A model generated the notes under the pieces. The model did no database searches. It saw only the letters and a list, made by a program, of their open reading frames with translations, and had not been told where the DNA came from. A stretch of 64,000 bases of DNA from Butyrivibrio sp. (GTDB taxonomy: Bacteria > Bacillota > Clostridia > Lachnospirales > Lachnospiraceae). The DNA lies in contig SVGC01000014.1 of assembly GCA_015056495.1 (NCBI GenBank), positions 1-64,000 of the forward strand, read 5' to 3'. The translations under genes were made by a program, and so were the position numbers. Below are positions 1 to 64,000 of this stretch, one piece after another (position 1 is the first letter of the stretch; every line of letters starts with the position of its first letter).

Positions 1-218
1 AGCTTTCTTGGCATTTTGAAATAACCGGAATCTCTTTATGTGAAAGACACCATATTTGGGAAAGTGTGAATAGTAACCAGGGTTTGCGAGCTGGCATTTT
101 TATTGGATAGCTTCCGAGTACAATAATATATATAGACAGAAAGAACTACGACATTAAAATGAAAAAAGTACTGTTGGGCCAGTGAACATTGTTGTGATGA
201 AAGGAATAGGTGAAGATT

Positions 219-626
219 ATGAAAAAAATGATGATCGTACTTACAACAATAGTTGCAGTCAGCCTGATGGTCGGATATGTTGATCTGACAGCATATGCAT
301 CAGACTATGATGATTATGCTCAGAGATGGCTCGAGAAAAAGCAGAAGGAGTATGAAAAAACTATGGATGCGCTTGAAGCTGATGGGAATCTTACACAGGA
401 AGCAATTGATGCCTTAGGCGGAGGAAATTCTGACAGAAAGCCTAATAATACTTCCAGAAGCAAGAGAGAATCATCAAGTAACAGTAATGCATATAACAAT
501 GGTTATGGATCATATTCAGGGCAGGGCAAAGGCTGGGTATATTCCAGTGACGAACTGCATGTAGTAGGGCTTCCAGAAGGGGAAAACGGTTATACACTGC
601 CGGGATGGTATGGTGATGTAGATTAA
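219..626 (+). CDS. Small secreted protein of unknown function
   Basis: About 135 residues. The N-terminus has lysines followed by a hydrophobic stretch (residues 6-22) and an AYA-S signal-peptidase-like site, so it is probably exported. The mature part is polar: an acidic/aromatic start (SDYDDYAQRW), a Lys/Glu-rich helix, then a Ser/Asn/Gly/Tyr-rich low-complexity linker and a short C-terminal segment ending YGDVD. The ATG at 219 is preferred, with AGGTG at 208-212 as ribosome site; a GTG at 210 is in frame. I recognise no family. It heads a run of small genes on the same strand, but a shared function is only a guess. Confidence 0.6.
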   Translation: MKKMMIVLTTIVAVSLMVGYVDLTAYASDYDDYAQRWLEKKQKEYEKTMDALEADGNLTQEAIDALGGGNSDRKPNNTSRSKRESSSNSNAYNNGYGSYSGQGKGWVYSSDELHVVGLPEGENGYTLPGWYGDVD

Positions 627-631
627 CAATT

Positions 632-669
632 AAAGGGGCGGGGATGGCAAAAAGCCATTTCTGCCCTTT
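632..669 (+). terminator. Interrupted hairpin between two small genes
   Basis: An outer stem (AAAGGG with CCCTTT) and an inner stem (ATGGC, loop AAAAA, GCCAT) are separated by an internal loop. There is no T-run after it, so it may be only a weak terminator or an mRNA-stabilising hairpin. Confidence 0.35.
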
Positions 670-692
670 GCCTTCATAAGGAGGTGTTGATA

Positions 693-923
693 ATGTTATT
701 TACTTTTGAACTAGTTATTGTTTTGATAATCATTTTTGTGCGATATTATAAAAATAATAAAGAAAAATGTCGGATCAGATCCAAAAGGATAGTATTAAAA
801 CTATTGGCACTTGTATTGTCATTACTTTTGGCAGCAACAGTAGTGTTTCAGGAACTTTTGCAGAGACTTTTGAATAAGATCAGTGAAAAAGAAAATATAT
901 TGCAGCTAAAAGATAATTTTTGA
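693..923 (+). CDS. Small single-pass or two-pass membrane protein, unknown
   Basis: 76 residues. One hydrophobic segment at the N-terminus (LFTFELVIVLIIIFV) is followed by a basic stretch (KNNKEKCRIRSKR) and a second hydrophobic segment (LLALVLSLLLAATVVF), then a charged tail. An AAGGAGG at 678-684 sits 8 bases before the ATG at 693, which decides the start over the in-frame GTG at 684. No family recognised. It lies between a secreted small protein and a charged small protein on the same strand. Confidence 0.6.
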   Translation: MLFTFELVIVLIIIFVRYYKNNKEKCRIRSKRIVLKLLALVLSLLLAATVVFQELLQRLLNKISEKENILQLKDNF

Positions 924-977
924 ATAACTATAAAAGAGCGTACATTGGCCGTTTTATAAGAAAGTGAGGATCATGAT

Positions 978-1163
978 ATGTTTTTTGGAAAAAAGGATAA
1001 AGACGTTAGATTAACAGATAAACAGTATAAGGAACTTATAGGTGGCATGTCCAAGCAAGAGCGAAAAGAATTTGAACGTCGACAGGAGCAGTTCAGAAGA
1101 GACAGGGAAGATGAAGAACTGATGGAATGGCTGATGATAGAAGATGAACTTGATGATATGTGA
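978..1163 (+). CDS. Small highly charged hypothetical protein
   Basis: 61 residues, almost entirely Lys/Arg/Glu/Asp with a likely long amphipathic helix (KELIGGMSKQERKEFERRQ) and an acidic C-terminus ending EDELDDM. No signal peptide or membrane segment. A GTGAGGAT precedes the ATG. The helix could mediate protein contact, but nothing in the sequence fixes a function. Confidence 0.5.
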   Translation: MFFGKKDKDVRLTDKQYKELIGGMSKQERKEFERRQEQFRRDREDEELMEWLMIEDELDDM

Positions 1164-1302
1164 GAATCAAAAAGACTAAGTCTATGACTGTTGTGGCAAA
1201 TGCACAAATCTGTTTTAAGCCACAAAATACCATTAAGACCATAGATACATTTTTTCGAGAAAGTGATAGAATAAGCGATAGGTAGTGTTAAAGGAGAGTT
1301 TT

Positions 1303-1932
1303 ATGGGGAAAAAAGAGAGAAAATTAACTCCTGCTGAAGAGAGAAGAAAGGCTGATTTTGAAAAAACAGCTTTAGAGTTGATGAATCAAGGATATAAAAG
1401 AACAGAGCTTACATTCGATGAATTAAAGTTAAATATTCTAGTGCTTTTGATAGCATTGCCATGCATCATAGTCGCATTGTTTGCTTTTGTTTTTATTCAT
1501 CCGGACAAGCTTGTATTATTAAGTAATATAGAGTTGTTAGTTTGTGCGATACTATTATTATTACTTATATTTTTACATGAGTTCATGCAAGTATTATTAT
1601 TTAGCTTTTTTTGCCAAAATGGAATTAAGGATATTGTATTTGGTTTTAGATGGAGAACTCTTACACCGTATAGTGGATGTAAGGCCCCTTTAAAAAAAGA
1701 ACAGCTTATTATAGTGAACATTATACCATTTATCGTTCTTGGGCTTGTACCGACTATAATAGCTTTGAGAGTAGGGTCGATAATGCTATTCATATTAGGA
1801 TTGGGCATGATCTTTTCAGGGATCGGTGACATTATCTATGTTCATATGCTTTTAAAATATAAGGCAAAAGGCAATGATGTTATATTCTTTGATGCTCCTT
1901 TAAAGCTGGGGTGCATTGTGTTCGATAGATAG
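1303..1932 (+). CDS. DUF3267-like membrane protein with altered metalloprotease motif
   Basis: 209 residues. A charged N-terminal 40 residues is followed by about four membrane segments. DUF3267 proteins are putative membrane zinc peptidases carrying HExxH. Here the equivalent place reads LHEFMQVLLF (H92, E93, Q96), so the second histidine is replaced by glutamine and catalysis is doubtful. The FGFRWRTLTPYSGCKAPL region and the later hydrophobic hairpins fit the family layout. AAGGAG at 1291-1296 supports the ATG at 1303; an in-frame GTG at 1285 would include the ribosome site. The family call is from memory of the motif and moderately sure. Confidence 0.6.
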   Translation: MGKKERKLTPAEERRKADFEKTALELMNQGYKRTELTFDELKLNILVLLIALPCIIVALFAFVFIHPDKLVLLSNIELLVCAILLLLLIFLHEFMQVLLFSFFCQNGIKDIVFGFRWRTLTPYSGCKAPLKKEQLIIVNIIPFIVLGLVPTIIALRVGSIMLFILGLGMIFSGIGDIIYVHMLLKYKAKGNDVIFFDAPLKLGCIVFDR

Positions 1933-2043
1933 TAATTATTTATAATAAATGTTTTTATCCTTGAAAAGCAGAAATAAAAGAGTATGGGGCTTTGCATATG
2001 TGCTGGTATTCAAAATACTAAAATGTTGTGAGGCGGTTAAATC

Positions 2044-2865
2044 ATGAATTTCAAGGCATATACTAATCCCGATTTTACAATCGGACAAAAAATACTATTT
2101 TTCCTGATGGCACTTGTAGGAATACTATTATGTACATTTGGTATAAGATTATTTAATAAAATGCTTAATGGAAAAAGAAATCCTGATGAATACGATCTTT
2201 TAGAAAAGGCGGATAGTAATGTTCAGCTTTTTTATGAGATGATCATTTCCGGAACTTCGGTAATGTCATTTGCAGTTGCTTATGTTGTGTTTAATCACAT
2301 CTATTCACTACTTCAGAGTTCAGGCAGTTCATATACAGAATGGAGCATGTTCATGGAAATCTGGAGCGAGGGTAAAGATTTTGCACTTCTGCTTCTTATC
2401 TGCATTTCCTGTGTCTTAAATACACTTCTGGACAAGCTGATAATTCCACTTACTAAGCTTGATAGGGAAAAGAAAGCATCAATAAGAATGCTCGGCATGT
2501 TTTACGTTATCATCATCCTTATATACCTGAATGTCATTGGTGATGAAAGCGAGTACAGTCCGGTAATGATGTATTATCTGGGACTTATGGTTGGACGTTT
2601 CGTATATTTTGATGCTTCTTTTAAAGATTTTCTAGTTGCCCTGAAAAACATTTTTTTCAATATATATCTTCTTGTAATGGGGCTCGTGCTTACAGGTATA
2701 TTGTGTTTCATCGGATTTGAAGCAGGCTTCCTGCTTGAACGAAATTACTACATAGTAGGCATATTCTACACTCACTTATTTATGCTCATTGCAGTATTCA
2801 TCCTGCATCATGGGTATTCGTTGATGAAATTGTTGAGAAGGCCTAGAAGGTACAGAGAAGACTAA
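2044..2865 (+). CDS. Polytopic membrane protein of unknown function
   Basis: 273 residues with about seven hydrophobic segments: residues 14-34, 65-85, 105-128, 147-165, 175-187, 200-225 and 240-260. No transporter or enzyme motif is recognised. It ends with a basic cytoplasmic tail (LLRRPRRYRED). A terminator-like hairpin follows at 2891-2919, so it probably ends the transcript of the small-gene group upstream. Confidence 0.6.
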   Translation: MNFKAYTNPDFTIGQKILFFLMALVGILLCTFGIRLFNKMLNGKRNPDEYDLLEKADSNVQLFYEMIISGTSVMSFAVAYVVFNHIYSLLQSSGSSYTEWSMFMEIWSEGKDFALLLLICISCVLNTLLDKLIIPLTKLDREKKASIRMLGMFYVIIILIYLNVIGDESEYSPVMMYYLGLMVGRFVYFDASFKDFLVALKNIFFNIYLLVMGLVLTGILCFIGFEAGFLLERNYYIVGIFYTHLFMLIAVFILHHGYSLMKLLRRPRRYRED

Positions 2866-2890
2866 ATATATACAAATATTGCATTTATTG

Positions 2891-2919
2891 ACTACTCAGT
2901 TTATAGCTGGGTAGTTTTT
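2891..2919 (+). terminator. Intrinsic terminator
   Basis: A 9-bp stem (ACTACTCAG with CTGGGTAGT, one G-T pair) and 7-nt loop are followed by five T residues. It closes the transcript of the membrane protein at 2044-2865. Confidence 0.75.
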
Positions 2920-2931
2920 CATTTCATTGAT

Positions 2932-2965
2932 GTTAGTAAATGCTAACCAAAAGTGTTATTATAAT
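2932..2965 (+). promoter_or_regulatory. Operator-like inverted repeat and -10 box before the ABC exporter
   Basis: GTTAG-N6-CTAAC (2932-2947) is an inverted repeat of the kind bound by MarR-family repressors. A perfect TATAAT follows at 2960-2965. The operator would cover the -35 position, so a repressor bound there should block RNA polymerase. No MarR gene is in the window; the regulator identity is inference. Confidence 0.45.
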
Positions 2966-2994
2966 TCCAATAAATAATTCAGGAGAGATACGAT

Positions 2995-4728
2995 ATGTTT
3001 GATAAACGACTGATGGCCATGTGCCCGGAAAGTAAGAAATATATAGCATTGAACATCATATGCCAATGGACTGAACTGCTTATGAATGCAGTGATGATCT
3101 ACTGTATAGCCAGTCTTGTAGGCAGATTGTATATACGTGAGCTGTCGCAGCAAGACATAGCGCTCTATGGTCTGGCTCTACTGGCAACCCTTATAGTTCG
3201 CTTTTTTATGACTAGGGCCACGATCAGGATGAGCTATCTGGCGTCCAAGACCGTCAAGCGCGTTATGAGAGAGCAGATTTATAAAAAGATACTAAGGCTT
3301 GGAAATACCTATAGAGAGCATGCCACAACAGCTGAGCTGGTGCAGGAATCAGTTGATGGCGTTGAACAGCTTGAAAGCTATTTTGGACAGTATGTGCCGC
3401 AGTTCTTCTATGCCTTCATAGCTCCGGTCACACTGTTTGTGATGTTTGGCATAGCCGGAAGCTTTAAGGTTGCGGGAGTACTGCTTGTCTGCGTGCCTCT
3501 TATACCAGGCGCGATCATGATGGTTCAGAAGATTGCAAAAAAGATCCTGGCAAAATATTGGGATCAGTATGCCAAGCTCGGAAGTACATTCCTTGAAAAT
3601 CTGCAGGGAATGACAACTCTTAAGATATATCGCGCTGATGCATTTAAGAATGAGCAGATGAATGCTGAATCTGAGAATTTCAGACGCGTGACAATGAAGG
3701 TACTCACCATGCAGCTCAATTCTATTATCATCATGGACTTTTTTGCATACGGCGGAGCTGCCCTTGGAATTGCGCTGGCAGGTAAGGAATTTATCGATGG
3801 AGAGATCTCACTGCAGAGTACTGTATTTATGATACTTCTTTCTGCTGATTTCTTTTTGCCTATGCGTAGGCTTGGCAGCTATTTTCACGTGGCCATGAAT
3901 GGCATGGCAGCCAGTGACAGGATATTCAGATTTCTGAGTGAAGACGAGCCCAAGGAAAAAGACCTGGTCCTTCCTGAGCAGGGGCTTGATATACAGCTTG
4001 AAAATATTGATTTTAAATATGATGATGCAAAAGAAGTGCTCTCGGACATCAGCATGGAGATGCCAGAAGGCAGTTTTACAGGTATTGTGGGCGAGAGCGG
4101 AAGCGGCAAATCAACAATTGCTTCTCTTATCATGGGCAAAAATAGCATTGAACATGGCTCATTAACTATTGCAGGAAAAAAGATCAATGAAGTAAATGAA
4201 GAGAGTCTATTTAGAACAATAAATTATGTGGGTATAAATAGCACCTTTTTTAAAGGAACTGTTAGAGATAATCTACTTCTTGCAGATGGCAGCGCTACAG
4301 ATGAAAAGCTATGGCAGGTGCTGTCTCAGTGCAATATAGATGCATTTTTCAGGGAAGAAAAAGGACTTGATACAGAGCTGACAGAAAATGCCGGAAATCT
4401 TTCGGGAGGTCAGAGGCAGAGACTCGCTCTTGCAAGAGCCATACTGCATAATGCCAAGATCTATATTTTTGACGAGGCCACCAGTAATATTGATATTACA
4501 AGTGAAGAGATCATATTGGAAGAAATAAGAAAGCTTGCAAAGACCAAGACTGTGATCGTAATAACTCACAGGCTTGCCAATGTGATCGATGCGGACAGGA
4601 TTTACTGCCTTGAAAGCGGTCATATAGCTGGAGCAGGAACACATAAAGAATTACTTGATAGCTGCGATGTTTATAAAAATCTTTGGACAACCCAGAGAGA
4701 GCTTGAAGAATTTGGAAAGGAGGCGTGA
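2995..4728 (+). CDS. ABC exporter half-transporter, permease fused to ATPase (CydD-like), first subunit
   Basis: 577 residues. The N-terminal 300 residues form a six-helix type IV exporter membrane domain. The C-terminal ATPase domain has Walker A (GESGSGKST), signature (LSGGQRQRLALARA), Walker B with catalytic glutamate (IYIFDEATSNID) and an H-loop (ITHRLANV). The membrane domain resembles the CydD-like group. Its partner begins 5 bases downstream, so the two probably make a heterodimeric exporter. Substrate is not shown by sequence: CydDC exports cysteine and glutathione, but many Firmicute pairs of this type have unknown cargo. AGGAGAG before the ATG supports the start. Confidence 0.88.
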   Translation: MFDKRLMAMCPESKKYIALNIICQWTELLMNAVMIYCIASLVGRLYIRELSQQDIALYGLALLATLIVRFFMTRATIRMSYLASKTVKRVMREQIYKKILRLGNTYREHATTAELVQESVDGVEQLESYFGQYVPQFFYAFIAPVTLFVMFGIAGSFKVAGVLLVCVPLIPGAIMMVQKIAKKILAKYWDQYAKLGSTFLENLQGMTTLKIYRADAFKNEQMNAESENFRRVTMKVLTMQLNSIIIMDFFAYGGAALGIALAGKEFIDGEISLQSTVFMILLSADFFLPMRRLGSYFHVAMNGMAASDRIFRFLSEDEPKEKDLVLPEQGLDIQLENIDFKYDDAKEVLSDISMEMPEGSFTGIVGESGSGKSTIASLIMGKNSIEHGSLTIAGKKINEVNEESLFRTINYVGINSTFFKGTVRDNLLLADGSATDEKLWQVLSQCNIDAFFREEKGLDTELTENAGNLSGGQRQRLALARAILHNAKIYIFDEATSNIDITSEEIILEEIRKLAKTKTVIVITHRLANVIDADRIYCLESGHIAGAGTHKELLDSCDVYKNLWTTQRELEEFGKEA

Positions 4729-4732
4729 AAAT

Positions 4733-6391
4733 ATGAAAAAACAAAATAAAGCAATTATTCTTTTTAGAATGTTAAAACTGGTACGCCCCCTGACAGGATT
4801 TATGCTCATGGCTATTTTCTTTGGAACCCTTGGTTTCCTTACGGCGCAGTTTATACCAGTCCTTGGAGGAATGGCAATCCTTTCAGGCCTTGGTATAGGA
4901 GATGTTCCTTCATTTAGCACCATAGTGCTGATGCTTCTTTCATTTGCAATTTTAAGATCAATTTTCCGATTTGCTGAGCAGAGAACCAATCACTACATCG
5001 CTTTTACACTGCTGGCAATCATAAGAGATAAGATTTTTCAGGCATTGAGAAAACTATGTCCTGCCAAGCTTGAAGGAAAAGATAAGGGCGATCTGATTTC
5101 CCTCATTACTTCAGATGTGGAGCTTCTTGAGGTGTTTTATGCACACACTATTTCGCCTATATGCATTGCAATCGTAACTGAAACGATCATGTGCATATTT
5201 ATAGGCCGTTATCATCCACTCCTTGGACTCCTTGCCCTACTGGCTTTTGTGCTAGTGGGTGTGGTGCTTCCAATTGCAATATCAAAGAGAAGCGGCAATA
5301 CCGGAGATGTGCTCAGAGCAGAGGCTGGAGCGCTTTCAGCTCATATGCTTGAGAGCATCAGAGGAATAGATGATACACTTCAATATTCATATGGGCAAAA
5401 GAGGTTAAGTGAAATAAGTGATAAGACTAGAGAACTGTCAGAAAAACAGGGAGTCCTCAGCAAACTTACCGGTACTAATATGGCTATTGCAAATATGCTC
5501 ATATTGATCTCGGATATTGCGATGCTTGCATTATGTACATATCTGTATTGGACAGGCCAGGTGGATTTTGATGGTTTCCTGATCCCGCTCTTGGCGCTTA
5601 TGTCTTCATTTGGACCGGTCACAGCTCTCTCTGCTCTTGGTACGACACTTCAGAATACAGTTGCTTCAGGTGCAAGAGTGCTGGCTATCATTGATGAAGT
5701 ACCTGAGACTGAGGATATAACAGGCAAGGAAGCAACCTCTTTTGACGGAGCAAAAGTGGAAAATGTCTCTTTTTCATATACTGGGGAAGATGTACTTAAA
5801 GATGTGTCCATAACTATTCCTGAAAAGAGGATAATTGGTATCGTTGGAAAGAGTGGTTGTGGAAAATCAACGCTGTTAAAGCTTCTGATGAGATTCTGGA
5901 AAGTCAGCGAAGGACAGATATCCATATCAGGGAAAAATATTGATGAGATAAATACAGATGATCTTCGTGATATGGAAAATTATATGACCCAGGAAACACA
6001 ACTGTTCAAAGACACTATAGCCAACAACATCCGTATTGGCAGACTTGATGCTACAGATGAAGAAGTCATAGAAGCCTGCAAAAAAGCATCTCTTCATGAT
6101 TTTATCATGACGCTGCCTAATGGATATGATACAGAAGTTGGAGAGCTTGGAAGTACACTTTCAGGCGGAGAGAGGCAGAGAATAGGCCTTGCAAGAGCAT
6201 TTTTGCATAATGCCCCATTCATGCTTTTGGATGAGCCAACAAGTAATCTGGACAGCCTGAATGAAGCAGTTATATTGAAATCTCTCAAAAACGAAGCCAA
6301 GGAGAAAACAGTTTTATTGGTATCCCACAGGCAATCCACTATGCGCATTGCAGACGAGACAATAGCAATGGCTGATGGAAGAGTATCCTAA
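4733..6391 (+). CDS. ABC exporter half-transporter, permease fused to ATPase (CydC-like), second subunit
   Basis: 552 residues from the ATG at 4733, which has GGAAAGGAGG upstream; the frame stays open further 5' but overlaps the first subunit. The membrane domain (about residues 15-310) is followed by Walker A (GKSGCGKST), signature (LSGGERQRIGLARA), Walker B (FMLLDEPTSNLD) and H-loop (LLVSHRQS). Both subunits keep the catalytic glutamate, so neither ATP site looks degenerate on that side. Translation is probably coupled to the first subunit. The pair likely ends at the hairpin 6416-6484. Exporter function is secure; cargo is unknown. Confidence 0.88.
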   Translation: MKKQNKAIILFRMLKLVRPLTGFMLMAIFFGTLGFLTAQFIPVLGGMAILSGLGIGDVPSFSTIVLMLLSFAILRSIFRFAEQRTNHYIAFTLLAIIRDKIFQALRKLCPAKLEGKDKGDLISLITSDVELLEVFYAHTISPICIAIVTETIMCIFIGRYHPLLGLLALLAFVLVGVVLPIAISKRSGNTGDVLRAEAGALSAHMLESIRGIDDTLQYSYGQKRLSEISDKTRELSEKQGVLSKLTGTNMAIANMLILISDIAMLALCTYLYWTGQVDFDGFLIPLLALMSSFGPVTALSALGTTLQNTVASGARVLAIIDEVPETEDITGKEATSFDGAKVENVSFSYTGEDVLKDVSITIPEKRIIGIVGKSGCGKSTLLKLLMRFWKVSEGQISISGKNIDEINTDDLRDMENYMTQETQLFKDTIANNIRIGRLDATDEEVIEACKKASLHDFIMTLPNGYDTEVGELGSTLSGGERQRIGLARAFLHNAPFMLLDEPTSNLDSLNEAVILKSLKNEAKEKTVLLVSHRQSTMRIADETIAMADGRVS

Positions 6392-6415
6392 ACAAGCAGC
6401 ATAACAATGTATTAG

Positions 6416-6487
6416 AATCCTCCAATAATTCGACAGTATCAAGTATTTGCGGTATACTTGACACTGCCAATTAATTGGAGGATTTTT
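6416..6487 (+). promoter_or_regulatory. Long imperfect hairpin with T-run overlapping the ribosome site of the HAD gene
   Basis: Two 31-nt arms (6416-6446 and 6454-6484) match at 26 of 31 positions around a 7-nt loop. The right arm contains the GGAGG ribosome site (6477-6481) and runs into ATTTTT just before the ATG at 6488. It therefore looks like both the terminator of the ABC operon and a ribosome-site mask. A possible promoter, TCGACA (6430-6435), 17 nt, TATACT (6453-6458), lies in the left arm and loop; transcripts from it would begin near 6465, lack the left arm and leave the ribosome site free. Confidence 0.6.
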
Positions 6488-7087
6488 ATGAGTAAAAAAA
6501 TTTATGTTGATTTTGATGACTGCTTATGTGAGACAGCGAGGCATTTTTGCAAGATTGCAGCTGAACAATTTGGTAAAAATGTGCCTTATGAAGATGTGAA
6601 ATATTTCAATCTGCAGAAATCATTTTCACTTACAGAAGCTGAATATGATCAGATGATGATAGAAGGACATAGACCGGAAGTACTGCTGGCCTATGAAGAG
6701 ACTCCTGGTGCATCTGAGGTTATAAACAGCTGGATAGACAAGGGTTATGAAGTGTCAATAATCACAGGACGCCCATCCAGCGCCTATGATCCATCCAGAT
6801 TGTGGCTGGATCAGCATGGATTAGAGCGTGTGAGACTGTTTTGCTTTAACAAATACGGAAGAGACAGCTTTATCAAGAATAGCGAATTTACTCTTGAACT
6901 TGAAGATTATTACAAGATGAAATTCGACTATGCTGTAGAAGATTCACCTGCTGCATTCCAGTTTTTTGATCATGATCCGGATTTAAAAGTCAATGTATTT
7001 GACAGACCATGGAATAGAGAGGTTACACTTCCGGGGGATAATTTCGTACGCTGCACTGATTGGGCTATGATCAAGCAAAATGTTTAA
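6488..7087 (+). CDS. HAD-superfamily hydrolase, 5'-nucleotidase-like
   Basis: 199 residues. HAD motif I is near the N-terminus (IYVDFDDCLCET: nucleophile Asp and the Asp two residues later). Motif II is IITGR, and motif III/IV lie in the C-terminal half (FNKYGRDSFI and FDYAVEDSPAA). The arrangement resembles small 5'-deoxyribonucleotidase-like HAD proteins that remove phosphate from small metabolites; the exact substrate cannot be read. No signal peptide, so cytoplasmic. GGAGG at 6477-6481 fixes the ATG at 6488. The stop codon is followed at once by a 72-bp palindromic repeat. Confidence 0.75.
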   Translation: MSKKIYVDFDDCLCETARHFCKIAAEQFGKNVPYEDVKYFNLQKSFSLTEAEYDQMMIEGHRPEVLLAYEETPGASEVINSWIDKGYEVSIITGRPSSAYDPSRLWLDQHGLERVRLFCFNKYGRDSFIKNSEFTLELEDYYKMKFDYAVEDSPAAFQFFDHDPDLKVNVFDRPWNREVTLPGDNFVRCTDWAMIKQNV

Positions 7088-7159
7088 TGAGTCAGTGGGG
7101 ACGTATCAGATTGACTCATTGTGCACAATGAGTCAATCTGATACGTCCCCACTGACTCA
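7088..7159. repeat. REP-like palindrome, perfect 36-bp inverted repeat
   Basis: The two 36-bp halves are exact reverse complements with no spacer. Each half runs from TGAGTCAGTGGGGACG at the outer tip to TGACTCATTGTG at the centre. It starts on the base after the HAD gene's TAA and puts an in-frame TGA there. This is the simplest copy of the family at 16974, 23587, 28535, 36086 and 52393. Confidence 0.9.
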
Positions 7160-7189
7160 AAATGAAAAAGCTATGAAGGGTATGAAGAA

Positions 7190-9463
7190 ATGAATTATGG
7201 AATTTGGGGATGGCTTGGAATCGAGCCAACTGATGATATAGATGCTATTAAGGCTGCCTACGCGGAACAGGCTAAAAAGTACCATCCTGCAGAACATCCG
7301 GAAGAGTTCAAGAAGCTGCGTGAATGTTATAAAGAAGCTATAGCGCGGGCTGGAAGAAACGCTACAGCCAAGGCGCGAGACGACTTTTTTCAAAATGTCA
7401 GCGATGAAAAGGATCTTTCTGAGCAGAATATAATAAGTCTTAGACCTGAAATGATCCATGTCATTGAACCAGAGGATGAGTACGAATCTGAAGACGATGA
7501 AGAACCAGAGGATGAGTATGGATCTGAAGGCAATGAAGAATCTGAGGAAGAGTACGATTTTTCTCATCAGTCCTTTGATTTTAGTAAGATCACCACAAAA
7601 GAGAAATTCTCAGATAGACAGAAAAATATGCTGGTACTTGCTGAATCCTTTTTCTATTATCTGAATACACAGCCGCATACGTTTGGCAATCCGCGAATTA
7701 TTGCCACCGTGCTGTGGAATTGGAATCAGTCTCTTTATTCAGAGTGCATTACTCCTGATTTTATAGATTCCCTGCTTTGTAGACTTGAAACAGTCTATGG
7801 TATCAATAAAGCAGGCTATGACATTATAGAAAAGGCTCTGTTTTCAGGTAAAAATGCTACAGAATATGATCTGCTACATAATCGTTTTAAATCAATAGTC
7901 AGCCTTAATTTAAATAAAACTAAAATTAAAAAGTATAAAGATAAATGGCAGGTAAACGCACTGGCTGTTCTTTCAAAGTGTAGCGGGTGTAATGTGCTGA
8001 ATTTATCAGTAGGATATTTTTTTGACCAGGGCATTTTCTTTAAGAAAAACATGTCGCTAATAGGTAATCTTTTGATCTTTAAGGGCAAAAAATTAAAATA
8101 TTACTTTATCAGCGACCTTACCTGCATAGTTGATGACAAGACGGATAATATTACCATAAAAAATGCAGCAGACGAGATCATATTAAAAGTTGATTCTACA
8201 AACCCTCAATATCAGTTTTTATTAAGACATCTGATAAATGAAAAAGTAAAGCTCATATGTAATAGAGAAATCAATCCGGTTTCAATGATGACTGATCTTA
8301 AGGATATCAGGAAACTGTTTTTATATGAGATCAGTGCTCTGAAATCCCTGTTAATAAACTTTGTGATTGCAGATATTTTTATCGTTCAGTTTGCGTATAG
8401 CTCAGCTTTGTATGCTGATGAAGTGTTTTTGGGTGAATTAATATATTGTATTTCAATTGTTCTAATGTTTTTTTCGGTAATCCCAATTGTCAAAATGATG
8501 GGAGCCGGATTGCGTGTTATATCAGGAGCATTTGGAGTTATTCGTATACTTCCAAAGCTTAAAGAGTTTAGAAATGATATAAAACAAGGCAAAGCCGTAT
8601 ATGCTCTTGGAAGTGATGCATATATCATGGGAAGGTTCCTGGTGTGGAATCAGTCACTAGTAGATACTGTTTGTACATATCGAATTCTTCCATTTCGAAA
8701 GATTGAGCATATGACAGCGTTTCAGCAAACACAAAATCAGATTAAAGCTGACTTGGCTATAAAGTTGACTTCCGGAGATATGGCTCATTGCAGGAATGTG
8801 CAGTTTTTATCAACAAGCGATTATATTCAGTTGATTTCAGAACGAAGAGATGAGTTTATTAAAAGCAGCAGGGAATGTGAGCTGAAGGAAATTAGTGGCA
8901 AGAATCACAAGCTGTTTATTGGGAAATATCTCAATAGAAATCTTAGGTATACATATCAAATGGCTGTGTGCATGGTTCTGCTGATGCCGCTTGTTCCATT
9001 TTATACCTGGTATGATAAAAGACTTACTGAGATTTATGGTAGTAGTTACTCAGATATATCAGCATATGTAGAAGCGTGTGCAATTCCGATCACGTTAGTA
9101 GTTGCAGTAGCATTATTTATCTGGGGTGTAATATCACTTTGGAGTTATTACAGGATCCCGCTGCAGACAATTGTCAGTGCAGGTATTGAGCTGAAATGTT
9201 GTTGCAGATATTATAGTAAGCCTTATGATATTTATGTACTTGATAGCTATCTGGTCCAGAGTAAATGGGGCATATTAAAAGTCATACCGTATAGTGATAT
9301 CCAGTCTGTAACCAGAGAAGAAAAGAATGGGATAAGTGCTATCATTCTGGAAATGGCGAATGGTAAAAAAGTGACATTATGCGGTGATAGAAGCGCTGCC
9401 AAGGCAATCAATCATAGAGAAGTTACAAATATAATGAATGTTATTGGGGAGATTTACAGATGA
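7190..9463 (+). CDS. Membrane J-domain-like co-chaperone partner of the adjacent Hsp70
   Basis: 757 residues. Residues 1-55 look like a J domain (helix II DAIKAAYAEQAKK, helix III EEFKKLRECYKEA), but the HPD signature reads HPA (residues 32-34). Residues 93-124 are an acidic linker made of 12-residue repeats (EPEDEYESEDDE, then a variant, then a partial third). The middle is soluble, followed by two pairs of membrane segments (about residues 390-445 and 590-660) and a C-terminal soluble domain. The stop overlaps the Hsp70 start by 4 bases, so the two are translationally coupled and probably work together, as the E. coli djlB-hscC pair is organised. The link to that pair is inference. Confidence 0.7.
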   Translation: MNYGIWGWLGIEPTDDIDAIKAAYAEQAKKYHPAEHPEEFKKLRECYKEAIARAGRNATAKARDDFFQNVSDEKDLSEQNIISLRPEMIHVIEPEDEYESEDDEEPEDEYGSEGNEESEEEYDFSHQSFDFSKITTKEKFSDRQKNMLVLAESFFYYLNTQPHTFGNPRIIATVLWNWNQSLYSECITPDFIDSLLCRLETVYGINKAGYDIIEKALFSGKNATEYDLLHNRFKSIVSLNLNKTKIKKYKDKWQVNALAVLSKCSGCNVLNLSVGYFFDQGIFFKKNMSLIGNLLIFKGKKLKYYFISDLTCIVDDKTDNITIKNAADEIILKVDSTNPQYQFLLRHLINEKVKLICNREINPVSMMTDLKDIRKLFLYEISALKSLLINFVIADIFIVQFAYSSALYADEVFLGELIYCISIVLMFFSVIPIVKMMGAGLRVISGAFGVIRILPKLKEFRNDIKQGKAVYALGSDAYIMGRFLVWNQSLVDTVCTYRILPFRKIEHMTAFQQTQNQIKADLAIKLTSGDMAHCRNVQFLSTSDYIQLISERRDEFIKSSRECELKEISGKNHKLFIGKYLNRNLRYTYQMAVCMVLLMPLVPFYTWYDKRLTEIYGSSYSDISAYVEACAIPITLVVAVALFIWGVISLWSYYRIPLQTIVSAGIELKCCCRYYSKPYDIYVLDSYLVQSKWGILKVIPYSDIQSVTREEKNGISAIILEMANGKKVTLCGDRSAAKAINHREVTNIMNVIGEIYR

Positions 9464-11190
9464 TAGTAGGAATAGATTTGGGCACTACCAACTCACTGGT
9501 AAGTGCCTGGACAGATGATGGAATAACACTGATACCAAATGAGTTTGGAGAATATCTGACGCCTTCTGTTGTTTCTTTTGATGGAAAAGAGGTTATAGTT
9601 GGAAAGACAGCCAAAGAAAGGATAGTAACTAATCCTAATGTAACTGCCTATGAGTTTAAGAGACAGATGGGCAGAGATACCGAGATTAATCTTGGAAAGG
9701 CGGGTAAATATACACCAATTGAGTTATCAGCGTATGTTATCCGCAAGCTTGTTGAGGATGCTGAGAGCTTTCTTCATGAAAAAGTGGATTCTGCAGTAGT
9801 TAGCGTTCCGGCATATTTTGATGATCATCAGAGAGAAGCTACAAGACTTGCAGGTATACGAGCCGGAATAAAGGTGACACAGCTTGTTAATGAGCCTTCG
9901 GCAGCAGCACTTTCATATCACTTTGGACATATGGATCAGGATGAAAAATTCATAGTATTTGATTTTGGCGGAGGAACACTGGATGTTACTCTGGTAGATA
10001 CTTTTGCAAATATGGTAGAAATATGTGATATCTCAGGCGATAACTGTCTGGGTGGAAAAGATTTCAATGAAGCAATAGCTCTTGATATCTGCCACCAGTG
10101 CGGTATTGATTGGGACAGACTGAATCTAAAGAGCAGGGCAGTACTCATAAATAATGGTGAAAATATTAAGATCAGGCTTTCATCTGAGAATGATACGACA
10201 ACGATCATCCATGTTAATGGCAAGGACTATGAATACCATCTTAGCCAGCAGAGACTTATTGACATTTCTACTTCAATATTCAAAAGGATTACCATTGTTT
10301 TGATGAGACTTATGAACGATGCCTGTCTTAGCATTGAAGATATAGATGGTGTGGTCATGGTAGGAGGTTCATCCAAGATGCCTTCTGTCAGGGCTTATCT
10401 TGAGTCTCTTTTCCCAGGTAAGGTCAAGCTTGATCATGAGGGAGATGTAGCTATCTGCAGAGGAGCAGGAATCGTTACAGGTATCAATCTCAGAAAAGAT
10501 GTGGTCAAAGATATTGTTATGACGGATATATGTCCTTTTTCACTTGGTGTGGATGTAGTGGGGGACAGATTGTCAGTTATCATTCCTAAAAACCAGATCC
10601 TGCCATCCAGCAAGGAGTGCAGATACGTTACTGTCAACGATATGCAGACTAAGCTTGTCTTTAATATATATCAGGGTGAAAAGATAAAGGCATCCAGTAA
10701 CCTTCTTCTTGAAACTATCGAGTTTAAGATCCCGCAAAGGCCAAAGGGAGAAGTATATGCAGATGTGCGTTTCTCCTATGACCTTAACGGAATATTTGAT
10801 ATAGATATATATTGTCCTGCCAATGGTGTAGAAGTACACAGGAGTAGAGGTGCCATTGAGGGCCTTGATGAAGAAAAAATTGCAGCTCTGCGTCACAACA
10901 TGGAAGATATCAAAACAGATCCCAGGGAAATACCGGAGATCAAATATCTTCTTGAAAAAGCAGGCAGATTGTACGAAGAATGCAATGCCTACCAGAGAGA
11001 ATATCTTGGAAGAGAAATTGAAATGTTTGACAACTACCTGAACAGTGCTTCATTGCTTGATGCCAAAAAAGCTGCAATGGTATTTTCACTAAAACTCAAT
11101 AACGTCGAACAGAATCTCTTTAAGTTTTCTAACGAAACTGAAGACCTATGGAAAAAGTTCCTTGAAGAAGGAATTGATGATCCTGAATGA
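9460..11190 (+). CDS. hscC: Hsp70-family chaperone, HscC-like
   Basis: 576 residues. The nucleotide-binding domain begins IVGIDLGTTNSLVSAW and has the phosphate 2 loop (FDFGGGTLDVTLVD) and the adenosine motif (VVMVGGSSKMPSVR). The substrate-binding domain is present (about residues 350-480), with a short helical lid. The length is close to HscC (about 556) rather than DnaK (about 610-640). It overlaps the J-like gene by 4 bases. No DnaK operon partners (grpE, hrcA) are nearby, so this is a specialised Hsp70. A terminator follows at 11230. The symbol rests on length and gene pairing; the Hsp70 call itself is certain. Confidence 0.88.
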   Translation: MIVGIDLGTTNSLVSAWTDDGITLIPNEFGEYLTPSVVSFDGKEVIVGKTAKERIVTNPNVTAYEFKRQMGRDTEINLGKAGKYTPIELSAYVIRKLVEDAESFLHEKVDSAVVSVPAYFDDHQREATRLAGIRAGIKVTQLVNEPSAAALSYHFGHMDQDEKFIVFDFGGGTLDVTLVDTFANMVEICDISGDNCLGGKDFNEAIALDICHQCGIDWDRLNLKSRAVLINNGENIKIRLSSENDTTTIIHVNGKDYEYHLSQQRLIDISTSIFKRITIVLMRLMNDACLSIEDIDGVVMVGGSSKMPSVRAYLESLFPGKVKLDHEGDVAICRGAGIVTGINLRKDVVKDIVMTDICPFSLGVDVVGDRLSVIIPKNQILPSSKECRYVTVNDMQTKLVFNIYQGEKIKASSNLLLETIEFKIPQRPKGEVYADVRFSYDLNGIFDIDIYCPANGVEVHRSRGAIEGLDEEKIAALRHNMEDIKTDPREIPEIKYLLEKAGRLYEECNAYQREYLGREIEMFDNYLNSASLLDAKKAAMVFSLKLNNVEQNLFKFSNETEDLWKKFLEEGIDDPE

Positions 11191-11229
11191 GTAACTGGGC
11201 GTCATAGCAAAATAATGGAATAAAATAGC

Positions 11230-11256
11230 AAAAAAGGTATATCTGAGTCCTTTTTT
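11230..11256 (+). terminator. Intrinsic terminator after the Hsp70 gene
   Basis: AAAAAAGG and CCTTTTTT form an 8-bp stem around an 11-nt loop. A-rich on the left and T-rich on the right, it could act in either direction. Confidence 0.75.
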
Positions 11257-11311
11257 GGTGTGTCAAAATATAGTTCATAGAAAGTTATCATACTAGCGAG
11301 GATTTCTTAAA

Positions 11312-12169
11312 ATGTCTGGAAATTTGAGTATAAGTTCTGGAAAATATGAACGTATAGTTTTTTCACCTGAAGAAAACAAAGATATAAATATAGCCTGCGG
11401 AACAAGGCAACTACTTAGTATAAATCGTGTTGACTTTGAAGCATATGATATTACAAGAAGGATATTTAATGAATCCGTTACAAGACAGACTGTTGACGGC
11501 ATCAAGGTGTCCTTAAAAGGCGAAGAGGAAGAATTTGTCCGTAGTTCATATCATGTTACCTTGGAAATGAAAGTGGCGGATGGCATCATGTTTGGCCTTG
11601 GAAGCCATTATGATGGTTATAAATGTCTAAATGGGATAGACCTTCCGCTTTATCAGGAAAATCTGAAAATCTCGATACCTTTTTTCATATCAACGGCTGG
11701 TTTTGGATGCCTCATTCAAAATGGTTCTTATATGCGCTTTGATAATACTACAGAGGGCATTGTCAAAATATATGTAGATTGTGCGGATATATTGGAATTG
11801 TATGTTTTTGCAGGAACTGTTGATGAAATACATGCTTCCTACATGGAAGTGACAGGAAAAACACCGATGCTTCCAAAGTGGGCTGTAGGCTATGCTCAGT
11901 CCAAGGAACGTTACCAGAATGCAGAAGAACTGCTATCTGTAGTGAAGAGATATCGTCAGATCTGCGTTCCACTTGACCTTGTGGTTCAGGACTGGCTCTA
12001 TTGGGATGATGGCCTCTGGGGACAAAAGAGTTTTGATAAAAAAAGATACCCTGATCCAAAGAGTACTATAGACAAGATCCACGAGCTTGGTGCCAAAGTC
12101 ATGATATCCATATGGCCCAATATGAACGGAGATGGCCCGGATCAGAGAGAGTTTAAGGAAAAAATCTGA
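11312..12169 (+). CDS. GH31 alpha-glycosidase, N-terminal fragment (frameshifted gene)
   Basis: 285 residues, ending early at TGA 12167-12169. It holds the N-terminal beta-sandwich and the start of the GH31 barrel (PKWAVGYAQSKERYQN, VQDWLYWDDGLWGQ, VMISIWPNMNGDGPDQ). The next gene continues the same protein in the -1 frame. The junction is GGAAAAAATCTGATG: with seven instead of six A residues it would read KEKNLMLADGS, the expected GH31 continuation. So one base is missing in an A-run, or the enzyme is made by slippage on A6, or the read has an error. A reconstructed enzyme would be about 711 residues. GH31 includes alpha-xylosidases and alpha-glucosidases; with the xylan genes around, alpha-xylosidase is possible. 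Confidence 0.75.
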   Translation: MSGNLSISSGKYERIVFSPEENKDINIACGTRQLLSINRVDFEAYDITRRIFNESVTRQTVDGIKVSLKGEEEEFVRSSYHVTLEMKVADGIMFGLGSHYDGYKCLNGIDLPLYQENLKISIPFFISTAGFGCLIQNGSYMRFDNTTEGIVKIYVDCADILELYVFAGTVDEIHASYMEVTGKTPMLPKWAVGYAQSKERYQNAEELLSVVKRYRQICVPLDLVVQDWLYWDDGLWGQKSFDKKRYPDPKSTIDKIHELGAKVMISIWPNMNGDGPDQREFKEKI

Positions 12170-13446
12170 TGCTGGCTGATGGTTCTGTTTACAATGCTTT
12201 TGACGAAAAGGCTAGGGAAGTCTATTTTCAACAGGCTTATAATGGTCTGTTCAAATATGGGATCGATGCCTGGTGGTGTGATTCATCAGAGCCATATGAT
12301 GCAAATTGGGAAGGTGAAAAAGAGCCTGAAAAGGAAAGCAGGATAGAAAAAAGTATTGCTGAATATAAGAAATATATTGATGATTCCAAGATAAATCTGT
12401 TCTCTTTTTATCATGCAAAGGGAATATATGAAAATCAAAGAAAGATATCTGATAAGAGAGTATGTAACCTCACAAGATCAGGATTTGCAGGCCAGCATCA
12501 GTTTGGAACAATTACATGGTCTGGGGATGTGAGTGCATCCTGGAATACATTGGAAAAACAGGTGTATATGCTTCAAAACTATATTTCTTGTGGCGAGGCA
12601 TACTGGAATAGTGATATTGGAGCATTTTTTGTCAGAAAAGGAATGCCATGGTTCTGGAATGGAGAGTATGACAAGGGCGTAGAGGATGATGCTTACAAAG
12701 AGCTTTATACAAGGTGGCTTCAGTTTGCGGCCTTCACACCTCTCATGCGTTCTCATGGAACGGATACTCCAAGAGAAATCTGGAATTTTGGCGAACCTGG
12801 AAGTAAATATTTCGAGGCAATCAAGGCTGCAATTGAGCTTAGATACAGACTTGTGCCATTTTTCTATTCAGTGGCAGCAGGTGTGACCTTTAGGGGCATT
12901 ATGCCCGTCAAGCCACTTGCTATGGCTTATCCGCACGACAAGATATGGATGAGCGCTGCAGTTGATACTGAGGCAGAAAAAAATGCTGCATTCAGGGAAT
13001 ATATGTATGGTGATCAGCTCCTGATATGCCCTGTAACAGAGAGTGCTGCAGCATTGAACGGAGCAATGACCATGAGGGTTTATCTGCCGGAAGGGCTTTG
13101 GTACGATTTCTATACATATGATTGCTATGAAGGTGGCAGGATCATTACTATTGATGTGACAATGGATCATATTCCTGTGTTTGCCAAGGCAGGGGCTATC
13201 ATTCCTACTGTTGAAGTCATGCAGTATGTAGATGAAAAAAAGGATGCGCCTTATGAAATTCTTGTTTTTGCAGGAGCAGACGGAGTGTTTGAACTCTATG
13301 ATGATGCAGGGGATGGCTATGAATACGAAAACGGTGCTTATAGCCTTATAAAACTGCAGTACAATGAACAAAGTGGAGAAGTTTCAGCCATGCAGTTGGA
13401 AGATGAAAAAATTGCTCATGAATATAGTGTAAAAATTATTAACTAA
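12169..13446 (+). CDS. GH31 alpha-glycosidase, C-terminal catalytic fragment
   Basis: 425 residues in a different frame from the N-terminal part; its ATG shares one base with the upstream TGA, so reinitiation is possible. It contains the GH31 nucleophile region (AWWCDSSEPYD, Asp 38 here), the acid/base region (TWSGDVSASW), and the later substrate loop (RSHGTDTPREIWNFG), then the C-terminal beta domains. On its own it lacks the first barrel strands and would probably not be active. No signal peptide is present on the N-terminal part, so the joined enzyme would be cytoplasmic. A terminator follows at 13569. Confidence 0.75.
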   Translation: MLADGSVYNAFDEKAREVYFQQAYNGLFKYGIDAWWCDSSEPYDANWEGEKEPEKESRIEKSIAEYKKYIDDSKINLFSFYHAKGIYENQRKISDKRVCNLTRSGFAGQHQFGTITWSGDVSASWNTLEKQVYMLQNYISCGEAYWNSDIGAFFVRKGMPWFWNGEYDKGVEDDAYKELYTRWLQFAAFTPLMRSHGTDTPREIWNFGEPGSKYFEAIKAAIELRYRLVPFFYSVAAGVTFRGIMPVKPLAMAYPHDKIWMSAAVDTEAEKNAAFREYMYGDQLLICPVTESAAALNGAMTMRVYLPEGLWYDFYTYDCYEGGRIITIDVTMDHIPVFAKAGAIIPTVEVMQYVDEKKDAPYEILVFAGADGVFELYDDAGDGYEYENGAYSLIKLQYNEQSGEVSAMQLEDEKIAHEYSVKIIN

Positions 13447-13568
13447 AAACTAATAATTCATATAGAGTTTCCGACAATTCAAAAGTTTTAATCAATTTTT
13501 TGAAGAAAAATTAATGAAATAAAATTTCTAAATTGCAAACTGAATAATGATAATTTTTTGAAAACAGG

Positions 13569-13603
13569 CATCAGAAGTGTATTTCGCACCTCTGATGTTT
13601 TTT
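13569..13603 (+). terminator. Intrinsic terminator after GH31
   Basis: An 11-nt stem (CATCAGAAGTG with CACCTCTGATG, one mismatch) has a 7-nt loop and is followed by six T residues. Confidence 0.8.
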
Positions 13604-13609
13604 GTTTAT

Positions 13610-13718
13610 ATACAGTGAAAAAAAGAAATTATATATCGTCAAAAATTATATTGTAAAAAATTTATTCCATGATATAATGGCAGAGTTTTCACTGTATTTT
13701 AACATGAAAGCGTTTTCA
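13610..13718 (+). promoter_or_regulatory. Promoter with perfect cre site and flanking inverted repeat before the SBP-MCP operon
   Basis: TTGTAA (13651-13656), 16 nt, TATAAT (13673-13678) is a good promoter. TGAAAGCGTTTTCA (13705-13718) matches the catabolite-responsive element TGWAANCGNTNWCA at every position and lies just downstream of the predicted start near 13685, where CcpA binding would block elongation. ATACAGTGAAAA (13610-13621) and its reverse complement (13686-13697) flank the promoter 76 bp apart, suggesting a second regulator or a long-range stem. The remaining 13447-13750 sequence is AT-rich with no gene. Confidence 0.7.
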
Positions 13719-13751
13719 TTAGTGCGTTGTTTTATGAATTTAGGAGGAATT

Positions 13752-15218
13752 ATGAACAGAAAGCTAAAGATGACTGTTAGCTCAATGCTATCGGCAGCTT
13801 TCCTGCTCACAGCATGTGGAAGTTCTCAAGAAGCAGTCACTGCTAGTAAAGCAAAATTAATGGCATCCGATGTGGTAAGTGAAGTTAAAACAGATGCCAG
13901 TAAACCTGAGTCTATAACCATCATGGTGGATGGAACGCTGATCACTCAGGAAAATGGAAGAGATGAATTTGAAGCCAGATGGGAAGCTCTGACTGGTATA
14001 GATCTTATAATCATACAGCCTGAGCATGATGTTTATTACGATGAAGTTGCCAAGGTGTTTGAATCAGGAGATCTCCCTGATGTCGTCCTGTTAAGCTCAA
14101 CATATTATACAACATACGCAGCGCAGGAAATGCTGGCAGATATCACGCCTTACTATGAAGGTTCAGAACTTGAGGCAAGAATAAATGAGGCAGGAAACAG
14201 CGCTCTTATAGATGGCATCAAGATTAACGGTAAATTATTTGGAATATCACCAACAAGAGGAAATGGTTGTGTGACCTATATAAAAAAGGCATGGCTTGAT
14301 AATGTTGGCCTGGAAGTGCCTACAAATTACGAGGAGTACCTCGAAGTGTTAAAAGCTTTCACCGAAGGAGACCCGGATGGGGATGGTATTGATGGTAATA
14401 CTTATGGAGTGTCTGCTGCAGGCATTATCAATAGCGAGGCTCCATATGTAAACTACCTTCCTGAATTTTATCAGGATGCATATCCTTCTTTTTATGAATC
14501 AGAGGATGGTACCTGGAGCGATGGCTTTATGGAAGAGCCTATGAGAGCAGCTCTTGAAAGACTTAGAGATGCTTATGCCAAGGGCTATATCGATAAAGAT
14601 ATCGTGGAAAATGGAACAGGAGACTGCAGAGATAAATTCTATGCTAATGAATATGGCATTTTTACTTATTGGGCAGGAACCTGGGCCAAGACACTTCAGG
14701 GAAAACTTGAGGAAGCAGGCGTAGATGGAGAGCTTGTAACTATGCCACCGCTTGAAGAGACAGGCCTCTACCTTGAAAGAGTTGCTCCTGTATGGTGCAT
14801 CACTTCAGCCTGTGATAATCCATCAGGTGTATTTAAGTACTTTTTAGAGACTATGAATGATGGCGGAGAAATGGAAGAATTGTGGACTTACAGTCCTATT
14901 TCTGACAGTTATGCCAAGAATCATATAGATCATTTACTTGCTACAGTTCCACTTACATCCGATCCGGGTGCTGACAGCATCACACCAAATCAGGCTGAGG
15001 CACTTCAGATCTTTAATGATAACAGCGAGATGGCAGACCTCCCATACAGTACAGATGCTTATTCACTGTACAATGCAGATCTGTTGGAACTGAAAAAAGA
15101 ATTGATGAGTAAGGTAGTTGTTGAAGGAGCTGATATTGATACGGCTTATGCAGAGTTTGAAGCGGCAGGAGGTTCATACATGTCGCAGGCTATAGTTGAT
15201 TCACTTAATGCCGAATAA
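13752..15218 (+). CDS. Sugar-binding lipoprotein (ABC-type extracellular solute-binding protein)
   Basis: 488 residues from the ATG at 13752, which has TAGGAGGAAT just upstream; the longer open frame lacks a ribosome site. A lipoprotein signal ends LLTACGSS, so the protein is lipid-anchored on the outer face of the membrane. The body is a family 1 solute-binding fold (LPDVVLLSSTYYTTYAAQ) with a calcium-loop-like segment (DPDGDGIDGNTYG). No permease genes are adjacent; the next gene, 9 bases on, is a chemoreceptor. It may therefore deliver ligand for chemotaxis, or serve a transporter encoded elsewhere. The cre site upstream fits carbon-source control. Confidence 0.85.
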   Translation: MNRKLKMTVSSMLSAAFLLTACGSSQEAVTASKAKLMASDVVSEVKTDASKPESITIMVDGTLITQENGRDEFEARWEALTGIDLIIIQPEHDVYYDEVAKVFESGDLPDVVLLSSTYYTTYAAQEMLADITPYYEGSELEARINEAGNSALIDGIKINGKLFGISPTRGNGCVTYIKKAWLDNVGLEVPTNYEEYLEVLKAFTEGDPDGDGIDGNTYGVSAAGIINSEAPYVNYLPEFYQDAYPSFYESEDGTWSDGFMEEPMRAALERLRDAYAKGYIDKDIVENGTGDCRDKFYANEYGIFTYWAGTWAKTLQGKLEEAGVDGELVTMPPLEETGLYLERVAPVWCITSACDNPSGVFKYFLETMNDGGEMEELWTYSPISDSYAKNHIDHLLATVPLTSDPGADSITPNQAEALQIFNDNSEMADLPYSTDAYSLYNADLLELKKELMSKVVVEGADIDTAYAEFEAAGGSYMSQAIVDSLNAE

Positions 15219-15227
15219 GGAGTAAAA

Positions 15228-16952
15228 ATGGAAAAGAGAAGAGGAATAAGATTTAGTATAAAAGCAAAGATCATTATTGGAAGTATCATGCTTAATATCA
15301 TTACATGCTGTGTCATGGGTGTTGCAATATACAGATTTGTTCAAGACAGTTACATTGAAACAGCTTCTGAAAATACCCTTGCTATCAGCCAGATTGCAGC
15401 AAAACAGCTGAATGGCAATCTGTTGAGCCTTTTGGATGCCGGTTCAGATGATAGTTATGCCAATACTGTTATGCAGGAGGATATGGCTCAGGTAGTCAGC
15501 TCAGCTAATATCAGTGATATCTATACAGTAGGTGAGAGAGGCGGATCACTGGTTTACCTGTCTCGTCCAGCTTCAGATGGTGTATCTATTGGAACAGCTG
15601 TAGAAGCGGAGTTTACTGATGGAATGCAGGCTGCATTAAGCTCTGATGGCTATGTATCCAGTACTATCAGACGCAATGAATCAGGAGTAAATTACATTAC
15701 TGCTTATGCACCAATTACTAACAATGATGGTGAGACAGTAGGTATTTTAGGAATTGACTACGTAGTAGATGAGTTAGTGTCATCTCTTCGTGCAATTGTC
15801 GAGACTATAGGATTGATCGGACTTATCTTATCTATAGTTGGAGCAATCATTTCTATCATCCTTGCTAATGGAATTGCTAATGGACTTAGTAAGGTAGATA
15901 AAAAGATCAATGATCTTGTAAGTAACAATGGTGACCTTACACAGAAGATCGAAGTAAAAGGAAATGATGAAGTATCAGATATTGCAGACAGTATCAACAG
16001 CCTTCTTGAATATATCAGAGAGGTTGTAAGCTCTATCTATTCAAGCTCAAATAAGCTTTCATCTTCAGTAGACACAGCCCTTGATACTACAGTTAAGACT
16101 AACGATCAGTTGAGCGGCGTATCTGCAACTATGGAAGAAATGAGTGCTGCAATGGAAGAAACCTCTGCATCACTTCAGCAGGTTCATGGTTCAACAAGCA
16201 AGATCAAAGGCGATGTTCAGAACATGTACACAAATGTACGTGAAGGTACTGAGTATGCCGACAATATGGAACAGCGAGCTATGGAAATGAGACAGCGTGC
16301 AGAGCAGGAGACAGAATCTGCCAAGATAGCAGCTGACGAAATGACAAATGAGCTCAACGCAAAGATCGAAAAGTCCAAGGCTGTTGATGGTATCAGTAGT
16401 CTTACACAGACAATACTTGAAATCGCATCACAGACCAACCTCTTATCTCTCAATGCCAGCATCGAGGCAGCAAGAGCTGGAGAGTATGGTAAGGGATTCT
16501 CTGTTGTTGCAGGCGAGATCAGTACTCTTGCTACCAACTCAGCTGATACTGCTAAGAAGATACAGACTATATCTGATGAAGTAATCGGAACTGTAAGGGA
16601 ACTTGCAGATGAAGCTACCAAGATGGTTGAATTTGTCAGAGAAAAGACTGTTGGCGGTTATATCCAGCTTATGGAAACAGGCGAACAGTATCAGGAAGAT
16701 GCTAAAAAGATCTCTGAGATGTTAAAGAATGTTGAGCAGGCTTCACATAACATCGAAAGTTCTATGAATGTTGTATCAGATGCCATGGATGACGTATCTA
16801 CAGCAGTTGAAGAAAGTGCAAGAGGCATCAGCGACGTTGCAGGTGCTGTATCTGAAATGTCTGAAAACATGAAGCAGAACAGAGTTGTAGTTAATGAAAA
16901 TGCTAATATCGCCCAGCAGCTTGATGGCGAGGTTAACAAATTTAAGTTCTAA
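15228..16952 (+). CDS. Methyl-accepting chemotaxis protein
   Basis: 574 residues. A first membrane helix (about 13-36), an extracellular sensor domain (about 37-185) and a second helix (about 186-212) are followed by HAMP (about 213-265) and a long coiled-coil signalling domain. The hairpin tip near residue 400 ([20 protein letters not shown]) is the CheA/CheW contact region. It starts 9 bases after a sugar-binding lipoprotein and has a GGAG site within the previous gene's end, so the two are one operon. The likely role is sensing of the bound sugar, directly or through the lipoprotein; that coupling is inference. Confidence 0.92.
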
Positions 16953-16973
16953 TAGTCAACGGTGCGTATCAAA

Positions 16974-17184
16974 GTGAGTCACCGGGGACGTATCAAAATG
17001 ACTCATTGTGTATATATTTTGTGTGAGTACAAATAGAAATCCGCACTGGCTGCGGATTTCGTGAGAACATGATTCAAGAGGCAAATAGGCTCTGCGACGT
17101 AGTCGCCTTTAAATAGCCTATTTGCAGTATTTTTGCCATGAAGTGGCAAAAATGAGTCATTTTGATACGTCCCCAGTGACTCAC
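16974..17184. repeat. REP-flanked three-hairpin element, copy 1
   Basis: 211 bp. Terminal inverted repeats of 34 bp (16974-17007 and 17151-17184) differ at one base. Inside are three hairpins: hp1 10 bp (17036-17045/17051-17060, loop CTGGC), hp2 10 bp (17081-17090/17116-17125) with an inner 5-bp stem, and hp3 10 bp (17129-17138/17144-17153), which is partly shared with the right terminal repeat. A degenerate extra half-repeat lies at 16954-16980, beginning at the TAA of the chemoreceptor gene. The 17185-17359 stretch beyond it is AT-rich and shows no gene. Copies 2 and 3 are at 28535 and 30828. Confidence 0.85.
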
Positions 17185-17359
17185 TTTTTTTATTCATTCC
17201 TGCACATTCCCCACACAGCCATGTATTCCACATACCGTAATATTATAGTCACAATATTGTATGCGGATTAAAATGGATGTACAATATATAGTGTATGGCT
17301 TGGGTATATCCTATACCTGAAATGAGCCATTTATGATCTGTTTGGGGGATGAAGTGAAC

Positions 17360-19828
17360 ATGGAGAAACAAGAGGAAAAGGCTGGAAATAGCTTTATGTT
17401 AAAGATTTGCGCTTTCATAGTAGATAAGCGGAATCTTTTCTTTTTGATATACGCAATTCTGTGTATATTTTCAGTTATAGCAAGAGGATGGGTTGGAGTT
17501 GAAAACCAGCTGTCAGAGTATCTTCCGGATACTTCAGAGACCAGGCAGGGACTTGACCTTATGGAAGAGCAGTTTACTACCTATGGCACTACCAAAGTCA
17601 TGGTAGCCAATATCTCCTATGATCAGGCACTGGAAATACAAAGCGACCTGGAGCAGATCGATGGCATTTTTTCAGTAGATGTAGATGAGTCTGAAAAACA
17701 CTATGCTAATGGGTCAGCTCTTTTTGACATTACTTTTGATTATGATGAAAGTGATGATCAGTGTTTGGTGCTGTTGGATCAGGTAAAAGAGTATTTTGAT
17801 GGATATGACTATTATCTGTCAACTTCACTGGGAGATACACAGTCAGAGCTTATTGCAGCAGAGATGAATGTTATCTCTGTAATAGTTGTTATTGTTGTTG
17901 TGGCTGTACTTTTGCTTACAAGCCAGGCATATGCAGAAGTTCCGGTTTTGTTATTGACCTTTGGAAGTGCTGCCCTTGTTCAGATGGGAACAAACTTCCT
18001 TCTTGGAACTATTTCTTTTGTATCCAATTCAGTAACTATAGTTCTTCAGCTGGCTCTCTCTGTAGACTATGCCGTCATATTCCTCAACAGGTATAAAGAG
18101 GAACATGCCAATTTGCCTGCCAGAGATGCCTGTATTGTTGCTCTTTCAAAATCCATTCCAGAGATATCAGGAAGCTCCCTTACAACCATAGGCGGACTTA
18201 TTGCAATGTTGTTCATGCAGTTTGGAATAGGTTCTGATATGGGTATAGTTTTGATCAAAGCCATATTGCTCAGTCTTTTATCAGTATTTCTTTTGATGCC
18301 TGGAATCATCATGCTTTTTGCAGGACTTATGGAAAAAACCAAGCATAAAAACTTTATTCCTGAAATCCCATTTGTAGGGAAATTTGCTTATTACAGTAGA
18401 TATATAATTGCACCGGCATTTGTAGTAGTGATCATTATAGCCAACAGGCTCTCTTCCAATACCCCATATGTTTATGGATATTCCAAGATCACTCCACCTC
18501 TAACCAATGCAGTGCAGGCTGCTCAGGACATGCAGGATGACAATTTCCAGTCTGATAATATGGTAGCACTGGTATTTCCTGCAGGAGATTATGAGAGAGA
18601 AAAACGTCTTATAGACAATCTTTTGACATACTCAGAAGTCTCGTCCATCACAGGACTTGCCAATACTGAGGCTTTAAATGGATACACATTAACAGAGAAG
18701 CTCTCACCAAGGCAGTTCTCAGAGTTATTGAACATAGATTATGAAGTGGCAGAACTGGTATATGCAGCATATGCGGTCAATGATGAAGATTATGCCAAAG
18801 CAGTCAATGGCCTTGCCAATTATAAGGTTCCACTCATTGATATGTTCATGTTTGTTTATCAGGAGGTTGAAGAAGGCTATGTGACACTGGATGATGAACT
18901 TATGCAGCAGCTCGAAGATGCCAACAGGATGATGACCTTTGCCAAGGACCAGCTGCAGGGGCCGGAGTATTCCCGTATATTGGTATATCTGACACTTCCT
19001 GAAGAATCTGATGAGACCTTTGCTTTTATAGATCAGCTCCATACCATCACTGAAAAATATTATGATGCAGATAAGATATTTGTTGTGGGCGAATCCGTCA
19101 GCCAGTATGATCTGAAAAAGTGCTTTGCAAGAGACAATACTGTTACCAGTGTCATCTCAATCCTGGCAGTTCTTGTGGTACTTCTTTTTACATTCAAATC
19201 TGCAGGAATGCCGGTGCTGTTGATTGTAGTTATCCAGGGATGTATCTGGATCAATTTCTCCATACCTGCAATACAACACGACAACCTCTTTTTCCTGGGG
19301 TACCTGATCGTAAGCTCTATTCAGATGGGTGCCAATATTGACTATGCGATCGTTATTGCAGGTCGCTACACAGAGCTTCGTGAGACTATGGGCAAAAAAG
19401 ATGCCATTGTAAATACCATGAATCTCTCGTTCCCGACTATCATCACATCCGGCACCATGCTTGCAGTGGCAGGCACACTGATCGGTAAGATGACATCAGA
19501 TTGCGCAATATACGGAATTGGAAAATGTCTTGGAAGAGGAACAATAATCTCAATATTGATAACCATGTTTGTACTGCCCCAGATACTGCTGGTGGGTGAT
19601 AAAGTCATTGAGCTGTCTGCATTTGTTATGAATATGCCTATCAGAACTACCCAGAGAAGTGGAACTATGCGTATCGATGGTGTAGTAAGAGGACGAATTG
19701 AAGGTGAAGTGACAGGTGTTGTACATGCTGTTGTCAAAGGTAACATTGCTGCCTTTGTTGAGAATGGCGACGTCAAGATGGTAAGCGAAGATGTGCCATA
19801 TTATTATTCAGAAGAGGAGGATGTCTGA
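17360..19828 (+). CDS. MMPL/RND-family membrane exporter
   Basis: 822 residues. One N-terminal membrane helix, a large extracellular loop, then a block of helices (about residues 165-345); a second extracellular domain and a second helix block (about 590-770) repeat this, the classic RND duplication. The short cytoplasmic tail is unusual: it has alternating Gly/Val repeats (RGRIEGEVTGVVHAVVKG), which resemble a small beta-helix as in bactofilins. GGGGGATG upstream supports the ATG at 17360; an in-frame ATG at 17333 is less likely. The adjacent GLUG protein starts at once after it. MMPL proteins export lipids or envelope components; the cargo is unknown here. Confidence 0.85.
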   Translation: MEKQEEKAGNSFMLKICAFIVDKRNLFFLIYAILCIFSVIARGWVGVENQLSEYLPDTSETRQGLDLMEEQFTTYGTTKVMVANISYDQALEIQSDLEQIDGIFSVDVDESEKHYANGSALFDITFDYDESDDQCLVLLDQVKEYFDGYDYYLSTSLGDTQSELIAAEMNVISVIVVIVVVAVLLLTSQAYAEVPVLLLTFGSAALVQMGTNFLLGTISFVSNSVTIVLQLALSVDYAVIFLNRYKEEHANLPARDACIVALSKSIPEISGSSLTTIGGLIAMLFMQFGIGSDMGIVLIKAILLSLLSVFLLMPGIIMLFAGLMEKTKHKNFIPEIPFVGKFAYYSRYIIAPAFVVVIIIANRLSSNTPYVYGYSKITPPLTNAVQAAQDMQDDNFQSDNMVALVFPAGDYEREKRLIDNLLTYSEVSSITGLANTEALNGYTLTEKLSPRQFSELLNIDYEVAELVYAAYAVNDEDYAKAVNGLANYKVPLIDMFMFVYQEVEEGYVTLDDELMQQLEDANRMMTFAKDQLQGPEYSRILVYLTLPEESDETFAFIDQLHTITEKYYDADKIFVVGESVSQYDLKKCFARDNTVTSVISILAVLVVLLFTFKSAGMPVLLIVVIQGCIWINFSIPAIQHDNLFFLGYLIVSSIQMGANIDYAIVIAGRYTELRETMGKKDAIVNTMNLSFPTIITSGTMLAVAGTLIGKMTSDCAIYGIGKCLGRGTIISILITMFVLPQILLVGDKVIELSAFVMNMPIRTTQRSGTMRIDGVVRGRIEGEVTGVVHAVVKGNIAAFVENGDVKMVSEDVPYYYSEEEDV

Positions 19829-19829
19829 T

Positions 19830-22800
19830 ATGAAAAAGAGGTTATGCATACTCCTACTTGGACTGATAATAGCAACAACTCCTGCCATGAGCGTTATGGC
19901 AGAGGAGACAAGTAGCACAGTTACTACAGGCACTATGAATGACGCTCTGGAAGATGAAACGGATGTTGATGAAGACATCAGAGAAGAAATAGAAGAAGAG
20001 ATCCCGGATGAGATAGAAGAAATCCGGATCAGTACAGCTGAGGAGTTTATGGATCTTGCCTCGAAATGCAGCCTGGATACCTGGTCAGTAAATAAAAAAG
20101 TAATTTTGATGAATGACATTTCACTTATAGGCTGCTCTTTTGCAGGCATACCGACTTTTGGCGGAACCTTTGATGGAATGGGACATACTATAAGTGATCT
20201 GAATGTAAGAGATGGCGTATCCTATACAGGACTGTTTTGCAGTACCCAGAAAACTGCAGTCATCAGCAATCTCAAAGTAAGCGGTACGGTGATCCCTTCG
20301 GGAAATCAGATAGTTATAGGAGGAATTGTTGGAGACAATTCAGGCCTTATAAGTGATTGCAGCTTTGATGGTATAGTATCAGGAAGCGATTATACTGGTG
20401 CGATAGTTGGTATCAATGAGCTGACAGGAGATATAAGAAATTGTACAAATAGTGGTTATATCAATGGAACCCACTTTACCGGAGGAATAGCTGGTGAAAA
20501 TATGGGAAATATCTTTGGTTGTACCAATTCTGCTCTTGTTAATACTACAAATACAGATACACAGATAACAGTTGATGCCATGCAGACTCTCAATACTGTG
20601 CTGGCCATAATCAAAAATGGAAACAGCAGCTCTGAGTCAGCCAATGCCGATGTTACAGTCACTGATACAGGAGGAATAGCAGGACTGTCTCTTGGAATCA
20701 TAAGGAGATGTGTAAATAACGGAGATGTAGGATACGAGCACGTTGGGTACAATGTGGGCGGCATAGTTGGAAGACAGTCAGGCTATGTGTGCAGATGTAC
20801 CAATAACGCTTTTATCCAGGGTAGAAAAGATGTGGGAGGTATCGTCGGTCAGGCTGAACCATATATTACAGTTGACCTGAGTTCGGATGTGGCTTATCAG
20901 TTAACGGAAGCTATAAGTAAGCTCCACGACATAGTGACAGTAACGTTGAACGATACGAGAAATCAGTCGGATGTCATCAGCAACAGATTGTCAGCAATTC
21001 AGCAATTTACTTCCAAAGCCATAGATGACGTAAGGTATATAGCCAGCGGAACTGTTGATTATGCCAATGGCGTGTCAGGAGCGGCTACAGAGGCTTTCTC
21101 AAGAGTAGACTATATTCTGGAAGAGTCATCCAAGAGTGGTGGCGTCATTGATAATGCAGAGAGTGCAGCCAAAAATGTCAGTAAATCTGCAGGGGAACTT
21201 GTAGATGCAGTAAATGACTTGGAGATTGAGCAGTACATGGATGATACAGACAAGAGGACGTACCAGACAGCCAAAGACACCCTCAGCAGTATCAGAAGTC
21301 AGTCTAACTATCTGACTCAGGACTACTATAACAGTGATGAAAGTAAATACCGCTATAACACCTATATTGTGTATCATAGAGGTGACAAAAGTGACTTGAA
21401 ATACTATGATGAAAATGATGTTGAGATTGCTGATCCTACTACCAGTTCATCAGGGACATGGAAGCATTCAACTGATATGGCTACCTTCCCGGTATCATCT
21501 TCAGATTCAAGATATGATGCAGATATAGCCCTATATAATAGTGCACAGTCTGACGTGGCATCTGGAGCAGAGACCTATGTAAAAGAGAACTATACAAGTC
21601 CGGTTGACGAAGTCCAAGGAATAGTTGATCAAACTGCATTGGTTCCAGAATATGCATACGACAGAGATCTGAGAAATGCTTCAGCTGATATGACTGTGCT
21701 GGTTCAGCGTTATTCACAGTATGCATCTGACGCTGCACGGGCAGATGCAAGCAAGGCAATGAACTCTCTGGATGCAGCATCTGATGATCTTCAAGGTGCT
21801 ACAACAGGTACTAAGAGCATAATAAATAACCTTGCAGGAAGAGATGATATATCTTTTCCACAGTTCAGTGCAGAGTACAAAGCTCATACCACTTCTCTTG
21901 CAGACAATATGCAGGGCATGAATGACAACTTTGGCCTTCTTAATACCGATGTTAATAATGCAACAGGTATTCTGGTGGATGATCTTCAAGCAATGAATGA
22001 TCAGTTCAACACCATAATGCTTTTATATACAGACGCTATTGATGGCGTTCTTGAGATGGATTATACAGCTGCCTTTGATGATGTCTCTTTTGACGAGGCT
22101 GAGACCTGTACCGATGCAACCATAGACAGCTGCCTTAATTATGGAATAGTAGAAGGAGATATTGATAGCTCTGGAATAGCTGGAACTATGGCTATCGAGT
22201 ATGACTTTGATAAAGAAAGTGATGTAACAGGTATTTCTGATTCCAAGCTCAATTCATCTTATCTGACTAAGTGCGTTTTGAGAGGCAATAAGAATTATGC
22301 TGATGCAGTAAGTGAGAAGAGCTATGCTGGAGGTATCTGCGGACTTCAGGAGATGGGAACCATCATTTATTGTTTTAACACGGGCAATATCAAATCTGCT
22401 TCAGGCGAGTACGTGGGCGGTGTTGTGGGCAGTTCGCTATCATACGTGGTTGGCTCAGAGTCCAAGGGAATCCTGACCGGAAGTACATACGTTGGAGGAA
22501 TTGCAGGAGATGGAACCCACATCAGCGATTGTACGACTATTGTAAAAATCCAGGATGCTGAGAACTGGTATGGAGCCATTGCCGGTCATGTGTCTGAAGA
22601 AGGCGTGGTAAGAAATAATTATTTTGTAAGTGATGAACTTGCAGGTATAAACAATGTCAGCTATTCGCTAAAGGCTGAGCCTGTAGAGTATGACAGCAGC
22701 GTTCTTTCAAGAGAGTTTGGACACCTTACTATTTCTTTTGTCTTAAGCGATGAAGAAGATCAGCTTATCAAGAAAATCAGTAGGAGCTTTGGCTCAAGTC

Positions 22801-23579
22801 TGAAGGAAACTGATTATCCTGAGGTGGATGAAAAAGAAGGATATTATGTAGTCTGGAGCCAGGACAGCATAGATAAAGTTATGACAGATCAGGTAATTAC
22901 AGCAACTTATGTGAAATACAGGACCACCATTGCTGAAGCAGATCCTGACAGCAAGCTGCATCAGAGTGAGCTACTGGTAGATGGAGAGTTCAAGGAAGAT
23001 GACGTACTTCAGGTCGATAAGGAAGTTTTTCTTGATAAGGATATTCTGGAGGATGTTGTAAAAAATGATCTGAGGAATAATGTAGATTATGAAAAGATAC
23101 ACCTTGTGATCCCGGATGATGGCCAGTCTATCCATCAGATCAGATATAAACCTGAGAGTGATTATGCAACGAAGGTGGAGAGCTATGAATTATATCTTGT
23201 AAATGGTGATAGTGAAGAGCTGATCGAGGCTACAGGAAAAATGGGCGAGTACGACACCTACAATCTGTCAGGCAATGACGTGGTACTGGTGGTGCGCTTT
23301 AAAGGCATTGCCACAAGATACTATAAGTACTTTATTATCTGCCTGATTCTGTTCCTGGTGCTCATAGCGATATTAGTTATTACTTTCATTGTGATCCATA
23401 GACATAAGGATAAACTGCCGAAGGCCATCAATAAGATCGCCAAGAATGTTTCGGAAAAAATAGAGAGTAAAGAGCAGATCTTCTATGATGAAAATGCACA
23501 TCATGAGGAAGAAAAAGATGATACAGAAAAAGAAGAAGCAGGAGAATCAGATCCTGAAGAATCAGTTGATAAGGAGTAA
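19830..23579 (+). CDS. Large membrane-anchored surface protein with GLUG repeats
   Basis: 1249 residues from the ATG at 19830 (AGGAGG at 19815-19820); it starts one base after the MMPL stop. A signal peptide ends near MSVMAEE. An acidic stretch follows, then GLUG-type repeats (about residues 95-345, e.g. GGIVGDNSGLISDCSF and GGIAGENMGNIFGCTNS) and again about 790-930. Between them is a long helical, probably coiled-coil, region (about 350-770). The C-terminus has one membrane helix (FIICLILFLVLIAILVIT) and an acidic/basic cytoplasmic tail. The protein is thus extracellular and anchored. Tight coupling to the MMPL exporter suggests a joint machine for export or envelope assembly. No enzyme motif seen. 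Confidence 0.8.
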   Translation: MKKRLCILLLGLIIATTPAMSVMAEETSSTVTTGTMNDALEDETDVDEDIREEIEEEIPDEIEEIRISTAEEFMDLASKCSLDTWSVNKKVILMNDISLIGCSFAGIPTFGGTFDGMGHTISDLNVRDGVSYTGLFCSTQKTAVISNLKVSGTVIPSGNQIVIGGIVGDNSGLISDCSFDGIVSGSDYTGAIVGINELTGDIRNCTNSGYINGTHFTGGIAGENMGNIFGCTNSALVNTTNTDTQITVDAMQTLNTVLAIIKNGNSSSESANADVTVTDTGGIAGLSLGIIRRCVNNGDVGYEHVGYNVGGIVGRQSGYVCRCTNNAFIQGRKDVGGIVGQAEPYITVDLSSDVAYQLTEAISKLHDIVTVTLNDTRNQSDVISNRLSAIQQFTSKAIDDVRYIASGTVDYANGVSGAATEAFSRVDYILEESSKSGGVIDNAESAAKNVSKSAGELVDAVNDLEIEQYMDDTDKRTYQTAKDTLSSIRSQSNYLTQDYYNSDESKYRYNTYIVYHRGDKSDLKYYDENDVEIADPTTSSSGTWKHSTDMATFPVSSSDSRYDADIALYNSAQSDVASGAETYVKENYTSPVDEVQGIVDQTALVPEYAYDRDLRNASADMTVLVQRYSQYASDAARADASKAMNSLDAASDDLQGATTGTKSIINNLAGRDDISFPQFSAEYKAHTTSLADNMQGMNDNFGLLNTDVNNATGILVDDLQAMNDQFNTIMLLYTDAIDGVLEMDYTAAFDDVSFDEAETCTDATIDSCLNYGIVEGDIDSSGIAGTMAIEYDFDKESDVTGISDSKLNSSYLTKCVLRGNKNYADAVSEKSYAGGICGLQEMGTIIYCFNTGNIKSASGEYVGGVVGSSLSYVVGSESKGILTGSTYVGGIAGDGTHISDCTTIVKIQDAENWYGAIAGHVSEEGVVRNNYFVSDELAGINNVSYSLKAEPVEYDSSVLSREFGHLTISFVLSDEEDQLIKKISRSFGSSLKETDYPEVDEKEGYYVVWSQDSIDKVMTDQVITATYVKYRTTIAEADPDSKLHQSELLVDGEFKEDDVLQVDKEVFLDKDILEDVVKNDLRNNVDYEKIHLVIPDDGQSIHQIRYKPESDYATKVESYELYLVNGDSEELIEATGKMGEYDTYNLSGNDVVLVVRFKGIATRYYKYFIICLILFLVLIAILVITFIVIHRHKDKLPKAINKIAKNVSEKIESKEQIFYDENAHHEEEKDDTEKEEAGESDPEESVDKE

Positions 23580-23586
23580 ATAATTT

Positions 23587-23651
23587 TGAGTCAGTGAGGT
23601 GTGACGAAAAGTGAGCTATTATTTCACTTTTGACACACTTCAGCTGACTCA
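23587..23651. repeat. Divergent REP-like palindrome
   Basis: The tips TGAGTCAG and CTGACTCA match the family, but the GGGGACGTATCA core is replaced by a different imperfectly paired sequence (GAAAAGTGA / TTCACTTTTG). It starts 7 bases after the stop of the GLUG gene. Confidence 0.65.
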
Positions 23652-23850
23652 TTTTTGTATCATAGGAAATTGCTTTCCTATGATACAAAAAACGCTCCGC
23701 TAAGGATGCGCACTCGCGCGATAGGTAAATGTTGCATAAATGCAACCGCGCTCGGCGCGAGAATGTCGCAAGCGACATTCTTTTGCATATTAGATTTAGC
23801 GCTGCGCTCCCATAACTCGGTCTCGATTTGCCAAGTGTGATACAATATCT
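23652..23850. repeat. Array of hairpins with GC-rich interior
   Basis: First a perfect 18-bp stem (23652-23669/23674-23691, loop TTGC) with T residues on its 5' side and A residues on its 3' side, so it is not an intrinsic terminator. Then a GC-rich stretch unlike its surroundings, containing GTTGCAT-AA-ATGCAAC, a GCGC-rich pair and GAATGTCG-CAAG-CGACATTC. TGATACAA near the right end repeats the right arm of the first hairpin. No protein is plausible. It follows the REP at 23587 as a cargo would. Confidence 0.6.
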
Positions 23851-23887
23851 TAGTGACTTAAGTGAGTGAGAAAATGGAAGTGTTAGA

Positions 23888-24769
23888 ATGAGTAATTTAT
23901 TAAAAAATGTAAGTAACAAATCTAAAGGTATTATCTGCATACTTTTTGCAGCGCTGGGATTTTCACTCATGACATTTTTTGTAAGATTGTCAGGTGATGT
24001 TCCTACAATGGAAAAGGCATTTTTTAGAAATGCAGTTGCTATAGTAGTATCACTTTTTCTTCTTATAAGATCGGGAGAAAAATTTGAGATCAAAAAAGGC
24101 TGCGGAACAGATATATTTTTCAGATGTCTTTTTGGAACCAGTGGGCTGATTGCCAATTTCTATGCAATAGACAGACTTAATATTGCAGATGCCAACATGC
24201 TGAATAAGTTGTCACCATTTTTTGCCATCATATTGTCTATTCCAATTCTGAAAGAAAAACCAAAGAAGCTTGATATATTAGCTGTTATTATAGCGTTTCT
24301 CGGAGCCATGCTCATAGTAAGACCTACAGGAAGCAATATGCAGCTTGTTCCAGCACTTATTGGACTATACGGAGGTTTTGGCGCCGGTACTGCATATGTA
24401 TTTGTAAGGAGACTTGGGAAAAAGGGAGAGCGCACGCCGATAATCGTTCTGTGCTTTTCGATTTTTTCAACTGTTATAACTATCCCATTTATCATTGCTG
24501 ATTTTGTAATGCTGAGTCCTATCCAGTTACTATTCCTGATATTGGCAGGTATGTCAGCAACTCTTGGACAGTTCGGTATTACTTCTGCATATAAATTCGC
24601 TCCTGCAAAAGAGATATCTGTATTTGATTATACACAGGTAATATTTGCTGCTATCCTTGGAATGTTGTTCCTTGGAGAAGTGCCTACAGTCCTGTCTGTA
24701 ATTGGCTATGTGGTCATTATAGGTGTTGCAGCTATGAGATGGAGATACAATTTAAAAAATGCTGATTGA
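23888..24769 (+). CDS. EamA/DMT-family membrane transporter
   Basis: 293 residues with ten hydrophobic segments in two repeats of five, the drug/metabolite transporter layout (EamA domains about 15-145 and 160-285). It begins after a short basic start and keeps the conserved helix ends (FLGAMLIVRPTG and FLGEVPTVLSVIGYVVII). Substrate cannot be deduced; members export amino acids, nucleosides or drugs. The ribosome site is weak (GGAAG). It is separated from the chromate transporter genes by about 100 bp. Confidence 0.85.
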   Translation: MSNLLKNVSNKSKGIICILFAALGFSLMTFFVRLSGDVPTMEKAFFRNAVAIVVSLFLLIRSGEKFEIKKGCGTDIFFRCLFGTSGLIANFYAIDRLNIADANMLNKLSPFFAIILSIPILKEKPKKLDILAVIIAFLGAMLIVRPTGSNMQLVPALIGLYGGFGAGTAYVFVRRLGKKGERTPIIVLCFSIFSTVITIPFIIADFVMLSPIQLLFLILAGMSATLGQFGITSAYKFAPAKEISVFDYTQVIFAAILGMLFLGEVPTVLSVIGYVVIIGVAAMRWRYNLKNAD

Positions 24770-24874
24770 GCTTGAATTTGTGGCACAACAAGTGCACTTT
24801 GAGGAATAATATAGTTGATCAACCAGTCCATTGTGGATAATTGAGGAATATATGAGCAAAACGGAGTACAGGAT

Positions 24875-25453
24875 ATGGATATAGATGTTAAGACTAAAAG
24901 AGCCAGGCTTAAAACATTATTTTTTTCAACCTTATATCTTAGCACCTTCACTTTTGGCGGAGGATATGTCATCATCTCACTTTTGAAAAAGAAGTTTGTT
25001 GATGAGCTTAAGTGGATAAACAATGAGGAAATGCTTGATTATGTGGCTATCGCCCAGTCGGCACCGGGACCTATTGCAGTTAATGGTGCGATCGTTATAG
25101 GCTACAAGGTATGCGGGTTGTGGGGAATCTTTTTTGCTGTTCTAGGTGCGGTCATACCGCCTTTTGTGATCTTAACTGTGATCTCAGCTTTTTACAGCAT
25201 ATTTAAGAGCAATCAGTATATTCAGGCTGCACTGTTTGGAATGAAATCCGGGGTAAGCGCCGTGATCGTGTCTGTGGTCTGGGATATGGCAGCAGGCGTT
25301 GTAAAATCAAAGGATGCACTGCTTATTGCTATAATGGTGATTGCTTTTATTCTTAATTACTATTTCAATGTGAATGCTGTTCTGATAATATTAAGTACGC
25401 TTGCTATTGGGATTGCAAGGTCACTGATCACAAGGAGGATTGCGAAAAGATGA
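24875..25453 (+). CDS. Chromate transporter family protein, first half
   Basis: 192 residues. The single CHR domain shows the family hallmarks STFTFGGGYVIISLLKK, a FVDELKW segment and APGPIAVNGA. Short CHR proteins work as pairs with opposite topology, and the second one overlaps this gene's stop by 4 bases. Family members carry chromate or related anions; the true substrate in an anaerobe is uncertain. Confidence 0.85.
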   Translation: MDIDVKTKRARLKTLFFSTLYLSTFTFGGGYVIISLLKKKFVDELKWINNEEMLDYVAIAQSAPGPIAVNGAIVIGYKVCGLWGIFFAVLGAVIPPFVILTVISAFYSIFKSNQYIQAALFGMKSGVSAVIVSVVWDMAAGVVKSKDALLIAIMVIAFILNYYFNVNAVLIILSTLAIGIARSLITRRIAKR

Positions 25454-26013
25454 TATATTTACAGTTATTTCTGGCTTTTCTCCAGGTAGGTGCATTTAGC
25501 TTTGGAGGCGGATATGCAGCTATGCCCCTTATCAGTGCCCAGGTGGTGGATAAGTATGGATGGCTGTCTGCTTCTGATTTTGCTGATCTTGTTACAATCT
25601 CTCAGATGACACCGGGACCAATTGCAATCAATGCTGCAACCTTTGTGGGAAATCAGCTTGCAGGAATTCCGGGAGCACTGGTAGCTACTATTGGCGTTAT
25701 TACACCATCATGTATATTTGTGACAATACTTGCTTTTCTGTATACGAGGTATAAGGAATTGTCGGTTTTAAAGGATGCGCTGTTGTCTCTAAGGCCTGCG
25801 GTAGTATCAATGATATTTGTAGCAGGTTTGATCATTCTTGTTCCGGCTATTTTTAAGTCTGGAGAGATAAGCTTTGCGGAGGGTAATTTTTCTATAAGGC
25901 CATTTCTTTTATTTATTGGAAGTGTTTTTGTATTAAGGAAGTTTAAGCTGGATCCGATCCTTGTGATGGTAGCATGCGGAGTAATAGAAGTGATATTTTA
26001 TGTTATGATATAA
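25450..26013 (+). CDS. Chromate transporter family protein, second half
   Basis: 187 residues with the paired CHR signatures (GAFSFGGGYAAMPLIS, TPGPIAINAATFVG). Its ATG lies in the last codons of the first half, giving tight coupling and likely a heterodimer. About five to six membrane helices. No terminator is evident after it. Confidence 0.85.
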   Translation: MIYLQLFLAFLQVGAFSFGGGYAAMPLISAQVVDKYGWLSASDFADLVTISQMTPGPIAINAATFVGNQLAGIPGALVATIGVITPSCIFVTILAFLYTRYKELSVLKDALLSLRPAVVSMIFVAGLIILVPAIFKSGEISFAEGNFSIRPFLLFIGSVFVLRKFKLDPILVMVACGVIEVIFYVMI

Positions 26014-26035
26014 GATATAGTTTGCATATTGTCAT

Positions 26036-26054
26036 AATAATGATAATAATTTGA
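26036..26054 (+). promoter_or_regulatory. Fur-box-like site upstream of feoB
   Basis: The sequence around ATAATGATAAT agrees with the 19-bp Fur consensus at 14 of 19 positions. It lies about 120 bp before the FeoAB gene, which fits iron-dependent repression. A DtxR-type regulator is an alternative. Confidence 0.5.
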
Positions 26055-26170
26055 AGCGTTATTTCCGATAATATTTTTGAAGGTTTGAATTACAGGAATA
26101 TTATGATTAGTAAAATGGCGTAAGTCTTTTATAGTTTAACACGCCGGTTAGGTTAGAAAAGGTAATATAA

Positions 26171-28531
26171 ATGAATTTAAGAGAATTAGAAATTGGTCAG
26201 ACTGCTACAATTAAGACTGTGGGCGGAAGTGGAGCCCTTAGACAGCATTTCCTTGATATGGGCATGATCCCTGGTGGAGAAGTGTCTTTGATAAAGTATG
26301 CTCCTTTGGGAGATCCAATGGAACTCATGGTCTCAGGCTATGAGCTGACTATACGTCTGGCTGACGCAGAAAATATAGAGATAGAAAATGTACGAAGCAC
26401 AAAAAGTGCAGGCGCTTCAGCTAAAAAGAATATAGTAAAAGAAATACCTCACCCTTCTTTAGGTGAGAGCGCTCAGGTGCATGATTATTACAAGGAGCAT
26501 AAGGATAAGGTCGTTAATGCTGGTAAGCTTACATTTGCTCTTGTAGGTAACCAGAACTGTGGAAAGACAACTCTTTTCAATCAGTTAACCGGTGCCAACC
26601 AGCATGTAGGTAATTTCCCTGGTGTTACTGTTGATAGGAAGAGCGGTTCCATTAAGGGACATCCTGAAACAGAAGTTGTGGATCTGCCTGGAATATATTC
26701 CATGTCTCCATATACAAATGAGGAGATCGTTTCAAGACGCTTTGTACTTGAAGAAGATCCATCTGCCATCATCAATATAGTAGATGCTACCAATATTGAG
26801 CGAAATCTGTACCTGACAATGCAGTTGCTTGAACTGGATATTCCAATGGTCATAGCTCTTAACATGATGGATGAGATGACTGGTAATCAGGGCGCTGTAA
26901 ATATCAATCTGTTGGAAAAGCTGATCAAGGTTCCTGTTGTTCCTATTTCAGCTGCTAAGAATCAGGGTATTGAAGAGCTTGTGGATCATGCAATCCATAT
27001 TGCTAAATATGGTGAGAAACCGGGGCTTGAAGATTATTGTGAAAAAGATGCTAACGGAGGCGCTGTACACAGAGCTATGCATTCCATCATGAGTCTTATT
27101 GAGGACCATGCGGAAAAAGCTGAGATACCTATTAGGTTTGCTGCGTGTAAATTGATAGAGGGTGATCCTCTTGTGGAAAAATCCCTTGATCTCCATGAGG
27201 CTGATAGAGAAGTTCTTGAGAAAATTATTACTCAGATGGAGGAAGAGCGTGGTCTTGATAGGGCAGCAGCCATTGCTGATATGCGTTTTACCTTTATCCG
27301 CAAGATCTGCAGCGAGACTGTTGTTAAGCCAAAAGAAAGCAAAGAGCATGCCCGCAGTAGAAAGCTTGACCAGATATTTACAGGTAAGTGGACTGCAATA
27401 CCAACCTTTATCATTATCATGGGTCTTGTATTCTTTCTGACTTTTAATGTGATAGGAGCATTTTTACAGGGAATATTGGAAGATATTATTGGTCTGCTCA
27501 CAGAATATGTAGATGGCGCTTTAACTACTTACAATGTTGCAGCTCCGATCCATTCACTCATAATCGATGCGATATTTGAAGGTGTCGGATCTGTACTGAG
27601 CTTTGTACCGATCATCGTTACTCTATACTTCTTCCTGTCAATGCTTGAAGACAGTGGATATATGGCAAGAGTAGCTTTCTTTATGGATAAGCTCTTAAGA
27701 AGACTTGGATTATCAGGACGAAGCATAGTTCCTATGCTGGTAGGATTTGGATGTAGTGTTCCGGCGGTAATGGCAACCAGGACACTTCCATCAGATAGAG
27801 ATAGAAAGATGACTCAGCTGCTGATCCCATTTATGAGCTGTAGTGCCAAGATGCCGATATATGCATTTTTTGCAGCGACATTTTTCCCAAGATATGCCGC
27901 GCTTATAACAGTATCTTTGTACTTTATTGGAATAATAGTAGCGATCCTGATAGCGCTGATTGGTAAAAATACAGTATTTAAAGGCGAAGCTGTTCCGTTT
28001 GTAATGGAGCTTCCAAACTATAGATTACCTGGACTTAAAAATGTCCTGATGCTGATGTGGGACAAGGCCAAAGACTTTATCCAGAGAGCATTTACAGTAA
28101 TCTTCCTTGGAACAGTTGCAGTATGGTTCTTACAGAACTTCAATCTGTCATTTAACATGGTCTCTGACTCAGAAGATAGTATCCTTGCTATGATAGCTGG
28201 AGTTCTTGCACCAATATTTGTTCCTCTTGGGTTTGGTAACTGGAAGACAGTGACATCACTTATTTCAGGTTTCCTTGCAAAAGAGAGTGTAGTATCAATG
28301 CTGACAGTGCTCTATGGCGGCTCTGAAGGACTCCTTGCAGAGATGACCGGTCTGAATGCATTTACATTCCTTATATTCTGCCTGCTCTATACACCATGTG
28401 TAGCCGCAGTTGCAGCCATTAAGCGAGAAGCAGGCCGCAAGGCAGCTATCAAGCTGGTACTATTCCAGTGCGCAGTTGCCTGGGTAGTAGCATTTATTGT
28501 GAGAATTATTGGATTAGCTATCCTTGGATAA
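26171..28531 (+). CDS. feoB: Ferrous iron transporter, FeoA-FeoB fusion
   Basis: 786 residues. Residues 1-73 are a FeoA SH3-like domain (LRELEIGQTATIKTVGG). After a linker comes the FeoB G domain with G1 GNQNCGKT (126-133), G3 DLPGIYS, G4 NMMD and G5 SAAK. The C-terminal half is the membrane domain with the two Gate motifs, including GCSVPAVMATRTL and CSAKMPIYAFF. It imports Fe2+ across the cytoplasmic membrane. A separate FeoA is absent, explained by the fusion. The stop is followed 3 bases later by a REP-flanked element. Confidence 0.93.
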   Translation: MNLRELEIGQTATIKTVGGSGALRQHFLDMGMIPGGEVSLIKYAPLGDPMELMVSGYELTIRLADAENIEIENVRSTKSAGASAKKNIVKEIPHPSLGESAQVHDYYKEHKDKVVNAGKLTFALVGNQNCGKTTLFNQLTGANQHVGNFPGVTVDRKSGSIKGHPETEVVDLPGIYSMSPYTNEEIVSRRFVLEEDPSAIINIVDATNIERNLYLTMQLLELDIPMVIALNMMDEMTGNQGAVNINLLEKLIKVPVVPISAAKNQGIEELVDHAIHIAKYGEKPGLEDYCEKDANGGAVHRAMHSIMSLIEDHAEKAEIPIRFAACKLIEGDPLVEKSLDLHEADREVLEKIITQMEEERGLDRAAAIADMRFTFIRKICSETVVKPKESKEHARSRKLDQIFTGKWTAIPTFIIIMGLVFFLTFNVIGAFLQGILEDIIGLLTEYVDGALTTYNVAAPIHSLIIDAIFEGVGSVLSFVPIIVTLYFFLSMLEDSGYMARVAFFMDKLLRRLGLSGRSIVPMLVGFGCSVPAVMATRTLPSDRDRKMTQLLIPFMSCSAKMPIYAFFAATFFPRYAALITVSLYFIGIIVAILIALIGKNTVFKGEAVPFVMELPNYRLPGLKNVLMLMWDKAKDFIQRAFTVIFLGTVAVWFLQNFNLSFNMVSDSEDSILAMIAGVLAPIFVPLGFGNWKTVTSLISGFLAKESVVSMLTVLYGGSEGLLAEMTGLNAFTFLIFCLLYTPCVAAVAAIKREAGRKAAIKLVLFQCAVAWVVAFIVRIIGLAILG

Positions 28532-28534
28532 AAA

Positions 28535-28744
28535 GTGAGTCACTGGGGACGTATCAATTTGACTCATTTTTGTCACTTTGTGACAAAAATACTGCAAATA
28601 GGCTATTTAAAGGCGACTTCGTCGCAGAGCCTATTTGCCTCTTGAATCATGTTCTCACGAAATCCGCAGCCAGTGCGGATTTCTATTTGAACTCACACAA
28701 AAAATATATACCAATGAGTCAAATTGATACGTCCCCAGTGACTC
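28535..28744. repeat. REP-flanked three-hairpin element, copy 2 (inverted)
   Basis: 210 bp, opposite in orientation to copy 1. Terminal repeats of 32 bp are perfect complements. In plus-strand order: hp3 (28566-28576/28580-28590), hp2 (28594-28603/28629-28638) and hp1 (28659-28668/28674-28683). hp3 differs in sequence from copy 1 (TCAC/GTGA against CCA/TGG) but still pairs. It lies between the convergent feoB and GH120 genes, 3 and 5 bases from their stops. Confidence 0.85.
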
Positions 28745-28749
28745 TTTTT

Positions 28750-30744
28750 CTATTTCCAGATAAGAATTTCTTTTTCTTCGAGGCTTGCAAGAGGGCCAGG
28801 TATTGCTGATGCTGCGCGGTGGTCATCTAAGAAGTCTTTGTCGAATATGATATCGGATCCGTCAGGACTTTCAAATCTCTGCTCTGGCTCGAAGGCTGTG
28901 CCAAGAGTAGTGGTACTGATGATACCGTCTTCAAAGCTTTTGAGCTTGTCAGCCAGATTAGTTTTCAGATACCATTTTCCGGATTTTTCTTCAAGTTCAA
29001 CAGTGACCTTGGACTTTTTATCAACAAGGTTATGCTTCTCTTTGTGGTAAACAGTTGCCCCGTTGAAATAAGCGTTGCCATCGATCCAGACAGGCAGGTG
29101 GCCGAAGTGAGCTTCTGCAAGGCCTCCCATGTCTGGGTGTTTTGTGAAATCAAACTGATCAGTCCATTCTTCTTCTGTCGGGAAGATATCAAATGGTGCA
29201 GTTCCAACTACCATGTAGTCTGCGTCTGCAGCAGTCTTTTTCTTGTCTGTAACCTTGTATTTCTGAACAAAAATATTGTTATAAATGCGGTCATCACCAT
29301 GAAGGATTGTCATGAAACCGGCAACCTCAGTGCGGTGACGGATGTGATATGGTGTATATCTAGGCTCACGCTGGCCATTTACTATGCTGTCAACACCTGA
29401 ATTGATGAGGCTGAAGCTTCCCAGGACAAGGTTGTGGACACAGGCAATGCCTTCACTAGGAATGGTGATTGATACAGGTGAGAGCAGGAAGTTATTGTCT
29501 ATAAGTGTCGGACCATGACCTACCTCTACAAATACATCAGTATTGAACATTGCTCCTGGAGCCTGATCAACACCTTCAGGTCTTGTGTTATCGTGCATCA
29601 GATTCTGAGTCACTCTTGCGCCCTGAGCCTGCCAGTCAAGCCATACACCCATGATACAGTTGTGTATATGATTTCTTCTGATAGTTACATCTATTGCAGC
29701 ATGGAGCTTGATACCAGCAGTCTCTGCACCGCCAAGCTGCTGTGAAGTGCAGATATCATGAATATGGCAATCCTCAATAGTTGAGAATACACCGCCCATT
29801 CTGCCTACAATACCAGTCTGCTCGCAGTGGTGGATATGACATCTGCGGATGGTATGGTGGCCAATTTTTTCTTTTAACCAGCCGTGATACTGACCGCGGC
29901 ATACTGCATCACGTTCCATCTGAGTAGGGCTCTTAACATGCTTTTTGGTAAAATACATATCATTCTCAGGATCAAGATATTTACCAAGGGATATACCACA
30001 GCATCTGCTACCGTAGATCTCGCAGTCTTCGATGACCCATCCCATACTCCAGTGAGGACCAATCATACCGTCCTGATAAGCTGCAGGTGGAGCCCATGTG
30101 GTAGCAGCTTTATTGATATTGAATCCCTGTACAGTAATGTAATCGATGTGATTTTCTAATGGCATGAAACAATTACGTCTTACAGTAAATTCGACATTTT
30201 CCTTGTTAGGATCTTTTTTCTGGAAATTGGCATAGATGACAGTCTCATCATCTTTCTGCTCTGTGTACCACAGGTACATAGCGCTTTCCTTATCCCAGGC
30301 TCTTGGATCTGGTTTACCATTTTTACATTCCTCAAGGGATGCTGTTTCATACATCATCTGATCATTCAGGAACAGACAACCTGTATGTCTGATCTCAGGT
30401 GAAAAATACCAGTCTCCGTAAACTACTGTTGTATATGGATTGTATTCTCCAAAGATGCTGTTTTTTACCCTCATAGTCCAAAGAGAACCTTTAACCTTAG
30501 TCCAGTTTGTAGCTGGTTCAGCACCTGTTATGACAGCTTTTAATGGTTCTTCAGAACGATAAACGATAGGTTTTTCTTTCGTTCCAGCATGGATAGGAGA
30601 AACATATTCTCTGTATATTCCAGGCTTTACCAGTACTTCATCGCCAGGTAAAGCAATTTTTGCGGCATCATTAATGTTTTTAAATGGGTTAGCCTTAGTT
30701 CCGTCGCCGTTGCGAAATGTATTGGCATCTACGTAATAAATCAT
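28750..30744 (-). CDS. GH120 beta-xylosidase
   Basis: 664 residues from the ATG at 30744, which has TTGGAGGAG upstream on this strand. The whole protein is a right-handed beta-helix with an inserted domain, closely resembling Thermoanaerobacterium XylC of family GH120 (e.g. MIYYVDANTF start, IFGEYNPY, TWAPPAAYQDG, AGIKLHAAIDV). The GH120 nucleophile Asp is D370 (GVWLDWQAQG) and the acid/base Glu is E407 (DVFVEVGHG). No signal peptide, so it acts on imported xylo-oligosaccharides in the cytoplasm. It is divergent from a LacI regulator and flanked by two inverted copies of the three-hairpin module. Confidence 0.87.
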   Translation of the reverse strand: MIYYVDANTFRNGDGTKANPFKNINDAAKIALPGDEVLVKPGIYREYVSPIHAGTKEKPIVYRSEEPLKAVITGAEPATNWTKVKGSLWTMRVKNSIFGEYNPYTTVVYGDWYFSPEIRHTGCLFLNDQMMYETASLEECKNGKPDPRAWDKESAMYLWYTEQKDDETVIYANFQKKDPNKENVEFTVRRNCFMPLENHIDYITVQGFNINKAATTWAPPAAYQDGMIGPHWSMGWVIEDCEIYGSRCCGISLGKYLDPENDMYFTKKHVKSPTQMERDAVCRGQYHGWLKEKIGHHTIRRCHIHHCEQTGIVGRMGGVFSTIEDCHIHDICTSQQLGGAETAGIKLHAAIDVTIRRNHIHNCIMGVWLDWQAQGARVTQNLMHDNTRPEGVDQAPGAMFNTDVFVEVGHGPTLIDNNFLLSPVSITIPSEGIACVHNLVLGSFSLINSGVDSIVNGQREPRYTPYHIRHRTEVAGFMTILHGDDRIYNNIFVQKYKVTDKKKTAADADYMVVGTAPFDIFPTEEEWTDQFDFTKHPDMGGLAEAHFGHLPVWIDGNAYFNGATVYHKEKHNLVDKKSKVTVELEEKSGKWYLKTNLADKLKSFEDGIISTTTLGTAFEPEQRFESPDGSDIIFDKDFLDDHRAASAIPGPLASLEEKEILIWK

Positions 30745-30827
30745 CAGTCTCCTCCAATCAAAAATATGGTCACTGACTTCTGTAAAAACAGGAAAACAGT
30801 AACAAATGTACAAACTATGTATTCTTG

Positions 30828-30959
30828 TGACTTCAAACAGAAAACCGCACTAGCTGCGGTTTTCGTAAGACAGTGAAACAAGAGGCAACCAAGCCCTTCG
30901 ATGTTAATCGACTTTAAATGGCTTGGTTGCAACATTTTTGAACTTTATGTTCAAAAATG
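30828..30959. repeat. Three-hairpin module without REP ends, copy 3
   Basis: Same order and spacing as copy 1 but diverged: hp1 30840-30849/30855-30864 (loop CTAGC), hp2 30885-30894/30921-30930 with inner CGAT/ATCG, and hp3 30933-30943/30949-30959. Nearly every difference from copy 1 within a stem is matched on the other arm. Conserved single strands are CAAGAGGCA and CTTTAAAT. It sits in the 5' region of the GH120 gene; the rest of the 30745-31161 gap holds the LacI operators and promoter. Confidence 0.8.
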
Positions 30960-30968
30960 CATAATTTT

Positions 30969-30982
30969 GTTTAACGATTTAC
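30969..30982. promoter_or_regulatory. LacI-type operator O1
   Basis: GTTTAACGATTTAC, identical to the operator at 31127. The central CG with AT-rich arms is typical of LacI-family sites. It lies 225 bp before the GH120 start, so it may serve the divergent gene. Confidence 0.65.
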
Positions 30983-31088
30983 ACTAGATATGTATTCATA
31001 CTATGATTGATATATACAAAAGTCAATGCAACATGCACAAAAAACTTGTCAATTATTGCTGTTTTGTATGCAGTTTAACAAATTAATA

Positions 31089-31140
31089 TTGACAGTTAAA
31101 TGTTACGTGCGTAATAATATATTTACGTTTAACGATTTAC
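31089..31140 (+). promoter_or_regulatory. lacI promoter with operator O2
   Basis: TTGACA (31089-31094), 17 nt, TAATAA (31112-31117) is a strong promoter. GTTTAACGATTTAC (31127-31140) begins at about the transcription start, so the regulator should repress its own gene. O1 and O2 are 158 bp apart, near 15 helical turns, which would allow looping. Confidence 0.75.
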
Positions 31141-31161
31141 TAAAAACACTGGAGAAGCGAT

Positions 31162-32217
31162 ATGGTAACACTAAAAGAAATCGCAGAGATATGCAACGTG
31201 TCAGCTACTACCGTTTCCAATGTTATTAACGGTAAAGCCAAGACAAGCGAAGAAACCAAAAACAAAATCTTAAAAGTCATAAAGGAGACTGGTTATAAGC
31301 CCAATGTAATGGCACAGGGACTTCGCATCAAGAGGACCAAGACCATCGCCATTATAGCAGAAGATATTGCTCAGTTTACATCTCCGGCGATCATTGAGAG
31401 CATTATGGAGAAATGTGAACAGCATGGATATCGTGTGGTAGTACATAACCTGCGACTATATGACAGATGGGCTGATAAGTGGTACAAGCAATATGAAGAT
31501 TATCATTCAGTTCTTGATCCGGTCATAAGGGATGTTCTTTCTTCCCAGGTTGACGGAGTTATCTATATTGCAGGTCATGCCAGAGTCATTAAAGCCTTTA
31601 ATGATAATTTTGAATTGCCTGTTGTGATGTGTTATGCGTATTCTGAATCACCTGATGTACCATCGGTAGTCATAGATGATGAACAGAGCGCATACGAGAT
31701 GGTGACCTATCTTATCGAAAACGGTCACAGGCGGATAGGATTTGTCGGAGGCAGAAGCGAAAATATCCATACAGCACAGCGTCTACTGGGTTATCAGAGA
31801 GCCATGTATGAAAATGGACTGCTATTTGATCCCAAGCTTGTCTACTATGGAGACTGGTCAAGAGAGTCCGGATACGATGGAGCCAAAAAGCTTGTTCCGC
31901 AAGGGCTTACAGCAATCTTTGGTATTTCCGACAAGATGACAGGCGGTATCTATGATTATCTTGAAGAAAATGGCATAACCGTTGGAAAAGATATATCGGT
32001 AGCTGGTTTTGATAACGAGACAATATCTGCATTTTTTAGACCGCAGCTGACAACGACTGAACTTCCGTTGCAGGAGATCGGAAGAGCATCAGCGGTACTA
32101 CTTTTGGACAAGCTTGAAAATGCAAAAGGGGAAAAGGCAAGTTCAAGCGAGCCATACGTAGAAAAGATCATGTGCAAGATGGTCATCAGACAATCCGTTA
32201 GAAAGATCAAAACTTAA
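31162..32217 (+). CDS. LacI-family transcriptional regulator
   Basis: 351 residues. The N-terminal helix-turn-helix (TLKEIAEICNVSATTVSNVI) and hinge helix (KPNVMAQGLRIKRTKTIA) precede a periplasmic-binding-like sugar-sensing domain, with typical segments VVIDDEQSAYEMVTYLIENG and ITVGKDISVAGFDNE. GGAGAAG lies before the ATG. Three sites containing GTTTAACG surround the gene: two in its own promoter region and a 16-bp palindrome before the downstream ABC operon. It most likely controls itself, that operon and perhaps the divergent GH120 gene in response to a xylan-derived sugar. Confidence 0.92.
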   Translation: MVTLKEIAEICNVSATTVSNVINGKAKTSEETKNKILKVIKETGYKPNVMAQGLRIKRTKTIAIIAEDIAQFTSPAIIESIMEKCEQHGYRVVVHNLRLYDRWADKWYKQYEDYHSVLDPVIRDVLSSQVDGVIYIAGHARVIKAFNDNFELPVVMCYAYSESPDVPSVVIDDEQSAYEMVTYLIENGHRRIGFVGGRSENIHTAQRLLGYQRAMYENGLLFDPKLVYYGDWSRESGYDGAKKLVPQGLTAIFGISDKMTGGIYDYLEENGITVGKDISVAGFDNETISAFFRPQLTTTELPLQEIGRASAVLLLDKLENAKGEKASSSEPYVEKIMCKMVIRQSVRKIKT

Positions 32218-32294
32218 TAATTTCAAAAAGTAATTCTCAAAATTAGTTAAATTTTAAAGCAAGTTTAAATGTTCTAGTTATTTTTTACATAATT

Positions 32295-32310
32295 GGTTTA
32301 ACGTTAAACC
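32295..32310. promoter_or_regulatory. LacI-type operator O3, perfect palindrome
   Basis: GGTTTAACGTTAAACC is a perfect 16-bp palindrome with the same GTTTAACG half-site as O1 and O2. It lies 16 bp before the GTG start of the first permease gene, where a bound repressor would block the operon. Confidence 0.8.
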
Positions 32311-32326
32311 AAGGGAGGTAACAGGG

Positions 32327-33235
32327 GTGACCAAGAAAAAAATTTACTCTTTAAAATTATTTATACTAGTTCTTCCATTTATTTTATTAGTGCTGGCGTT
32401 CAGCTATTATCCGTTGTACGGCTGGATGTATGCATTCTATGATTACAAACCACCTAAACTACTTAGTGATTGCCCGTTTGTAGGTTTCAAATGGTTTCAA
32501 TCCCTTATAAACAGTCAGACCAAAATTGATCAGATCGTTCAGGTATTAAAAAATACCTTTGCCATGAGTGGACTTACACTTGGAACAAGCTGGCTTCCAA
32601 TGATATTCGCAGTTTTTCTCAATGAAATACGAGGAGTCAGGTTCAGGAAATTTGTCCAGACAGTCACAACCCTTCCAAACTTTGTGAGCTGGGTAATGGT
32701 TTACTCTATTGCTTTTGCCCTGTTTAACAGTACTGGTATGATGAATTCTTTATTATTAAAGACCGGACTCATCAGTCAGCCTATACTTTTTCTCCAGTCA
32801 TCAAGCCATGTATGGTTTACTCAGTGGCTGTGGCTTACCTGGAAGAATCTTGGCTGGGCAGCAATCATGTATATTGCAGCAATATCAAGTATTGATGATG
32901 AGATGATCCAGGCTGCAAGAGTAGATGGTGCCTCAAGGATGCAGATCATCTGGCATATAACAATACCGAGTCTTTTGCCAACATATTTTGTTTTGCTGGT
33001 ACTAAATGTAGCCAACTTCCTGAACAACGGAATGGAGCAGTATTACGTATTCCAAAATGCTTTCAACAAAGAATACATACAGGTACTGGATCTCTACGTA
33101 TACAACATGGCCATGGGCAGTGGCGGATATTCAGTTTCCGTTGCGATCAGTATGCTCAAGAGTCTTGTCAGCGTAGTATTGCTGGTGATCGTCAATGGAG
33201 CATCCAAGAAGATACGTGGTGAAAGCATATTATGA
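32327..33235 (+). CDS. Sugar ABC transporter permease (LplB/MalF type)
   Basis: 302 residues with six membrane helices. The start is GTG at 32327, set by GGGAGG 8 bases upstream. The family-typical N-terminal segment YYPLYGWMYAFYDYKPPK and the EAA loop (EMIQAARVDGASRMQIIWHI) that docks the ATPase are present. The operon is permease, permease, binding protein with no ATPase gene, as usual for this group, which share an MsmK-type ATPase encoded elsewhere. Likely imports an oligosaccharide under LacI control. Confidence 0.9.
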   Translation: MTKKKIYSLKLFILVLPFILLVLAFSYYPLYGWMYAFYDYKPPKLLSDCPFVGFKWFQSLINSQTKIDQIVQVLKNTFAMSGLTLGTSWLPMIFAVFLNEIRGVRFRKFVQTVTTLPNFVSWVMVYSIAFALFNSTGMMNSLLLKTGLISQPILFLQSSSHVWFTQWLWLTWKNLGWAAIMYIAAISSIDDEMIQAARVDGASRMQIIWHITIPSLLPTYFVLLVLNVANFLNNGMEQYYVFQNAFNKEYIQVLDLYVYNMAMGSGGYSVSVAISMLKSLVSVVLLVIVNGASKKIRGESIL

Positions 33236-33248
33236 TGGGAGAACTACT

Positions 33249-34175
33249 ATGGGACATTCAAAAGAAAATAATTCAACAATAAAGATCAGTGCAGGTGACA
33301 GAACAGTAGAAATTGTCTGCTACATAATATTTGCCATTGCAGCATTTCTTTGTCTGTACCCGTTCTATTACATAGTAATAAATACGATCAGTGCCAATGA
33401 CCTGAGTGCCAAGGGAGATGTACTGTTCTGGCCAAAGGGATTACATTTTCACAATTACGCATCAGCCTTCAGGATTGATGGTCTGCTGCATGCCTTTCAG
33501 ATATCTCTCATGAGAACAACTCTGGGTACTGCACTTACAGTTTTTGCGTCTGCCTTTTTGGGATTTATGTTTACCCAGGAAAAAATGTGGCTCAGAAAGT
33601 TCTGGTACAGACTGATAGTAGCAACAATGTATTTTAATGCTGGTATCATTCCATGGTTCCTTGTAATGAAGACCATGCATCTGACTAACAATTTCTGGGG
33701 ATATATACTTCCGGCAATCGTTTCACCTTTTAACCTGATCCTGACCAAGACTTTCGTAGAGTCAGTTCCAAAGGAACTTCAGGAAGCAGCAGAGATGGAT
33801 GGTGCAGGTATCCTGACAGTATTTTTTAGGGTCATCATTCCTGTTATCAAACCAATCATGGCAACTGTAGCTATTTTTTCAGCTGTAGGTCAGTGGAATG
33901 CCTTTCAGGATACGCTTCTTTTGATGACAGATACAAAATTGTATCCTCTGCAGTTTGTATTGTACCAGTATCTGAATCAGGCAAGCTCCCTGGCATCGCT
34001 TGCACAGAGTAATACCAGTACATCGTCACTGGCTGCAGCAGCTGCTACGACGCAGACGACTACAAGTGTACGTATGACGATAACGGTCATCGTAGTATTG
34101 CCTATCATGCTGGTATATCCGATTTTCCAGAAATATTTTGTAAAAGGCATCATGATCGGTGCGGTAAAAGGTTGA
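33249..34175 (+). CDS. Sugar ABC transporter permease (YtcP/AraQ type)
   Basis: 308 residues from the ATG at 33249 (GGGAGA upstream); the frame is open further 5' but overlaps the first permease. Six helices with the EAA loop KELQEAAEMDGAGILTVFFR. Typical N-terminal segment LSAKGDVLFWPKGLHFHNY. It pairs with the upstream permease to form the membrane channel. Confidence 0.9.
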   Translation: MGHSKENNSTIKISAGDRTVEIVCYIIFAIAAFLCLYPFYYIVINTISANDLSAKGDVLFWPKGLHFHNYASAFRIDGLLHAFQISLMRTTLGTALTVFASAFLGFMFTQEKMWLRKFWYRLIVATMYFNAGIIPWFLVMKTMHLTNNFWGYILPAIVSPFNLILTKTFVESVPKELQEAAEMDGAGILTVFFRVIIPVIKPIMATVAIFSAVGQWNAFQDTLLLMTDTKLYPLQFVLYQYLNQASSLASLAQSNTSTSSLAAAAATTQTTTSVRMTITVIVVLPIMLVYPIFQKYFVKGIMIGAVKG

Positions 34176-34235
34176 TAAATATGAATCAGACCCAGGAGAT
34201 GGGATGAGATAAATTTTTATTATGGAGGTATGAAA

Positions 34236-35990
34236 ATGAAGAGAAGCAAACTAACTTCAATTGCTGTGTCTACTATTTTGGCAGCTTCACTACTGGCTGG
34301 ATGCTCAAGCAGTGATACAGCAAGCACAACTGGTGGGGGAACTGAGCAGCAGAGTTCAACATCTGAATCAGGTAGCTCAGAGACAGCAGCTACAAGCTAT
34401 GATGAAACCTATACTGTAGATTTCTATGATGTAGCAGCCAATTTCCAGGGCGTACAGTCCGGATGGTATGGCAAGATCGTAAAAGACAAATTTAATATGG
34501 ATCTCAACATCATTGCACCTCAGGTATCAGGTGATGGTGCAGCTCTTTATCAGACAAGATGCGCAGCTGGTGCTCTTGGAGATCTGATCATTCTTGACAA
34601 TGCTGATATGCAGGAATGTGTAGAGTCAGGACTTATCCATGATCTGACAGATGTACTTCAGGATTATCCAAATCTTATGAGATATGAGTCTCAGATCCGT
34701 GAATTTAACTCAATGATGGGTGATGGCACCAAGATATACGCTATTCCTCTTGAGATGAATAATAATGGACCAACAGCTTACAAACAGCTCCATGTATATT
34801 CTTATCCACGTATCGGATGGGATATGTACAATGAAGTTGGTGCTCCTGATCTGCAGAATACAGATGATCTGTTAAATTGCCTTAGTGAGATCCAGGCAGC
34901 TCATCCTACAAATGAAAATGGCGATCCTGCATATGCGATCAGCATGTGGAAAGACTGGGATAGCCAGTACATGGAAAATGTAGCACAGCTTACAAAGTGG
35001 TATGGCCAGGAAGTAAATGGATCAGTTCTTATCGGAACAGACAATTCAGTTGCTCCTCTTACAGACAAAGATGGTGCATACTACAAGATGCTCAAATTTT
35101 TCTATCAGGCAAATCAGATGGGACTTGTAGATCCAGACTCAGCTACTCAGGACTGGAATTCAGTTGTATCTAAGATGCAGGATAAGAGAGTATACCTCTA
35201 CTGGTATAGCTGGCAGTATGGTTTCTGGAACACACCAGCCAAGGGCGAAGAGGGTGTTAACTACATCGAGATCCCTGTAGCTGATACAAATCTTTACCAG
35301 ACATCAGATACATACTACGGCGATGGAAGAGTTATAGCAATTGGTTCACAGGTAAGTGATGAGAACTTCAAGAGACTTCTAGAGTTCCTTGACTGGTATG
35401 CTTCACCAGAGGGTGTACAGCTCCAGCATGCTGGTACAGAAGGTCTTATCTACACAGTAGAAGATGGCAAGTATGTACTTACAGAAGATGGTCTCAACAG
35501 ATTCTCAGCTGAAGTAGCAGTTCCTGAAGAACTGGGCGGCGGCAACTGGAATGATGGTAACAACCAGATCAACCAGTGGATCGTAGCTTCATGTGATATC
35601 AATCCAGACACAGGCGAACCTTATGGTACAGATATGTGGTCATCAACAATCGAGATGAACCAGACCAAGACAACCAAAGAGTGGACAGAGAAGTTTGGCG
35701 CAGCAGATGATGTAGAATATCTGTCAGAAAATGGCATGATGACAGTTGTTCCAAGTATCAATATTGCTCTTGCAATCGATACAACAGATATCAGCCTTAT
35801 CCGTAAGCAGTGCGGCGATCTTATCAAGGATGCATCCTGGAGAATGGTATTTGCTACAGATGAAGCTGACTTTGACAAGCAGTGGGATGAGATGACATCT
35901 CAGCTCGATGGCCTTGGATGGGCAGACCTTGTAGCATTTGATACAGAAAAGTATGCTCCAATGCTTGAAGCTAGAAAGAATGCTCAGTAA
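34236..35990 (+). CDS. Sugar-binding lipoprotein of the LacI-controlled ABC operon
   Basis: 584 residues. GGAGG at 34224-34228 favours the ATG at 34236 over the ATG at 34230. Lipoprotein signal ends LLAGCSSS, then a Ser/Thr/Gly linker and an LplA/YtcQ-type binding protein. Third gene of the operon, 60 bp after the second permease. Large binding proteins of this group take up oligosaccharides or uronic-acid-substituted sugars; the exact ligand is not readable. A strong terminator follows at 36028. Confidence 0.9.
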   Translation: MKRSKLTSIAVSTILAASLLAGCSSSDTASTTGGGTEQQSSTSESGSSETAATSYDETYTVDFYDVAANFQGVQSGWYGKIVKDKFNMDLNIIAPQVSGDGAALYQTRCAAGALGDLIILDNADMQECVESGLIHDLTDVLQDYPNLMRYESQIREFNSMMGDGTKIYAIPLEMNNNGPTAYKQLHVYSYPRIGWDMYNEVGAPDLQNTDDLLNCLSEIQAAHPTNENGDPAYAISMWKDWDSQYMENVAQLTKWYGQEVNGSVLIGTDNSVAPLTDKDGAYYKMLKFFYQANQMGLVDPDSATQDWNSVVSKMQDKRVYLYWYSWQYGFWNTPAKGEEGVNYIEIPVADTNLYQTSDTYYGDGRVIAIGSQVSDENFKRLLEFLDWYASPEGVQLQHAGTEGLIYTVEDGKYVLTEDGLNRFSAEVAVPEELGGGNWNDGNNQINQWIVASCDINPDTGEPYGTDMWSSTIEMNQTKTTKEWTEKFGAADDVEYLSENGMMTVVPSINIALAIDTTDISLIRKQCGDLIKDASWRMVFATDEADFDKQWDEMTSQLDGLGWADLVAFDTEKYAPMLEARKNAQ

Positions 35991-36027
35991 TGATTGGAAA
36001 TGTTAATAGCAGATTAGCAAATTAAAA

Positions 36028-36066
36028 AATGTGGTTGGCACAAATTGATGTGTCAGCCACATTTTT
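36028..36066 (+). terminator. Intrinsic terminator after the LacI-controlled ABC operon
   Basis: A 15-bp stem (36028-36042/36049-36063, two G-T pairs) with a 6-nt loop is followed by a T-run. Confidence 0.85.
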
Positions 36067-36085
36067 ATTATTTGGAAATAAACAG

Positions 36086-36197
36086 GAGTCACTGGGGACG
36101 TATCAGTTTGACTCATTGCATGCAATGAGTCAAATTGATACGTCCCCGATGACTCATTGCACACAATGAGTCAGTTTGATGCGTCCCCGCTGACTCA
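36086..36197. repeat. REP-like element, palindrome plus an extra half
   Basis: A near-perfect palindrome (36086-36155) is followed by a third half in the orientation of the second (to 36197). The last three bases are the TGA stop (read on the minus strand) of the GH43 gene, so the element supplies the gene's stop codon. Confidence 0.85.
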
Positions 36198-37748
36198 TGC
36201 AAAATATTTGAAGTCAGAAAAGTCTGCGTAGCCGCCGGCTTTTTTGGTACTGAAGATAAACATTCCAAAGCGTGCGCCGGTAAAGTGATCCAGCTTGAAA
36301 TATAAGCTGGCAGATGGCTGGATACTGGTCTCTCCATTACCTGCATCATAGCTAAAGAAAGCACGGTCAAGGCTCTTGGAATGAGGAGGCTCAGAGGTCC
36401 TTGAGTCATCAAATTTAGTCTCAGCAAAAAGAGTAACGACAGGAGAATCTATCTTAGTCCTAAATAGTTCCAGTGCAGGGGTGTCATCTTTTCTCTCACC
36501 CATGATTCCTGGTGTTACTACCGTATGACCAGCCAGTACAAGGTATAATCCCGCATTTTTTCTGGTAACTCCCACAAATGAATAGTTACTCTGCAGGATG
36601 CACAGGCCTGCATAATCGCCTTCTTTTAAGCCTGATGCATCAATAGTGACTGATGCCCTGGAATATGGAAAATGACATCTCTGAGTAAGAGTATTCTGAG
36701 CCTGTACAAGATTAGTAGCCACTTTCCCGGTTGTTATGCGCAAGGTGCCAGCACCTCTATCATGCCTGATTAAAGACATATCCGGCTCGTGATTGAACTG
36801 CCAGTAGGTTGCAAGCTCGTCTTTGAAATCATCATCGCCGTATAGAGGAGCATAGTTATAGCCAGGGCGATTATTCTCTATTTCAAATTCTTCAGGAATG
36901 ACTCCTTTGTTACCAAAGATCGGAATGCTTGGAGTGTCGTTGGACCAACTGACTGGCATAAGCACTGGAATACGGCCAACAGCGCCGCTATCCTGAAAGA
37001 GTATCGCATACCAGTTGCCCTTTGGTGTATCTACGATGCCGCCTTGAGCAACGCCGCTCCTTCTGAAATTCCTGTCATCATCCATTACATCAAGTCCTAC
37101 AAAGTCATCTGTAAGTGATGACGCGTAGAAGCAGCTCTCTGTGCGCTTTCCGGTGGACTTTGGAATATGAATCATGAACAGGTAATAAGTTCCATTTATC
37201 TTATAGAAGTGGGAGCCTTCATATCCAAGGTAGACGTCATCACTGTCTTTTACGATCATACGGTGGAGGCCGCCTTCTTTTGGACCTGTCAGCTCTTCAT
37301 TAAGCTCTGTTATATAGACTTCTTTATTGCCATAAACTATATAAACTCTGCCATCATCATCAAAAAGGATAGAGTTATCGTGATAGAATCCTTCTATTTC
37401 AGATTTTTTCCATGGACCACCAATAGATGAGGCTGTGTATAAGTAGGTCTTGTGAGTATCGTTGGCTACAAAGCAAATGTAAAAAGTGCCATTGTGGTAT
37501 CTAAGGCTTGCAGCCCACATACCCTGTCCATAGATATTTTCTTTGCCTGCCATGCGCTGGGCAGGAGTTGAGTCAAGCTTGTCATAAACATAGGCAGCAT
37601 GCTCCCAGTGCACCAGATCATAAGACCTCAAGATCTCACAGCCAGGCATAAAGTACATTGTAGTGCTGACCATATAATAAGTGTCATCCACTCGGATCAC
37701 ATCAGGATCCGGATAATCCATTGCAATAATAGGGTTAATGCTGTTCAT
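36195..37748 (-). CDS. GH43 beta-xylosidase/alpha-arabinofuranosidase
   Basis: 517 residues from the ATG at 37748; a TTG at 37778 is in frame but has a poorly spaced ribosome site. The GH43 five-bladed propeller shows the base Asp (MDYPDPDVIRV), the second Asp (FYHDNSILFDDDGR) and the acid Glu (GYEGSHFYKI). The C-terminal 200 residues form a beta-sandwich, as in GH43 xylosidases. No signal peptide, so it is intracellular and acts on imported oligosaccharides. It is divergent from the GH94-like genes. Subfamily and specificity are not certain from motifs alone. Confidence 0.85.
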   Translation of the reverse strand: MNSINPIIAMDYPDPDVIRVDDTYYMVSTTMYFMPGCEILRSYDLVHWEHAAYVYDKLDSTPAQRMAGKENIYGQGMWAASLRYHNGTFYICFVANDTHKTYLYTASSIGGPWKKSEIEGFYHDNSILFDDDGRVYIVYGNKEVYITELNEELTGPKEGGLHRMIVKDSDDVYLGYEGSHFYKINGTYYLFMIHIPKSTGKRTESCFYASSLTDDFVGLDVMDDDRNFRRSGVAQGGIVDTPKGNWYAILFQDSGAVGRIPVLMPVSWSNDTPSIPIFGNKGVIPEEFEIENNRPGYNYAPLYGDDDFKDELATYWQFNHEPDMSLIRHDRGAGTLRITTGKVATNLVQAQNTLTQRCHFPYSRASVTIDASGLKEGDYAGLCILQSNYSFVGVTRKNAGLYLVLAGHTVVTPGIMGERKDDTPALELFRTKIDSPVVTLFAETKFDDSRTSEPPHSKSLDRAFFSYDAGNGETSIQPSASLYFKLDHFTGARFGMFIFSTKKAGGYADFSDFKYFA

Positions 37749-37849
37749 ATGTGCTACCTGCTTGTCACTTTCTGACAATTCCTTATAAATTATTGAATCT
37801 TGGAATATTTATCCAATATAAGTCAATTATATAAAGGGGAAAAAGATAA

Positions 37850-37864
37850 AAATACTTAGTATTT
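37850..37864. promoter_or_regulatory. Operator-like palindrome before GH43
   Basis: AAATACTTAGTATTT is a perfect palindrome around TTA. On the minus strand a TATAAT (37826-37831) follows it, so the palindrome covers the -35 position of the GH43 promoter. The regulator is unknown. Confidence 0.45.
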
Positions 37865-37901
37865 GCTGATTTTTAGCATATTCTTCTCTTTATTTGCGGA
37901 T

Positions 37902-37964
37902 ATAAAAAAATAACACCTTTTGAAAAAAATGAGCCTTAATGCAAGTTTTTCTTTTTTCTATGAT
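37902..37964 (+). promoter_or_regulatory. Activator-type box and -10 for the GH94-like operon
   Basis: A 25-bp A-rich box centred on AACACCTTTTG (37902-37926) matches the one at 43884 at 22 of 25 positions. The -10 TATGAT (37959-37964) begins exactly 57 bases after the box start, as in the other copy, and the -35 region is poor in both. This fits a promoter that needs an activator, plausibly the YesN-type regulator at 50911. Confidence 0.6.
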
Positions 37965-38039
37965 AAGGATGGGCGCATGCAGAATGCTGAACCCAAATAG
38001 TAGGGCGGAAGTATACCACAAACAGGACGGGAGATGTAG

Positions 38040-40724
38040 ATGGATAGAGTTAGATTTTTGGATAAGAATGGAACCTTTGAACTGGAGGATGCAGACCTGT
38101 GCAATAATCTGTATTTTCCACTGGCAGGTGAATATGGGTTGAAGAGCTGCGTAACACCAGTATTATCAGGTGATTCCAAGGTTGATCAAAATCATTTTTT
38201 ACTGGAACCCATGAGTATAGAGAATCTGAATAATAACAGGCTTACCAGAAATTTCTGGTGCCTTGTTGATGGAGAACCCTGGTCTGCCAATGGCAACAGT
38301 GCTGTGCAAAATGCCACCAGACTTGGTCAGGATAAAGAGTACTGCAAGGTAACAGCAGGATTTATGTGGCATAAGGTGGAACGGGAGAGCGATAAGCTTC
38401 ATGTAAAGTCTGAAATAACTTCTTTTGTTCCATATGACAAAAATGTAGAGGTGCATGTTGTAAAGATAGTAAACACAAGTGAAAAAGATAAGACTTTCAC
38501 TTTTATACCTTCAATTCCTATATATGGCAGAAGTGCTGATAATATCAGAGATCACAGACATGTGACTTCTTTGCTGGGAAGAGCTGTGGTAACAGAAAAA
38601 GGAGTTATGGACAAGCCAACCCTGTCTTTTGATGAGAGAGGTCATAACCTGGTTGATAGCATCTATTTTGTAGAAAGCTACGGATGGAGTGAGGCATCTG
38701 GTAGAGGCGCTGCGGAATATCCTGAGAAAATATGTCCTGTGCTGGATGATTTTATTGGACAGGGCACTCCGGACTGGCCTGAATATGTTGTCAAGGGACA
38801 AAGTAGTGAAATTCAGGATATAGCAGGGCAGGAAATCATTGGTGCAATGAGATACCAGGAGACAGTCTTTAAACCTGGAGAAGAAAAGACATATGTGGTC
38901 TATGCAGGAATTGGCCGTGATGAGGAAGAATATGAAAAACTCACTGCTGAAATAGATTCATTGGAAAAGGTGCAGGACAGTCTTGAAAAGACAAGAAATT
39001 ACTGGATCAGCAAGGTCAACATCAAGGTGAGCACAGGAGATGAGACCTTTGATGGCGTTATGAGATGGGTGGCTTTTCAGCCGGAGCTTAGAAGGATATT
39101 TGGATGCTCTTTTTTACCACATCATGATTATGGAAAAGGAGGAAGAGGCTGGCGTGATCTATGGCAGGACTGCCTTGCGCTGCTTCTTATGGATCCTTCC
39201 GGAGTCAGACAGATGCTCCTTGGCAATTATCAGGGAGTAAGGATAGATGGAACCAATGCCACCATAATCGGTAGTAATCCCGGCGAGTTTAAGGCTGACA
39301 GAAACTCAATTACCCGAGTGTGGATGGATCATGGTGTATGGCCATTTATCACGACCAAGCTCTATATCGATCAGACAGGAGATATTGATCTGCTTAATCA
39401 GGAATGTGGATATTTCTGCGATGCACAGGTTTTCAGGGGAAAAAAGATAAATAAAAAGTTTAGCTATGAGGATAATCTTCTGAGAAATAAAAATGGCGAT
39501 AAGTATGAAGGCACAATACTTGAGCACATCCTTGTTCAGAATCTGGCGGCCTTCTGGGAAGTTGGAGAGCACAACATAATACAGCTCAGGGATGCTGACT
39601 GGAACGATGCTCTTGATATGGCAGCCAGCAGGGGCGAAAGCGTGGCATTTACCAACGCCTATGCAGGAAATCTCATTAACCTTGCTGACATGCTGGAATC
39701 AGGCAGATTGTCTGGGGATAAAGTGTATGTATTTGAGGAATTGCTGGATCTTCTTGTGGATGACCGGGAGCTCTATGAGGACATCAGTGGAAAAAAGAAG
39801 GTCCTTGAAGGTTTCATGAGCAAAGCCTGTGGTGAAATATCCGGAAATACTGTAGGTGTAGATTTAGCAAGCCTTGCCAAAAACCTTAGGAATAAAGGAC
39901 AGTGGATAATTGATCACATCAGGAAGACTCAGTGGATAGATGCTGGCAGCGGCAGTGGCTGGTACAACAGCTATTATGATGACAATGGCAGGGCATTAAA
40001 GAATATGATGCTCACCGGCCAGGTATTTTCAATCATGGCAGGAACGGCAACTGATGATGAAATTACAAGGATAACAGAGAGCGCGGATAAGCTTTTATTT
40101 GATAAAAACAGTGGTGGATACAGACTGAACACAGACTTTGGCGAAGTTAAGACTGACATGGGACGAATGTTTGGATTTGCCTATGGTGAAAAAGAAAATG
40201 GAGCTGTGTTTAGCCATATGGCTGTAATGTACGCCAATGCCCTCTATAGCAGAGGCTATGCCAAGGAAGGATACAAGTCCCTTAAGACCCTGTATGAAGC
40301 CAGCTGCAACTATGACGTATCAATGATATATCCGGGAATTCCAGAATATTTTGGAAGGCATGGAAAAGGCCTCTACAGCTATCTTACAGGAGCAGCCAGC
40401 TGGTATCTCATGACAGTCACCATGAACATGTTTGGAGTCCATGGAGAATGTGGCAACCTCGTAATTGAGCCGGGGCTATTAAAAGAACAGTTTGATGGGG
40501 ATGGAAAATGTCAGATTGAGCTTGAGTATGCTTTCCGTCCGTTAAAAATAGAAATCTCAGATCCTGAGAATTTAGAGTATGGACAGTACCATATCAAGGA
40601 GTGCATGGTTGCAGGAAAAAATATGGATCTTGAAGGTGACGCTACAGAAGTAGTTATAAGCAAAAATATTATTGAGGCTCTGGACATGGGTGTAAGAAAC
40701 AGCATCGAGATTGTTCTGGGCTAA
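38040..40724 (+). CDS. GH94-like glycoside phosphorylase, first of a pair
   Basis: 894 residues. The C-terminal (alpha/alpha)6 barrel resembles GH94 phosphorylases: GRGWRDLWQDCLAL in the position of the family's RDSNQD segment and RDADWNDALD near residues 517-527, where the catalytic acid Asp lies. The N-terminal part is a beta-sandwich domain. GH94 enzymes split beta-glucosides such as cellobiose with phosphate. The exact substrate is not known; cellobiose phosphorylase proper has a different N-terminus. No signal peptide, hence cytoplasmic. GGGAGATG precedes the ATG. The second GH94-like gene starts 20 bases after its stop. Confidence 0.72.
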   Translation: MDRVRFLDKNGTFELEDADLCNNLYFPLAGEYGLKSCVTPVLSGDSKVDQNHFLLEPMSIENLNNNRLTRNFWCLVDGEPWSANGNSAVQNATRLGQDKEYCKVTAGFMWHKVERESDKLHVKSEITSFVPYDKNVEVHVVKIVNTSEKDKTFTFIPSIPIYGRSADNIRDHRHVTSLLGRAVVTEKGVMDKPTLSFDERGHNLVDSIYFVESYGWSEASGRGAAEYPEKICPVLDDFIGQGTPDWPEYVVKGQSSEIQDIAGQEIIGAMRYQETVFKPGEEKTYVVYAGIGRDEEEYEKLTAEIDSLEKVQDSLEKTRNYWISKVNIKVSTGDETFDGVMRWVAFQPELRRIFGCSFLPHHDYGKGGRGWRDLWQDCLALLLMDPSGVRQMLLGNYQGVRIDGTNATIIGSNPGEFKADRNSITRVWMDHGVWPFITTKLYIDQTGDIDLLNQECGYFCDAQVFRGKKINKKFSYEDNLLRNKNGDKYEGTILEHILVQNLAAFWEVGEHNIIQLRDADWNDALDMAASRGESVAFTNAYAGNLINLADMLESGRLSGDKVYVFEELLDLLVDDRELYEDISGKKKVLEGFMSKACGEISGNTVGVDLASLAKNLRNKGQWIIDHIRKTQWIDAGSGSGWYNSYYDDNGRALKNMMLTGQVFSIMAGTATDDEITRITESADKLLFDKNSGGYRLNTDFGEVKTDMGRMFGFAYGEKENGAVFSHMAVMYANALYSRGYAKEGYKSLKTLYEASCNYDVSMIYPGIPEYFGRHGKGLYSYLTGAASWYLMTVTMNMFGVHGECGNLVIEPGLLKEQFDGDGKCQIELEYAFRPLKIEISDPENLEYGQYHIKECMVAGKNMDLEGDATEVVISKNIIEALDMGVRNSIEIVLG

Positions 40725-40744
40725 AGAGCAGAGGAGAACATGGA

Positions 40745-43700
40745 ATGGAAAATTTTGTAATAGAAGATTATGGAAAGAAAACGACTTTTGCCAGCTTCCT
40801 TCCTGGAATTGCAGGCATTAAAGGAATACCTATTTGGTGCTACTACGTTAACAGAGGTCAGGCAGTTGTCAGCTTTGGTGTTGATAACAAGGACCACGCT
40901 ATCATGGAGTTCTACCCGGCCCATACAGCTTATCAGAATGTAAAAAGAACGGGCTTTAGAACTTTTATAAGAGAAAAAAGTAAAAATGAAGAGGCCAAGG
41001 TCACAGAGATTTTTGCAGATGAAAACACACATCATGAGATGCAGGTGGGCGCCAATACTCTGACTATTGAAGAAAACAATGCTGAGGCAGGACTCAAAAC
41101 TCAGGTGACTTATTATGTACTTCCAGAGGAAAGAATTGGAGGTCTTGTAAGAATAGTTAAAATTGAGAATACCTCCAATGCAGAAAAAGAGCTGGAGATC
41201 ATAGATGGAATGCCAGCCCTTATCCCTTACGGAGTATCTCTTGATTCCATGAAAAATATGGCGCAGCTGTCTAAGGCATGGATGCAGGTTGAAGAGCATA
41301 TAGACAATGTTCCTTTTTACCGGGTAAGAGCCAGCATGGAAGATACTGCCAGCGTAAGCACTGTGGCAGGTGGTAATTTTTCTTTTGCCATAGATGAGCA
41401 GGGAAAAAGATTAGAGTGCATCGTAGATCCTGAGGTAATCTTTGAATATGACAACAGTCTGGAAAAGCCTGTGGGATTTATGGTCAGAGATCTGGATGAA
41501 GTCCTTTCTCAAAAGCAGAATACATCCAACCTGATCCCGGGCAGCTTTTTTGCCAAAAAGGCAGTACTGGCGCCAGGGGAGAGCACATGCATCTATGAGC
41601 TGATAGGTCAGGTTGAGGAGTTATCTGTTTTAAAGACATTTATAGAAAAAAGAGATATAACACCAGAGTTTTTTGAGGAAAAATATGCAAGGGCACAGGA
41701 GCTTACAGAGAAGCTTACAGATGCTGTTGCCACAAAGACTGCTGATAAAAACTTTGACGACTACACAAGATACACATTTATGGACAACGTGTTAAGAGGC
41801 GGCCTTCCTATCAAGCTTGGAAATAATAAGGTGTTCTATGTGTATTCCAGAAAGCACGGCGATCTGGAGCGAGAGTACAACTATTTTGCCATGTCTCCGG
41901 AATTCTACTCTCAGGGAAATGGTAATTTCAGGGATGTGAATCAGAACCGCAGGTTGGATAGCTTTTTTGCACCATATACTGACAGGGCAGGCATCAAGAT
42001 GTTCTATTCGCTTATTCAGACAGATGGATACAATCCACTGAGCATCGAGAAGCTGGCCTACAGCATTGATGAGGATGCTCTGGAAAAAATATTATCAGAG
42101 GCTCAAGAGGATGAGACAATTCTGAATAGCATTCGTGAAGTGGTGGCTGGAAGGCATTTTACACCTGGACAACTGGCTCTTGTATGCGAGGGACAGCTGT
42201 TTGACAAGATCATGGATGAAAGCAGAGCTGACGTTAATGCATCCTTTGGAGAAGGCTACTGGTCAGACCACTGGACTTACAATCTTGATCTGGTAGAAGA
42301 GTATCTGGCTCTGTATCCTGAAAAGGAAGAGGAGCTCTTGCTTGAGCAGGATTATACCTATTTTGCCTCTCAGAAAAAAATCAATAAAAGGGCTGAGCGC
42401 TACGAGGAAACTCCTGCGGGAATAAGGCAGTACCATGCTCTGGATGAAAAGAACAGTGGAAATGCAGGAAATAAACTGCTTTGCACCAGGAAGGGTAATG
42501 TTTATAGAGGAACCCTTCTTGAAAAGCTGATCCTATTAAGCACTGTGAAGTATGCTGCTCTTGACCCTGAGCAGATGGGTATCGAGATGGAAGGCGGAAA
42601 ACCGGGATGGTACGATGCTTTGAACGGACTGCCTGGAATATTTGGCTCCTCAATGGCAGAGACCTATGAGCTTGAAAGAATGCTCACAAGTACGATCCGT
42701 TTTCTTGAAAAGACTGAGACAGAAGTGGCTCTGTTCAAAGAACTCTATGATTTTATGAAAGACGTTTATAAGATGTCTGAGCTCGTATGTGCAGGAAGTG
42801 CAAATGTACAGTACTGGAATCAGGTCAATGATAGAAAAGAGCAGTACTGGGAGGATGTATTTGAAAGCATCTCCGGCGAAGTATGCCAGGTACATGCGGC
42901 TGAGCTTAGAGCTATTCTTACAAGGTTCAAAGAGGTTGTGGATGCAGGTATTGCAGAGGCAGTTAAGCTTGGAAACGGCATGTGCCCGACATATTTTTAC
43001 TATGATGTTACAGAGTATACCAAGGATGAAGCAGGCATCCATCCGGTAGCATTTAAATTGGACATGGTGCCGATGTTCCTTGAAGGACCAGTCAGATATA
43101 TGAAGCTGGATCTTCCTCAGGAGGAAAAGAGAAGCCTGTATGCCAAGGTAAAAAATAGTAACCTATACGATAGCAAACTTGGCATGTATAAAATAAATGC
43201 ACCTCTGGAAAATGCTTCCTATGAGCTTGGAAGATGCAGATGCTTTACTCCGGGCTGGCTGGAAAATGAGTCTATATGGCTTCACATGGAATATAAGTAC
43301 CTGCTGGAATTGTTGAGATCAGGGCTGTACAGTGAATATGCCGCAGATCTTCAAACTGCGCTTGTTCCATTTATGGATCCGGAAATATATGGCAGAAGTA
43401 TCCTTGAGAACTCATCCTTTATTGCCAGCAGCGCTAATCCTAATGAAAAGATTCATGGAAAAGGTTTTGTGGCAAGGCTTAGCGGTTCTACAATAGAATT
43501 TATGAGTATGTGGAAGATTATGATGTTTGGTGATAAGCCTTTCATGGAAAGGGGTGGTGAGCTCTTTTTTGCACCAAAACCAGTAATGCCATCATATCTG
43601 ATCCCGGGATCAGAGGATGGTGAAGGACACGTTGTCAGTGCCAGGTTTATGGGACAGACTGATATCAGATACCATTTTCAGGAAAAACGCGACTATTTCC

Positions 43701-43840
43701 CAGGCAGCTACTCTATCAAAAAAATGACACTTACTGCTAAAGATGGATCAGTGATCACTTGTGACGGAGAGCATCTAAAAGGAACTGCAGCAATGGATTT
43801 AAGAGCTGGCAAGTACATTGCAGTGGATGTATTTTTGTGA
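40745..43840 (+). CDS. GH94-like protein, second of a pair
   Basis: 1031 residues, a distant relative of the preceding protein. It has a large N-terminal beta-sandwich and a barrel with GNGNFRDVNQNRR in the RDSNQD position and GWYDALNG near residue 621 where the first protein has DWND. The catalytic Asp could be the D of WYDAL, but the context differs enough that a changed or lost activity is possible. GAGGAG 8 bases upstream fixes the ATG at 40745. It is commonly annotated as cellobiose phosphorylase, a specificity the motifs do not establish. Confidence 0.65.
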   Translation: MENFVIEDYGKKTTFASFLPGIAGIKGIPIWCYYVNRGQAVVSFGVDNKDHAIMEFYPAHTAYQNVKRTGFRTFIREKSKNEEAKVTEIFADENTHHEMQVGANTLTIEENNAEAGLKTQVTYYVLPEERIGGLVRIVKIENTSNAEKELEIIDGMPALIPYGVSLDSMKNMAQLSKAWMQVEEHIDNVPFYRVRASMEDTASVSTVAGGNFSFAIDEQGKRLECIVDPEVIFEYDNSLEKPVGFMVRDLDEVLSQKQNTSNLIPGSFFAKKAVLAPGESTCIYELIGQVEELSVLKTFIEKRDITPEFFEEKYARAQELTEKLTDAVATKTADKNFDDYTRYTFMDNVLRGGLPIKLGNNKVFYVYSRKHGDLEREYNYFAMSPEFYSQGNGNFRDVNQNRRLDSFFAPYTDRAGIKMFYSLIQTDGYNPLSIEKLAYSIDEDALEKILSEAQEDETILNSIREVVAGRHFTPGQLALVCEGQLFDKIMDESRADVNASFGEGYWSDHWTYNLDLVEEYLALYPEKEEELLLEQDYTYFASQKKINKRAERYEETPAGIRQYHALDEKNSGNAGNKLLCTRKGNVYRGTLLEKLILLSTVKYAALDPEQMGIEMEGGKPGWYDALNGLPGIFGSSMAETYELERMLTSTIRFLEKTETEVALFKELYDFMKDVYKMSELVCAGSANVQYWNQVNDRKEQYWEDVFESISGEVCQVHAAELRAILTRFKEVVDAGIAEAVKLGNGMCPTYFYYDVTEYTKDEAGIHPVAFKLDMVPMFLEGPVRYMKLDLPQEEKRSLYAKVKNSNLYDSKLGMYKINAPLENASYELGRCRCFTPGWLENESIWLHMEYKYLLELLRSGLYSEYAADLQTALVPFMDPEIYGRSILENSSFIASSANPNEKIHGKGFVARLSGSTIEFMSMWKIMMFGDKPFMERGGELFFAPKPVMPSYLIPGSEDGEGHVVSARFMGQTDIRYHFQEKRDYFPGSYSIKKMTLTAKDGSVITCDGEHLKGTAAMDLRAGKYIAVDVFL

Positions 43841-43883
43841 TCTTTTTTATCTTAAAGGCAAGGTGATATGGAAAAACATTAAC

Positions 43884-43946
43884 ATAAAAAAACGACACCT
43901 TTTTAAAATTTGGATAATTTTTTAAGAAATGTAGCCCTCCTATAAT
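43884..43946 (+). promoter_or_regulatory. Activator-type box and -10 for the SBP-permease operon
   Basis: Box 43884-43908 is the partner of the one at 37902 and TATAAT (43941-43946) begins 57 bases after its start. The 32-nt interval between box and -10 is unrelated in the two copies, so the fixed distance is not simply a recent duplication. Confidence 0.65.
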
Positions 43947-43990
43947 TTAGGCATAAACACAAACGTGCCTAAACAAGGAGGGTTATTTTT
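43933..43990 (+). promoter_or_regulatory. Hairpin with T-run overlapping the ribosome site of the SBP gene
   Basis: The left arm (43933-43953, containing CCCTCCT and TTTAGGCA) pairs with the right arm (43966-43984, TGCCTAAA and AGGAGGG). The right arm includes the ribosome site and is followed by ATTTTT and the ATG. The -10 TATAAT lies in the left arm; RNA starting near 43953 would lack that arm, so only readthrough RNA from the GH94 operon should fold, terminating it or masking the ribosome site. The same design is seen at 6416. Confidence 0.6.
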
Positions 43991-45406
43991 ATGAAGATGA
44001 AAAAGTTAATGGCAATTACATTAGCGGGAGTTATGGCGGCTTCTATGGTAGGTTGTTCTGGCTCATCATCTACTACAGATGGAGCAAAAACAGACGGAAC
44101 AACAAGTAGTGGAACTGAAACAGAGGCTTCTGGCGATAAGGTAGCTGCAAGCGGAGAAAAGCTTGTAGTATGGACACTGGCATCAGATCTTAAGCAGTTT
44201 GCTGAGAGATACACAGAGCAGACTGGTACAGAAGTTGAGACAGTTGTTATCGAGCCGGCTGATTATCCTACAAAGGTTCAGACAGCACTTATGGGTGGCG
44301 AGACAGAGCCAGACATCATCGTTGGTGAGCCACAGATGCTTGAAGATTTCTATGATAATGGATTTTTTGCAAACCTTGATGAACTCGGCGCAAAGGATTA
44401 TGAAGGACAGATTGTAGATTACGTATGGAAAGTTGGTCAGGATGCTGATGGCGTTCAGAGAGCAATTTCTTATCAGATCACACCTGCTGGAATCTACTAC
44501 AGAAGAGATATTGCAGAGGAAGTATTTGGAACAGATGATCCTGAAGAGATCGGAAAATATTTTGCTGATTATGGAACAATCCTTGATACAGCTAAGACAT
44601 TAAAGGATGCTGGATACAGAATCTTTGCTTCAGACTCAGAGATCAACTATTTCTCAGGCGACAGCGCATGGGTTGTTGACGGAGCTCTTAATGTATCACA
44701 GGCAAGACTTGATTATATGGATCTTGTAATTTCTCTCTACCAGGATGACCTTACAGCATATGCTAACCAGTGGTCAACACCTTGGTATCAGGCTATGAGC
44801 GGCGAGGTACCTATCCTTACAGCTGAGATCCAGAACTACGAAGATGATTCAGTAAACGTATGGGATGCAGATGCATTTAATGAAGCTACAGCAGATCTTG
44901 AAAAGACAACAGTATTTGCATTTGGTCTTCCTTCATGGGGCGTTCTTACTATGAGAGATAACGTTGGTGAGACTTCTGGAAAATGGGGTGTATGCGCTGG
45001 ACCAGCTTATGGTTTCGGTGGTGGTACATATATCGGTATCTCAAATCTCTCTGAGAGAAAAGAACTTGCATGGGATTTTGTTAAATTCTGTACTCTGAAT
45101 GAAGAGACAGCTGACTGGTGGATCGAAGCTTCAGAAGGTGACACAGTATCACTTATCTCAGCTCTTGAAAAGCACAAGGATGATGAAAATGCAGTATATG
45201 GCGGTGAAAAGCTCTACAGCTTCTGGCTTGAACAGGCTGAAGGAATCGATTATTCAAAAGTAACAAAGTATGACAAGGTTATTGGCGATGCATGGGGTGC
45301 TGCAATCGGTTCTATCAAGACAGGTCAGGCAACAAGAGAAGAAGCATTTGCTACTTTCTATGACACAATTGAGTCAACATATCCTGAAATCACAGTAACA
45401 AGGTAA
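43991..45406 (+). CDS. Sugar-binding lipoprotein (MalE-type)
   Basis: 471 residues. A lipoprotein signal ends MVGCSGSS, followed by a Ser/Thr/Gly linker and a MalE-like family 1 solute-binding fold (VVWTLASDLKQFAERYTEQTG). AAGGAGGG 8 bases upstream fixes the start. It heads an operon with two permeases; a stem-loop after the gene should raise its message level over theirs. It lies directly after the GH94-like genes and shares their upstream box, so it probably imports the oligosaccharide they process. Confidence 0.9.
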   Translation: MKMKKLMAITLAGVMAASMVGCSGSSSTTDGAKTDGTTSSGTETEASGDKVAASGEKLVVWTLASDLKQFAERYTEQTGTEVETVVIEPADYPTKVQTALMGGETEPDIIVGEPQMLEDFYDNGFFANLDELGAKDYEGQIVDYVWKVGQDADGVQRAISYQITPAGIYYRRDIAEEVFGTDDPEEIGKYFADYGTILDTAKTLKDAGYRIFASDSEINYFSGDSAWVVDGALNVSQARLDYMDLVISLYQDDLTAYANQWSTPWYQAMSGEVPILTAEIQNYEDDSVNVWDADAFNEATADLEKTTVFAFGLPSWGVLTMRDNVGETSGKWGVCAGPAYGFGGGTYIGISNLSERKELAWDFVKFCTLNEETADWWIEASEGDTVSLISALEKHKDDENAVYGGEKLYSFWLEQAEGIDYSKVTKYDKVIGDAWGAAIGSIKTGQATREEAFATFYDTIESTYPEITVTR

Positions 45407-45425
45407 TTTCGGAAAAAGTATTACG

Positions 45426-45462
45426 CCAGAGAGAAGGAGAGAATGTCTTTCTCTCTGGTTTT
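45426..45462 (+). terminator. Intercistronic stem-loop, partial terminator
   Basis: A 10-bp stem (CCAGAGAGAA with TTCTCTCTGG) is followed by TTTT, between the binding protein and permease genes. Such hairpins commonly let only part of the transcription through. Confidence 0.7.
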
Positions 45463-45487
45463 AAAAGCAGTATAGATCGAGGTTACT

Positions 45488-46414
45488 ATGAAAAATATAA
45501 AAAAGAATAGCAAATTGACTGCATACAATAATTGGGGCTATGCTTTCGTGGCTCCTTTTGTGATCGTTTTTCTGATCTTTAGCGTTTACCCTGTTTTGCG
45601 TACTTTATACCTGAGTTTCACAGATCTTAAAGTAATGGGAGATGCTCATTTTATTGGGCTGGACAATTACATACGTGTAGTAACAGACAAATTTTTCTGG
45701 AAAGCATTATGGAACACAGTTCGCATATGGACTTTAAATATTGTACTTCAGCTTGGTCTGGCATTTTTACTTATGATGGTATTTAGCGATGTTAAATACA
45801 AGATGGCAGGACTTCCTGTTTTCAGAGTTATTTATTATCTTCCAAACCTGATTGCTGCCACATCAGTAGCATTTCTGTTTAAGACACTTCTGGATTGGAG
45901 ATATGGTACTTTCAATATTTTGTTGAATCAGTTGTTCAAGCTGTTTGGCGGTCGCTATGCGCCTATAGACTGGCTTGGTGACATATCTACTGCGGGACCT
46001 ACTATAGCAGTCATCCAGTCATGGATGTGGTTTGGTAACTCTTTTATCATGCTTATGGCAGGTGTGCAGGGCATTTCAAAGGATTATTTTGAGGCAGCAG
46101 CCATTGATGGTGCAGGCAGATGGACTATTTTTGGCAAGATCACACTTCCTCTTATCAAACCTATCATGATGTATGTTGCGATCACATCACTTATCGGTGG
46201 ACTTCAGATGTTTGACCTGCCGTTCCTGATGTCTGAGACAGCATCTGCTTCATATGGTTCAGTTCAGACAGTAATGATGTATTTGTATAAATTTGGATTC
46301 ACTTCTGGTACTGTTCAGACCGGATTTGCATCAGCTATTGCTTATGCATTATTCCTTATCATCCTGTCAGTATCACTTTTACAGATAAAACTATTTAACA
46401 GAAAGGATAAGTAA
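45488..46414 (+). CDS. Sugar ABC transporter permease (MalF type)
   Basis: 308 residues, six membrane helices, EAA loop DYFEAAAIDGAGRWTIFGKI. It starts 82 bp after the binding protein with the stem-loop in between and is one base from the next permease. No ATPase gene is in the operon. Confidence 0.9.
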   Translation: MKNIKKNSKLTAYNNWGYAFVAPFVIVFLIFSVYPVLRTLYLSFTDLKVMGDAHFIGLDNYIRVVTDKFFWKALWNTVRIWTLNIVLQLGLAFLLMMVFSDVKYKMAGLPVFRVIYYLPNLIAATSVAFLFKTLLDWRYGTFNILLNQLFKLFGGRYAPIDWLGDISTAGPTIAVIQSWMWFGNSFIMLMAGVQGISKDYFEAAAIDGAGRWTIFGKITLPLIKPIMMYVAITSLIGGLQMFDLPFLMSETASASYGSVQTVMMYLYKFGFTSGTVQTGFASAIAYALFLIILSVSLLQIKLFNRKDK

Positions 46415-46415
46415 T

Positions 46416-47243
46416 ATGGGTTATAAAATTAAAAAGTGCATTCTCTACATTTTACTTATCATATTGGCTGCAACCTGTCTTCTTCCTTTCACACTTATGA
46501 TAGTAAATGCAACAAGAAGCGGAGCAGAGATATCAAGTTCATTTACATTTATTCCAAGTACACATATCAAAGAAAACTGGGATATCCTCTTTGGCTATTT
46601 CAATCTGTTCAGAGGTATGCTCAACAGCATCATCGTTGCAGTACCGGCAACTCTTTTAGGAGCTTACTTTTCAGCTCTTACAGCTTATGGTCTTGCAATG
46701 TACAAGTTTAAAGGTAACAAGTTTATATTTGGAGCTATCCTGGTATTCATGATGATCCCTGGACAGCTATCACTTATTGGCTTCTACCAGCTCTGTACCA
46801 AGCTCCATCTGGTAAACTCATACATTCCACTGATCCTGCCTGCCGTAGCAGCTCCGGGAACAGTATTTTTCCTAAGGCAGTACATCTTATCTTCGCTGTC
46901 ACCATCACTGGTGGAAGCTGCAAGAATTGATGGAGCGCCGGAACTATACACATTTCACAAGATAGCTCTGCCGATTATATCACCGGCAATGGCTACAATG
47001 GGTATCATGGGATTTATAGGTAACTGGAACAATTACCTGCTTCCAATGATCATCCTTAATAAAAACGATAAGTTCACACTTCCTGTTATGATGGCTACTC
47101 TGCGTGCGTCAATTGATGCAGCCAGAAATCAGGGTGCCACATACCTTGCAGTTGCTATATCAGTTATCCCTATCCTATTGGTATTCTGCTTCTTTTCCCG
47201 TTATATCATCAGCAGTATATCAGCAGGTGCTGTAAAGGAATAA
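46416..47243 (+). CDS. Sugar ABC transporter permease (MalG type)
   Basis: 275 residues, six helices, EAA loop SLVEAARIDGAPELYTFHKI. It forms the importer channel with the preceding protein. A hairpin at 47256 follows. Confidence 0.9.
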   Translation: MGYKIKKCILYILLIILAATCLLPFTLMIVNATRSGAEISSSFTFIPSTHIKENWDILFGYFNLFRGMLNSIIVAVPATLLGAYFSALTAYGLAMYKFKGNKFIFGAILVFMMIPGQLSLIGFYQLCTKLHLVNSYIPLILPAVAAPGTVFFLRQYILSSLSPSLVEAARIDGAPELYTFHKIALPIISPAMATMGIMGFIGNWNNYLLPMIILNKNDKFTLPVMMATLRASIDAARNQGATYLAVAISVIPILLVFCFFSRYIISSISAGAVKE

Positions 47244-47255
47244 TCGATATATAGA

Positions 47256-47302
47256 AGGCTATCATCTAGACGTATGTATTGTATGTTTAGGTGATAGCCT
47301 TT
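47256..47302 (+). terminator. Hairpin after the permease operon
   Basis: A 13-nt stem (AAGGCTATCATCT with AGGTGATAGCCTT, one G-T pair) has a 21-nt loop and only three T residues after it, so termination may be weak. Confidence 0.6.
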
Positions 47303-47459
47303 GAAGCGTTATGTGGGGAGGCGTTACGGGTGAAGCTCTATATGATTCAAGAGCGGATGTAGTCATAGTCAAAGTTAAATTTAAATGAATTGATGTGAAT
47401 GAATATTCAAAAGAACGTTCATATGATTTAGAATAAAAAATGTAAAGAAGATAACACTG

Positions 47460-49094
47460 TTGAAATTCAGAAAAAGTCAAAAGCAAGAAAGGAAAACGAG
47501 AAGATTGGATAAAAAATCTTTTTTACATAAAGGATGCGCATTATTGTTAATGCTGGCCATGACAACAGGATGTGCTGGAACTGACAGCGGCATGCAGGGG
47601 CAGGAAGAGACTCCGGAGAGCATCACGTTGGATTGGTATGTCAATTACTCTTGGTTTGTAGCTGACTGGGGTGAAAATATGGTTTCCAAAAAAATCACTG
47701 AGGAAACCGGAGTTAGCGTGAATTTCATTACACCAATGGGAAATGAGCAGAATAAGCTGGAATCGCTGATCGATGCTGATTCGTTGCCTGATATAGTAAC
47801 GATCGGCTGGTGGGAACCACAGATACAGACCATGGTTGACAATTATATGGTATATCCGCTAAATGAGCTGGCAGATATGTATGATACATCTTTTTATGAT
47901 GTGACTGACCCGCAGGTCAGAGAGTGGTATACCATGAGTGATGGCAATATATATGGCTATCCGAATTCAACATACACACCGGAGGACCTGGCAGAACATG
48001 ATGATATCGCCTCTAATCAGACATTCCTTGTGAGAAAAGATATCTACGAAGCACTGGGAGAACCTGATATGAGTACGCCGGAAGGCTTCTATGATGCGGT
48101 GGTAAGAGCAACAGAGATGTTTCCGGAGGTGGATGGTAAGCCGCTTATACCGATCGGAGCCCATGAATTTGAACATGATGGATGCGTATCCTTTGATCAG
48201 TATCTTCAGAATTTCCTTGCAGTGCCTTATGAAAAAGATGGTGTGAAATACGATAGGAAAACGGATCCGGAGTATATCAAGTGGCTTAAACTCTTCAGAA
48301 AACTTGGCAGCGAGGGCTATCTTGCCGATGACATATTTGTGGATAGAAGAACACAGACTAGTGAAAAGATAAGTGAAGGCAGATATTTCTGCATGTTGTA
48401 TCAAAGGACTGATCTGGCGGATCAGGAAAAAATTCTCTATGCGAATGATCCTGATAAGATCTACATTGCTGTAGATGGACCAAAGAATAGCAGTGGAGAT
48501 GATCCGGTGCTTCCTGTAAACGGAATCGTAGGATGGACACTAACTTTTGTGTCCAAAAATTGCAAGGATCCGGAGAGGGCAATACAGTTCATTGATTATA
48601 TGCTCAGTGAAGAGGGACAAAAGCTTATATATCTGGGCGTTGAGGGAGAGACCTACGATATGGTGGGCGGCGTCCCTGTTATGAAGGATGAGGTAAAAGA
48701 GATATTGTCAACGGACAGAGAGACCTATGATGCAATCTACGGAGCGGATGACACATATTGGATGCTCCAGAATAATGCTATGCAGCTCAAGTGGCAGATG
48801 GAACTTGAAGAACCTCTTAAGCAGCTTGCAGAGTGGACATATCCATATTCAACATATCTTGGACAGTATGATGTAATCATCAGGGAAGATACTGAGATTG
48901 GAAGGATATTTACAGGTTGTGGCAATCTGTGGGGCAAGACATTGCCAAGATTGTTGCTGGCAGAAAGCGATGAAGAATTTGATGAGATCCTGGCGGAGTA
49001 CGTTGCAGAGCGCGAAAAACTTGGGTATGACAAGCTGATGGAAGAAGAAACCAGACAGATGAAGGAAAACAAGCAGAAGCTTGGCATAGAGTAG
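47460..49094 (+). CDS. Second sugar-binding lipoprotein, next to the sensor kinase
   Basis: 544 residues from a TTG at 47460; a TTG at 47505 is an alternative and no in-frame ATG is suitable. The lipoprotein signal ends LAMTTGCAG. The fold is LplA/YtcQ-like (TLDWYVNYSWFVADW, ITFVTPMG-type segments). It lies between the permeases and the YesM kinase, with no permeases of its own. It could serve the upstream transporter or present the ligand to the kinase, an inference from position. Its last 11 codons are the first unit of a tandem repeat running into the intergenic region. Confidence 0.82.
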   Translation: MKFRKSQKQERKTRRLDKKSFLHKGCALLLMLAMTTGCAGTDSGMQGQEETPESITLDWYVNYSWFVADWGENMVSKKITEETGVSVNFITPMGNEQNKLESLIDADSLPDIVTIGWWEPQIQTMVDNYMVYPLNELADMYDTSFYDVTDPQVREWYTMSDGNIYGYPNSTYTPEDLAEHDDIASNQTFLVRKDIYEALGEPDMSTPEGFYDAVVRATEMFPEVDGKPLIPIGAHEFEHDGCVSFDQYLQNFLAVPYEKDGVKYDRKTDPEYIKWLKLFRKLGSEGYLADDIFVDRRTQTSEKISEGRYFCMLYQRTDLADQEKILYANDPDKIYIAVDGPKNSSGDDPVLPVNGIVGWTLTFVSKNCKDPERAIQFIDYMLSEEGQKLIYLGVEGETYDMVGGVPVMKDEVKEILSTDRETYDAIYGADDTYWMLQNNAMQLKWQMELEEPLKQLAEWTYPYSTYLGQYDVIIREDTEIGRIFTGCGNLWGKTLPRLLLAESDEEFDEILAEYVAEREKLGYDKLMEEETRQMKENKQKLGIE

Positions 49095-49173
49095 AAAGAA
49101 AGGAAAATAAGCAGAAGCTCGGCATAGAGTAGAAAGTAATGAAAGTAAGCAGAAGCAAGGCGCAGTGTAGAAA
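49061..49173. repeat. Three tandem 37-38-bp repeats at the end of the SBP gene
   Basis: Units at 49061-49097, 49098-49135 and 49136-49173 share AAGCAGAAGC and TAGAAA. The first encodes the C-terminus and stop of the binding protein; the other two are non-coding copies, the last more diverged. It looks like replication slippage. Confidence 0.85.
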
Positions 49174-49202
49174 GATGAAATAGCAGGATGTGAAATGAAT
49201 CT

Positions 49203-50840
49203 ATGAAAGAAGGAAGTTTTTTTAGCAGTTTTAAATTGAATAGTCGATTTACATTGGTGATCCTTGCATTTACATTTATACCGATCGGCGTGATGGCGGG
49301 TGTACTGTTCAGGAATCTTGAAACCGATGCCATCAAGGAAAGTCACAATTACATGGAAGCCAAGGTAACAAGAGATTATGCTCAGATTGCCACCAATATC
49401 GAATCTATAAACATGTCTACAAGATTCTTTTTGTCTGATGAAGGACTCAGTGACATACTTGTGGATGCCTATGATGGCAATGATCTGGATACAAAGGAAA
49501 TATTGGAGTTTTATAATACTGAGATTGCTGATCTTGAGAGATTGGTCAATAACAACCCGGCACTGTATGCGGTAAGAGTCTATGGAGTAAATGACAATGT
49601 TCAGGAGATGATGCCAATACTCTACAACAATTTAAGAATGCAGAAATTGTCCTGGTATGGTGACGTTAAGGAAGGATGGCATTTTGGCTATTATGACACA
49701 CTTTTTTCATCCCTTACGACAGATCAGGGAACAGAGCTGGCATGCCTATGTTCGGCTATTACTGATTATGACAAGGGCGTTATCGGTTATGTAGAAGCTG
49801 CAATGTCTATGAAATCATTTTTTCCGGGAGTATATGAAGATGCCCGGTCTGAGTGGAGTTTTTTTACTGATAACGAAGGAAATGTCCTCTTTGGAAGTAT
49901 GGATCAGCAGGAGGAAGAGCTGGTACGCGCTGCATTTACTGAGGATATAGGAGATCTGGACAGGCAGATTGTCTATAAAAAAATTTCTGGAAAAAATTAT
50001 ACAATTGCAAGATATCCAATCAAAAATCTGGGCGGCATCATGTACAGCGTTCAGGACATTACAGCTGAAATCCATGCAGTTTATCACAGGCGCAACATTT
50101 TTGTTTTTATCATGACTATTGTGCTGTTTGTTACAGCGGGCCTTATTTACAGGATAGTCAGATATTTCCAGAAAGAGGTTCTTTCCAAGAATTCTGAGCT
50201 TAGATCATTGCAGAATCAGATCAATGCGCACTTTATATACAACGTCCTTGAGTCTATCAAGATGATGGCTGAGATTGATGAAAAATATGAAATCTCGGAT
50301 GCCATAACATCTCTTGGAAAGCTGATGAGATATAGCATCAAATGGACTTTTGGAAATGTTCATCTGTCAGAGGAGCTGGAGTATATAAGGAATTACGTGC
50401 TTTTGATAAATCTTAGGTACGATTTTGAAGTAATATTGTCTATCAATGTTCCCCAGGAGCTGATGGATCAAGAGATACTGAAGATGTCTCTTCAGCCTAT
50501 CGTTGAAAATGCAGTAGTGCATGGGATTGAACCGGTGGCTGCTGATACGACCATATATATCAAGGCCTGGGAAGATGCTGGTGATTTTAGAATAGAGATC
50601 ACAGATTCCGGAAAAGGAATGGACAAGGACGAGTTGCAGAAGTTGTTAAAACGTATCCACGGCGAGATTGAAGAAACTGGTGGAAAAGGTAACGGGATCG
50701 GGCTTAAGAATGTAGAAGACCGTATCAAGCTTGCGTTTGGAAGCGAATATGGATTGGAAGTATATTCAGAACCAATGAAATATACCAAGGTCTCCATCGT
50801 ACTTCCAAGGCGTGTACTTGAGAGAAAGAGTATTTCATAA
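49203..50840 (+). CDS. YesM-type sensor histidine kinase
   Basis: 545 residues. Membrane helices at about 16-35 and 299-318 bracket an extracellular sensor domain of about 265 residues. The His_kinase domain has the phosphorylated histidine H343 in NQINAHFIYNVLESIKMM, and the ATPase domain shows NAVVHG, DSGKGMD and GNGIGLKNV. The response regulator follows 70 bp later. This kinase class governs sugar uptake operons; it probably senses an oligosaccharide outside the cell, perhaps via the neighbouring binding protein. Confidence 0.92.
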   Translation: MKEGSFFSSFKLNSRFTLVILAFTFIPIGVMAGVLFRNLETDAIKESHNYMEAKVTRDYAQIATNIESINMSTRFFLSDEGLSDILVDAYDGNDLDTKEILEFYNTEIADLERLVNNNPALYAVRVYGVNDNVQEMMPILYNNLRMQKLSWYGDVKEGWHFGYYDTLFSSLTTDQGTELACLCSAITDYDKGVIGYVEAAMSMKSFFPGVYEDARSEWSFFTDNEGNVLFGSMDQQEEELVRAAFTEDIGDLDRQIVYKKISGKNYTIARYPIKNLGGIMYSVQDITAEIHAVYHRRNIFVFIMTIVLFVTAGLIYRIVRYFQKEVLSKNSELRSLQNQINAHFIYNVLESIKMMAEIDEKYEISDAITSLGKLMRYSIKWTFGNVHLSEELEYIRNYVLLINLRYDFEVILSINVPQELMDQEILKMSLQPIVENAVVHGIEPVAADTTIYIKAWEDAGDFRIEITDSGKGMDKDELQKLLKRIHGEIEETGGKGNGIGLKNVEDRIKLAFGSEYGLEVYSEPMKYTKVSIVLPRRVLERKSIS

Positions 50841-50910
50841 AAAGATAGTGACAAAATGCGTGGCTGATCAGGCATAGCGTTTGATTGAAGAAATGGAATC
50901 TGAGGTAGAT

Positions 50911-52395
50911 ATGCAGACTTTATTGATAGTTGAAGATGAAAAAATGATCCGTCAGGGCATAAAGGCAATGGTTCAGAGAAGCGGTGTCCCTGTGGACAAT
51001 ATACTTGAATGCTCCAATGGCGAGGATGCCATTAATCTACTATCTAAGACTCACGTAGATGTGATGTTTACAGATATCAGGATGCAAAAGATGGACGGGA
51101 TAGAGCTTGTCAGACGTGTGAATGAGATGAATGACAAGCCTCTCATCGTGGCGATAAGCGGATATGATGATTTTACATATGCTGTTGAGATGCTCCGAAA
51201 TGGTGTTAAGGAGTATCTTTTAAAGCCTGTCGAAAGAGAGAAGATTGCTGAAGTACTGAAGAAACTCAATGCTGAGTTGGAGGTAAAAAACAAAGAGCAG
51301 AGTAAGGACAAGGAGCTTGGCCTGCATCAGATCAGGGAGCTCATCGATGAGTCTCTTGATGAAGAGAAAAAGCAGTTGATCATCAATAAGTATTCTACAT
51401 ACTTTTTTGATGTGCCTTATCAGATATGCATTTTCAAAAAGGATGAGTCATCTTTTTTACCAGATAAGCAGGGTACTGCTGATCAGTATGGAGAAATATA
51501 TTTTGAAGATGAGGATGAGGGTGAAGTCGTCATCATCAAAGAGAATGTTGTCAAAGTGTTCTTGAATAACGAGATGGAAGAGAAGTGCGCTGGCCTTAGC
51601 TGCGTACATGAGGGACTTGCTGAATTGTCAGCAGCATTTTATGAGGCATCGGCTATGCGAAAGCTTGCTTTTATAAAGGGTAAGACTTGTGTCTGCGGCG
51701 TAGACAAGATCGAGAGAGCCAATTCTAATTTGATCGAAAAAGCTAAAGAGCTCCTTGGTACTTCTGAACGGACTAAGCGCGTTCAGCTGATAGGTACAGA
51801 TAAGACTGAAGACGTCATCTACAGATGGAAGCAGCTTTTTAAAGTGCTGGAAAATGGCCAGATTGAAATCGTGGAGTTCTCCACGGAGATGGGCGAGAGT
51901 CTGTCACAGATTATTGATGTTTATAGGGAGAGCGTCTCTGATGAAGATATCAAGATGATGGACACCATGAGGAATATCCACAATTACGAGAGTCTTGATG
52001 AGTACCAGAATCTGTTTATGGACTGGCTTCTTAATCTGAACCAGCGCCTTGGTAACAGACCGGATGATAGTAATATCAGGCAAAAGATAGATCAGGCAAG
52101 GCAGTACATTATTGCTAATTACAATAGCGACTTGAATATGGCAGTTGTATCCAATTATGTTTCAATGAATTATTCTTTGTTCTCATATTCTTTTAAGCAG
52201 TATACGGGGAAGAATTTTGTGAACTATCTAAAAGATATAAGGATTGAAAAGGCTAAGGAACTTCTGGCCAGCTCAGATTTAAAGATCATCGAGATCAGTC
52301 AGATGGTGGGCTACGATAATGAGAAGCATTTCATGAAGACCTTCAAAGCCATGTGCGGCGTATCTCCAGGTGAGTACAGAAAAAACATGAACTGA
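50911..52395 (+). CDS. YesN-type response regulator with AraC DNA-binding domain
   Basis: 494 residues from the ATG at 50911 (GAGG at 50902-50905); an in-frame TTG at 50881 is less likely. Receiver domain with phospho-acceptor D55 (VMFTDIRMQKMDG). A middle region of about 270 residues is followed by an AraC double helix-turn-helix ending GVSPGEYRKNMN. The likely targets are the matched boxes at 37902 and 43884. The stop TGA is the first three bases of the REP element at 52393. Confidence 0.92.
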   Translation: MQTLLIVEDEKMIRQGIKAMVQRSGVPVDNILECSNGEDAINLLSKTHVDVMFTDIRMQKMDGIELVRRVNEMNDKPLIVAISGYDDFTYAVEMLRNGVKEYLLKPVEREKIAEVLKKLNAELEVKNKEQSKDKELGLHQIRELIDESLDEEKKQLIINKYSTYFFDVPYQICIFKKDESSFLPDKQGTADQYGEIYFEDEDEGEVVIIKENVVKVFLNNEMEEKCAGLSCVHEGLAELSAAFYEASAMRKLAFIKGKTCVCGVDKIERANSNLIEKAKELLGTSERTKRVQLIGTDKTEDVIYRWKQLFKVLENGQIEIVEFSTEMGESLSQIIDVYRESVSDEDIKMMDTMRNIHNYESLDEYQNLFMDWLLNLNQRLGNRPDDSNIRQKIDQARQYIIANYNSDLNMAVVSNYVSMNYSLFSYSFKQYTGKNFVNYLKDIRIEKAKELLASSDLKIIEISQMVGYDNEKHFMKTFKAMCGVSPGEYRKNMN

Positions 52396-52505
52396 GTCAC
52401 TGGGGACGTATCAGATTGACTCATTGTGTGCAATTAGTCAATCTGATACGTCCCCAGTGACTCATTGTGCGCAATGAGTCAAAATGATACGTCCCCGGTG
52501 ACTCA
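52393..52505. repeat. REP-like element, palindrome plus an extra half
   Basis: Same triad layout as the element at 36086. Its first bases are the TGA of the response regulator, and its last (52503-52505, minus strand) are the TGA of the GGDEF-like gene, so it supplies the stop codons of both convergent genes. Confidence 0.9.
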
Positions 52506-54374
52506 CCGTAATGTAGTGATAGTTGCAGATATGGTGTAGGGCTTGGGATTGAGGCGGTTGTAGTTGTCGAGGTAGGATAGTATTTTCTTTTTGGTGGTAG
52601 CGATTTGCGCCTCAGTGCCATGTATTATTATTTCAAAAGTGCCGCCATTGATCCTTCCGGCAATGGCTTGTTCATCGGATGGGTCATCAACATTTTTTTC
52701 AGGAAGAGACTTCTTGATGGCCTGGCCAAGGACGGATATGGCAAGGTCTCCGGATTCACGTCCGTATTTTTCATTTATTTCTTTTAGATTATCCACATCA
52801 ACAGTCATATCATAAATAGATAAATCGGAAGCTGGATCATCTGTAGAGCTGGAGCCAGCTGCTTTGAGCTTATCCAGGTATTTGTTTTCATAATAATCAA
52901 AGCCGGCTTTACTGTAGAGACCGGTGAGATCATCTTTCATATATATTTCTTCAAGATGAAGAGCCATGGCGTCAGAGCGCTTTTTGTTCCTGAGAGTGTT
53001 CAATAGCTGGGACAGATTTACCAGATATTGGATAAGCTTGAAAGGATATCTGACTCTGTTGTTTTCGAAGGTCATGACTATGTAGCCTATGGCGTTGTTG
53101 TGATTGTAGATAGGAGAAACAACTCTGGCGTTTTCATTATCTGACATCAAGAAATCTGGCAAAAGTGTATTTCTTTTGAAGGTACATGAAGGAAGACGCT
53201 TACCGTTTTGGAGCGCCAGATAGAGTGTCAGGGAGTCATCAGCTTCTTTTTGATCATCATTTAATGCATCAGCAGATGCGGTGAGAGTCAGTATCTTGTC
53301 TGACAGGTTGTTCCAATTACTGCTAAGAGCCAGATAAAATCCGGTGCAATTCTCAATCTCGCCGGCATAGGATGCAATGAGGTCCAGCATGTCTTCAAGG
53401 TCGTTGGCTGCGCCAAAGGCAGAAGCGATTTTGGATGACATGATGATGGATTTTTCCAGATCGGCGATCTGTGCCAGAAGTGCATGGGTGTACATATGAA
53501 CTTTTTTATCTGCAGGAAAACTGCATCCGCAGGAGCCGCCATAGATTACTTTGGCAAAAACGGAAGTGACAGACCTCTCTTTTCCTCGGATAAGACTGTG
53601 CAGGTTGTCTACGGCAATCTGTCCCAGATCATAAACGGGGTAGGAGATTGTGGTAAGAGCAGGTATCATGTTCTGACCTGCGGCAGAGTTGTCACAGCCA
53701 GAGATTCCAAAGTCTTCAGGAATCTTGTAGCCTTTGTTTTCAGCTGCGATTATCAGTTCATAAGCAAGTCTGTCGTTATAGCATATGATCGCGTCGGGCA
53801 GGCACGTTCCATTTTTTGACAAATGATCAAGAGCCGTATTGTAGTCATCAGGCGTTTCATCGCAGATATAGACATCCTCATCGGTAAAAGACAAACCATT
53901 TTTTGACATAGAATCTCTTACTATGCCCAGTCTTTTTTCTGAGATATCAGGTTCATTCTTGCATCCCAGATAGCATATGCGTTTAGCGCCGTGCATGGTT
54001 ATAAAATGGCTTACTATCATTGACAGCATTGAATTGTTATCCATTGTCACATTTGGAAAAAATGGATCTGTGTCATTGACTTCGATAACAGGAACAGAGC
54101 AATCTTTTAAAGCCTCGCAGACCTTATCTCTAAGGGCTCTGGAAGCATAAGTGCCTGAAGCAAATATTACACCGCTTAAGTTGGAATAAACTGGGAGACG
54201 CAGAATGCATTCCTCGGTCTCAGAGAGCGTGCCAAGAGCTTCACCATCATTGGTGGTGATGACCTGGATCTGATAACCGTATTCTAATGCCTTATCGATT
54301 ATTCCCTGAGTGAGATTTCTTTGATACTCCCCATAAATATGTGAAATAAAAAGAGCAATTTTTTTGCTATACAT
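52503..54374 (-). CDS. LacI-type sugar-sensor protein fused to a degenerate GGDEF domain
   Basis: 623 residues from the ATG at 54374; longer openings lack ribosome sites. Residues 1-280 are a periplasmic-binding-like domain of LacI type (IALFISHIYGEYQRNLTQG, GISGCDNSAAGQ) without any helix-turn-helix or signal peptide. A middle region with a predicted coiled coil and GAF-like part leads to a C-terminal GGDEF domain (DDLTGLYSKAGF, VDVDNLKEINEKYG). The active-site GGDEF reads GGTFE (near residues 577-581), so diguanylate cyclase activity is doubtful. It may act as a cytoplasmic sugar sensor. The gene is divergent from GH3. Confidence 0.75.
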   Translation of the reverse strand: MYSKKIALFISHIYGEYQRNLTQGIIDKALEYGYQIQVITTNDGEALGTLSETEECILRLPVYSNLSGVIFASGTYASRALRDKVCEALKDCSVPVIEVNDTDPFFPNVTMDNNSMLSMIVSHFITMHGAKRICYLGCKNEPDISEKRLGIVRDSMSKNGLSFTDEDVYICDETPDDYNTALDHLSKNGTCLPDAIICYNDRLAYELIIAAENKGYKIPEDFGISGCDNSAAGQNMIPALTTISYPVYDLGQIAVDNLHSLIRGKERSVTSVFAKVIYGGSCGCSFPADKKVHMYTHALLAQIADLEKSIIMSSKIASAFGAANDLEDMLDLIASYAGEIENCTGFYLALSSNWNNLSDKILTLTASADALNDDQKEADDSLTLYLALQNGKRLPSCTFKRNTLLPDFLMSDNENARVVSPIYNHNNAIGYIVMTFENNRVRYPFKLIQYLVNLSQLLNTLRNKKRSDAMALHLEEIYMKDDLTGLYSKAGFDYYENKYLDKLKAAGSSSTDDPASDLSIYDMTVDVDNLKEINEKYGRESGDLAISVLGQAIKKSLPEKNVDDPSDEQAIAGRINGGTFEIIIHGTEAQIATTKKKILSYLDNYNRLNPKPYTISATITTLR

Positions 54375-54413
54375 AGGACCCCAAATTCCTAAAAAATACA
54401 CACTAAAAATAAA

Positions 54414-54444
54414 AAAATGTAGCGTATACATTTTAACATATAAT
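54414..54444 (+). promoter_or_regulatory. Operator-like inverted repeat and -10 of the GH3 gene
   Basis: AAAATGTA-GCGTA-TACATTTT (54414-54434) is a perfect 8-bp inverted repeat lying directly before TATAAT (54439-54444). A bound protein would cover the -35/-10 spacer. Regulator unknown. Confidence 0.5.
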
Positions 54445-54520
54445 GGTATGATGACATAGTGGATCCTGTTTGTGCGGATAAATGTAATTTTTTTTAGGGG
54501 AATTGAAAGGGTATTAAAAA

Positions 54521-56935
54521 ATGAAAAAATGGACCAGAGCAAATTATCAGCCAAATCTTCCTTTGAATGGGGATAAGAAAGTTACAGCAAGTCTTGAGCA
54601 TATTGAACTGTCAAGACAGGCAGCAGCTGAAGGCATGGTGCTGTTAAAAAATGAAAATGATATATTGCCTCTTGCTAAAAATGCAAAAATTGCGCTGTTT
54701 GGAAAAGGCACCTTTGACTATGTAAAAGGCGGTGGCGGAAGTGGTGATGTGTACACCAAGTATGTCCACAATATCTATGATGGCTTCAAGAGCCTTGGCG
54801 TAGAGATATTTGAGCATTTGTGTGATTATTATAAAAAAGATATTGATGATCAGTACCATGCAGGTTCTGCACCGGGCATGACTGTAGAGCCTGAGCTTCC
54901 TGAAGAACTGGCCAAGGCAGCGCATAATTATACAGATACAGCTATCATCAGCATCAGCAGATTCTCAGGAGAAGGCTGGGATCGTTCCGATGTTGAATAT
55001 GAAGGGGAGTACAACCCATGGGCAAGTGAGACAAGCATGCCTAAGACTGCAGGTAAGATTTTTCCAAAGGGAGATTTCTATCTGACAGACAATGAAGAAA
55101 AGATGATCGAAACAGTAAGTTCTATGTTTGCCAAGACCATCGTTGTGCTGAATGTAGGCGGAGTGGTTGATACTAAATGGATCAAGAACAGTGACAGCAT
55201 CGGCGCAGCACTCCTTGCATGGCAGGGCGGTATGGAGGGCGGACTTGCAACTGCACAGATACTGATGGGACAAGTGAATCCATCAGGTAAATTGCCGGAT
55301 TCTTTTGCAGGTGAGATTGAGGATTATCCATCTACCAAAGGATTCCACGAATCTCCTCATTACGTTGATTATACAGAAGACATCTTTGTTGGATACAGAT
55401 ATTTCGAGACCATAAGCGGAGCAGCTGAGAAGGTTGTATATCCATTTGGATATGGACTTTCCTATACCTCTTTTGAAAAAGAGATCATTAAGACAAAAGA
55501 ATCTGAAGAAGGTGTTACTTTCCAGATCAAGGTCACAAATACAGGTAAGACAGCAGGAAAAGAAGTTGCAGCATTGTATCTGTCAGCACCTCAGGGCAAG
55601 CTTGGCAAGGCTGCAAAAGTACTTGTGGCATTTGAGAAAACAAGACTTCTTGAAGCTGGCCAGTCTCAGGTAATGGAGCTGTTTGTATCCAAGTATCAGC
55701 TGGCATCTTATGATGATCTTGGAAAAGTTGAAGAGTCAGCCTATGTCATCGAAAAAGGTGAGTATGGATTCTATCTGGGCGGAAGTGTAGAAGACACTGT
55801 TGAAGCAGAGTACAAGTATGTAGCTGCGGAAGATGAAGTATACGAGAAGCTTTCAAGACAGCTGGCTCCTGTATCACTTAAAAAGAGACTTCTGGCTGAT
55901 GGTAGTTATGAAGAATTACCTATAGGACCAGCCAGAGATATCAATGAATGTATATTTGAAAAAATGGTTCCTGGTACCGAAGAAGCTGTTGTTCCTGTAG
56001 ATAAGGGACGTGATTCATATATGCTTATGAACCCTTATAAAACAAAGGACACTAAGCCTCTGATGGATGTCTATGAAGGAAAGATATCACTTGATGAATT
56101 TATCAGTCAGATGGATGATGAGGATCTGATTGATATCCTTGGCGGTCAGCCTAACAGAGGCGTTGCTAATACATGGGGAATGGGAAATAAGCCTGAATAC
56201 GGTATTCCTAATGTTATGACAGCAGATGGCCCTGCAGGAGTGCGTATCAATCCTGAGTGCGGTATAGCAACTACAGCATGGCCTTGCGCAACACTTCTTG
56301 CTTCTACATGGAATAAGGATCTGTTGTATAAAGTAGGTGAGGCAGGCGGAGAAGAACTTAAGGAAAACAACCTTCAGATCTGGCTTACACCTGCAGTTAA
56401 TATCCACAGAAGTCCACTTTGCGGAAGAAACTTTGAATATTATTCAGAGGATCCATACCTTGCCGGTAAGCTTGCAGCACAGCTTGTAAAGGGTATCCAG
56501 TCCAATAATGTGGCAGCCAGTGTAAAGCATTTTGCAGCCAACAACAAGGAAACTAACAGAAAACACAGTGATTCCAGAGTATCAGAGAGAGCACTCAGAG
56601 AAATCTATCTGAAAGCTTTTGAGATCATTGTAAAAGAAGCTGATCCTTGGACTATCATGTCAGCCTACAATGCAGTTAACGGCCAGAGAGCATCTGAATC
56701 AAAAGACCTCTTGACTAACATCCTTCGCAAGGAATGGGGCTTTAAGGGCATGGTAACTTCTGACTGGTGGAACAGAGCTGAGCAGTACAAAGAAATCCTT
56801 GCCGGCAACGATGTTAAGATGGCCAACGGCTATCCTGAACGTGTAAAGAAGGCCATGGAAATGGGTGCTCTGACAAGAGCTGATCTGGAGGCTTGCGCCC
56901 GCCGCGTACTTGAGATGATATTGAAGCTTGATTGA
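54521..56935 (+). CDS. GH3 beta-glycosidase with permuted domain order
   Basis: 804 residues. The usual second GH3 domain comes first (about 30-270, AAEGMVLLKNENDILPL), then a fibronectin-like domain (about 320-430), and the catalytic barrel comes last (about 520-800). The nucleophile is D748 in MVTSDWW. KHFAANNKETNR and NVMTADGPAGVR are the sugar-binding loops. This circularly permuted order is known in rumen beta-glucosidases. No signal peptide: cytoplasmic, acting on cello- or xylo-oligosaccharides. GAAAGGG lies before the ATG. A strong terminator follows. Confidence 0.9.
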   Translation: MKKWTRANYQPNLPLNGDKKVTASLEHIELSRQAAAEGMVLLKNENDILPLAKNAKIALFGKGTFDYVKGGGGSGDVYTKYVHNIYDGFKSLGVEIFEHLCDYYKKDIDDQYHAGSAPGMTVEPELPEELAKAAHNYTDTAIISISRFSGEGWDRSDVEYEGEYNPWASETSMPKTAGKIFPKGDFYLTDNEEKMIETVSSMFAKTIVVLNVGGVVDTKWIKNSDSIGAALLAWQGGMEGGLATAQILMGQVNPSGKLPDSFAGEIEDYPSTKGFHESPHYVDYTEDIFVGYRYFETISGAAEKVVYPFGYGLSYTSFEKEIIKTKESEEGVTFQIKVTNTGKTAGKEVAALYLSAPQGKLGKAAKVLVAFEKTRLLEAGQSQVMELFVSKYQLASYDDLGKVEESAYVIEKGEYGFYLGGSVEDTVEAEYKYVAAEDEVYEKLSRQLAPVSLKKRLLADGSYEELPIGPARDINECIFEKMVPGTEEAVVPVDKGRDSYMLMNPYKTKDTKPLMDVYEGKISLDEFISQMDDEDLIDILGGQPNRGVANTWGMGNKPEYGIPNVMTADGPAGVRINPECGIATTAWPCATLLASTWNKDLLYKVGEAGGEELKENNLQIWLTPAVNIHRSPLCGRNFEYYSEDPYLAGKLAAQLVKGIQSNNVAASVKHFAANNKETNRKHSDSRVSERALREIYLKAFEIIVKEADPWTIMSAYNAVNGQRASESKDLLTNILRKEWGFKGMVTSDWWNRAEQYKEILAGNDVKMANGYPERVKKAMEMGALTRADLEACARRVLEMILKLD

Positions 56936-56959
56936 TCTGAATAATTATATATGAGTATA

Positions 56960-56995
56960 TCCCCTGCGAAAAGTGTGATCGCAGGGGATTTTTTT
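56960..56995 (+). terminator. Intrinsic terminator after GH3
   Basis: A perfect 10-bp stem (TCCCCTGCGA with TCGCAGGGGA), 9-nt loop and seven T residues. Confidence 0.9.
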
Positions 56996-57020
56996 GTGTC
57001 ACTGGGTGAGTCAAAAAAAT

Positions 57021-59798
57021 TTAGTGCAGGAACTCAATAGATGCAAGGCTGCAGCTGCCGGTGCCCTTGTAGGTCAGGTAGAGTGGGTAGGTACCTGTGA
57101 GGGATGGAAGAGTGCATTCGCCAGTCTGCCATACGTTGGCATTGTCGCCGTGGATCTTGCCAAGGACTTCGCCATCAAGGCTGGTGCGTATCTCAAAGTC
57201 ACCATTGAAGTAAGCTCTTGTCTTGATCCTGAGACCTGTAACGTTTTTGAGTTCGAAATATTTAAAGCCAATAGTTGTGCCATCAACGATGGACTTGATG
57301 TAACCAGGGTTTTGGTCGCCGTCGCCGCCTTCCTGGACTACTCTAGGAGCATTAGGCTCAACATAGATCTTGTGCTCTGGTGTGAATATGTTGCAGGCAA
57401 TGTATGCAGGATATTCACCAATATCTGAAAGAGGACCATTGTTAAGTCCGCAGGATGTGATCTCAACCTGTGGGATCTTACCGGATCCATCGAAATGTAT
57501 CTTTTCAGCACAACCCTGTCTGCTGTACCAGGTACCGCTGGTGTGACGGTGATAGAAGATGTACCAGTCACTGCCGATCTCTACGATACTACCGTGGTTG
57601 TTGGCGCCATAGGCTGTTGCCTGATCTGCAGGTTTGTAGCTGTCTATGTGGAGGTCACAGTTACTTACGATCACTCCGCCATATTCGTAAGGACCTTCAG
57701 GATCTTTGGATGTTGCGTAGCAGAGTTCATGCATTACCTCTGATGAGTAAACAAAATAGTATGTATCATCATGCTTTCTGATGGAAGGAGCTTCAAAGAA
57801 TGCATGATGTTCAAAAGCTGTGCCCTGGCTATAGCAGCTGCCTGGTGCAATGATCTTAGGAGCTTTTCTAACAGTTAACATATCCTTATCAAGTACAGTC
57901 AGCATAGCGCCATGTCTGGACTTGTCATGCTGTCCGCAGAAGCCAGTAAACAGATATGTTACATCACCTTCTGTAAGTACGCCCGGATCAAACTGTGGTT
58001 CATCGCCAGCTTTTTCACCAAGCCTGGTGCCATCTTCATAGTGTACATAACCGTAGAACTGGAAAGGCCCAGCAGGTGTGTCGCTGACAGCAACAGATAC
58101 TACACATACTTTATCAAGAACATAGTAGAGGTAATAGCGTCCGTCAGGACCAACTGTCACATCAGGAGCATAGAGGCACATGTGGCCGTCTTTATTGAGA
58201 GGGTCAGCAGTCTTTGGATATATTACGCCTTCATACTTCCAGTTACCGAGATCGTCTATTGGAGCAGACCAGCATACGTAGTCACCAAGACAGAAGGTCT
58301 CGCCGCCATAGATATCGTGTGAACCGTAAACATATACTCTGTTGCCAAATACATATGGTTCTCCGTCAGGAACATATTCCCAGGATGGAAGATAAGGGTT
58401 AACAGCCTGCTTTTTGCTGCCCTGTCTGATACCACCTTCAAAGCGTGGCTTAGCACCGCTTCCAAGGAATTCCATTTCAGCAGGAGACTTTTCTGTATAT
58501 GGTTGCCATGCAGGCATAGGAAGCTTGTCTGAGCCTGCGCCGTTAGGATCATGTGTCTTGATGAAGTTGACAAAATAATCGCTCATCTGGCGGGCAAGGT
58601 CGAAATGTCTTCCAACATAAGGCCTATGGCATTTTTCAAGTGTATCAAAAAAGAACCAGAGATCGCAGGAATGGAATGTGCCCGGATAGCTGTCGCCAGG
58701 ATGTCCATCTCCAGGAATATCAGGATCAAATCTGTAATAATAGAATTTCTGAGCAGGTTTTTTTTCATTGGCCATCTTGAGAACTGTCTTAACAGAATTT
58801 TCGACCATGTTGACACCTGCAGCACGGAACTCATCAGTAGTATTTCCGGCAATCACCGGAACCTGCGCACAGCTTCTGTTAATAAAGCGGTTTACAGGAT
58901 CTCCTGTGCAGAACTTGCCATCTGTAATTGGGAACATTCTTGGATGGTCAGCTATAAATCTGTTGTAACCGGCAAAAAGTTCTCTGAAAGGAATCTTTCT
59001 TGCTTCCTCAAGACTCTTTACACCAAGGCTTTCAAAGAATTGTTCACCAAGCTTTTCAGCCTTAGGAAGATCAAGTGGATTAAAGATATCATCTTTTGCA
59101 TCAGGTAATCTGATGATCCCGCTAAATATAGCAGCACCCTTGATGATGTCAAAATTGTCAGGACAAGTGAGCTGGTGCATAACACTGGAACCACCTGCTG
59201 ACTGACCTGCAATAGTGATATTTTCAGGGTCTCCGCCAAAAGCTGCAATATTATTATGTACCCAGTGAAGACCTGCCTTTTGGTCAAGTAAACCAAAGTT
59301 GCAAGGAGCATCTGGATTTTCTGCAGTTATTTCTTTATGGGCAAGATATCCGAACGCGCCAAGTCTGTAAGCAACGCTGACTACGATGATTCCTTTTTTG
59401 GCAAGAGCTTCGCCATTGAATTCCATTTCAGCAGTGTAGCCCCACTGAAAACCTCCGCCATAGTACCATACAAGTACAGGCAGCTTCTCATCAGCAGCCT
59501 TGGCTGGTGTCCATATGTTAAGATACAGGCAGTCTTCATCCATAGGTATTTCAGGATCAACATGCCATTCTCTGCAGTACAGATCTGTACCAAGTCCAGG
59601 AGTATCCTGTACAGAAATAGGGCCAAATTCAAAGGCATTTAATGTGCCATCCCAGTTCTGACAAGGCTGAGGAGCTCTCCATCTGTTGTCACCTACAGGA
59701 GGAGCAGCAAAAGGTATCCCCTTAAAAACTGTTATTCTTGGATCATTGCCGGCCAGTCCCCGAACATGGCCGTTTTTAACGTGTGTTTCTCTAAGCAT
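57021..59798 (-). CDS. Bifunctional carboxylesterase - GH43 fusion with C-terminal CBM6-like module
   Basis: 925 residues. Residues 1-450 are a type B carboxylesterase: oxyanion motif WYYGGGFQWG, catalytic S200 (GQSAGGSS), acidic E323 and H376 (FHSCDLW). Residues about 465-780 are GH43 with D478 (YVPDGEP), D546 (LYAPDV) and E669 (FFEAPS). The rest is a beta-sandwich resembling CBM6. No signal peptide, so it probably deacylates and trims substituted xylo-oligosaccharides in the cytoplasm. GGAGGG before the ATG supports the start. Both active sites look intact. Acetyl or feruloyl specificity is not readable. Confidence 0.88.
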   Translation of the reverse strand: MLRETHVKNGHVRGLAGNDPRITVFKGIPFAAPPVGDNRWRAPQPCQNWDGTLNAFEFGPISVQDTPGLGTDLYCREWHVDPEIPMDEDCLYLNIWTPAKAADEKLPVLVWYYGGGFQWGYTAEMEFNGEALAKKGIIVVSVAYRLGAFGYLAHKEITAENPDAPCNFGLLDQKAGLHWVHNNIAAFGGDPENITIAGQSAGGSSVMHQLTCPDNFDIIKGAAIFSGIIRLPDAKDDIFNPLDLPKAEKLGEQFFESLGVKSLEEARKIPFRELFAGYNRFIADHPRMFPITDGKFCTGDPVNRFINRSCAQVPVIAGNTTDEFRAAGVNMVENSVKTVLKMANEKKPAQKFYYYRFDPDIPGDGHPGDSYPGTFHSCDLWFFFDTLEKCHRPYVGRHFDLARQMSDYFVNFIKTHDPNGAGSDKLPMPAWQPYTEKSPAEMEFLGSGAKPRFEGGIRQGSKKQAVNPYLPSWEYVPDGEPYVFGNRVYVYGSHDIYGGETFCLGDYVCWSAPIDDLGNWKYEGVIYPKTADPLNKDGHMCLYAPDVTVGPDGRYYLYYVLDKVCVVSVAVSDTPAGPFQFYGYVHYEDGTRLGEKAGDEPQFDPGVLTEGDVTYLFTGFCGQHDKSRHGAMLTVLDKDMLTVRKAPKIIAPGSCYSQGTAFEHHAFFEAPSIRKHDDTYYFVYSSEVMHELCYATSKDPEGPYEYGGVIVSNCDLHIDSYKPADQATAYGANNHGSIVEIGSDWYIFYHRHTSGTWYSRQGCAEKIHFDGSGKIPQVEITSCGLNNGPLSDIGEYPAYIACNIFTPEHKIYVEPNAPRVVQEGGDGDQNPGYIKSIVDGTTIGFKYFELKNVTGLRIKTRAYFNGDFEIRTSLDGEVLGKIHGDNANVWQTGECTLPSLTGTYPLYLTYKGTGSCSLASIEFLH

Positions 59799-59834
59799 TT
59801 TCCCTCCACATTATCTAGTTGTATTTTTTAAATA

Positions 59835-59873
59835 ATCTCACGGAATCCACATTAGATGCAGATTTCGTGAGAT
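59835..59873. repeat. Isolated hp1-like hairpin
   Basis: An inverted repeat (ATCTCACGGAATCCACA with GATGCAGATTTCGTGAGAT) resembles hp1 and its CTCACGAAAT flank in the three-hairpin element, but no other module or REP end is present. It lies between the AraC gene and the esterase-GH43 gene. Confidence 0.5.
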
Positions 59874-59887
59874 CATATTTAAAAACG

Positions 59888-60853
59888 TTATTGAGTTTTT
59901 TTCTCCCTGACCGGAGTTCTTTTGTGCTTATTTGGAGCGCCTGAAAAAAGAGCGCGGTATTCGCTTGGAGTACATCCTTTCTTTTGTTTGAAAGTACGGT
60001 TGAATGTGGAAATGCTGGAGAAACCTGATTGCAGGGCTATATCCGTTATGGATAAGCCGTTTTTGGCAAGCAGCACTTCCGTTGCTTTGATCCTCTGGCC
60101 GACCAGATAGTCATAGAACGTACAGTTCATGTATTCCTTAAAAAGTCTGGAAAAATGAAACATGGAAAAACCACTATACGCTGCAACTTCTTCAAGAGTT
60201 ATGTCATATGCATAATTCTGATCTATATAATCGATTGCGTTGTTTAATTTCTCAAAATACTCATGACGCTTGATAGGAGTACTATCTGTAAAGAGATTGA
60301 TCTTGGTCAGATGGTATCTTGAAAGCGTTGTCATGATCTGGAACAGATGTGAATATATTGAAAACTCATAAAATTCTGTTTTCTGAAAATATTCATCCCA
60401 TATACTAGAGAACAGATCATACACCTCATTGTATATAGGCGCATGACTCTCAGGAGTGATGTGTATGCAGTTCTGCAGCATATTTATCAGACTGGAATAT
60501 CCTCTAAGGGATGAAAAAAAGTCTATATCAAAAAGACACACATATCTGCAGCCGGTTCTTGGGGCATGCAGAGAGTGTGGTTTACGGGGAGGTATTATGA
60601 TGATCTCCCCCGGTTTTACACGATATGGATGTGAGTCTACTTCGACATCATAGTAATTCTCTATTGGAACAATGATCTCAAGAGCATTATGCCAATGTGA
60701 AGGATAATCAACATTGAGCTCGTTGTACCATATCCTCAAAGAGCTGTCTACAGGGAATATGTGCTGTTCCTTATCATTTATTATGTCGCGAGTTTTATAA
60801 TCACTATTTTGCTGATAATAATCGAGCTTATTCTTAACCTCTCTCCGTATCAT
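59888..60853 (-). CDS. AraC-family transcriptional regulator
   Basis: 321 residues. An N-terminal cupin sensor domain (SHWHNALEIIVP, RVKPGEIIIIPPRKPHSL) is followed by the AraC helix-turn-helix pair (ITLEEVAAYSGFSMFHFSRLF and SITDIALQSGFSSISTFNR). Regulators of this kind bind a sugar and activate nearby glycosidase genes. It is divergent from the GH10 xylanase and upstream of the esterase-GH43 gene on the same strand, so either is a likely target. The start has a weak ribosome site. Confidence 0.9.
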   Translation of the reverse strand: MIRREVKNKLDYYQQNSDYKTRDIINDKEQHIFPVDSSLRIWYNELNVDYPSHWHNALEIIVPIENYYDVEVDSHPYRVKPGEIIIIPPRKPHSLHAPRTGCRYVCLFDIDFFSSLRGYSSLINMLQNCIHITPESHAPIYNEVYDLFSSIWDEYFQKTEFYEFSIYSHLFQIMTTLSRYHLTKINLFTDSTPIKRHEYFEKLNNAIDYIDQNYAYDITLEEVAAYSGFSMFHFSRLFKEYMNCTFYDYLVGQRIKATEVLLAKNGLSITDIALQSGFSSISTFNRTFKQKKGCTPSEYRALFSGAPNKHKRTPVREKKTQ

Positions 60854-61160
60854 CGGGATTACTCACTTTCGTATAGTTAGTTTGCATAATATCATTATTT
60901 GATCAGTAAGACTTCTCATATATTGCTATCTATTATCAAAAAATGCTCGCTTTTTATCATATACGTTCAAGTAAAATTTGCATAGTTGTGAATATTGCAC
61001 AAAATTTTTGGTCAGATTTTTTTCTTCTTGCCGCAATATTTGAACACCACTAAGCAACAATTGATAAGCGAACAAGTCCTCAAGATTTTATCCTATTCAG
61101 TATCAACTATTATTGCGTATAGCAAAATGTGGTTATTAGATTTCGGGGAGGAAAAACTTG
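60854..61160. promoter_or_regulatory. Divergent AraC/GH10 control region
   Basis: A 307-bp AT-rich gap without a gene. TTTGCATA occurs twice in the same direction (60881-60888 and 60977-60984), 96 bp apart, and may be AraC binding sites. No convincing -35/-10 pair stands out. GGGGAGG at 61145-61151 is the ribosome site of the GH10 gene. Confidence 0.35.
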
Positions 61161-62558
61161 ATGAAGGGGTGGAGCAGAGCTATTGCATTAGTTCTCACAA
61201 CGGCAACGGTCTTTGCTATGGCAGGTTGTTCTAGTGCCAGCAACGAAGCTGTTAGTAATGCGAGCGTTAATTCATCAGTTTCCGATTCGGAAGGAGATAC
61301 GCCAAAGAGCACAGATACGGCAACAGAGAGTAGTACACAGGATAGTGCGGATGTAAAAGAAAATGACAGCTCCGGTGATATACCGTCTCTAAGAGATGCG
61401 GTAGATAAGAAACTGGGATGCAGGATTGGATGCGCAATAACCGGTAACGAACCCTGGGACCCTAAGCTATGGAATCTCGTAACAACGCATTTCAATGCAG
61501 TAACACTTGGAAATGAGTTAAAACCTGATTCACTCTTTGGATATAGCGTAAGCGTGTGTCCTGGAACAAAAGAAGCAGAGTTAAATGGCGAGACTATCAC
61601 AGTTCCGATATTGAACTACAACAATCCAGAGAAGATCTTAAACAAGATCCTTAAATGGAATGAAGATAATCCGGACAGAAAGATAGCAGTCAGGGGACAT
61701 GTCCTTTTATGGCATTCCCAGACTCCTGAATGGTTCTTCCATGAAGATTATGACAAGACCAAGCCTTATGTAACAGCTGAGGTGATGGACAAGAGACTTG
61801 AATGGTACATCAGAGAAGTGCTTACACATTTTACTGGTGAAGGAAGTCCTTACAAAGATCTTTTTTATGGATGGGATGTAGTAAATGAGGCTGTTTCAGA
61901 TGCTACAGGAACTTACAGGACTGATGCAGAAAATCCTAACGAAGCTTTATCAGAAGATAGACATGGAAACAACTCCAGTTGGTGGCATGTATATCAGAAC
62001 GAGGATTTCATAGTAAATGCATTCAGATATGCTAACAAGTACGCTCCGGAAGATCTGGAACTATACTACAACGACTATAACGAATGTGATGCAAGAAAAA
62101 GAGCGGGAATCATAGAACTCATCAAGACCGTTAAAGAAGCAGAAGGCACAAGGATAGATGCCATGGGAATGCAGGGACATTACAGTATGGATGGCCCATC
62201 AATAAATGATTTCGAAGTATCTATCAAAGCCTACGGCGAAGTGATCGGCAACGTTCAGATAACGGAATGGGATCTCAGAGCTACCGAAGGTTACGACGGA
62301 AGCGATGAGGCCAAAGAAGAGGAATATGAAAAGCAGAGAAAAATATATAACCTCATGTATTACACACTCTGCAGTTCCAAAAACGCTGGTATCAACATCA
62401 CAGGAATTACGTTCTGGGGAACAATTGATACGCTTTCATGGCTTCAATTCAGATCCAACGTAGGCGGCGGTAGTAAAACACAGCAGAAACAATGCCCACT
62501 GCTATTTGATGGTAACTATGAACCTAAACCGGCATTTTGGGTATTTGCGGAAGAATAA
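61161..62558 (+). CDS. GH10 endo-1,4-beta-xylanase lipoprotein
   Basis: 465 residues from the ATG at 61161. A lipoprotein signal ends FAMAGCSS (lipid-anchored Cys 23), then a Ser/Thr/Asp-rich linker to about residue 75. The GH10 barrel follows with acid/base E243 (WDVVNEAVSD) and nucleophile E369 (VQITEWDLRA), and WHSQTPEWFF and the final WLQFRSN segment. It cuts xylan at the cell surface, giving the oligosaccharides imported by the transporters. It starts an operon with the next gene 18 bases later. GH10 identity is secure. Confidence 0.93.
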   Translation: MKGWSRAIALVLTTATVFAMAGCSSASNEAVSNASVNSSVSDSEGDTPKSTDTATESSTQDSADVKENDSSGDIPSLRDAVDKKLGCRIGCAITGNEPWDPKLWNLVTTHFNAVTLGNELKPDSLFGYSVSVCPGTKEAELNGETITVPILNYNNPEKILNKILKWNEDNPDRKIAVRGHVLLWHSQTPEWFFHEDYDKTKPYVTAEVMDKRLEWYIREVLTHFTGEGSPYKDLFYGWDVVNEAVSDATGTYRTDAENPNEALSEDRHGNNSSWWHVYQNEDFIVNAFRYANKYAPEDLELYYNDYNECDARKRAGIIELIKTVKEAEGTRIDAMGMQGHYSMDGPSINDFEVSIKAYGEVIGNVQITEWDLRATEGYDGSDEAKEEEYEKQRKIYNLMYYTLCSSKNAGINITGITFWGTIDTLSWLQFRSNVGGGSKTQQKQCPLLFDGNYEPKPAFWVFAEE

Positions 62559-62576
62559 ATAAAGGACCTTGTAAAC

Positions 62577-64000
62577 ATGAACAAAACATTACGAAAAGTA
62601 TTAATAGTTTGTGGAATCCTTGCAGTAATAATTGGACTGTGTGTGCTTTTATCTAATAAGGAAAAAACAGATTTCCATGAAAAGTATGCAGATACAGATC
62701 TTACTGCTGAGGTTGAAGGAATGGAGAGAACCGGATCTTATACCGGATATCTTATATCTCATCAGAATGATGACATGCCTTCAGAAAATATTGATGTTGA
62801 TCTAAACGAATATGAATCAACCGGAGATGTTCATAAAGAAGACGGTGGTTTGTATACAGCGACTGGATCCGAAGTTACATGGAAAGTAAATGTTCCTAAG
62901 GCTGGTCTTTATCAGATCCACATCGATTATCTCATCCCTGAATCAAGAGGAGTTGCTGCAGAACGTACAGTAATGATCAACGGTGAACTTCCTTTTGATG
63001 ATGCAAGAAACATTTCTTTCTCAAGAATGTGGATGGATGGAGGAGAAGTTAGAACTGATAATCAGGGCAACGAGATCCGTCCTAAGCAGGTTGAGTATTT
63101 TGATTGGCAGAGCGGTTATTTCAAAGATGACATGGGATTCGTTACTGAGCCATATCTCTTCTATTTTAATAAGGGAGAAAATGAACTCACATTTATAGCA
63201 GATAACGAACCAATGATCTTTTCAAATGTTACTGTAGCAGGTGTTCAGGAAAGACCTACATATGAAGAATACCTTGCACAGAACAAGCATGATGAAGCTT
63301 CTGAGACAGGAAGAAGTTATCAGCAGGTTGTTCAGGGTGAAGATTCAACTCTAAGATCAGAGTCCTCCTTGTATGCAAAATATGACAGATCTTCACCTAC
63401 AACAACTCCTAACAGTGTAACTACTACAGTACTTAACTACGTTGGTGGTGAGAGCTGGAGAACATCAGGTCAGTGGATCGAATGGAGATTTGAAGTTCCT
63501 GAAGACGGCTATTACAACGTTATGGTAAAAGCCAGACAGAATTATGCCAGAGGTTCAGTTTCAAGTAGAAGCGTACTGATCGATGGGGAGATTCCTTTCA
63601 AGGAACTCGAAGAGATCTCATTTGACTATTCAAATGATTGGAACTGCCTGGATCTTCCTTATGATATATACCTCACAAAAGGTGAGCACACTATAAGACT
63701 TGAAGCTACTCTTGGTGGCATGGGTGAAATCCTGGAAGAAATGCAGGATTCAACTTTCAGATTGAACCAGATATATAGAAGACTTCTTGTATATACAGGA
63801 GCAAGTCCTGATCTATACAGAGATTATCACATTGATACAACTTATCCGGAAATCATGGAAGCTATGGATCTTGAATCCAAGCGTCTCTATAAAGTTGTTG
63901 ATGACATGGTCGCATACAGTGGTCAGATGGCAGATAACATTGCTACAGCCCAGACAATAGCTCAGCAGCTTGAAAGATTCGGAGAAAAGCCACAGAAGAT
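62577..64000 (+). CDS. Large extracellular carbohydrate-binding protein, truncated at the window end
   Basis: At least 474 residues; the frame is open to the window edge. One N-terminal membrane helix (VLIVCGILAVIIGLCVLL) anchors or exports it. Two beta-sandwich modules with sugar-binding-module character follow: WKVNVPKAGLYQIHIDYLIP with NKGENELTF, and IEWRFEVPEDGYYNVMVKAR with TKGEHTIRLEA, both resembling CBM35/CBM6. After these the chain becomes helical. In this family of bacteria similar proteins continue as solute-binding proteins, but the visible part does not prove it. It starts 18 bases after the GH10 xylanase gene and should be co-expressed. Confidence 0.65.
   Translation, partial: MNKTLRKVLIVCGILAVIIGLCVLLSNKEKTDFHEKYADTDLTAEVEGMERTGSYTGYLISHQNDDMPSENIDVDLNEYESTGDVHKEDGGLYTATGSEVTWKVNVPKAGLYQIHIDYLIPESRGVAAERTVMINGELPFDDARNISFSRMWMDGGEVRTDNQGNEIRPKQVEYFDWQSGYFKDDMGFVTEPYLFYFNKGENELTFIADNEPMIFSNVTVAGVQERPTYEEYLAQNKHDEASETGRSYQQVVQGEDSTLRSESSLYAKYDRSSPTTTPNSVTTTVLNYVGGESWRTSGQWIEWRFEVPEDGYYNVMVKARQNYARGSVSSRSVLIDGEIPFKELEEISFDYSNDWNCLDLPYDIYLTKGEHTIRLEATLGGMGEILEEMQDSTFRLNQIYRRLLVYTGASPDLYRDYHIDTTYPEIMEAMDLESKRLYKVVDDMVAYSGQMADNIATAQTIAQQLERFGEKPQK

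Follow-up and report, generated by a model that had tools for sequence, protein, structure and literature searches.

A mobile repeat of about 143 bp with a three-hairpin body in Butyrivibrio and other Lachnospiraceae

A contig of a Butyrivibrio sp. genome (SVGC01000014.1; the 64,000 nucleotides analysed are referred to here as the window) contains three modules in which three hairpins follow one another in the same order. A preliminary description had taken the paired changes in their stems as a sign of selection on the fold, and had suggested either a small RNA or a hairpin substrate mobilised as a single strand. We therefore asked what kind of element this is, how it might move, and on what molecule selection acts.

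Three copies in the window and their relatives

The modules are three copies of an element of about 143 nt, which has at least 35 matches in the Butyrivibrio sp. genome. Their positions and hairpin order are borne out by the letters and by the cores found with a covariance model, R1. The same cores were found by a second model, R2, built from non-Butyrivibrio copies only (copy 1 at 17013–17157, E 1.8e-23; copy 2 at 28562–28706, E 1.6e-24; copy 3, E 2.8e-22). The features are as follows.

16976..17007, + strand: left REP-like repeat of copy 1
17012..17157, + strand: structured core of copy 1, subfamily A (R1, 157.8 bits, E 3.8e-33)
17036..17060, + strand: hairpin 1 (hp1) of copy 1, GAAATCCGCACTGGCTGCGGATTTC, from letters and structure
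17061..17080, + strand: linker of copy 1, GTGAGAACATGATTCAAGAG, from letters; several columns near-invariant over 35 copies
17081..17125, + strand: hp2 of copy 1, with an inner stem and a one-sided internal loop containing TTTAAAT
17128..17154, + strand: hp3 of copy 1, the right end being carried on its 3' arm
17151..17182, − strand: right REP-like repeat of copy 1, inverted, one base different from the left one
28537..28568, + strand: REP-like repeat of copy 2
28562..28707, − strand: structured core of copy 2, subfamily A (R1, E 1.5e-34)
28713..28744, − strand: inverted REP-like repeat of copy 2, identical to its partner
30817..30962, + strand: copy 3, a bare core of subfamily C with AT at both ends and no REP pair (R1, E 6.3e-34)
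30840..30864, + strand: hp1 of copy 3
30885..30930, + strand: hp2 of copy 3
30933..30959, + strand: hp3 of copy 3

The greater length of copies 1 and 2 comes from inverted 32-bp repeats (GAGTCACYGGGGACGTATCA..TGACTCATT) on either side of the core, a pair that copy 3 lacks; both copies are thus the core further nested inside an inverted REP-like pair. These palindromes are also abundant alone, and within each compound copy their two arms agree with each other. Copy 3 has three further copies in the genome, at 97, 95 and 90% identity.

The model-based search of Butyrivibrio and Lachnospiraceae genomes proposed in the preliminary description yielded many further copies in which the fold is kept. 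Among the matches listed, R1 places the element in 54 of 79 genus genomes (at least 685 matches) and in 33 of 397 family genomes, while R2 finds it in 6 of 391 class genomes, all of them Lachnospiraceae. Because at most 40 candidates were scored per genome in the genus and at most 8 in the family and class, the copy numbers are minimum values, and some weak matches may have escaped. A search for the hp1 pattern yielded at least 80 loci and at least 113 stretches, with B. hungatei records among them. Some genomes carry tens of copies, the flanking genes vary between the loci inspected, and a body with the same helices and one-sided internal loop is found in at least 28 genera.

Evidence for the fold

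Comparison of copies 1 and 3 gives 31 unchanged pairs, 6 changed on one side and 9 changed on both, matching the figure of about nine given in the preliminary description. The further compensated pair reported for hp3 of copy 2 is also seen (GCCA..TGGC against GTCA..TGAC), in a column pair that lies outside the structure string used. Of the motifs described as conserved and unpaired, CAAGAG is not simply single-stranded: copy 3 and many relatives pair it with a left-end TTCTTG to close an outer stem, with 79% of cells paired. Across sets this outer stem is weakly paired (57–82% of cells). A pseudoknot between the hp1 loop and the linker was judged implausible on geometry.

We compared 18 copies from the Butyrivibrio sp. 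genome (17 distinct) with 500 shuffles and with slid controls. None of the shuffles matched the observed pairing, reached the observed 14 doubly changed pairs (shuffled mean 9.0), or reached the covariation score of 0.261 (0.115 shuffled, 0.013–0.060 slid); the count of further pair types in these copies was not above the shuffles (21 versus 23.4). The larger sets, A2 (genus), A3, A4 and A5 (outside Butyrivibrio, from which six matches near contig ends were left out), were fitted to the model and lean toward its structure; with that leaning, 38 of 46 pairs are changed on both sides in the genus (shuffled mean 18.0, slid 9–18; score 0.31 versus 0.12 shuffled), 40 of 46 in a further fitted set (shuffled 32.9; score 0.73 versus 0.19), and 43 of 46 in the 106 matches outside Butyrivibrio (shuffled mean 38.2, slid 26–34; score 0.599 versus 0.175 shuffled and at most 0.10 slid). 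The score separates real from shuffled alignments better than the pair counts do. An alignment made from sequence only, using 25 of the 29 A3 rows and 10 chosen Butyrivibrio copies, recovered hp1 and hp2 unaided, with compensatory changes in 22 of 25 predicted pairs; hp3 was not recovered from it. The doubly changed pairs and the covariation score support selection on the fold more strongly than three copies could, and the further copies, in the genus and beyond it, are not changed on one arm only.

Ends, target sites and the search for a mobiliser

Outside Butyrivibrio the element has terminal inverted repeats of the GTWACTGTTCA type, with at least 9/12 matching in 90 of 103 elements; the same threshold is reached by 46 of 54 copies in A2 and 67 of 83 in A4. 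Target duplications of 8 bp (at least 7/8 matching) flank 50 of 90 non-Butyrivibrio copies, 34 of them exactly, against a control mean of 0.87 and a maximum of 3 in 30 trials, and these 50 copies measure 125–147 bp between termini. The A2 copies show no such duplication (3 of 46, control mean 1.7). They are inserted just 3' of YAT, the unit itself ends in YAT, and only AT is repeated on the two sides; this may reflect either a duplication of 2 bp or the target together with the right end. The site profile, tandem cases included, hints at a possible IS30-like duplication of 2 bp where the target is palindromic. The insertion-site, orientation and duplication counts leave out near-duplicate flanks as well as copies lying close to contig ends.

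Butyrivibrio copies form heterotypic tandem arrays in which the copies are in register, and several insertions directly abut an older copy at its right end. At one gene junction, locus L084 has a single element and L122 has two of different subtypes, the second inserted precisely between ..GYAT and AAGAATTTAATACGG. Since the ends differ inside and outside Butyrivibrio while the body is common, a single structured body is combined with two or more types of transposon end.

The element is short and has no conserved coding frame: a frame with a conserved ATG runs into stops and shifts in relatives (by eye). A small conserved peptide from ATGATTCARGAG was rejected on stops and frameshifts (also by eye), and a Shine–Dalgarno role of CARGAGG because CAAGAGTCA subtypes do not retain the motif. 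With terminal inverted repeats and, outside Butyrivibrio, target duplications, it is a MITE-like, non-autonomous mobile element, and "mobile unit" was the right term for a sequence that is dispersed in many copies and inserts into other copies of itself. Prokaryotic MITEs are described as gene-less, intergenic sequences below 500 bp with inverted and direct repeats, structured if transcribed, with IS elements named as their main source (PMC10969869). The element agrees in size class, lack of genes, placement, repeats and predicted structure when transcribed; it differs in that its body is more widely shared than its ends.

The 8-bp duplications outside Butyrivibrio point to double-strand DDE transposition. 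One genome, G327, holds an IS4-family element of 1,845 bp whose termini match at 16/16 positions (GTTACTGTTCACTCCG) and share GTTACTGTTCAC with part of the non-Butyrivibrio relatives; it occurs once, is interrupted by a stop and has no clean target duplication (5/8), and the loci searched, from 10 genomes, held no other element with ends of this kind. The repeat itself differs from the IS4 family in having no transposase, and its Butyrivibrio ends are not of IS4-family type. PF01609 matches occur in 9 of the 10 Butyrivibrio genomes searched for an IS4-type mobiliser; 30 such loci gave scattered 11–23-base matches to the element ends (best E 0.002) and no pair judged to be matched ends, and a search for inverted-end pairs across the Butyrivibrio loci examined found nothing. 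The Y1 and IS4-type loci examined thus yielded no mobiliser that would fit the Butyrivibrio ends. Left-end-only copies were considered as parts of larger gene cassettes and rejected: the 12 examined by ORF listing have ordinary-looking neighbours, with no transposase recognised.

The suggestion of mobilisation as a single strand would make the element a substrate of a Y1 enzyme (IS200/IS605 or RAYT), its fold being kept since the enzyme reads hairpins. We regard this as unlikely, even though it fares best among the alternatives. It would suit the hairpins with a similar stem motif at both ends, the insertion 3' of a fixed YAT by a unit ending in YAT with no longer duplication, and the nested REP-like repeats of copies 1 and 2. 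Taken alone, the Butyrivibrio copies would pass as IS200/IS605-like in lacking a target duplication; however, relatives with the same body carry the 8-bp duplications. Nor do Y1 genes and copies go one to one: one genome (G045, 83% complete) has at least 21 copies and no Y1 match, and another (G016) has six Y1 genes and no copy. The element showed no BLAST similarity to 14 Y1 loci, out of many more that exist, and conservation of the internal hp2 has no reason under this model. Inverted REP-like palindromes enclosing copies 1 and 2 recall the REP/BIME repeats served by or flanking RAYT genes (PMC2817692), but the core also occurs without them in copy 3, other subfamilies and other genera, and the two RAYT-like genes of the Butyrivibrio sp. 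genome (contig C34) are associated with AGGGGACGGGG-type repeats rather than with the element's own.

Possible selection on a transcribed body

Outside Butyrivibrio, where both neighbours run in the same direction, the element is in sense in 44 cases and antisense in 17 (p 7e-4); the genus set gives 38 and 22 (p 0.05) and the Butyrivibrio sp. genome 4 and 3, with no bias, all by crude ORF calling. The earlier statement that orientation to genes varies thus holds in the Butyrivibrio sp. genome, but outside the genus the sense direction is the commoner one. Placement is intergenic, with 3 of 99 classified A5 copies overlapping an ORF longer than 600 nt. In two truncated copies (L041 and L043), CARGAGG lies just before host start codons.

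On the element strand, G-U pairs exceed A-C mismatches in A5 (hp3 64:9, hp1 28:13; tallied over pair columns 34:5, with 16:9 in A2), while the A5 outer stem goes the opposite way (34:42); these counts are of cells rather than independent events, several helices alone give p 0.05–1, and the model that collected the copies mildly favours G-U. Together, the G-U excess and the sense bias suggest that selection acts on a transcribed RNA.

Covariation and conserved unpaired motifs would also be expected if the element were an independent gene for a small regulatory RNA, multiplied by simple duplication. This is improbable in view of the terminal repeats and target duplications, the tens of copies in some genomes, the insertion into another copy, and the differing flanking genes. 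Rfam likewise gave no match in the window at the gathering cut-off and nothing on the element in a permissive search of 28500–31000; among 20 relatives its sole hits were a tRNA and SpF66, at one locus and in neither case within the element.

It is less probable still that the fold is not selected and that template switching in hairpins rewrites one arm from the other. Such a process could produce the 27-bp perfect palindromes of ends alone, with target duplications, found in G327, and the agreement of REP arms within each compound copy. Arm rewriting predicts none of three other observations, which count against it: unpaired core positions outside Butyrivibrio are better conserved than paired ones (0.84 versus 0.71 in A5, although 0.79 versus 0.86 in A2), the same helices and internal loop recur across the genera, and G-U tends to exceed A-C. 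That the element serves mainly to terminate or attenuate transcription through hp3, and was spread by transposition for that role, is very improbable despite the intergenic placement and the stability of hp3, as no T-run directly follows hp3 in the copies inspected, hp1 and hp2 are left unexplained, and sense placement before a co-directional gene would be harmful.

We consider it probable, then, that the element has two layers, transposon ends moved as DNA in trans and a body kept as structured RNA. The left and right termini are imperfect inverted repeats, the right one doubling as the 3' arm of hp3, and a transposase supplied in trans would act on them. Outside Butyrivibrio this would probably be a DDE enzyme of the IS4 kind, to judge from the duplications and the one insertion sequence; insertion at YAT in Butyrivibrio would be the work of a putative mobiliser. 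Selection on one strand, most likely at the RNA level, would maintain the body (hp1, the linker CGTRAGAAMRTGATTCARGAG and hp2), which when read out with a neighbouring gene could provide the transcript with a folded leader or an insulator. Copies 1 and 2, nested between REP-like repeats, would have been amplified together with them.

By description, the closest analogue is the BOX element of Streptococcus pneumoniae. BOX is short and interspersed, has inverted repeats at its termini and duplicates its target, and its transcript would be highly structured; an IS acting in trans has been proposed as its mover, and effects on co-transcribed genes have been suggested (PMC3049150). The present element is likewise short and interspersed, with inverted-repeat ends and, outside Butyrivibrio, target duplications, and would also be structured if transcribed. 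BOX is modular (A-B-C); beyond pneumococcus and S. mitis it is reported as almost absent from streptococci, although S. suis has related elements. The main text of that paper does not use the words "covari" or "compensatory" (PMC3049150). The present element differs in being one three-hairpin body in at least 28 genera with two kinds of end, and A2 and A5 gave no sign of varying modules, although the models require the whole body. No paper describing it was found by title or abstract, within mostly non-subscription journals.

MITE bodies are commonly regarded as IS leftovers. A bolder and more tentative reading, which we hold possible rather than probable, is that this is a mobile structured RNA module: the fold, kept across the family, would be the unit of selection, carried by unrelated ends (IS4-like, AT-type and the REP-pair shell) and persisting through its action as RNA in host transcripts. 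The body keeps its shape across these genera while the moving ends differ, and hundreds of natural variants are available, which makes it testable whether a functional RNA part reaches mRNAs through the spread of small mobile repeats. A companion question is whether the RNA protects the element from being purged. The covariance models can be used for annotating these repeats.

The three-hairpin element in this genome

The preliminary description had proposed three modules. All three were confirmed as real copies of one element, with a core of about 143 nt and the order hp1-hp2-hp3 common to all. A fourth, weaker site lies further along.

17012-17157 (+): copy 1, subfamily A, enclosed by two inverted 32-bp (REP-like) repeats
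28562-28707 (-): copy 2, subfamily A, nearly identical to copy 1 and enclosed in the same way
30817-30962 (+): copy 3, subfamily C, bare, without enclosing repeats
59819-59953: probably a decayed copy, with hp1-like GAATCCACATTAGATGCAGATTTCGTGAGATCAT and weak matches to models R1 (E 0.018) and R2 (E 0.19)

Between copies 1 and 3, exactly nine pairs are changed on both arms, so the earlier count of about nine was correct; six are changed on one side, and none that is changed on both arms is broken. The further compensated hp3 pair reported for copy 2 is also seen in its sequence.

R1 was built from a MAFFT alignment of 18 copies of this genome (17 distinct), and R2 from non-Butyrivibrio copies only. 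R2 matches all three window copies with E values of 1e-22 to 1e-24, and beyond these gives no match in the window below E 0.19; its members were collected using R1, so the agreement indicates consistency rather than full independence.

R1 has at least 35 matches in this genome. A DNA search found eight compound copies, including one (L008) whose left repeat is degraded, together with bare copies of subfamily B, fragments and many core-less REP-like repeats; copy 3 has three more genomic copies at 90-97% identity. Inside each compound copy the REP-like arms are identical or near-identical to each other. In this genome, inverted REP-like palindromes came to enclose the core, which was amplified along with them.

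We note that near-perfect palindromes GAGTCACYGGGGACGTATCA..TGACTCATT are abundant on many contigs, and at 16976-17182 and 28537-28744 of the window, as inverted pairs with the core present or absent; some are edged by A5 and T5 runs, resembling a two-way terminator. Two RAYT-like Y1 transposase genes on contig C34 (L059 and L060, with open reading frames 280 and 278 aa long) have AGGGGACGGGG-type repeats on either side, like the window REP in design and different in sequence. Because their own repeats differ, these genes do not identify the REP mobiliser.

Covariation and distribution

In the 18-copy alignment 94.8% of cells are paired and 14 pairs show changes on both sides, a number reached in 0 of 500 shuffles (mean 9.0; slid controls 1-5); further pair types are no more numerous than in shuffles. 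The genus set comprised 64 matches in 54 distinct rows, with seven below 45 bits kept in and some on the reverse strand. Here both-side changes occur at 38 of 46 pairs (shuffled 18.0, slid 9-18), with a covariation of 0.31 (shuffled 0.12, slid at most 0.07). Outside the genus, 29 rows gave 40 of 46 pairs (shuffled 32.9, slid 18-27) and a covariation of 0.73 against 0.19. The larger outside set, of 106 rows, drew on 99 loci (28 and a further 71) and gave 43 of 46 pairs (shuffled 38.2, slid 26-34), a count that separates little at this depth; doubly changed cells numbered 1,089 against 324 in shuffles, and covariation was 0.60 (shuffled 0.18, slid at most 0.10). Since the outside-genus alignments were fitted to the model, 35 copies were also aligned from sequence alone. 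From this alignment RNAalifold predicted hp1 and hp2 unaided, with compensatory changes at 22 of 25 pairs, and did not recover hp3.

A model search of Butyrivibrio and family genomes, as had been suggested, was run with R1 and gave matches in both: at least 685 in at least 54 of 79 genus genomes (E <= 0.001), and matches in at least 33 of 397 genomes of the family, which we take to be Lachnospiraceae (E <= 1e-5; spread over at least 28 of 334 genera, with Butyrivibrio supplying two of the genomes). In a class-wide sample R2 matched at least 6 of 391 genomes, all six from the same family as Butyrivibrio. A pattern scan of named records found at least 80 loci; among the matches listed nearly every row is Butyrivibrio, the exceptions being one MAG labelled Eubacterium and one labelled Roseburia. 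Head-to-tail copies with a period of 143-144 occur in the genus. In relatives outside it hp1, the linker, hp2 and hp3 are all retained, and the letters of the stems are for the most part different.

Left-end fragments lie immediately upstream of two genes (L041, L043), with the element's (C)AAGAGG at the position expected of a ribosome-binding site; by eye only, the genes resemble a glycoside hydrolase and NeuB. Short tandem repeats of CATGCCACC..AAGCATTTTTGTGAAAGG-like and related units adjoin left-end fragments at L039 and L054. An Rfam SpF66_sRNA match (L269, 1925-2150, minus strand; 45.8 against a 42-bit cut-off) lies close to an element and a tRNA.

Ends and insertion

One gene junction was found in two genomes, carrying in the first (L084) a single element followed by AAGAATTTAATACGG, and in the second (L122) the same element, a second of different subtype, and then AAGAATTTAATACGG. 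The second element was therefore inserted exactly at the right end of the first, and the inserted unit is G...YAT, equivalently AT flanking both sides. Among 78 genus-set insertions, tandem cases included, AT is preceded by T in 55 and by C in 14, and the right AT is followed by A in 50 and by G in 25. Genus set A2 shows no excess of 8-bp duplications, with 3 of 46 against a control mean of 1.7. In set A4, 9 of 67 passed this test (control mean 1.9, maximum 4): five are GTTAC-type, four of them in Eubacterium- or Roseburia-labelled records, and four are Butyrivibrio-type, at least three at tandem junctions.

Most non-Butyrivibrio elements start with a GTWACTGTTCA-like sequence and finish with its inverse; this inverted repeat is absent in 13 of 103. 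Their flanks carry an 8-bp repeat that is exact in 34 of 90 and matches at 7/8 or better in 50 of 90, where 30 trials of a control with borders re-optimised on swapped flanks averaged 0.87 and never exceeded 3. Both kinds of end are present within a single 8-kb stretch of one Butyrivibrio MAG (L206).

A single IS4-family element of 1,845 bp, in the relative G327, has termini matching at 16/16 and starts with GTTACTGTTCAC. It is interrupted by a stop and has no clean target duplication, and is therefore a pointer to the mobiliser, not proof. The same genome holds a second family (L414-L419, L421) that has the length of the element (141-144 bp) and its GTTACTGTTCAC ends, with a different, hairpin-rich body without R2 match; its 8-bp duplications, judged by eye, are 7/8 to 8/8. 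It also has three 27-bp palindromes (L285, L286, L287) made of two GTTAC-type ends alone, perhaps near the smallest possible MITE, with target duplications of 7/8, 8/8 and 7/8, again by eye.

Relation to known elements, and RNA or DNA

No description of the element itself was found, by title or abstract, in the literature searched. To our knowledge the pneumococcal BOX elements (PMC3049150) come nearest among described kinds. We file the element as MITE-like; the Butyrivibrio form fails the 8-bp duplication test, and no mobilising enzyme was found for it among the Butyrivibrio loci searched. According to the review PMC10969869, transcripts of MITEs form stem-loops, and functions resembling those of riboswitches are conceivable for them.

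On the strand read, G-U pairs outnumber A-C mismatches in hp1, hp2 and hp3 of A2, A4 and the 106-row set A5. The clearest cases are hp1 (13:4 in A2, 45:2 in A4, 28:13 in A5) and hp3 of A5 (64:9); for hp2 and hp3 in A2 and A4 the excess alone is not significant. Counts are close to equal in the inner stem (1:1, 5:2 and 5:3 in A2, A4 and A5), and the outer stem of A5 is reversed (34:42). Counted over the 46 pair columns, G-U is ahead in 34 and A-C in 5 in A5, against 16 and 9 in A2. Unpaired core positions are more conserved than paired ones in A5 (0.84 against 0.71), the reverse of A2 (0.79 against 0.86). Copies are almost all intergenic by crude ORF calls. Between co-directional neighbours, sense outnumbers antisense by 44 to 17 outside Butyrivibrio (p 7e-4), by 38 to 22 within the genus set (p 0.05) and by 4 to 3 in this genome; divergent and convergent sites (23:6) are uninformative on strand. 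Taken together, the G-U excess, conservation pattern, intergenic sites and sense bias favour an element that would act as a folded RNA, transcribed with the neighbouring gene.
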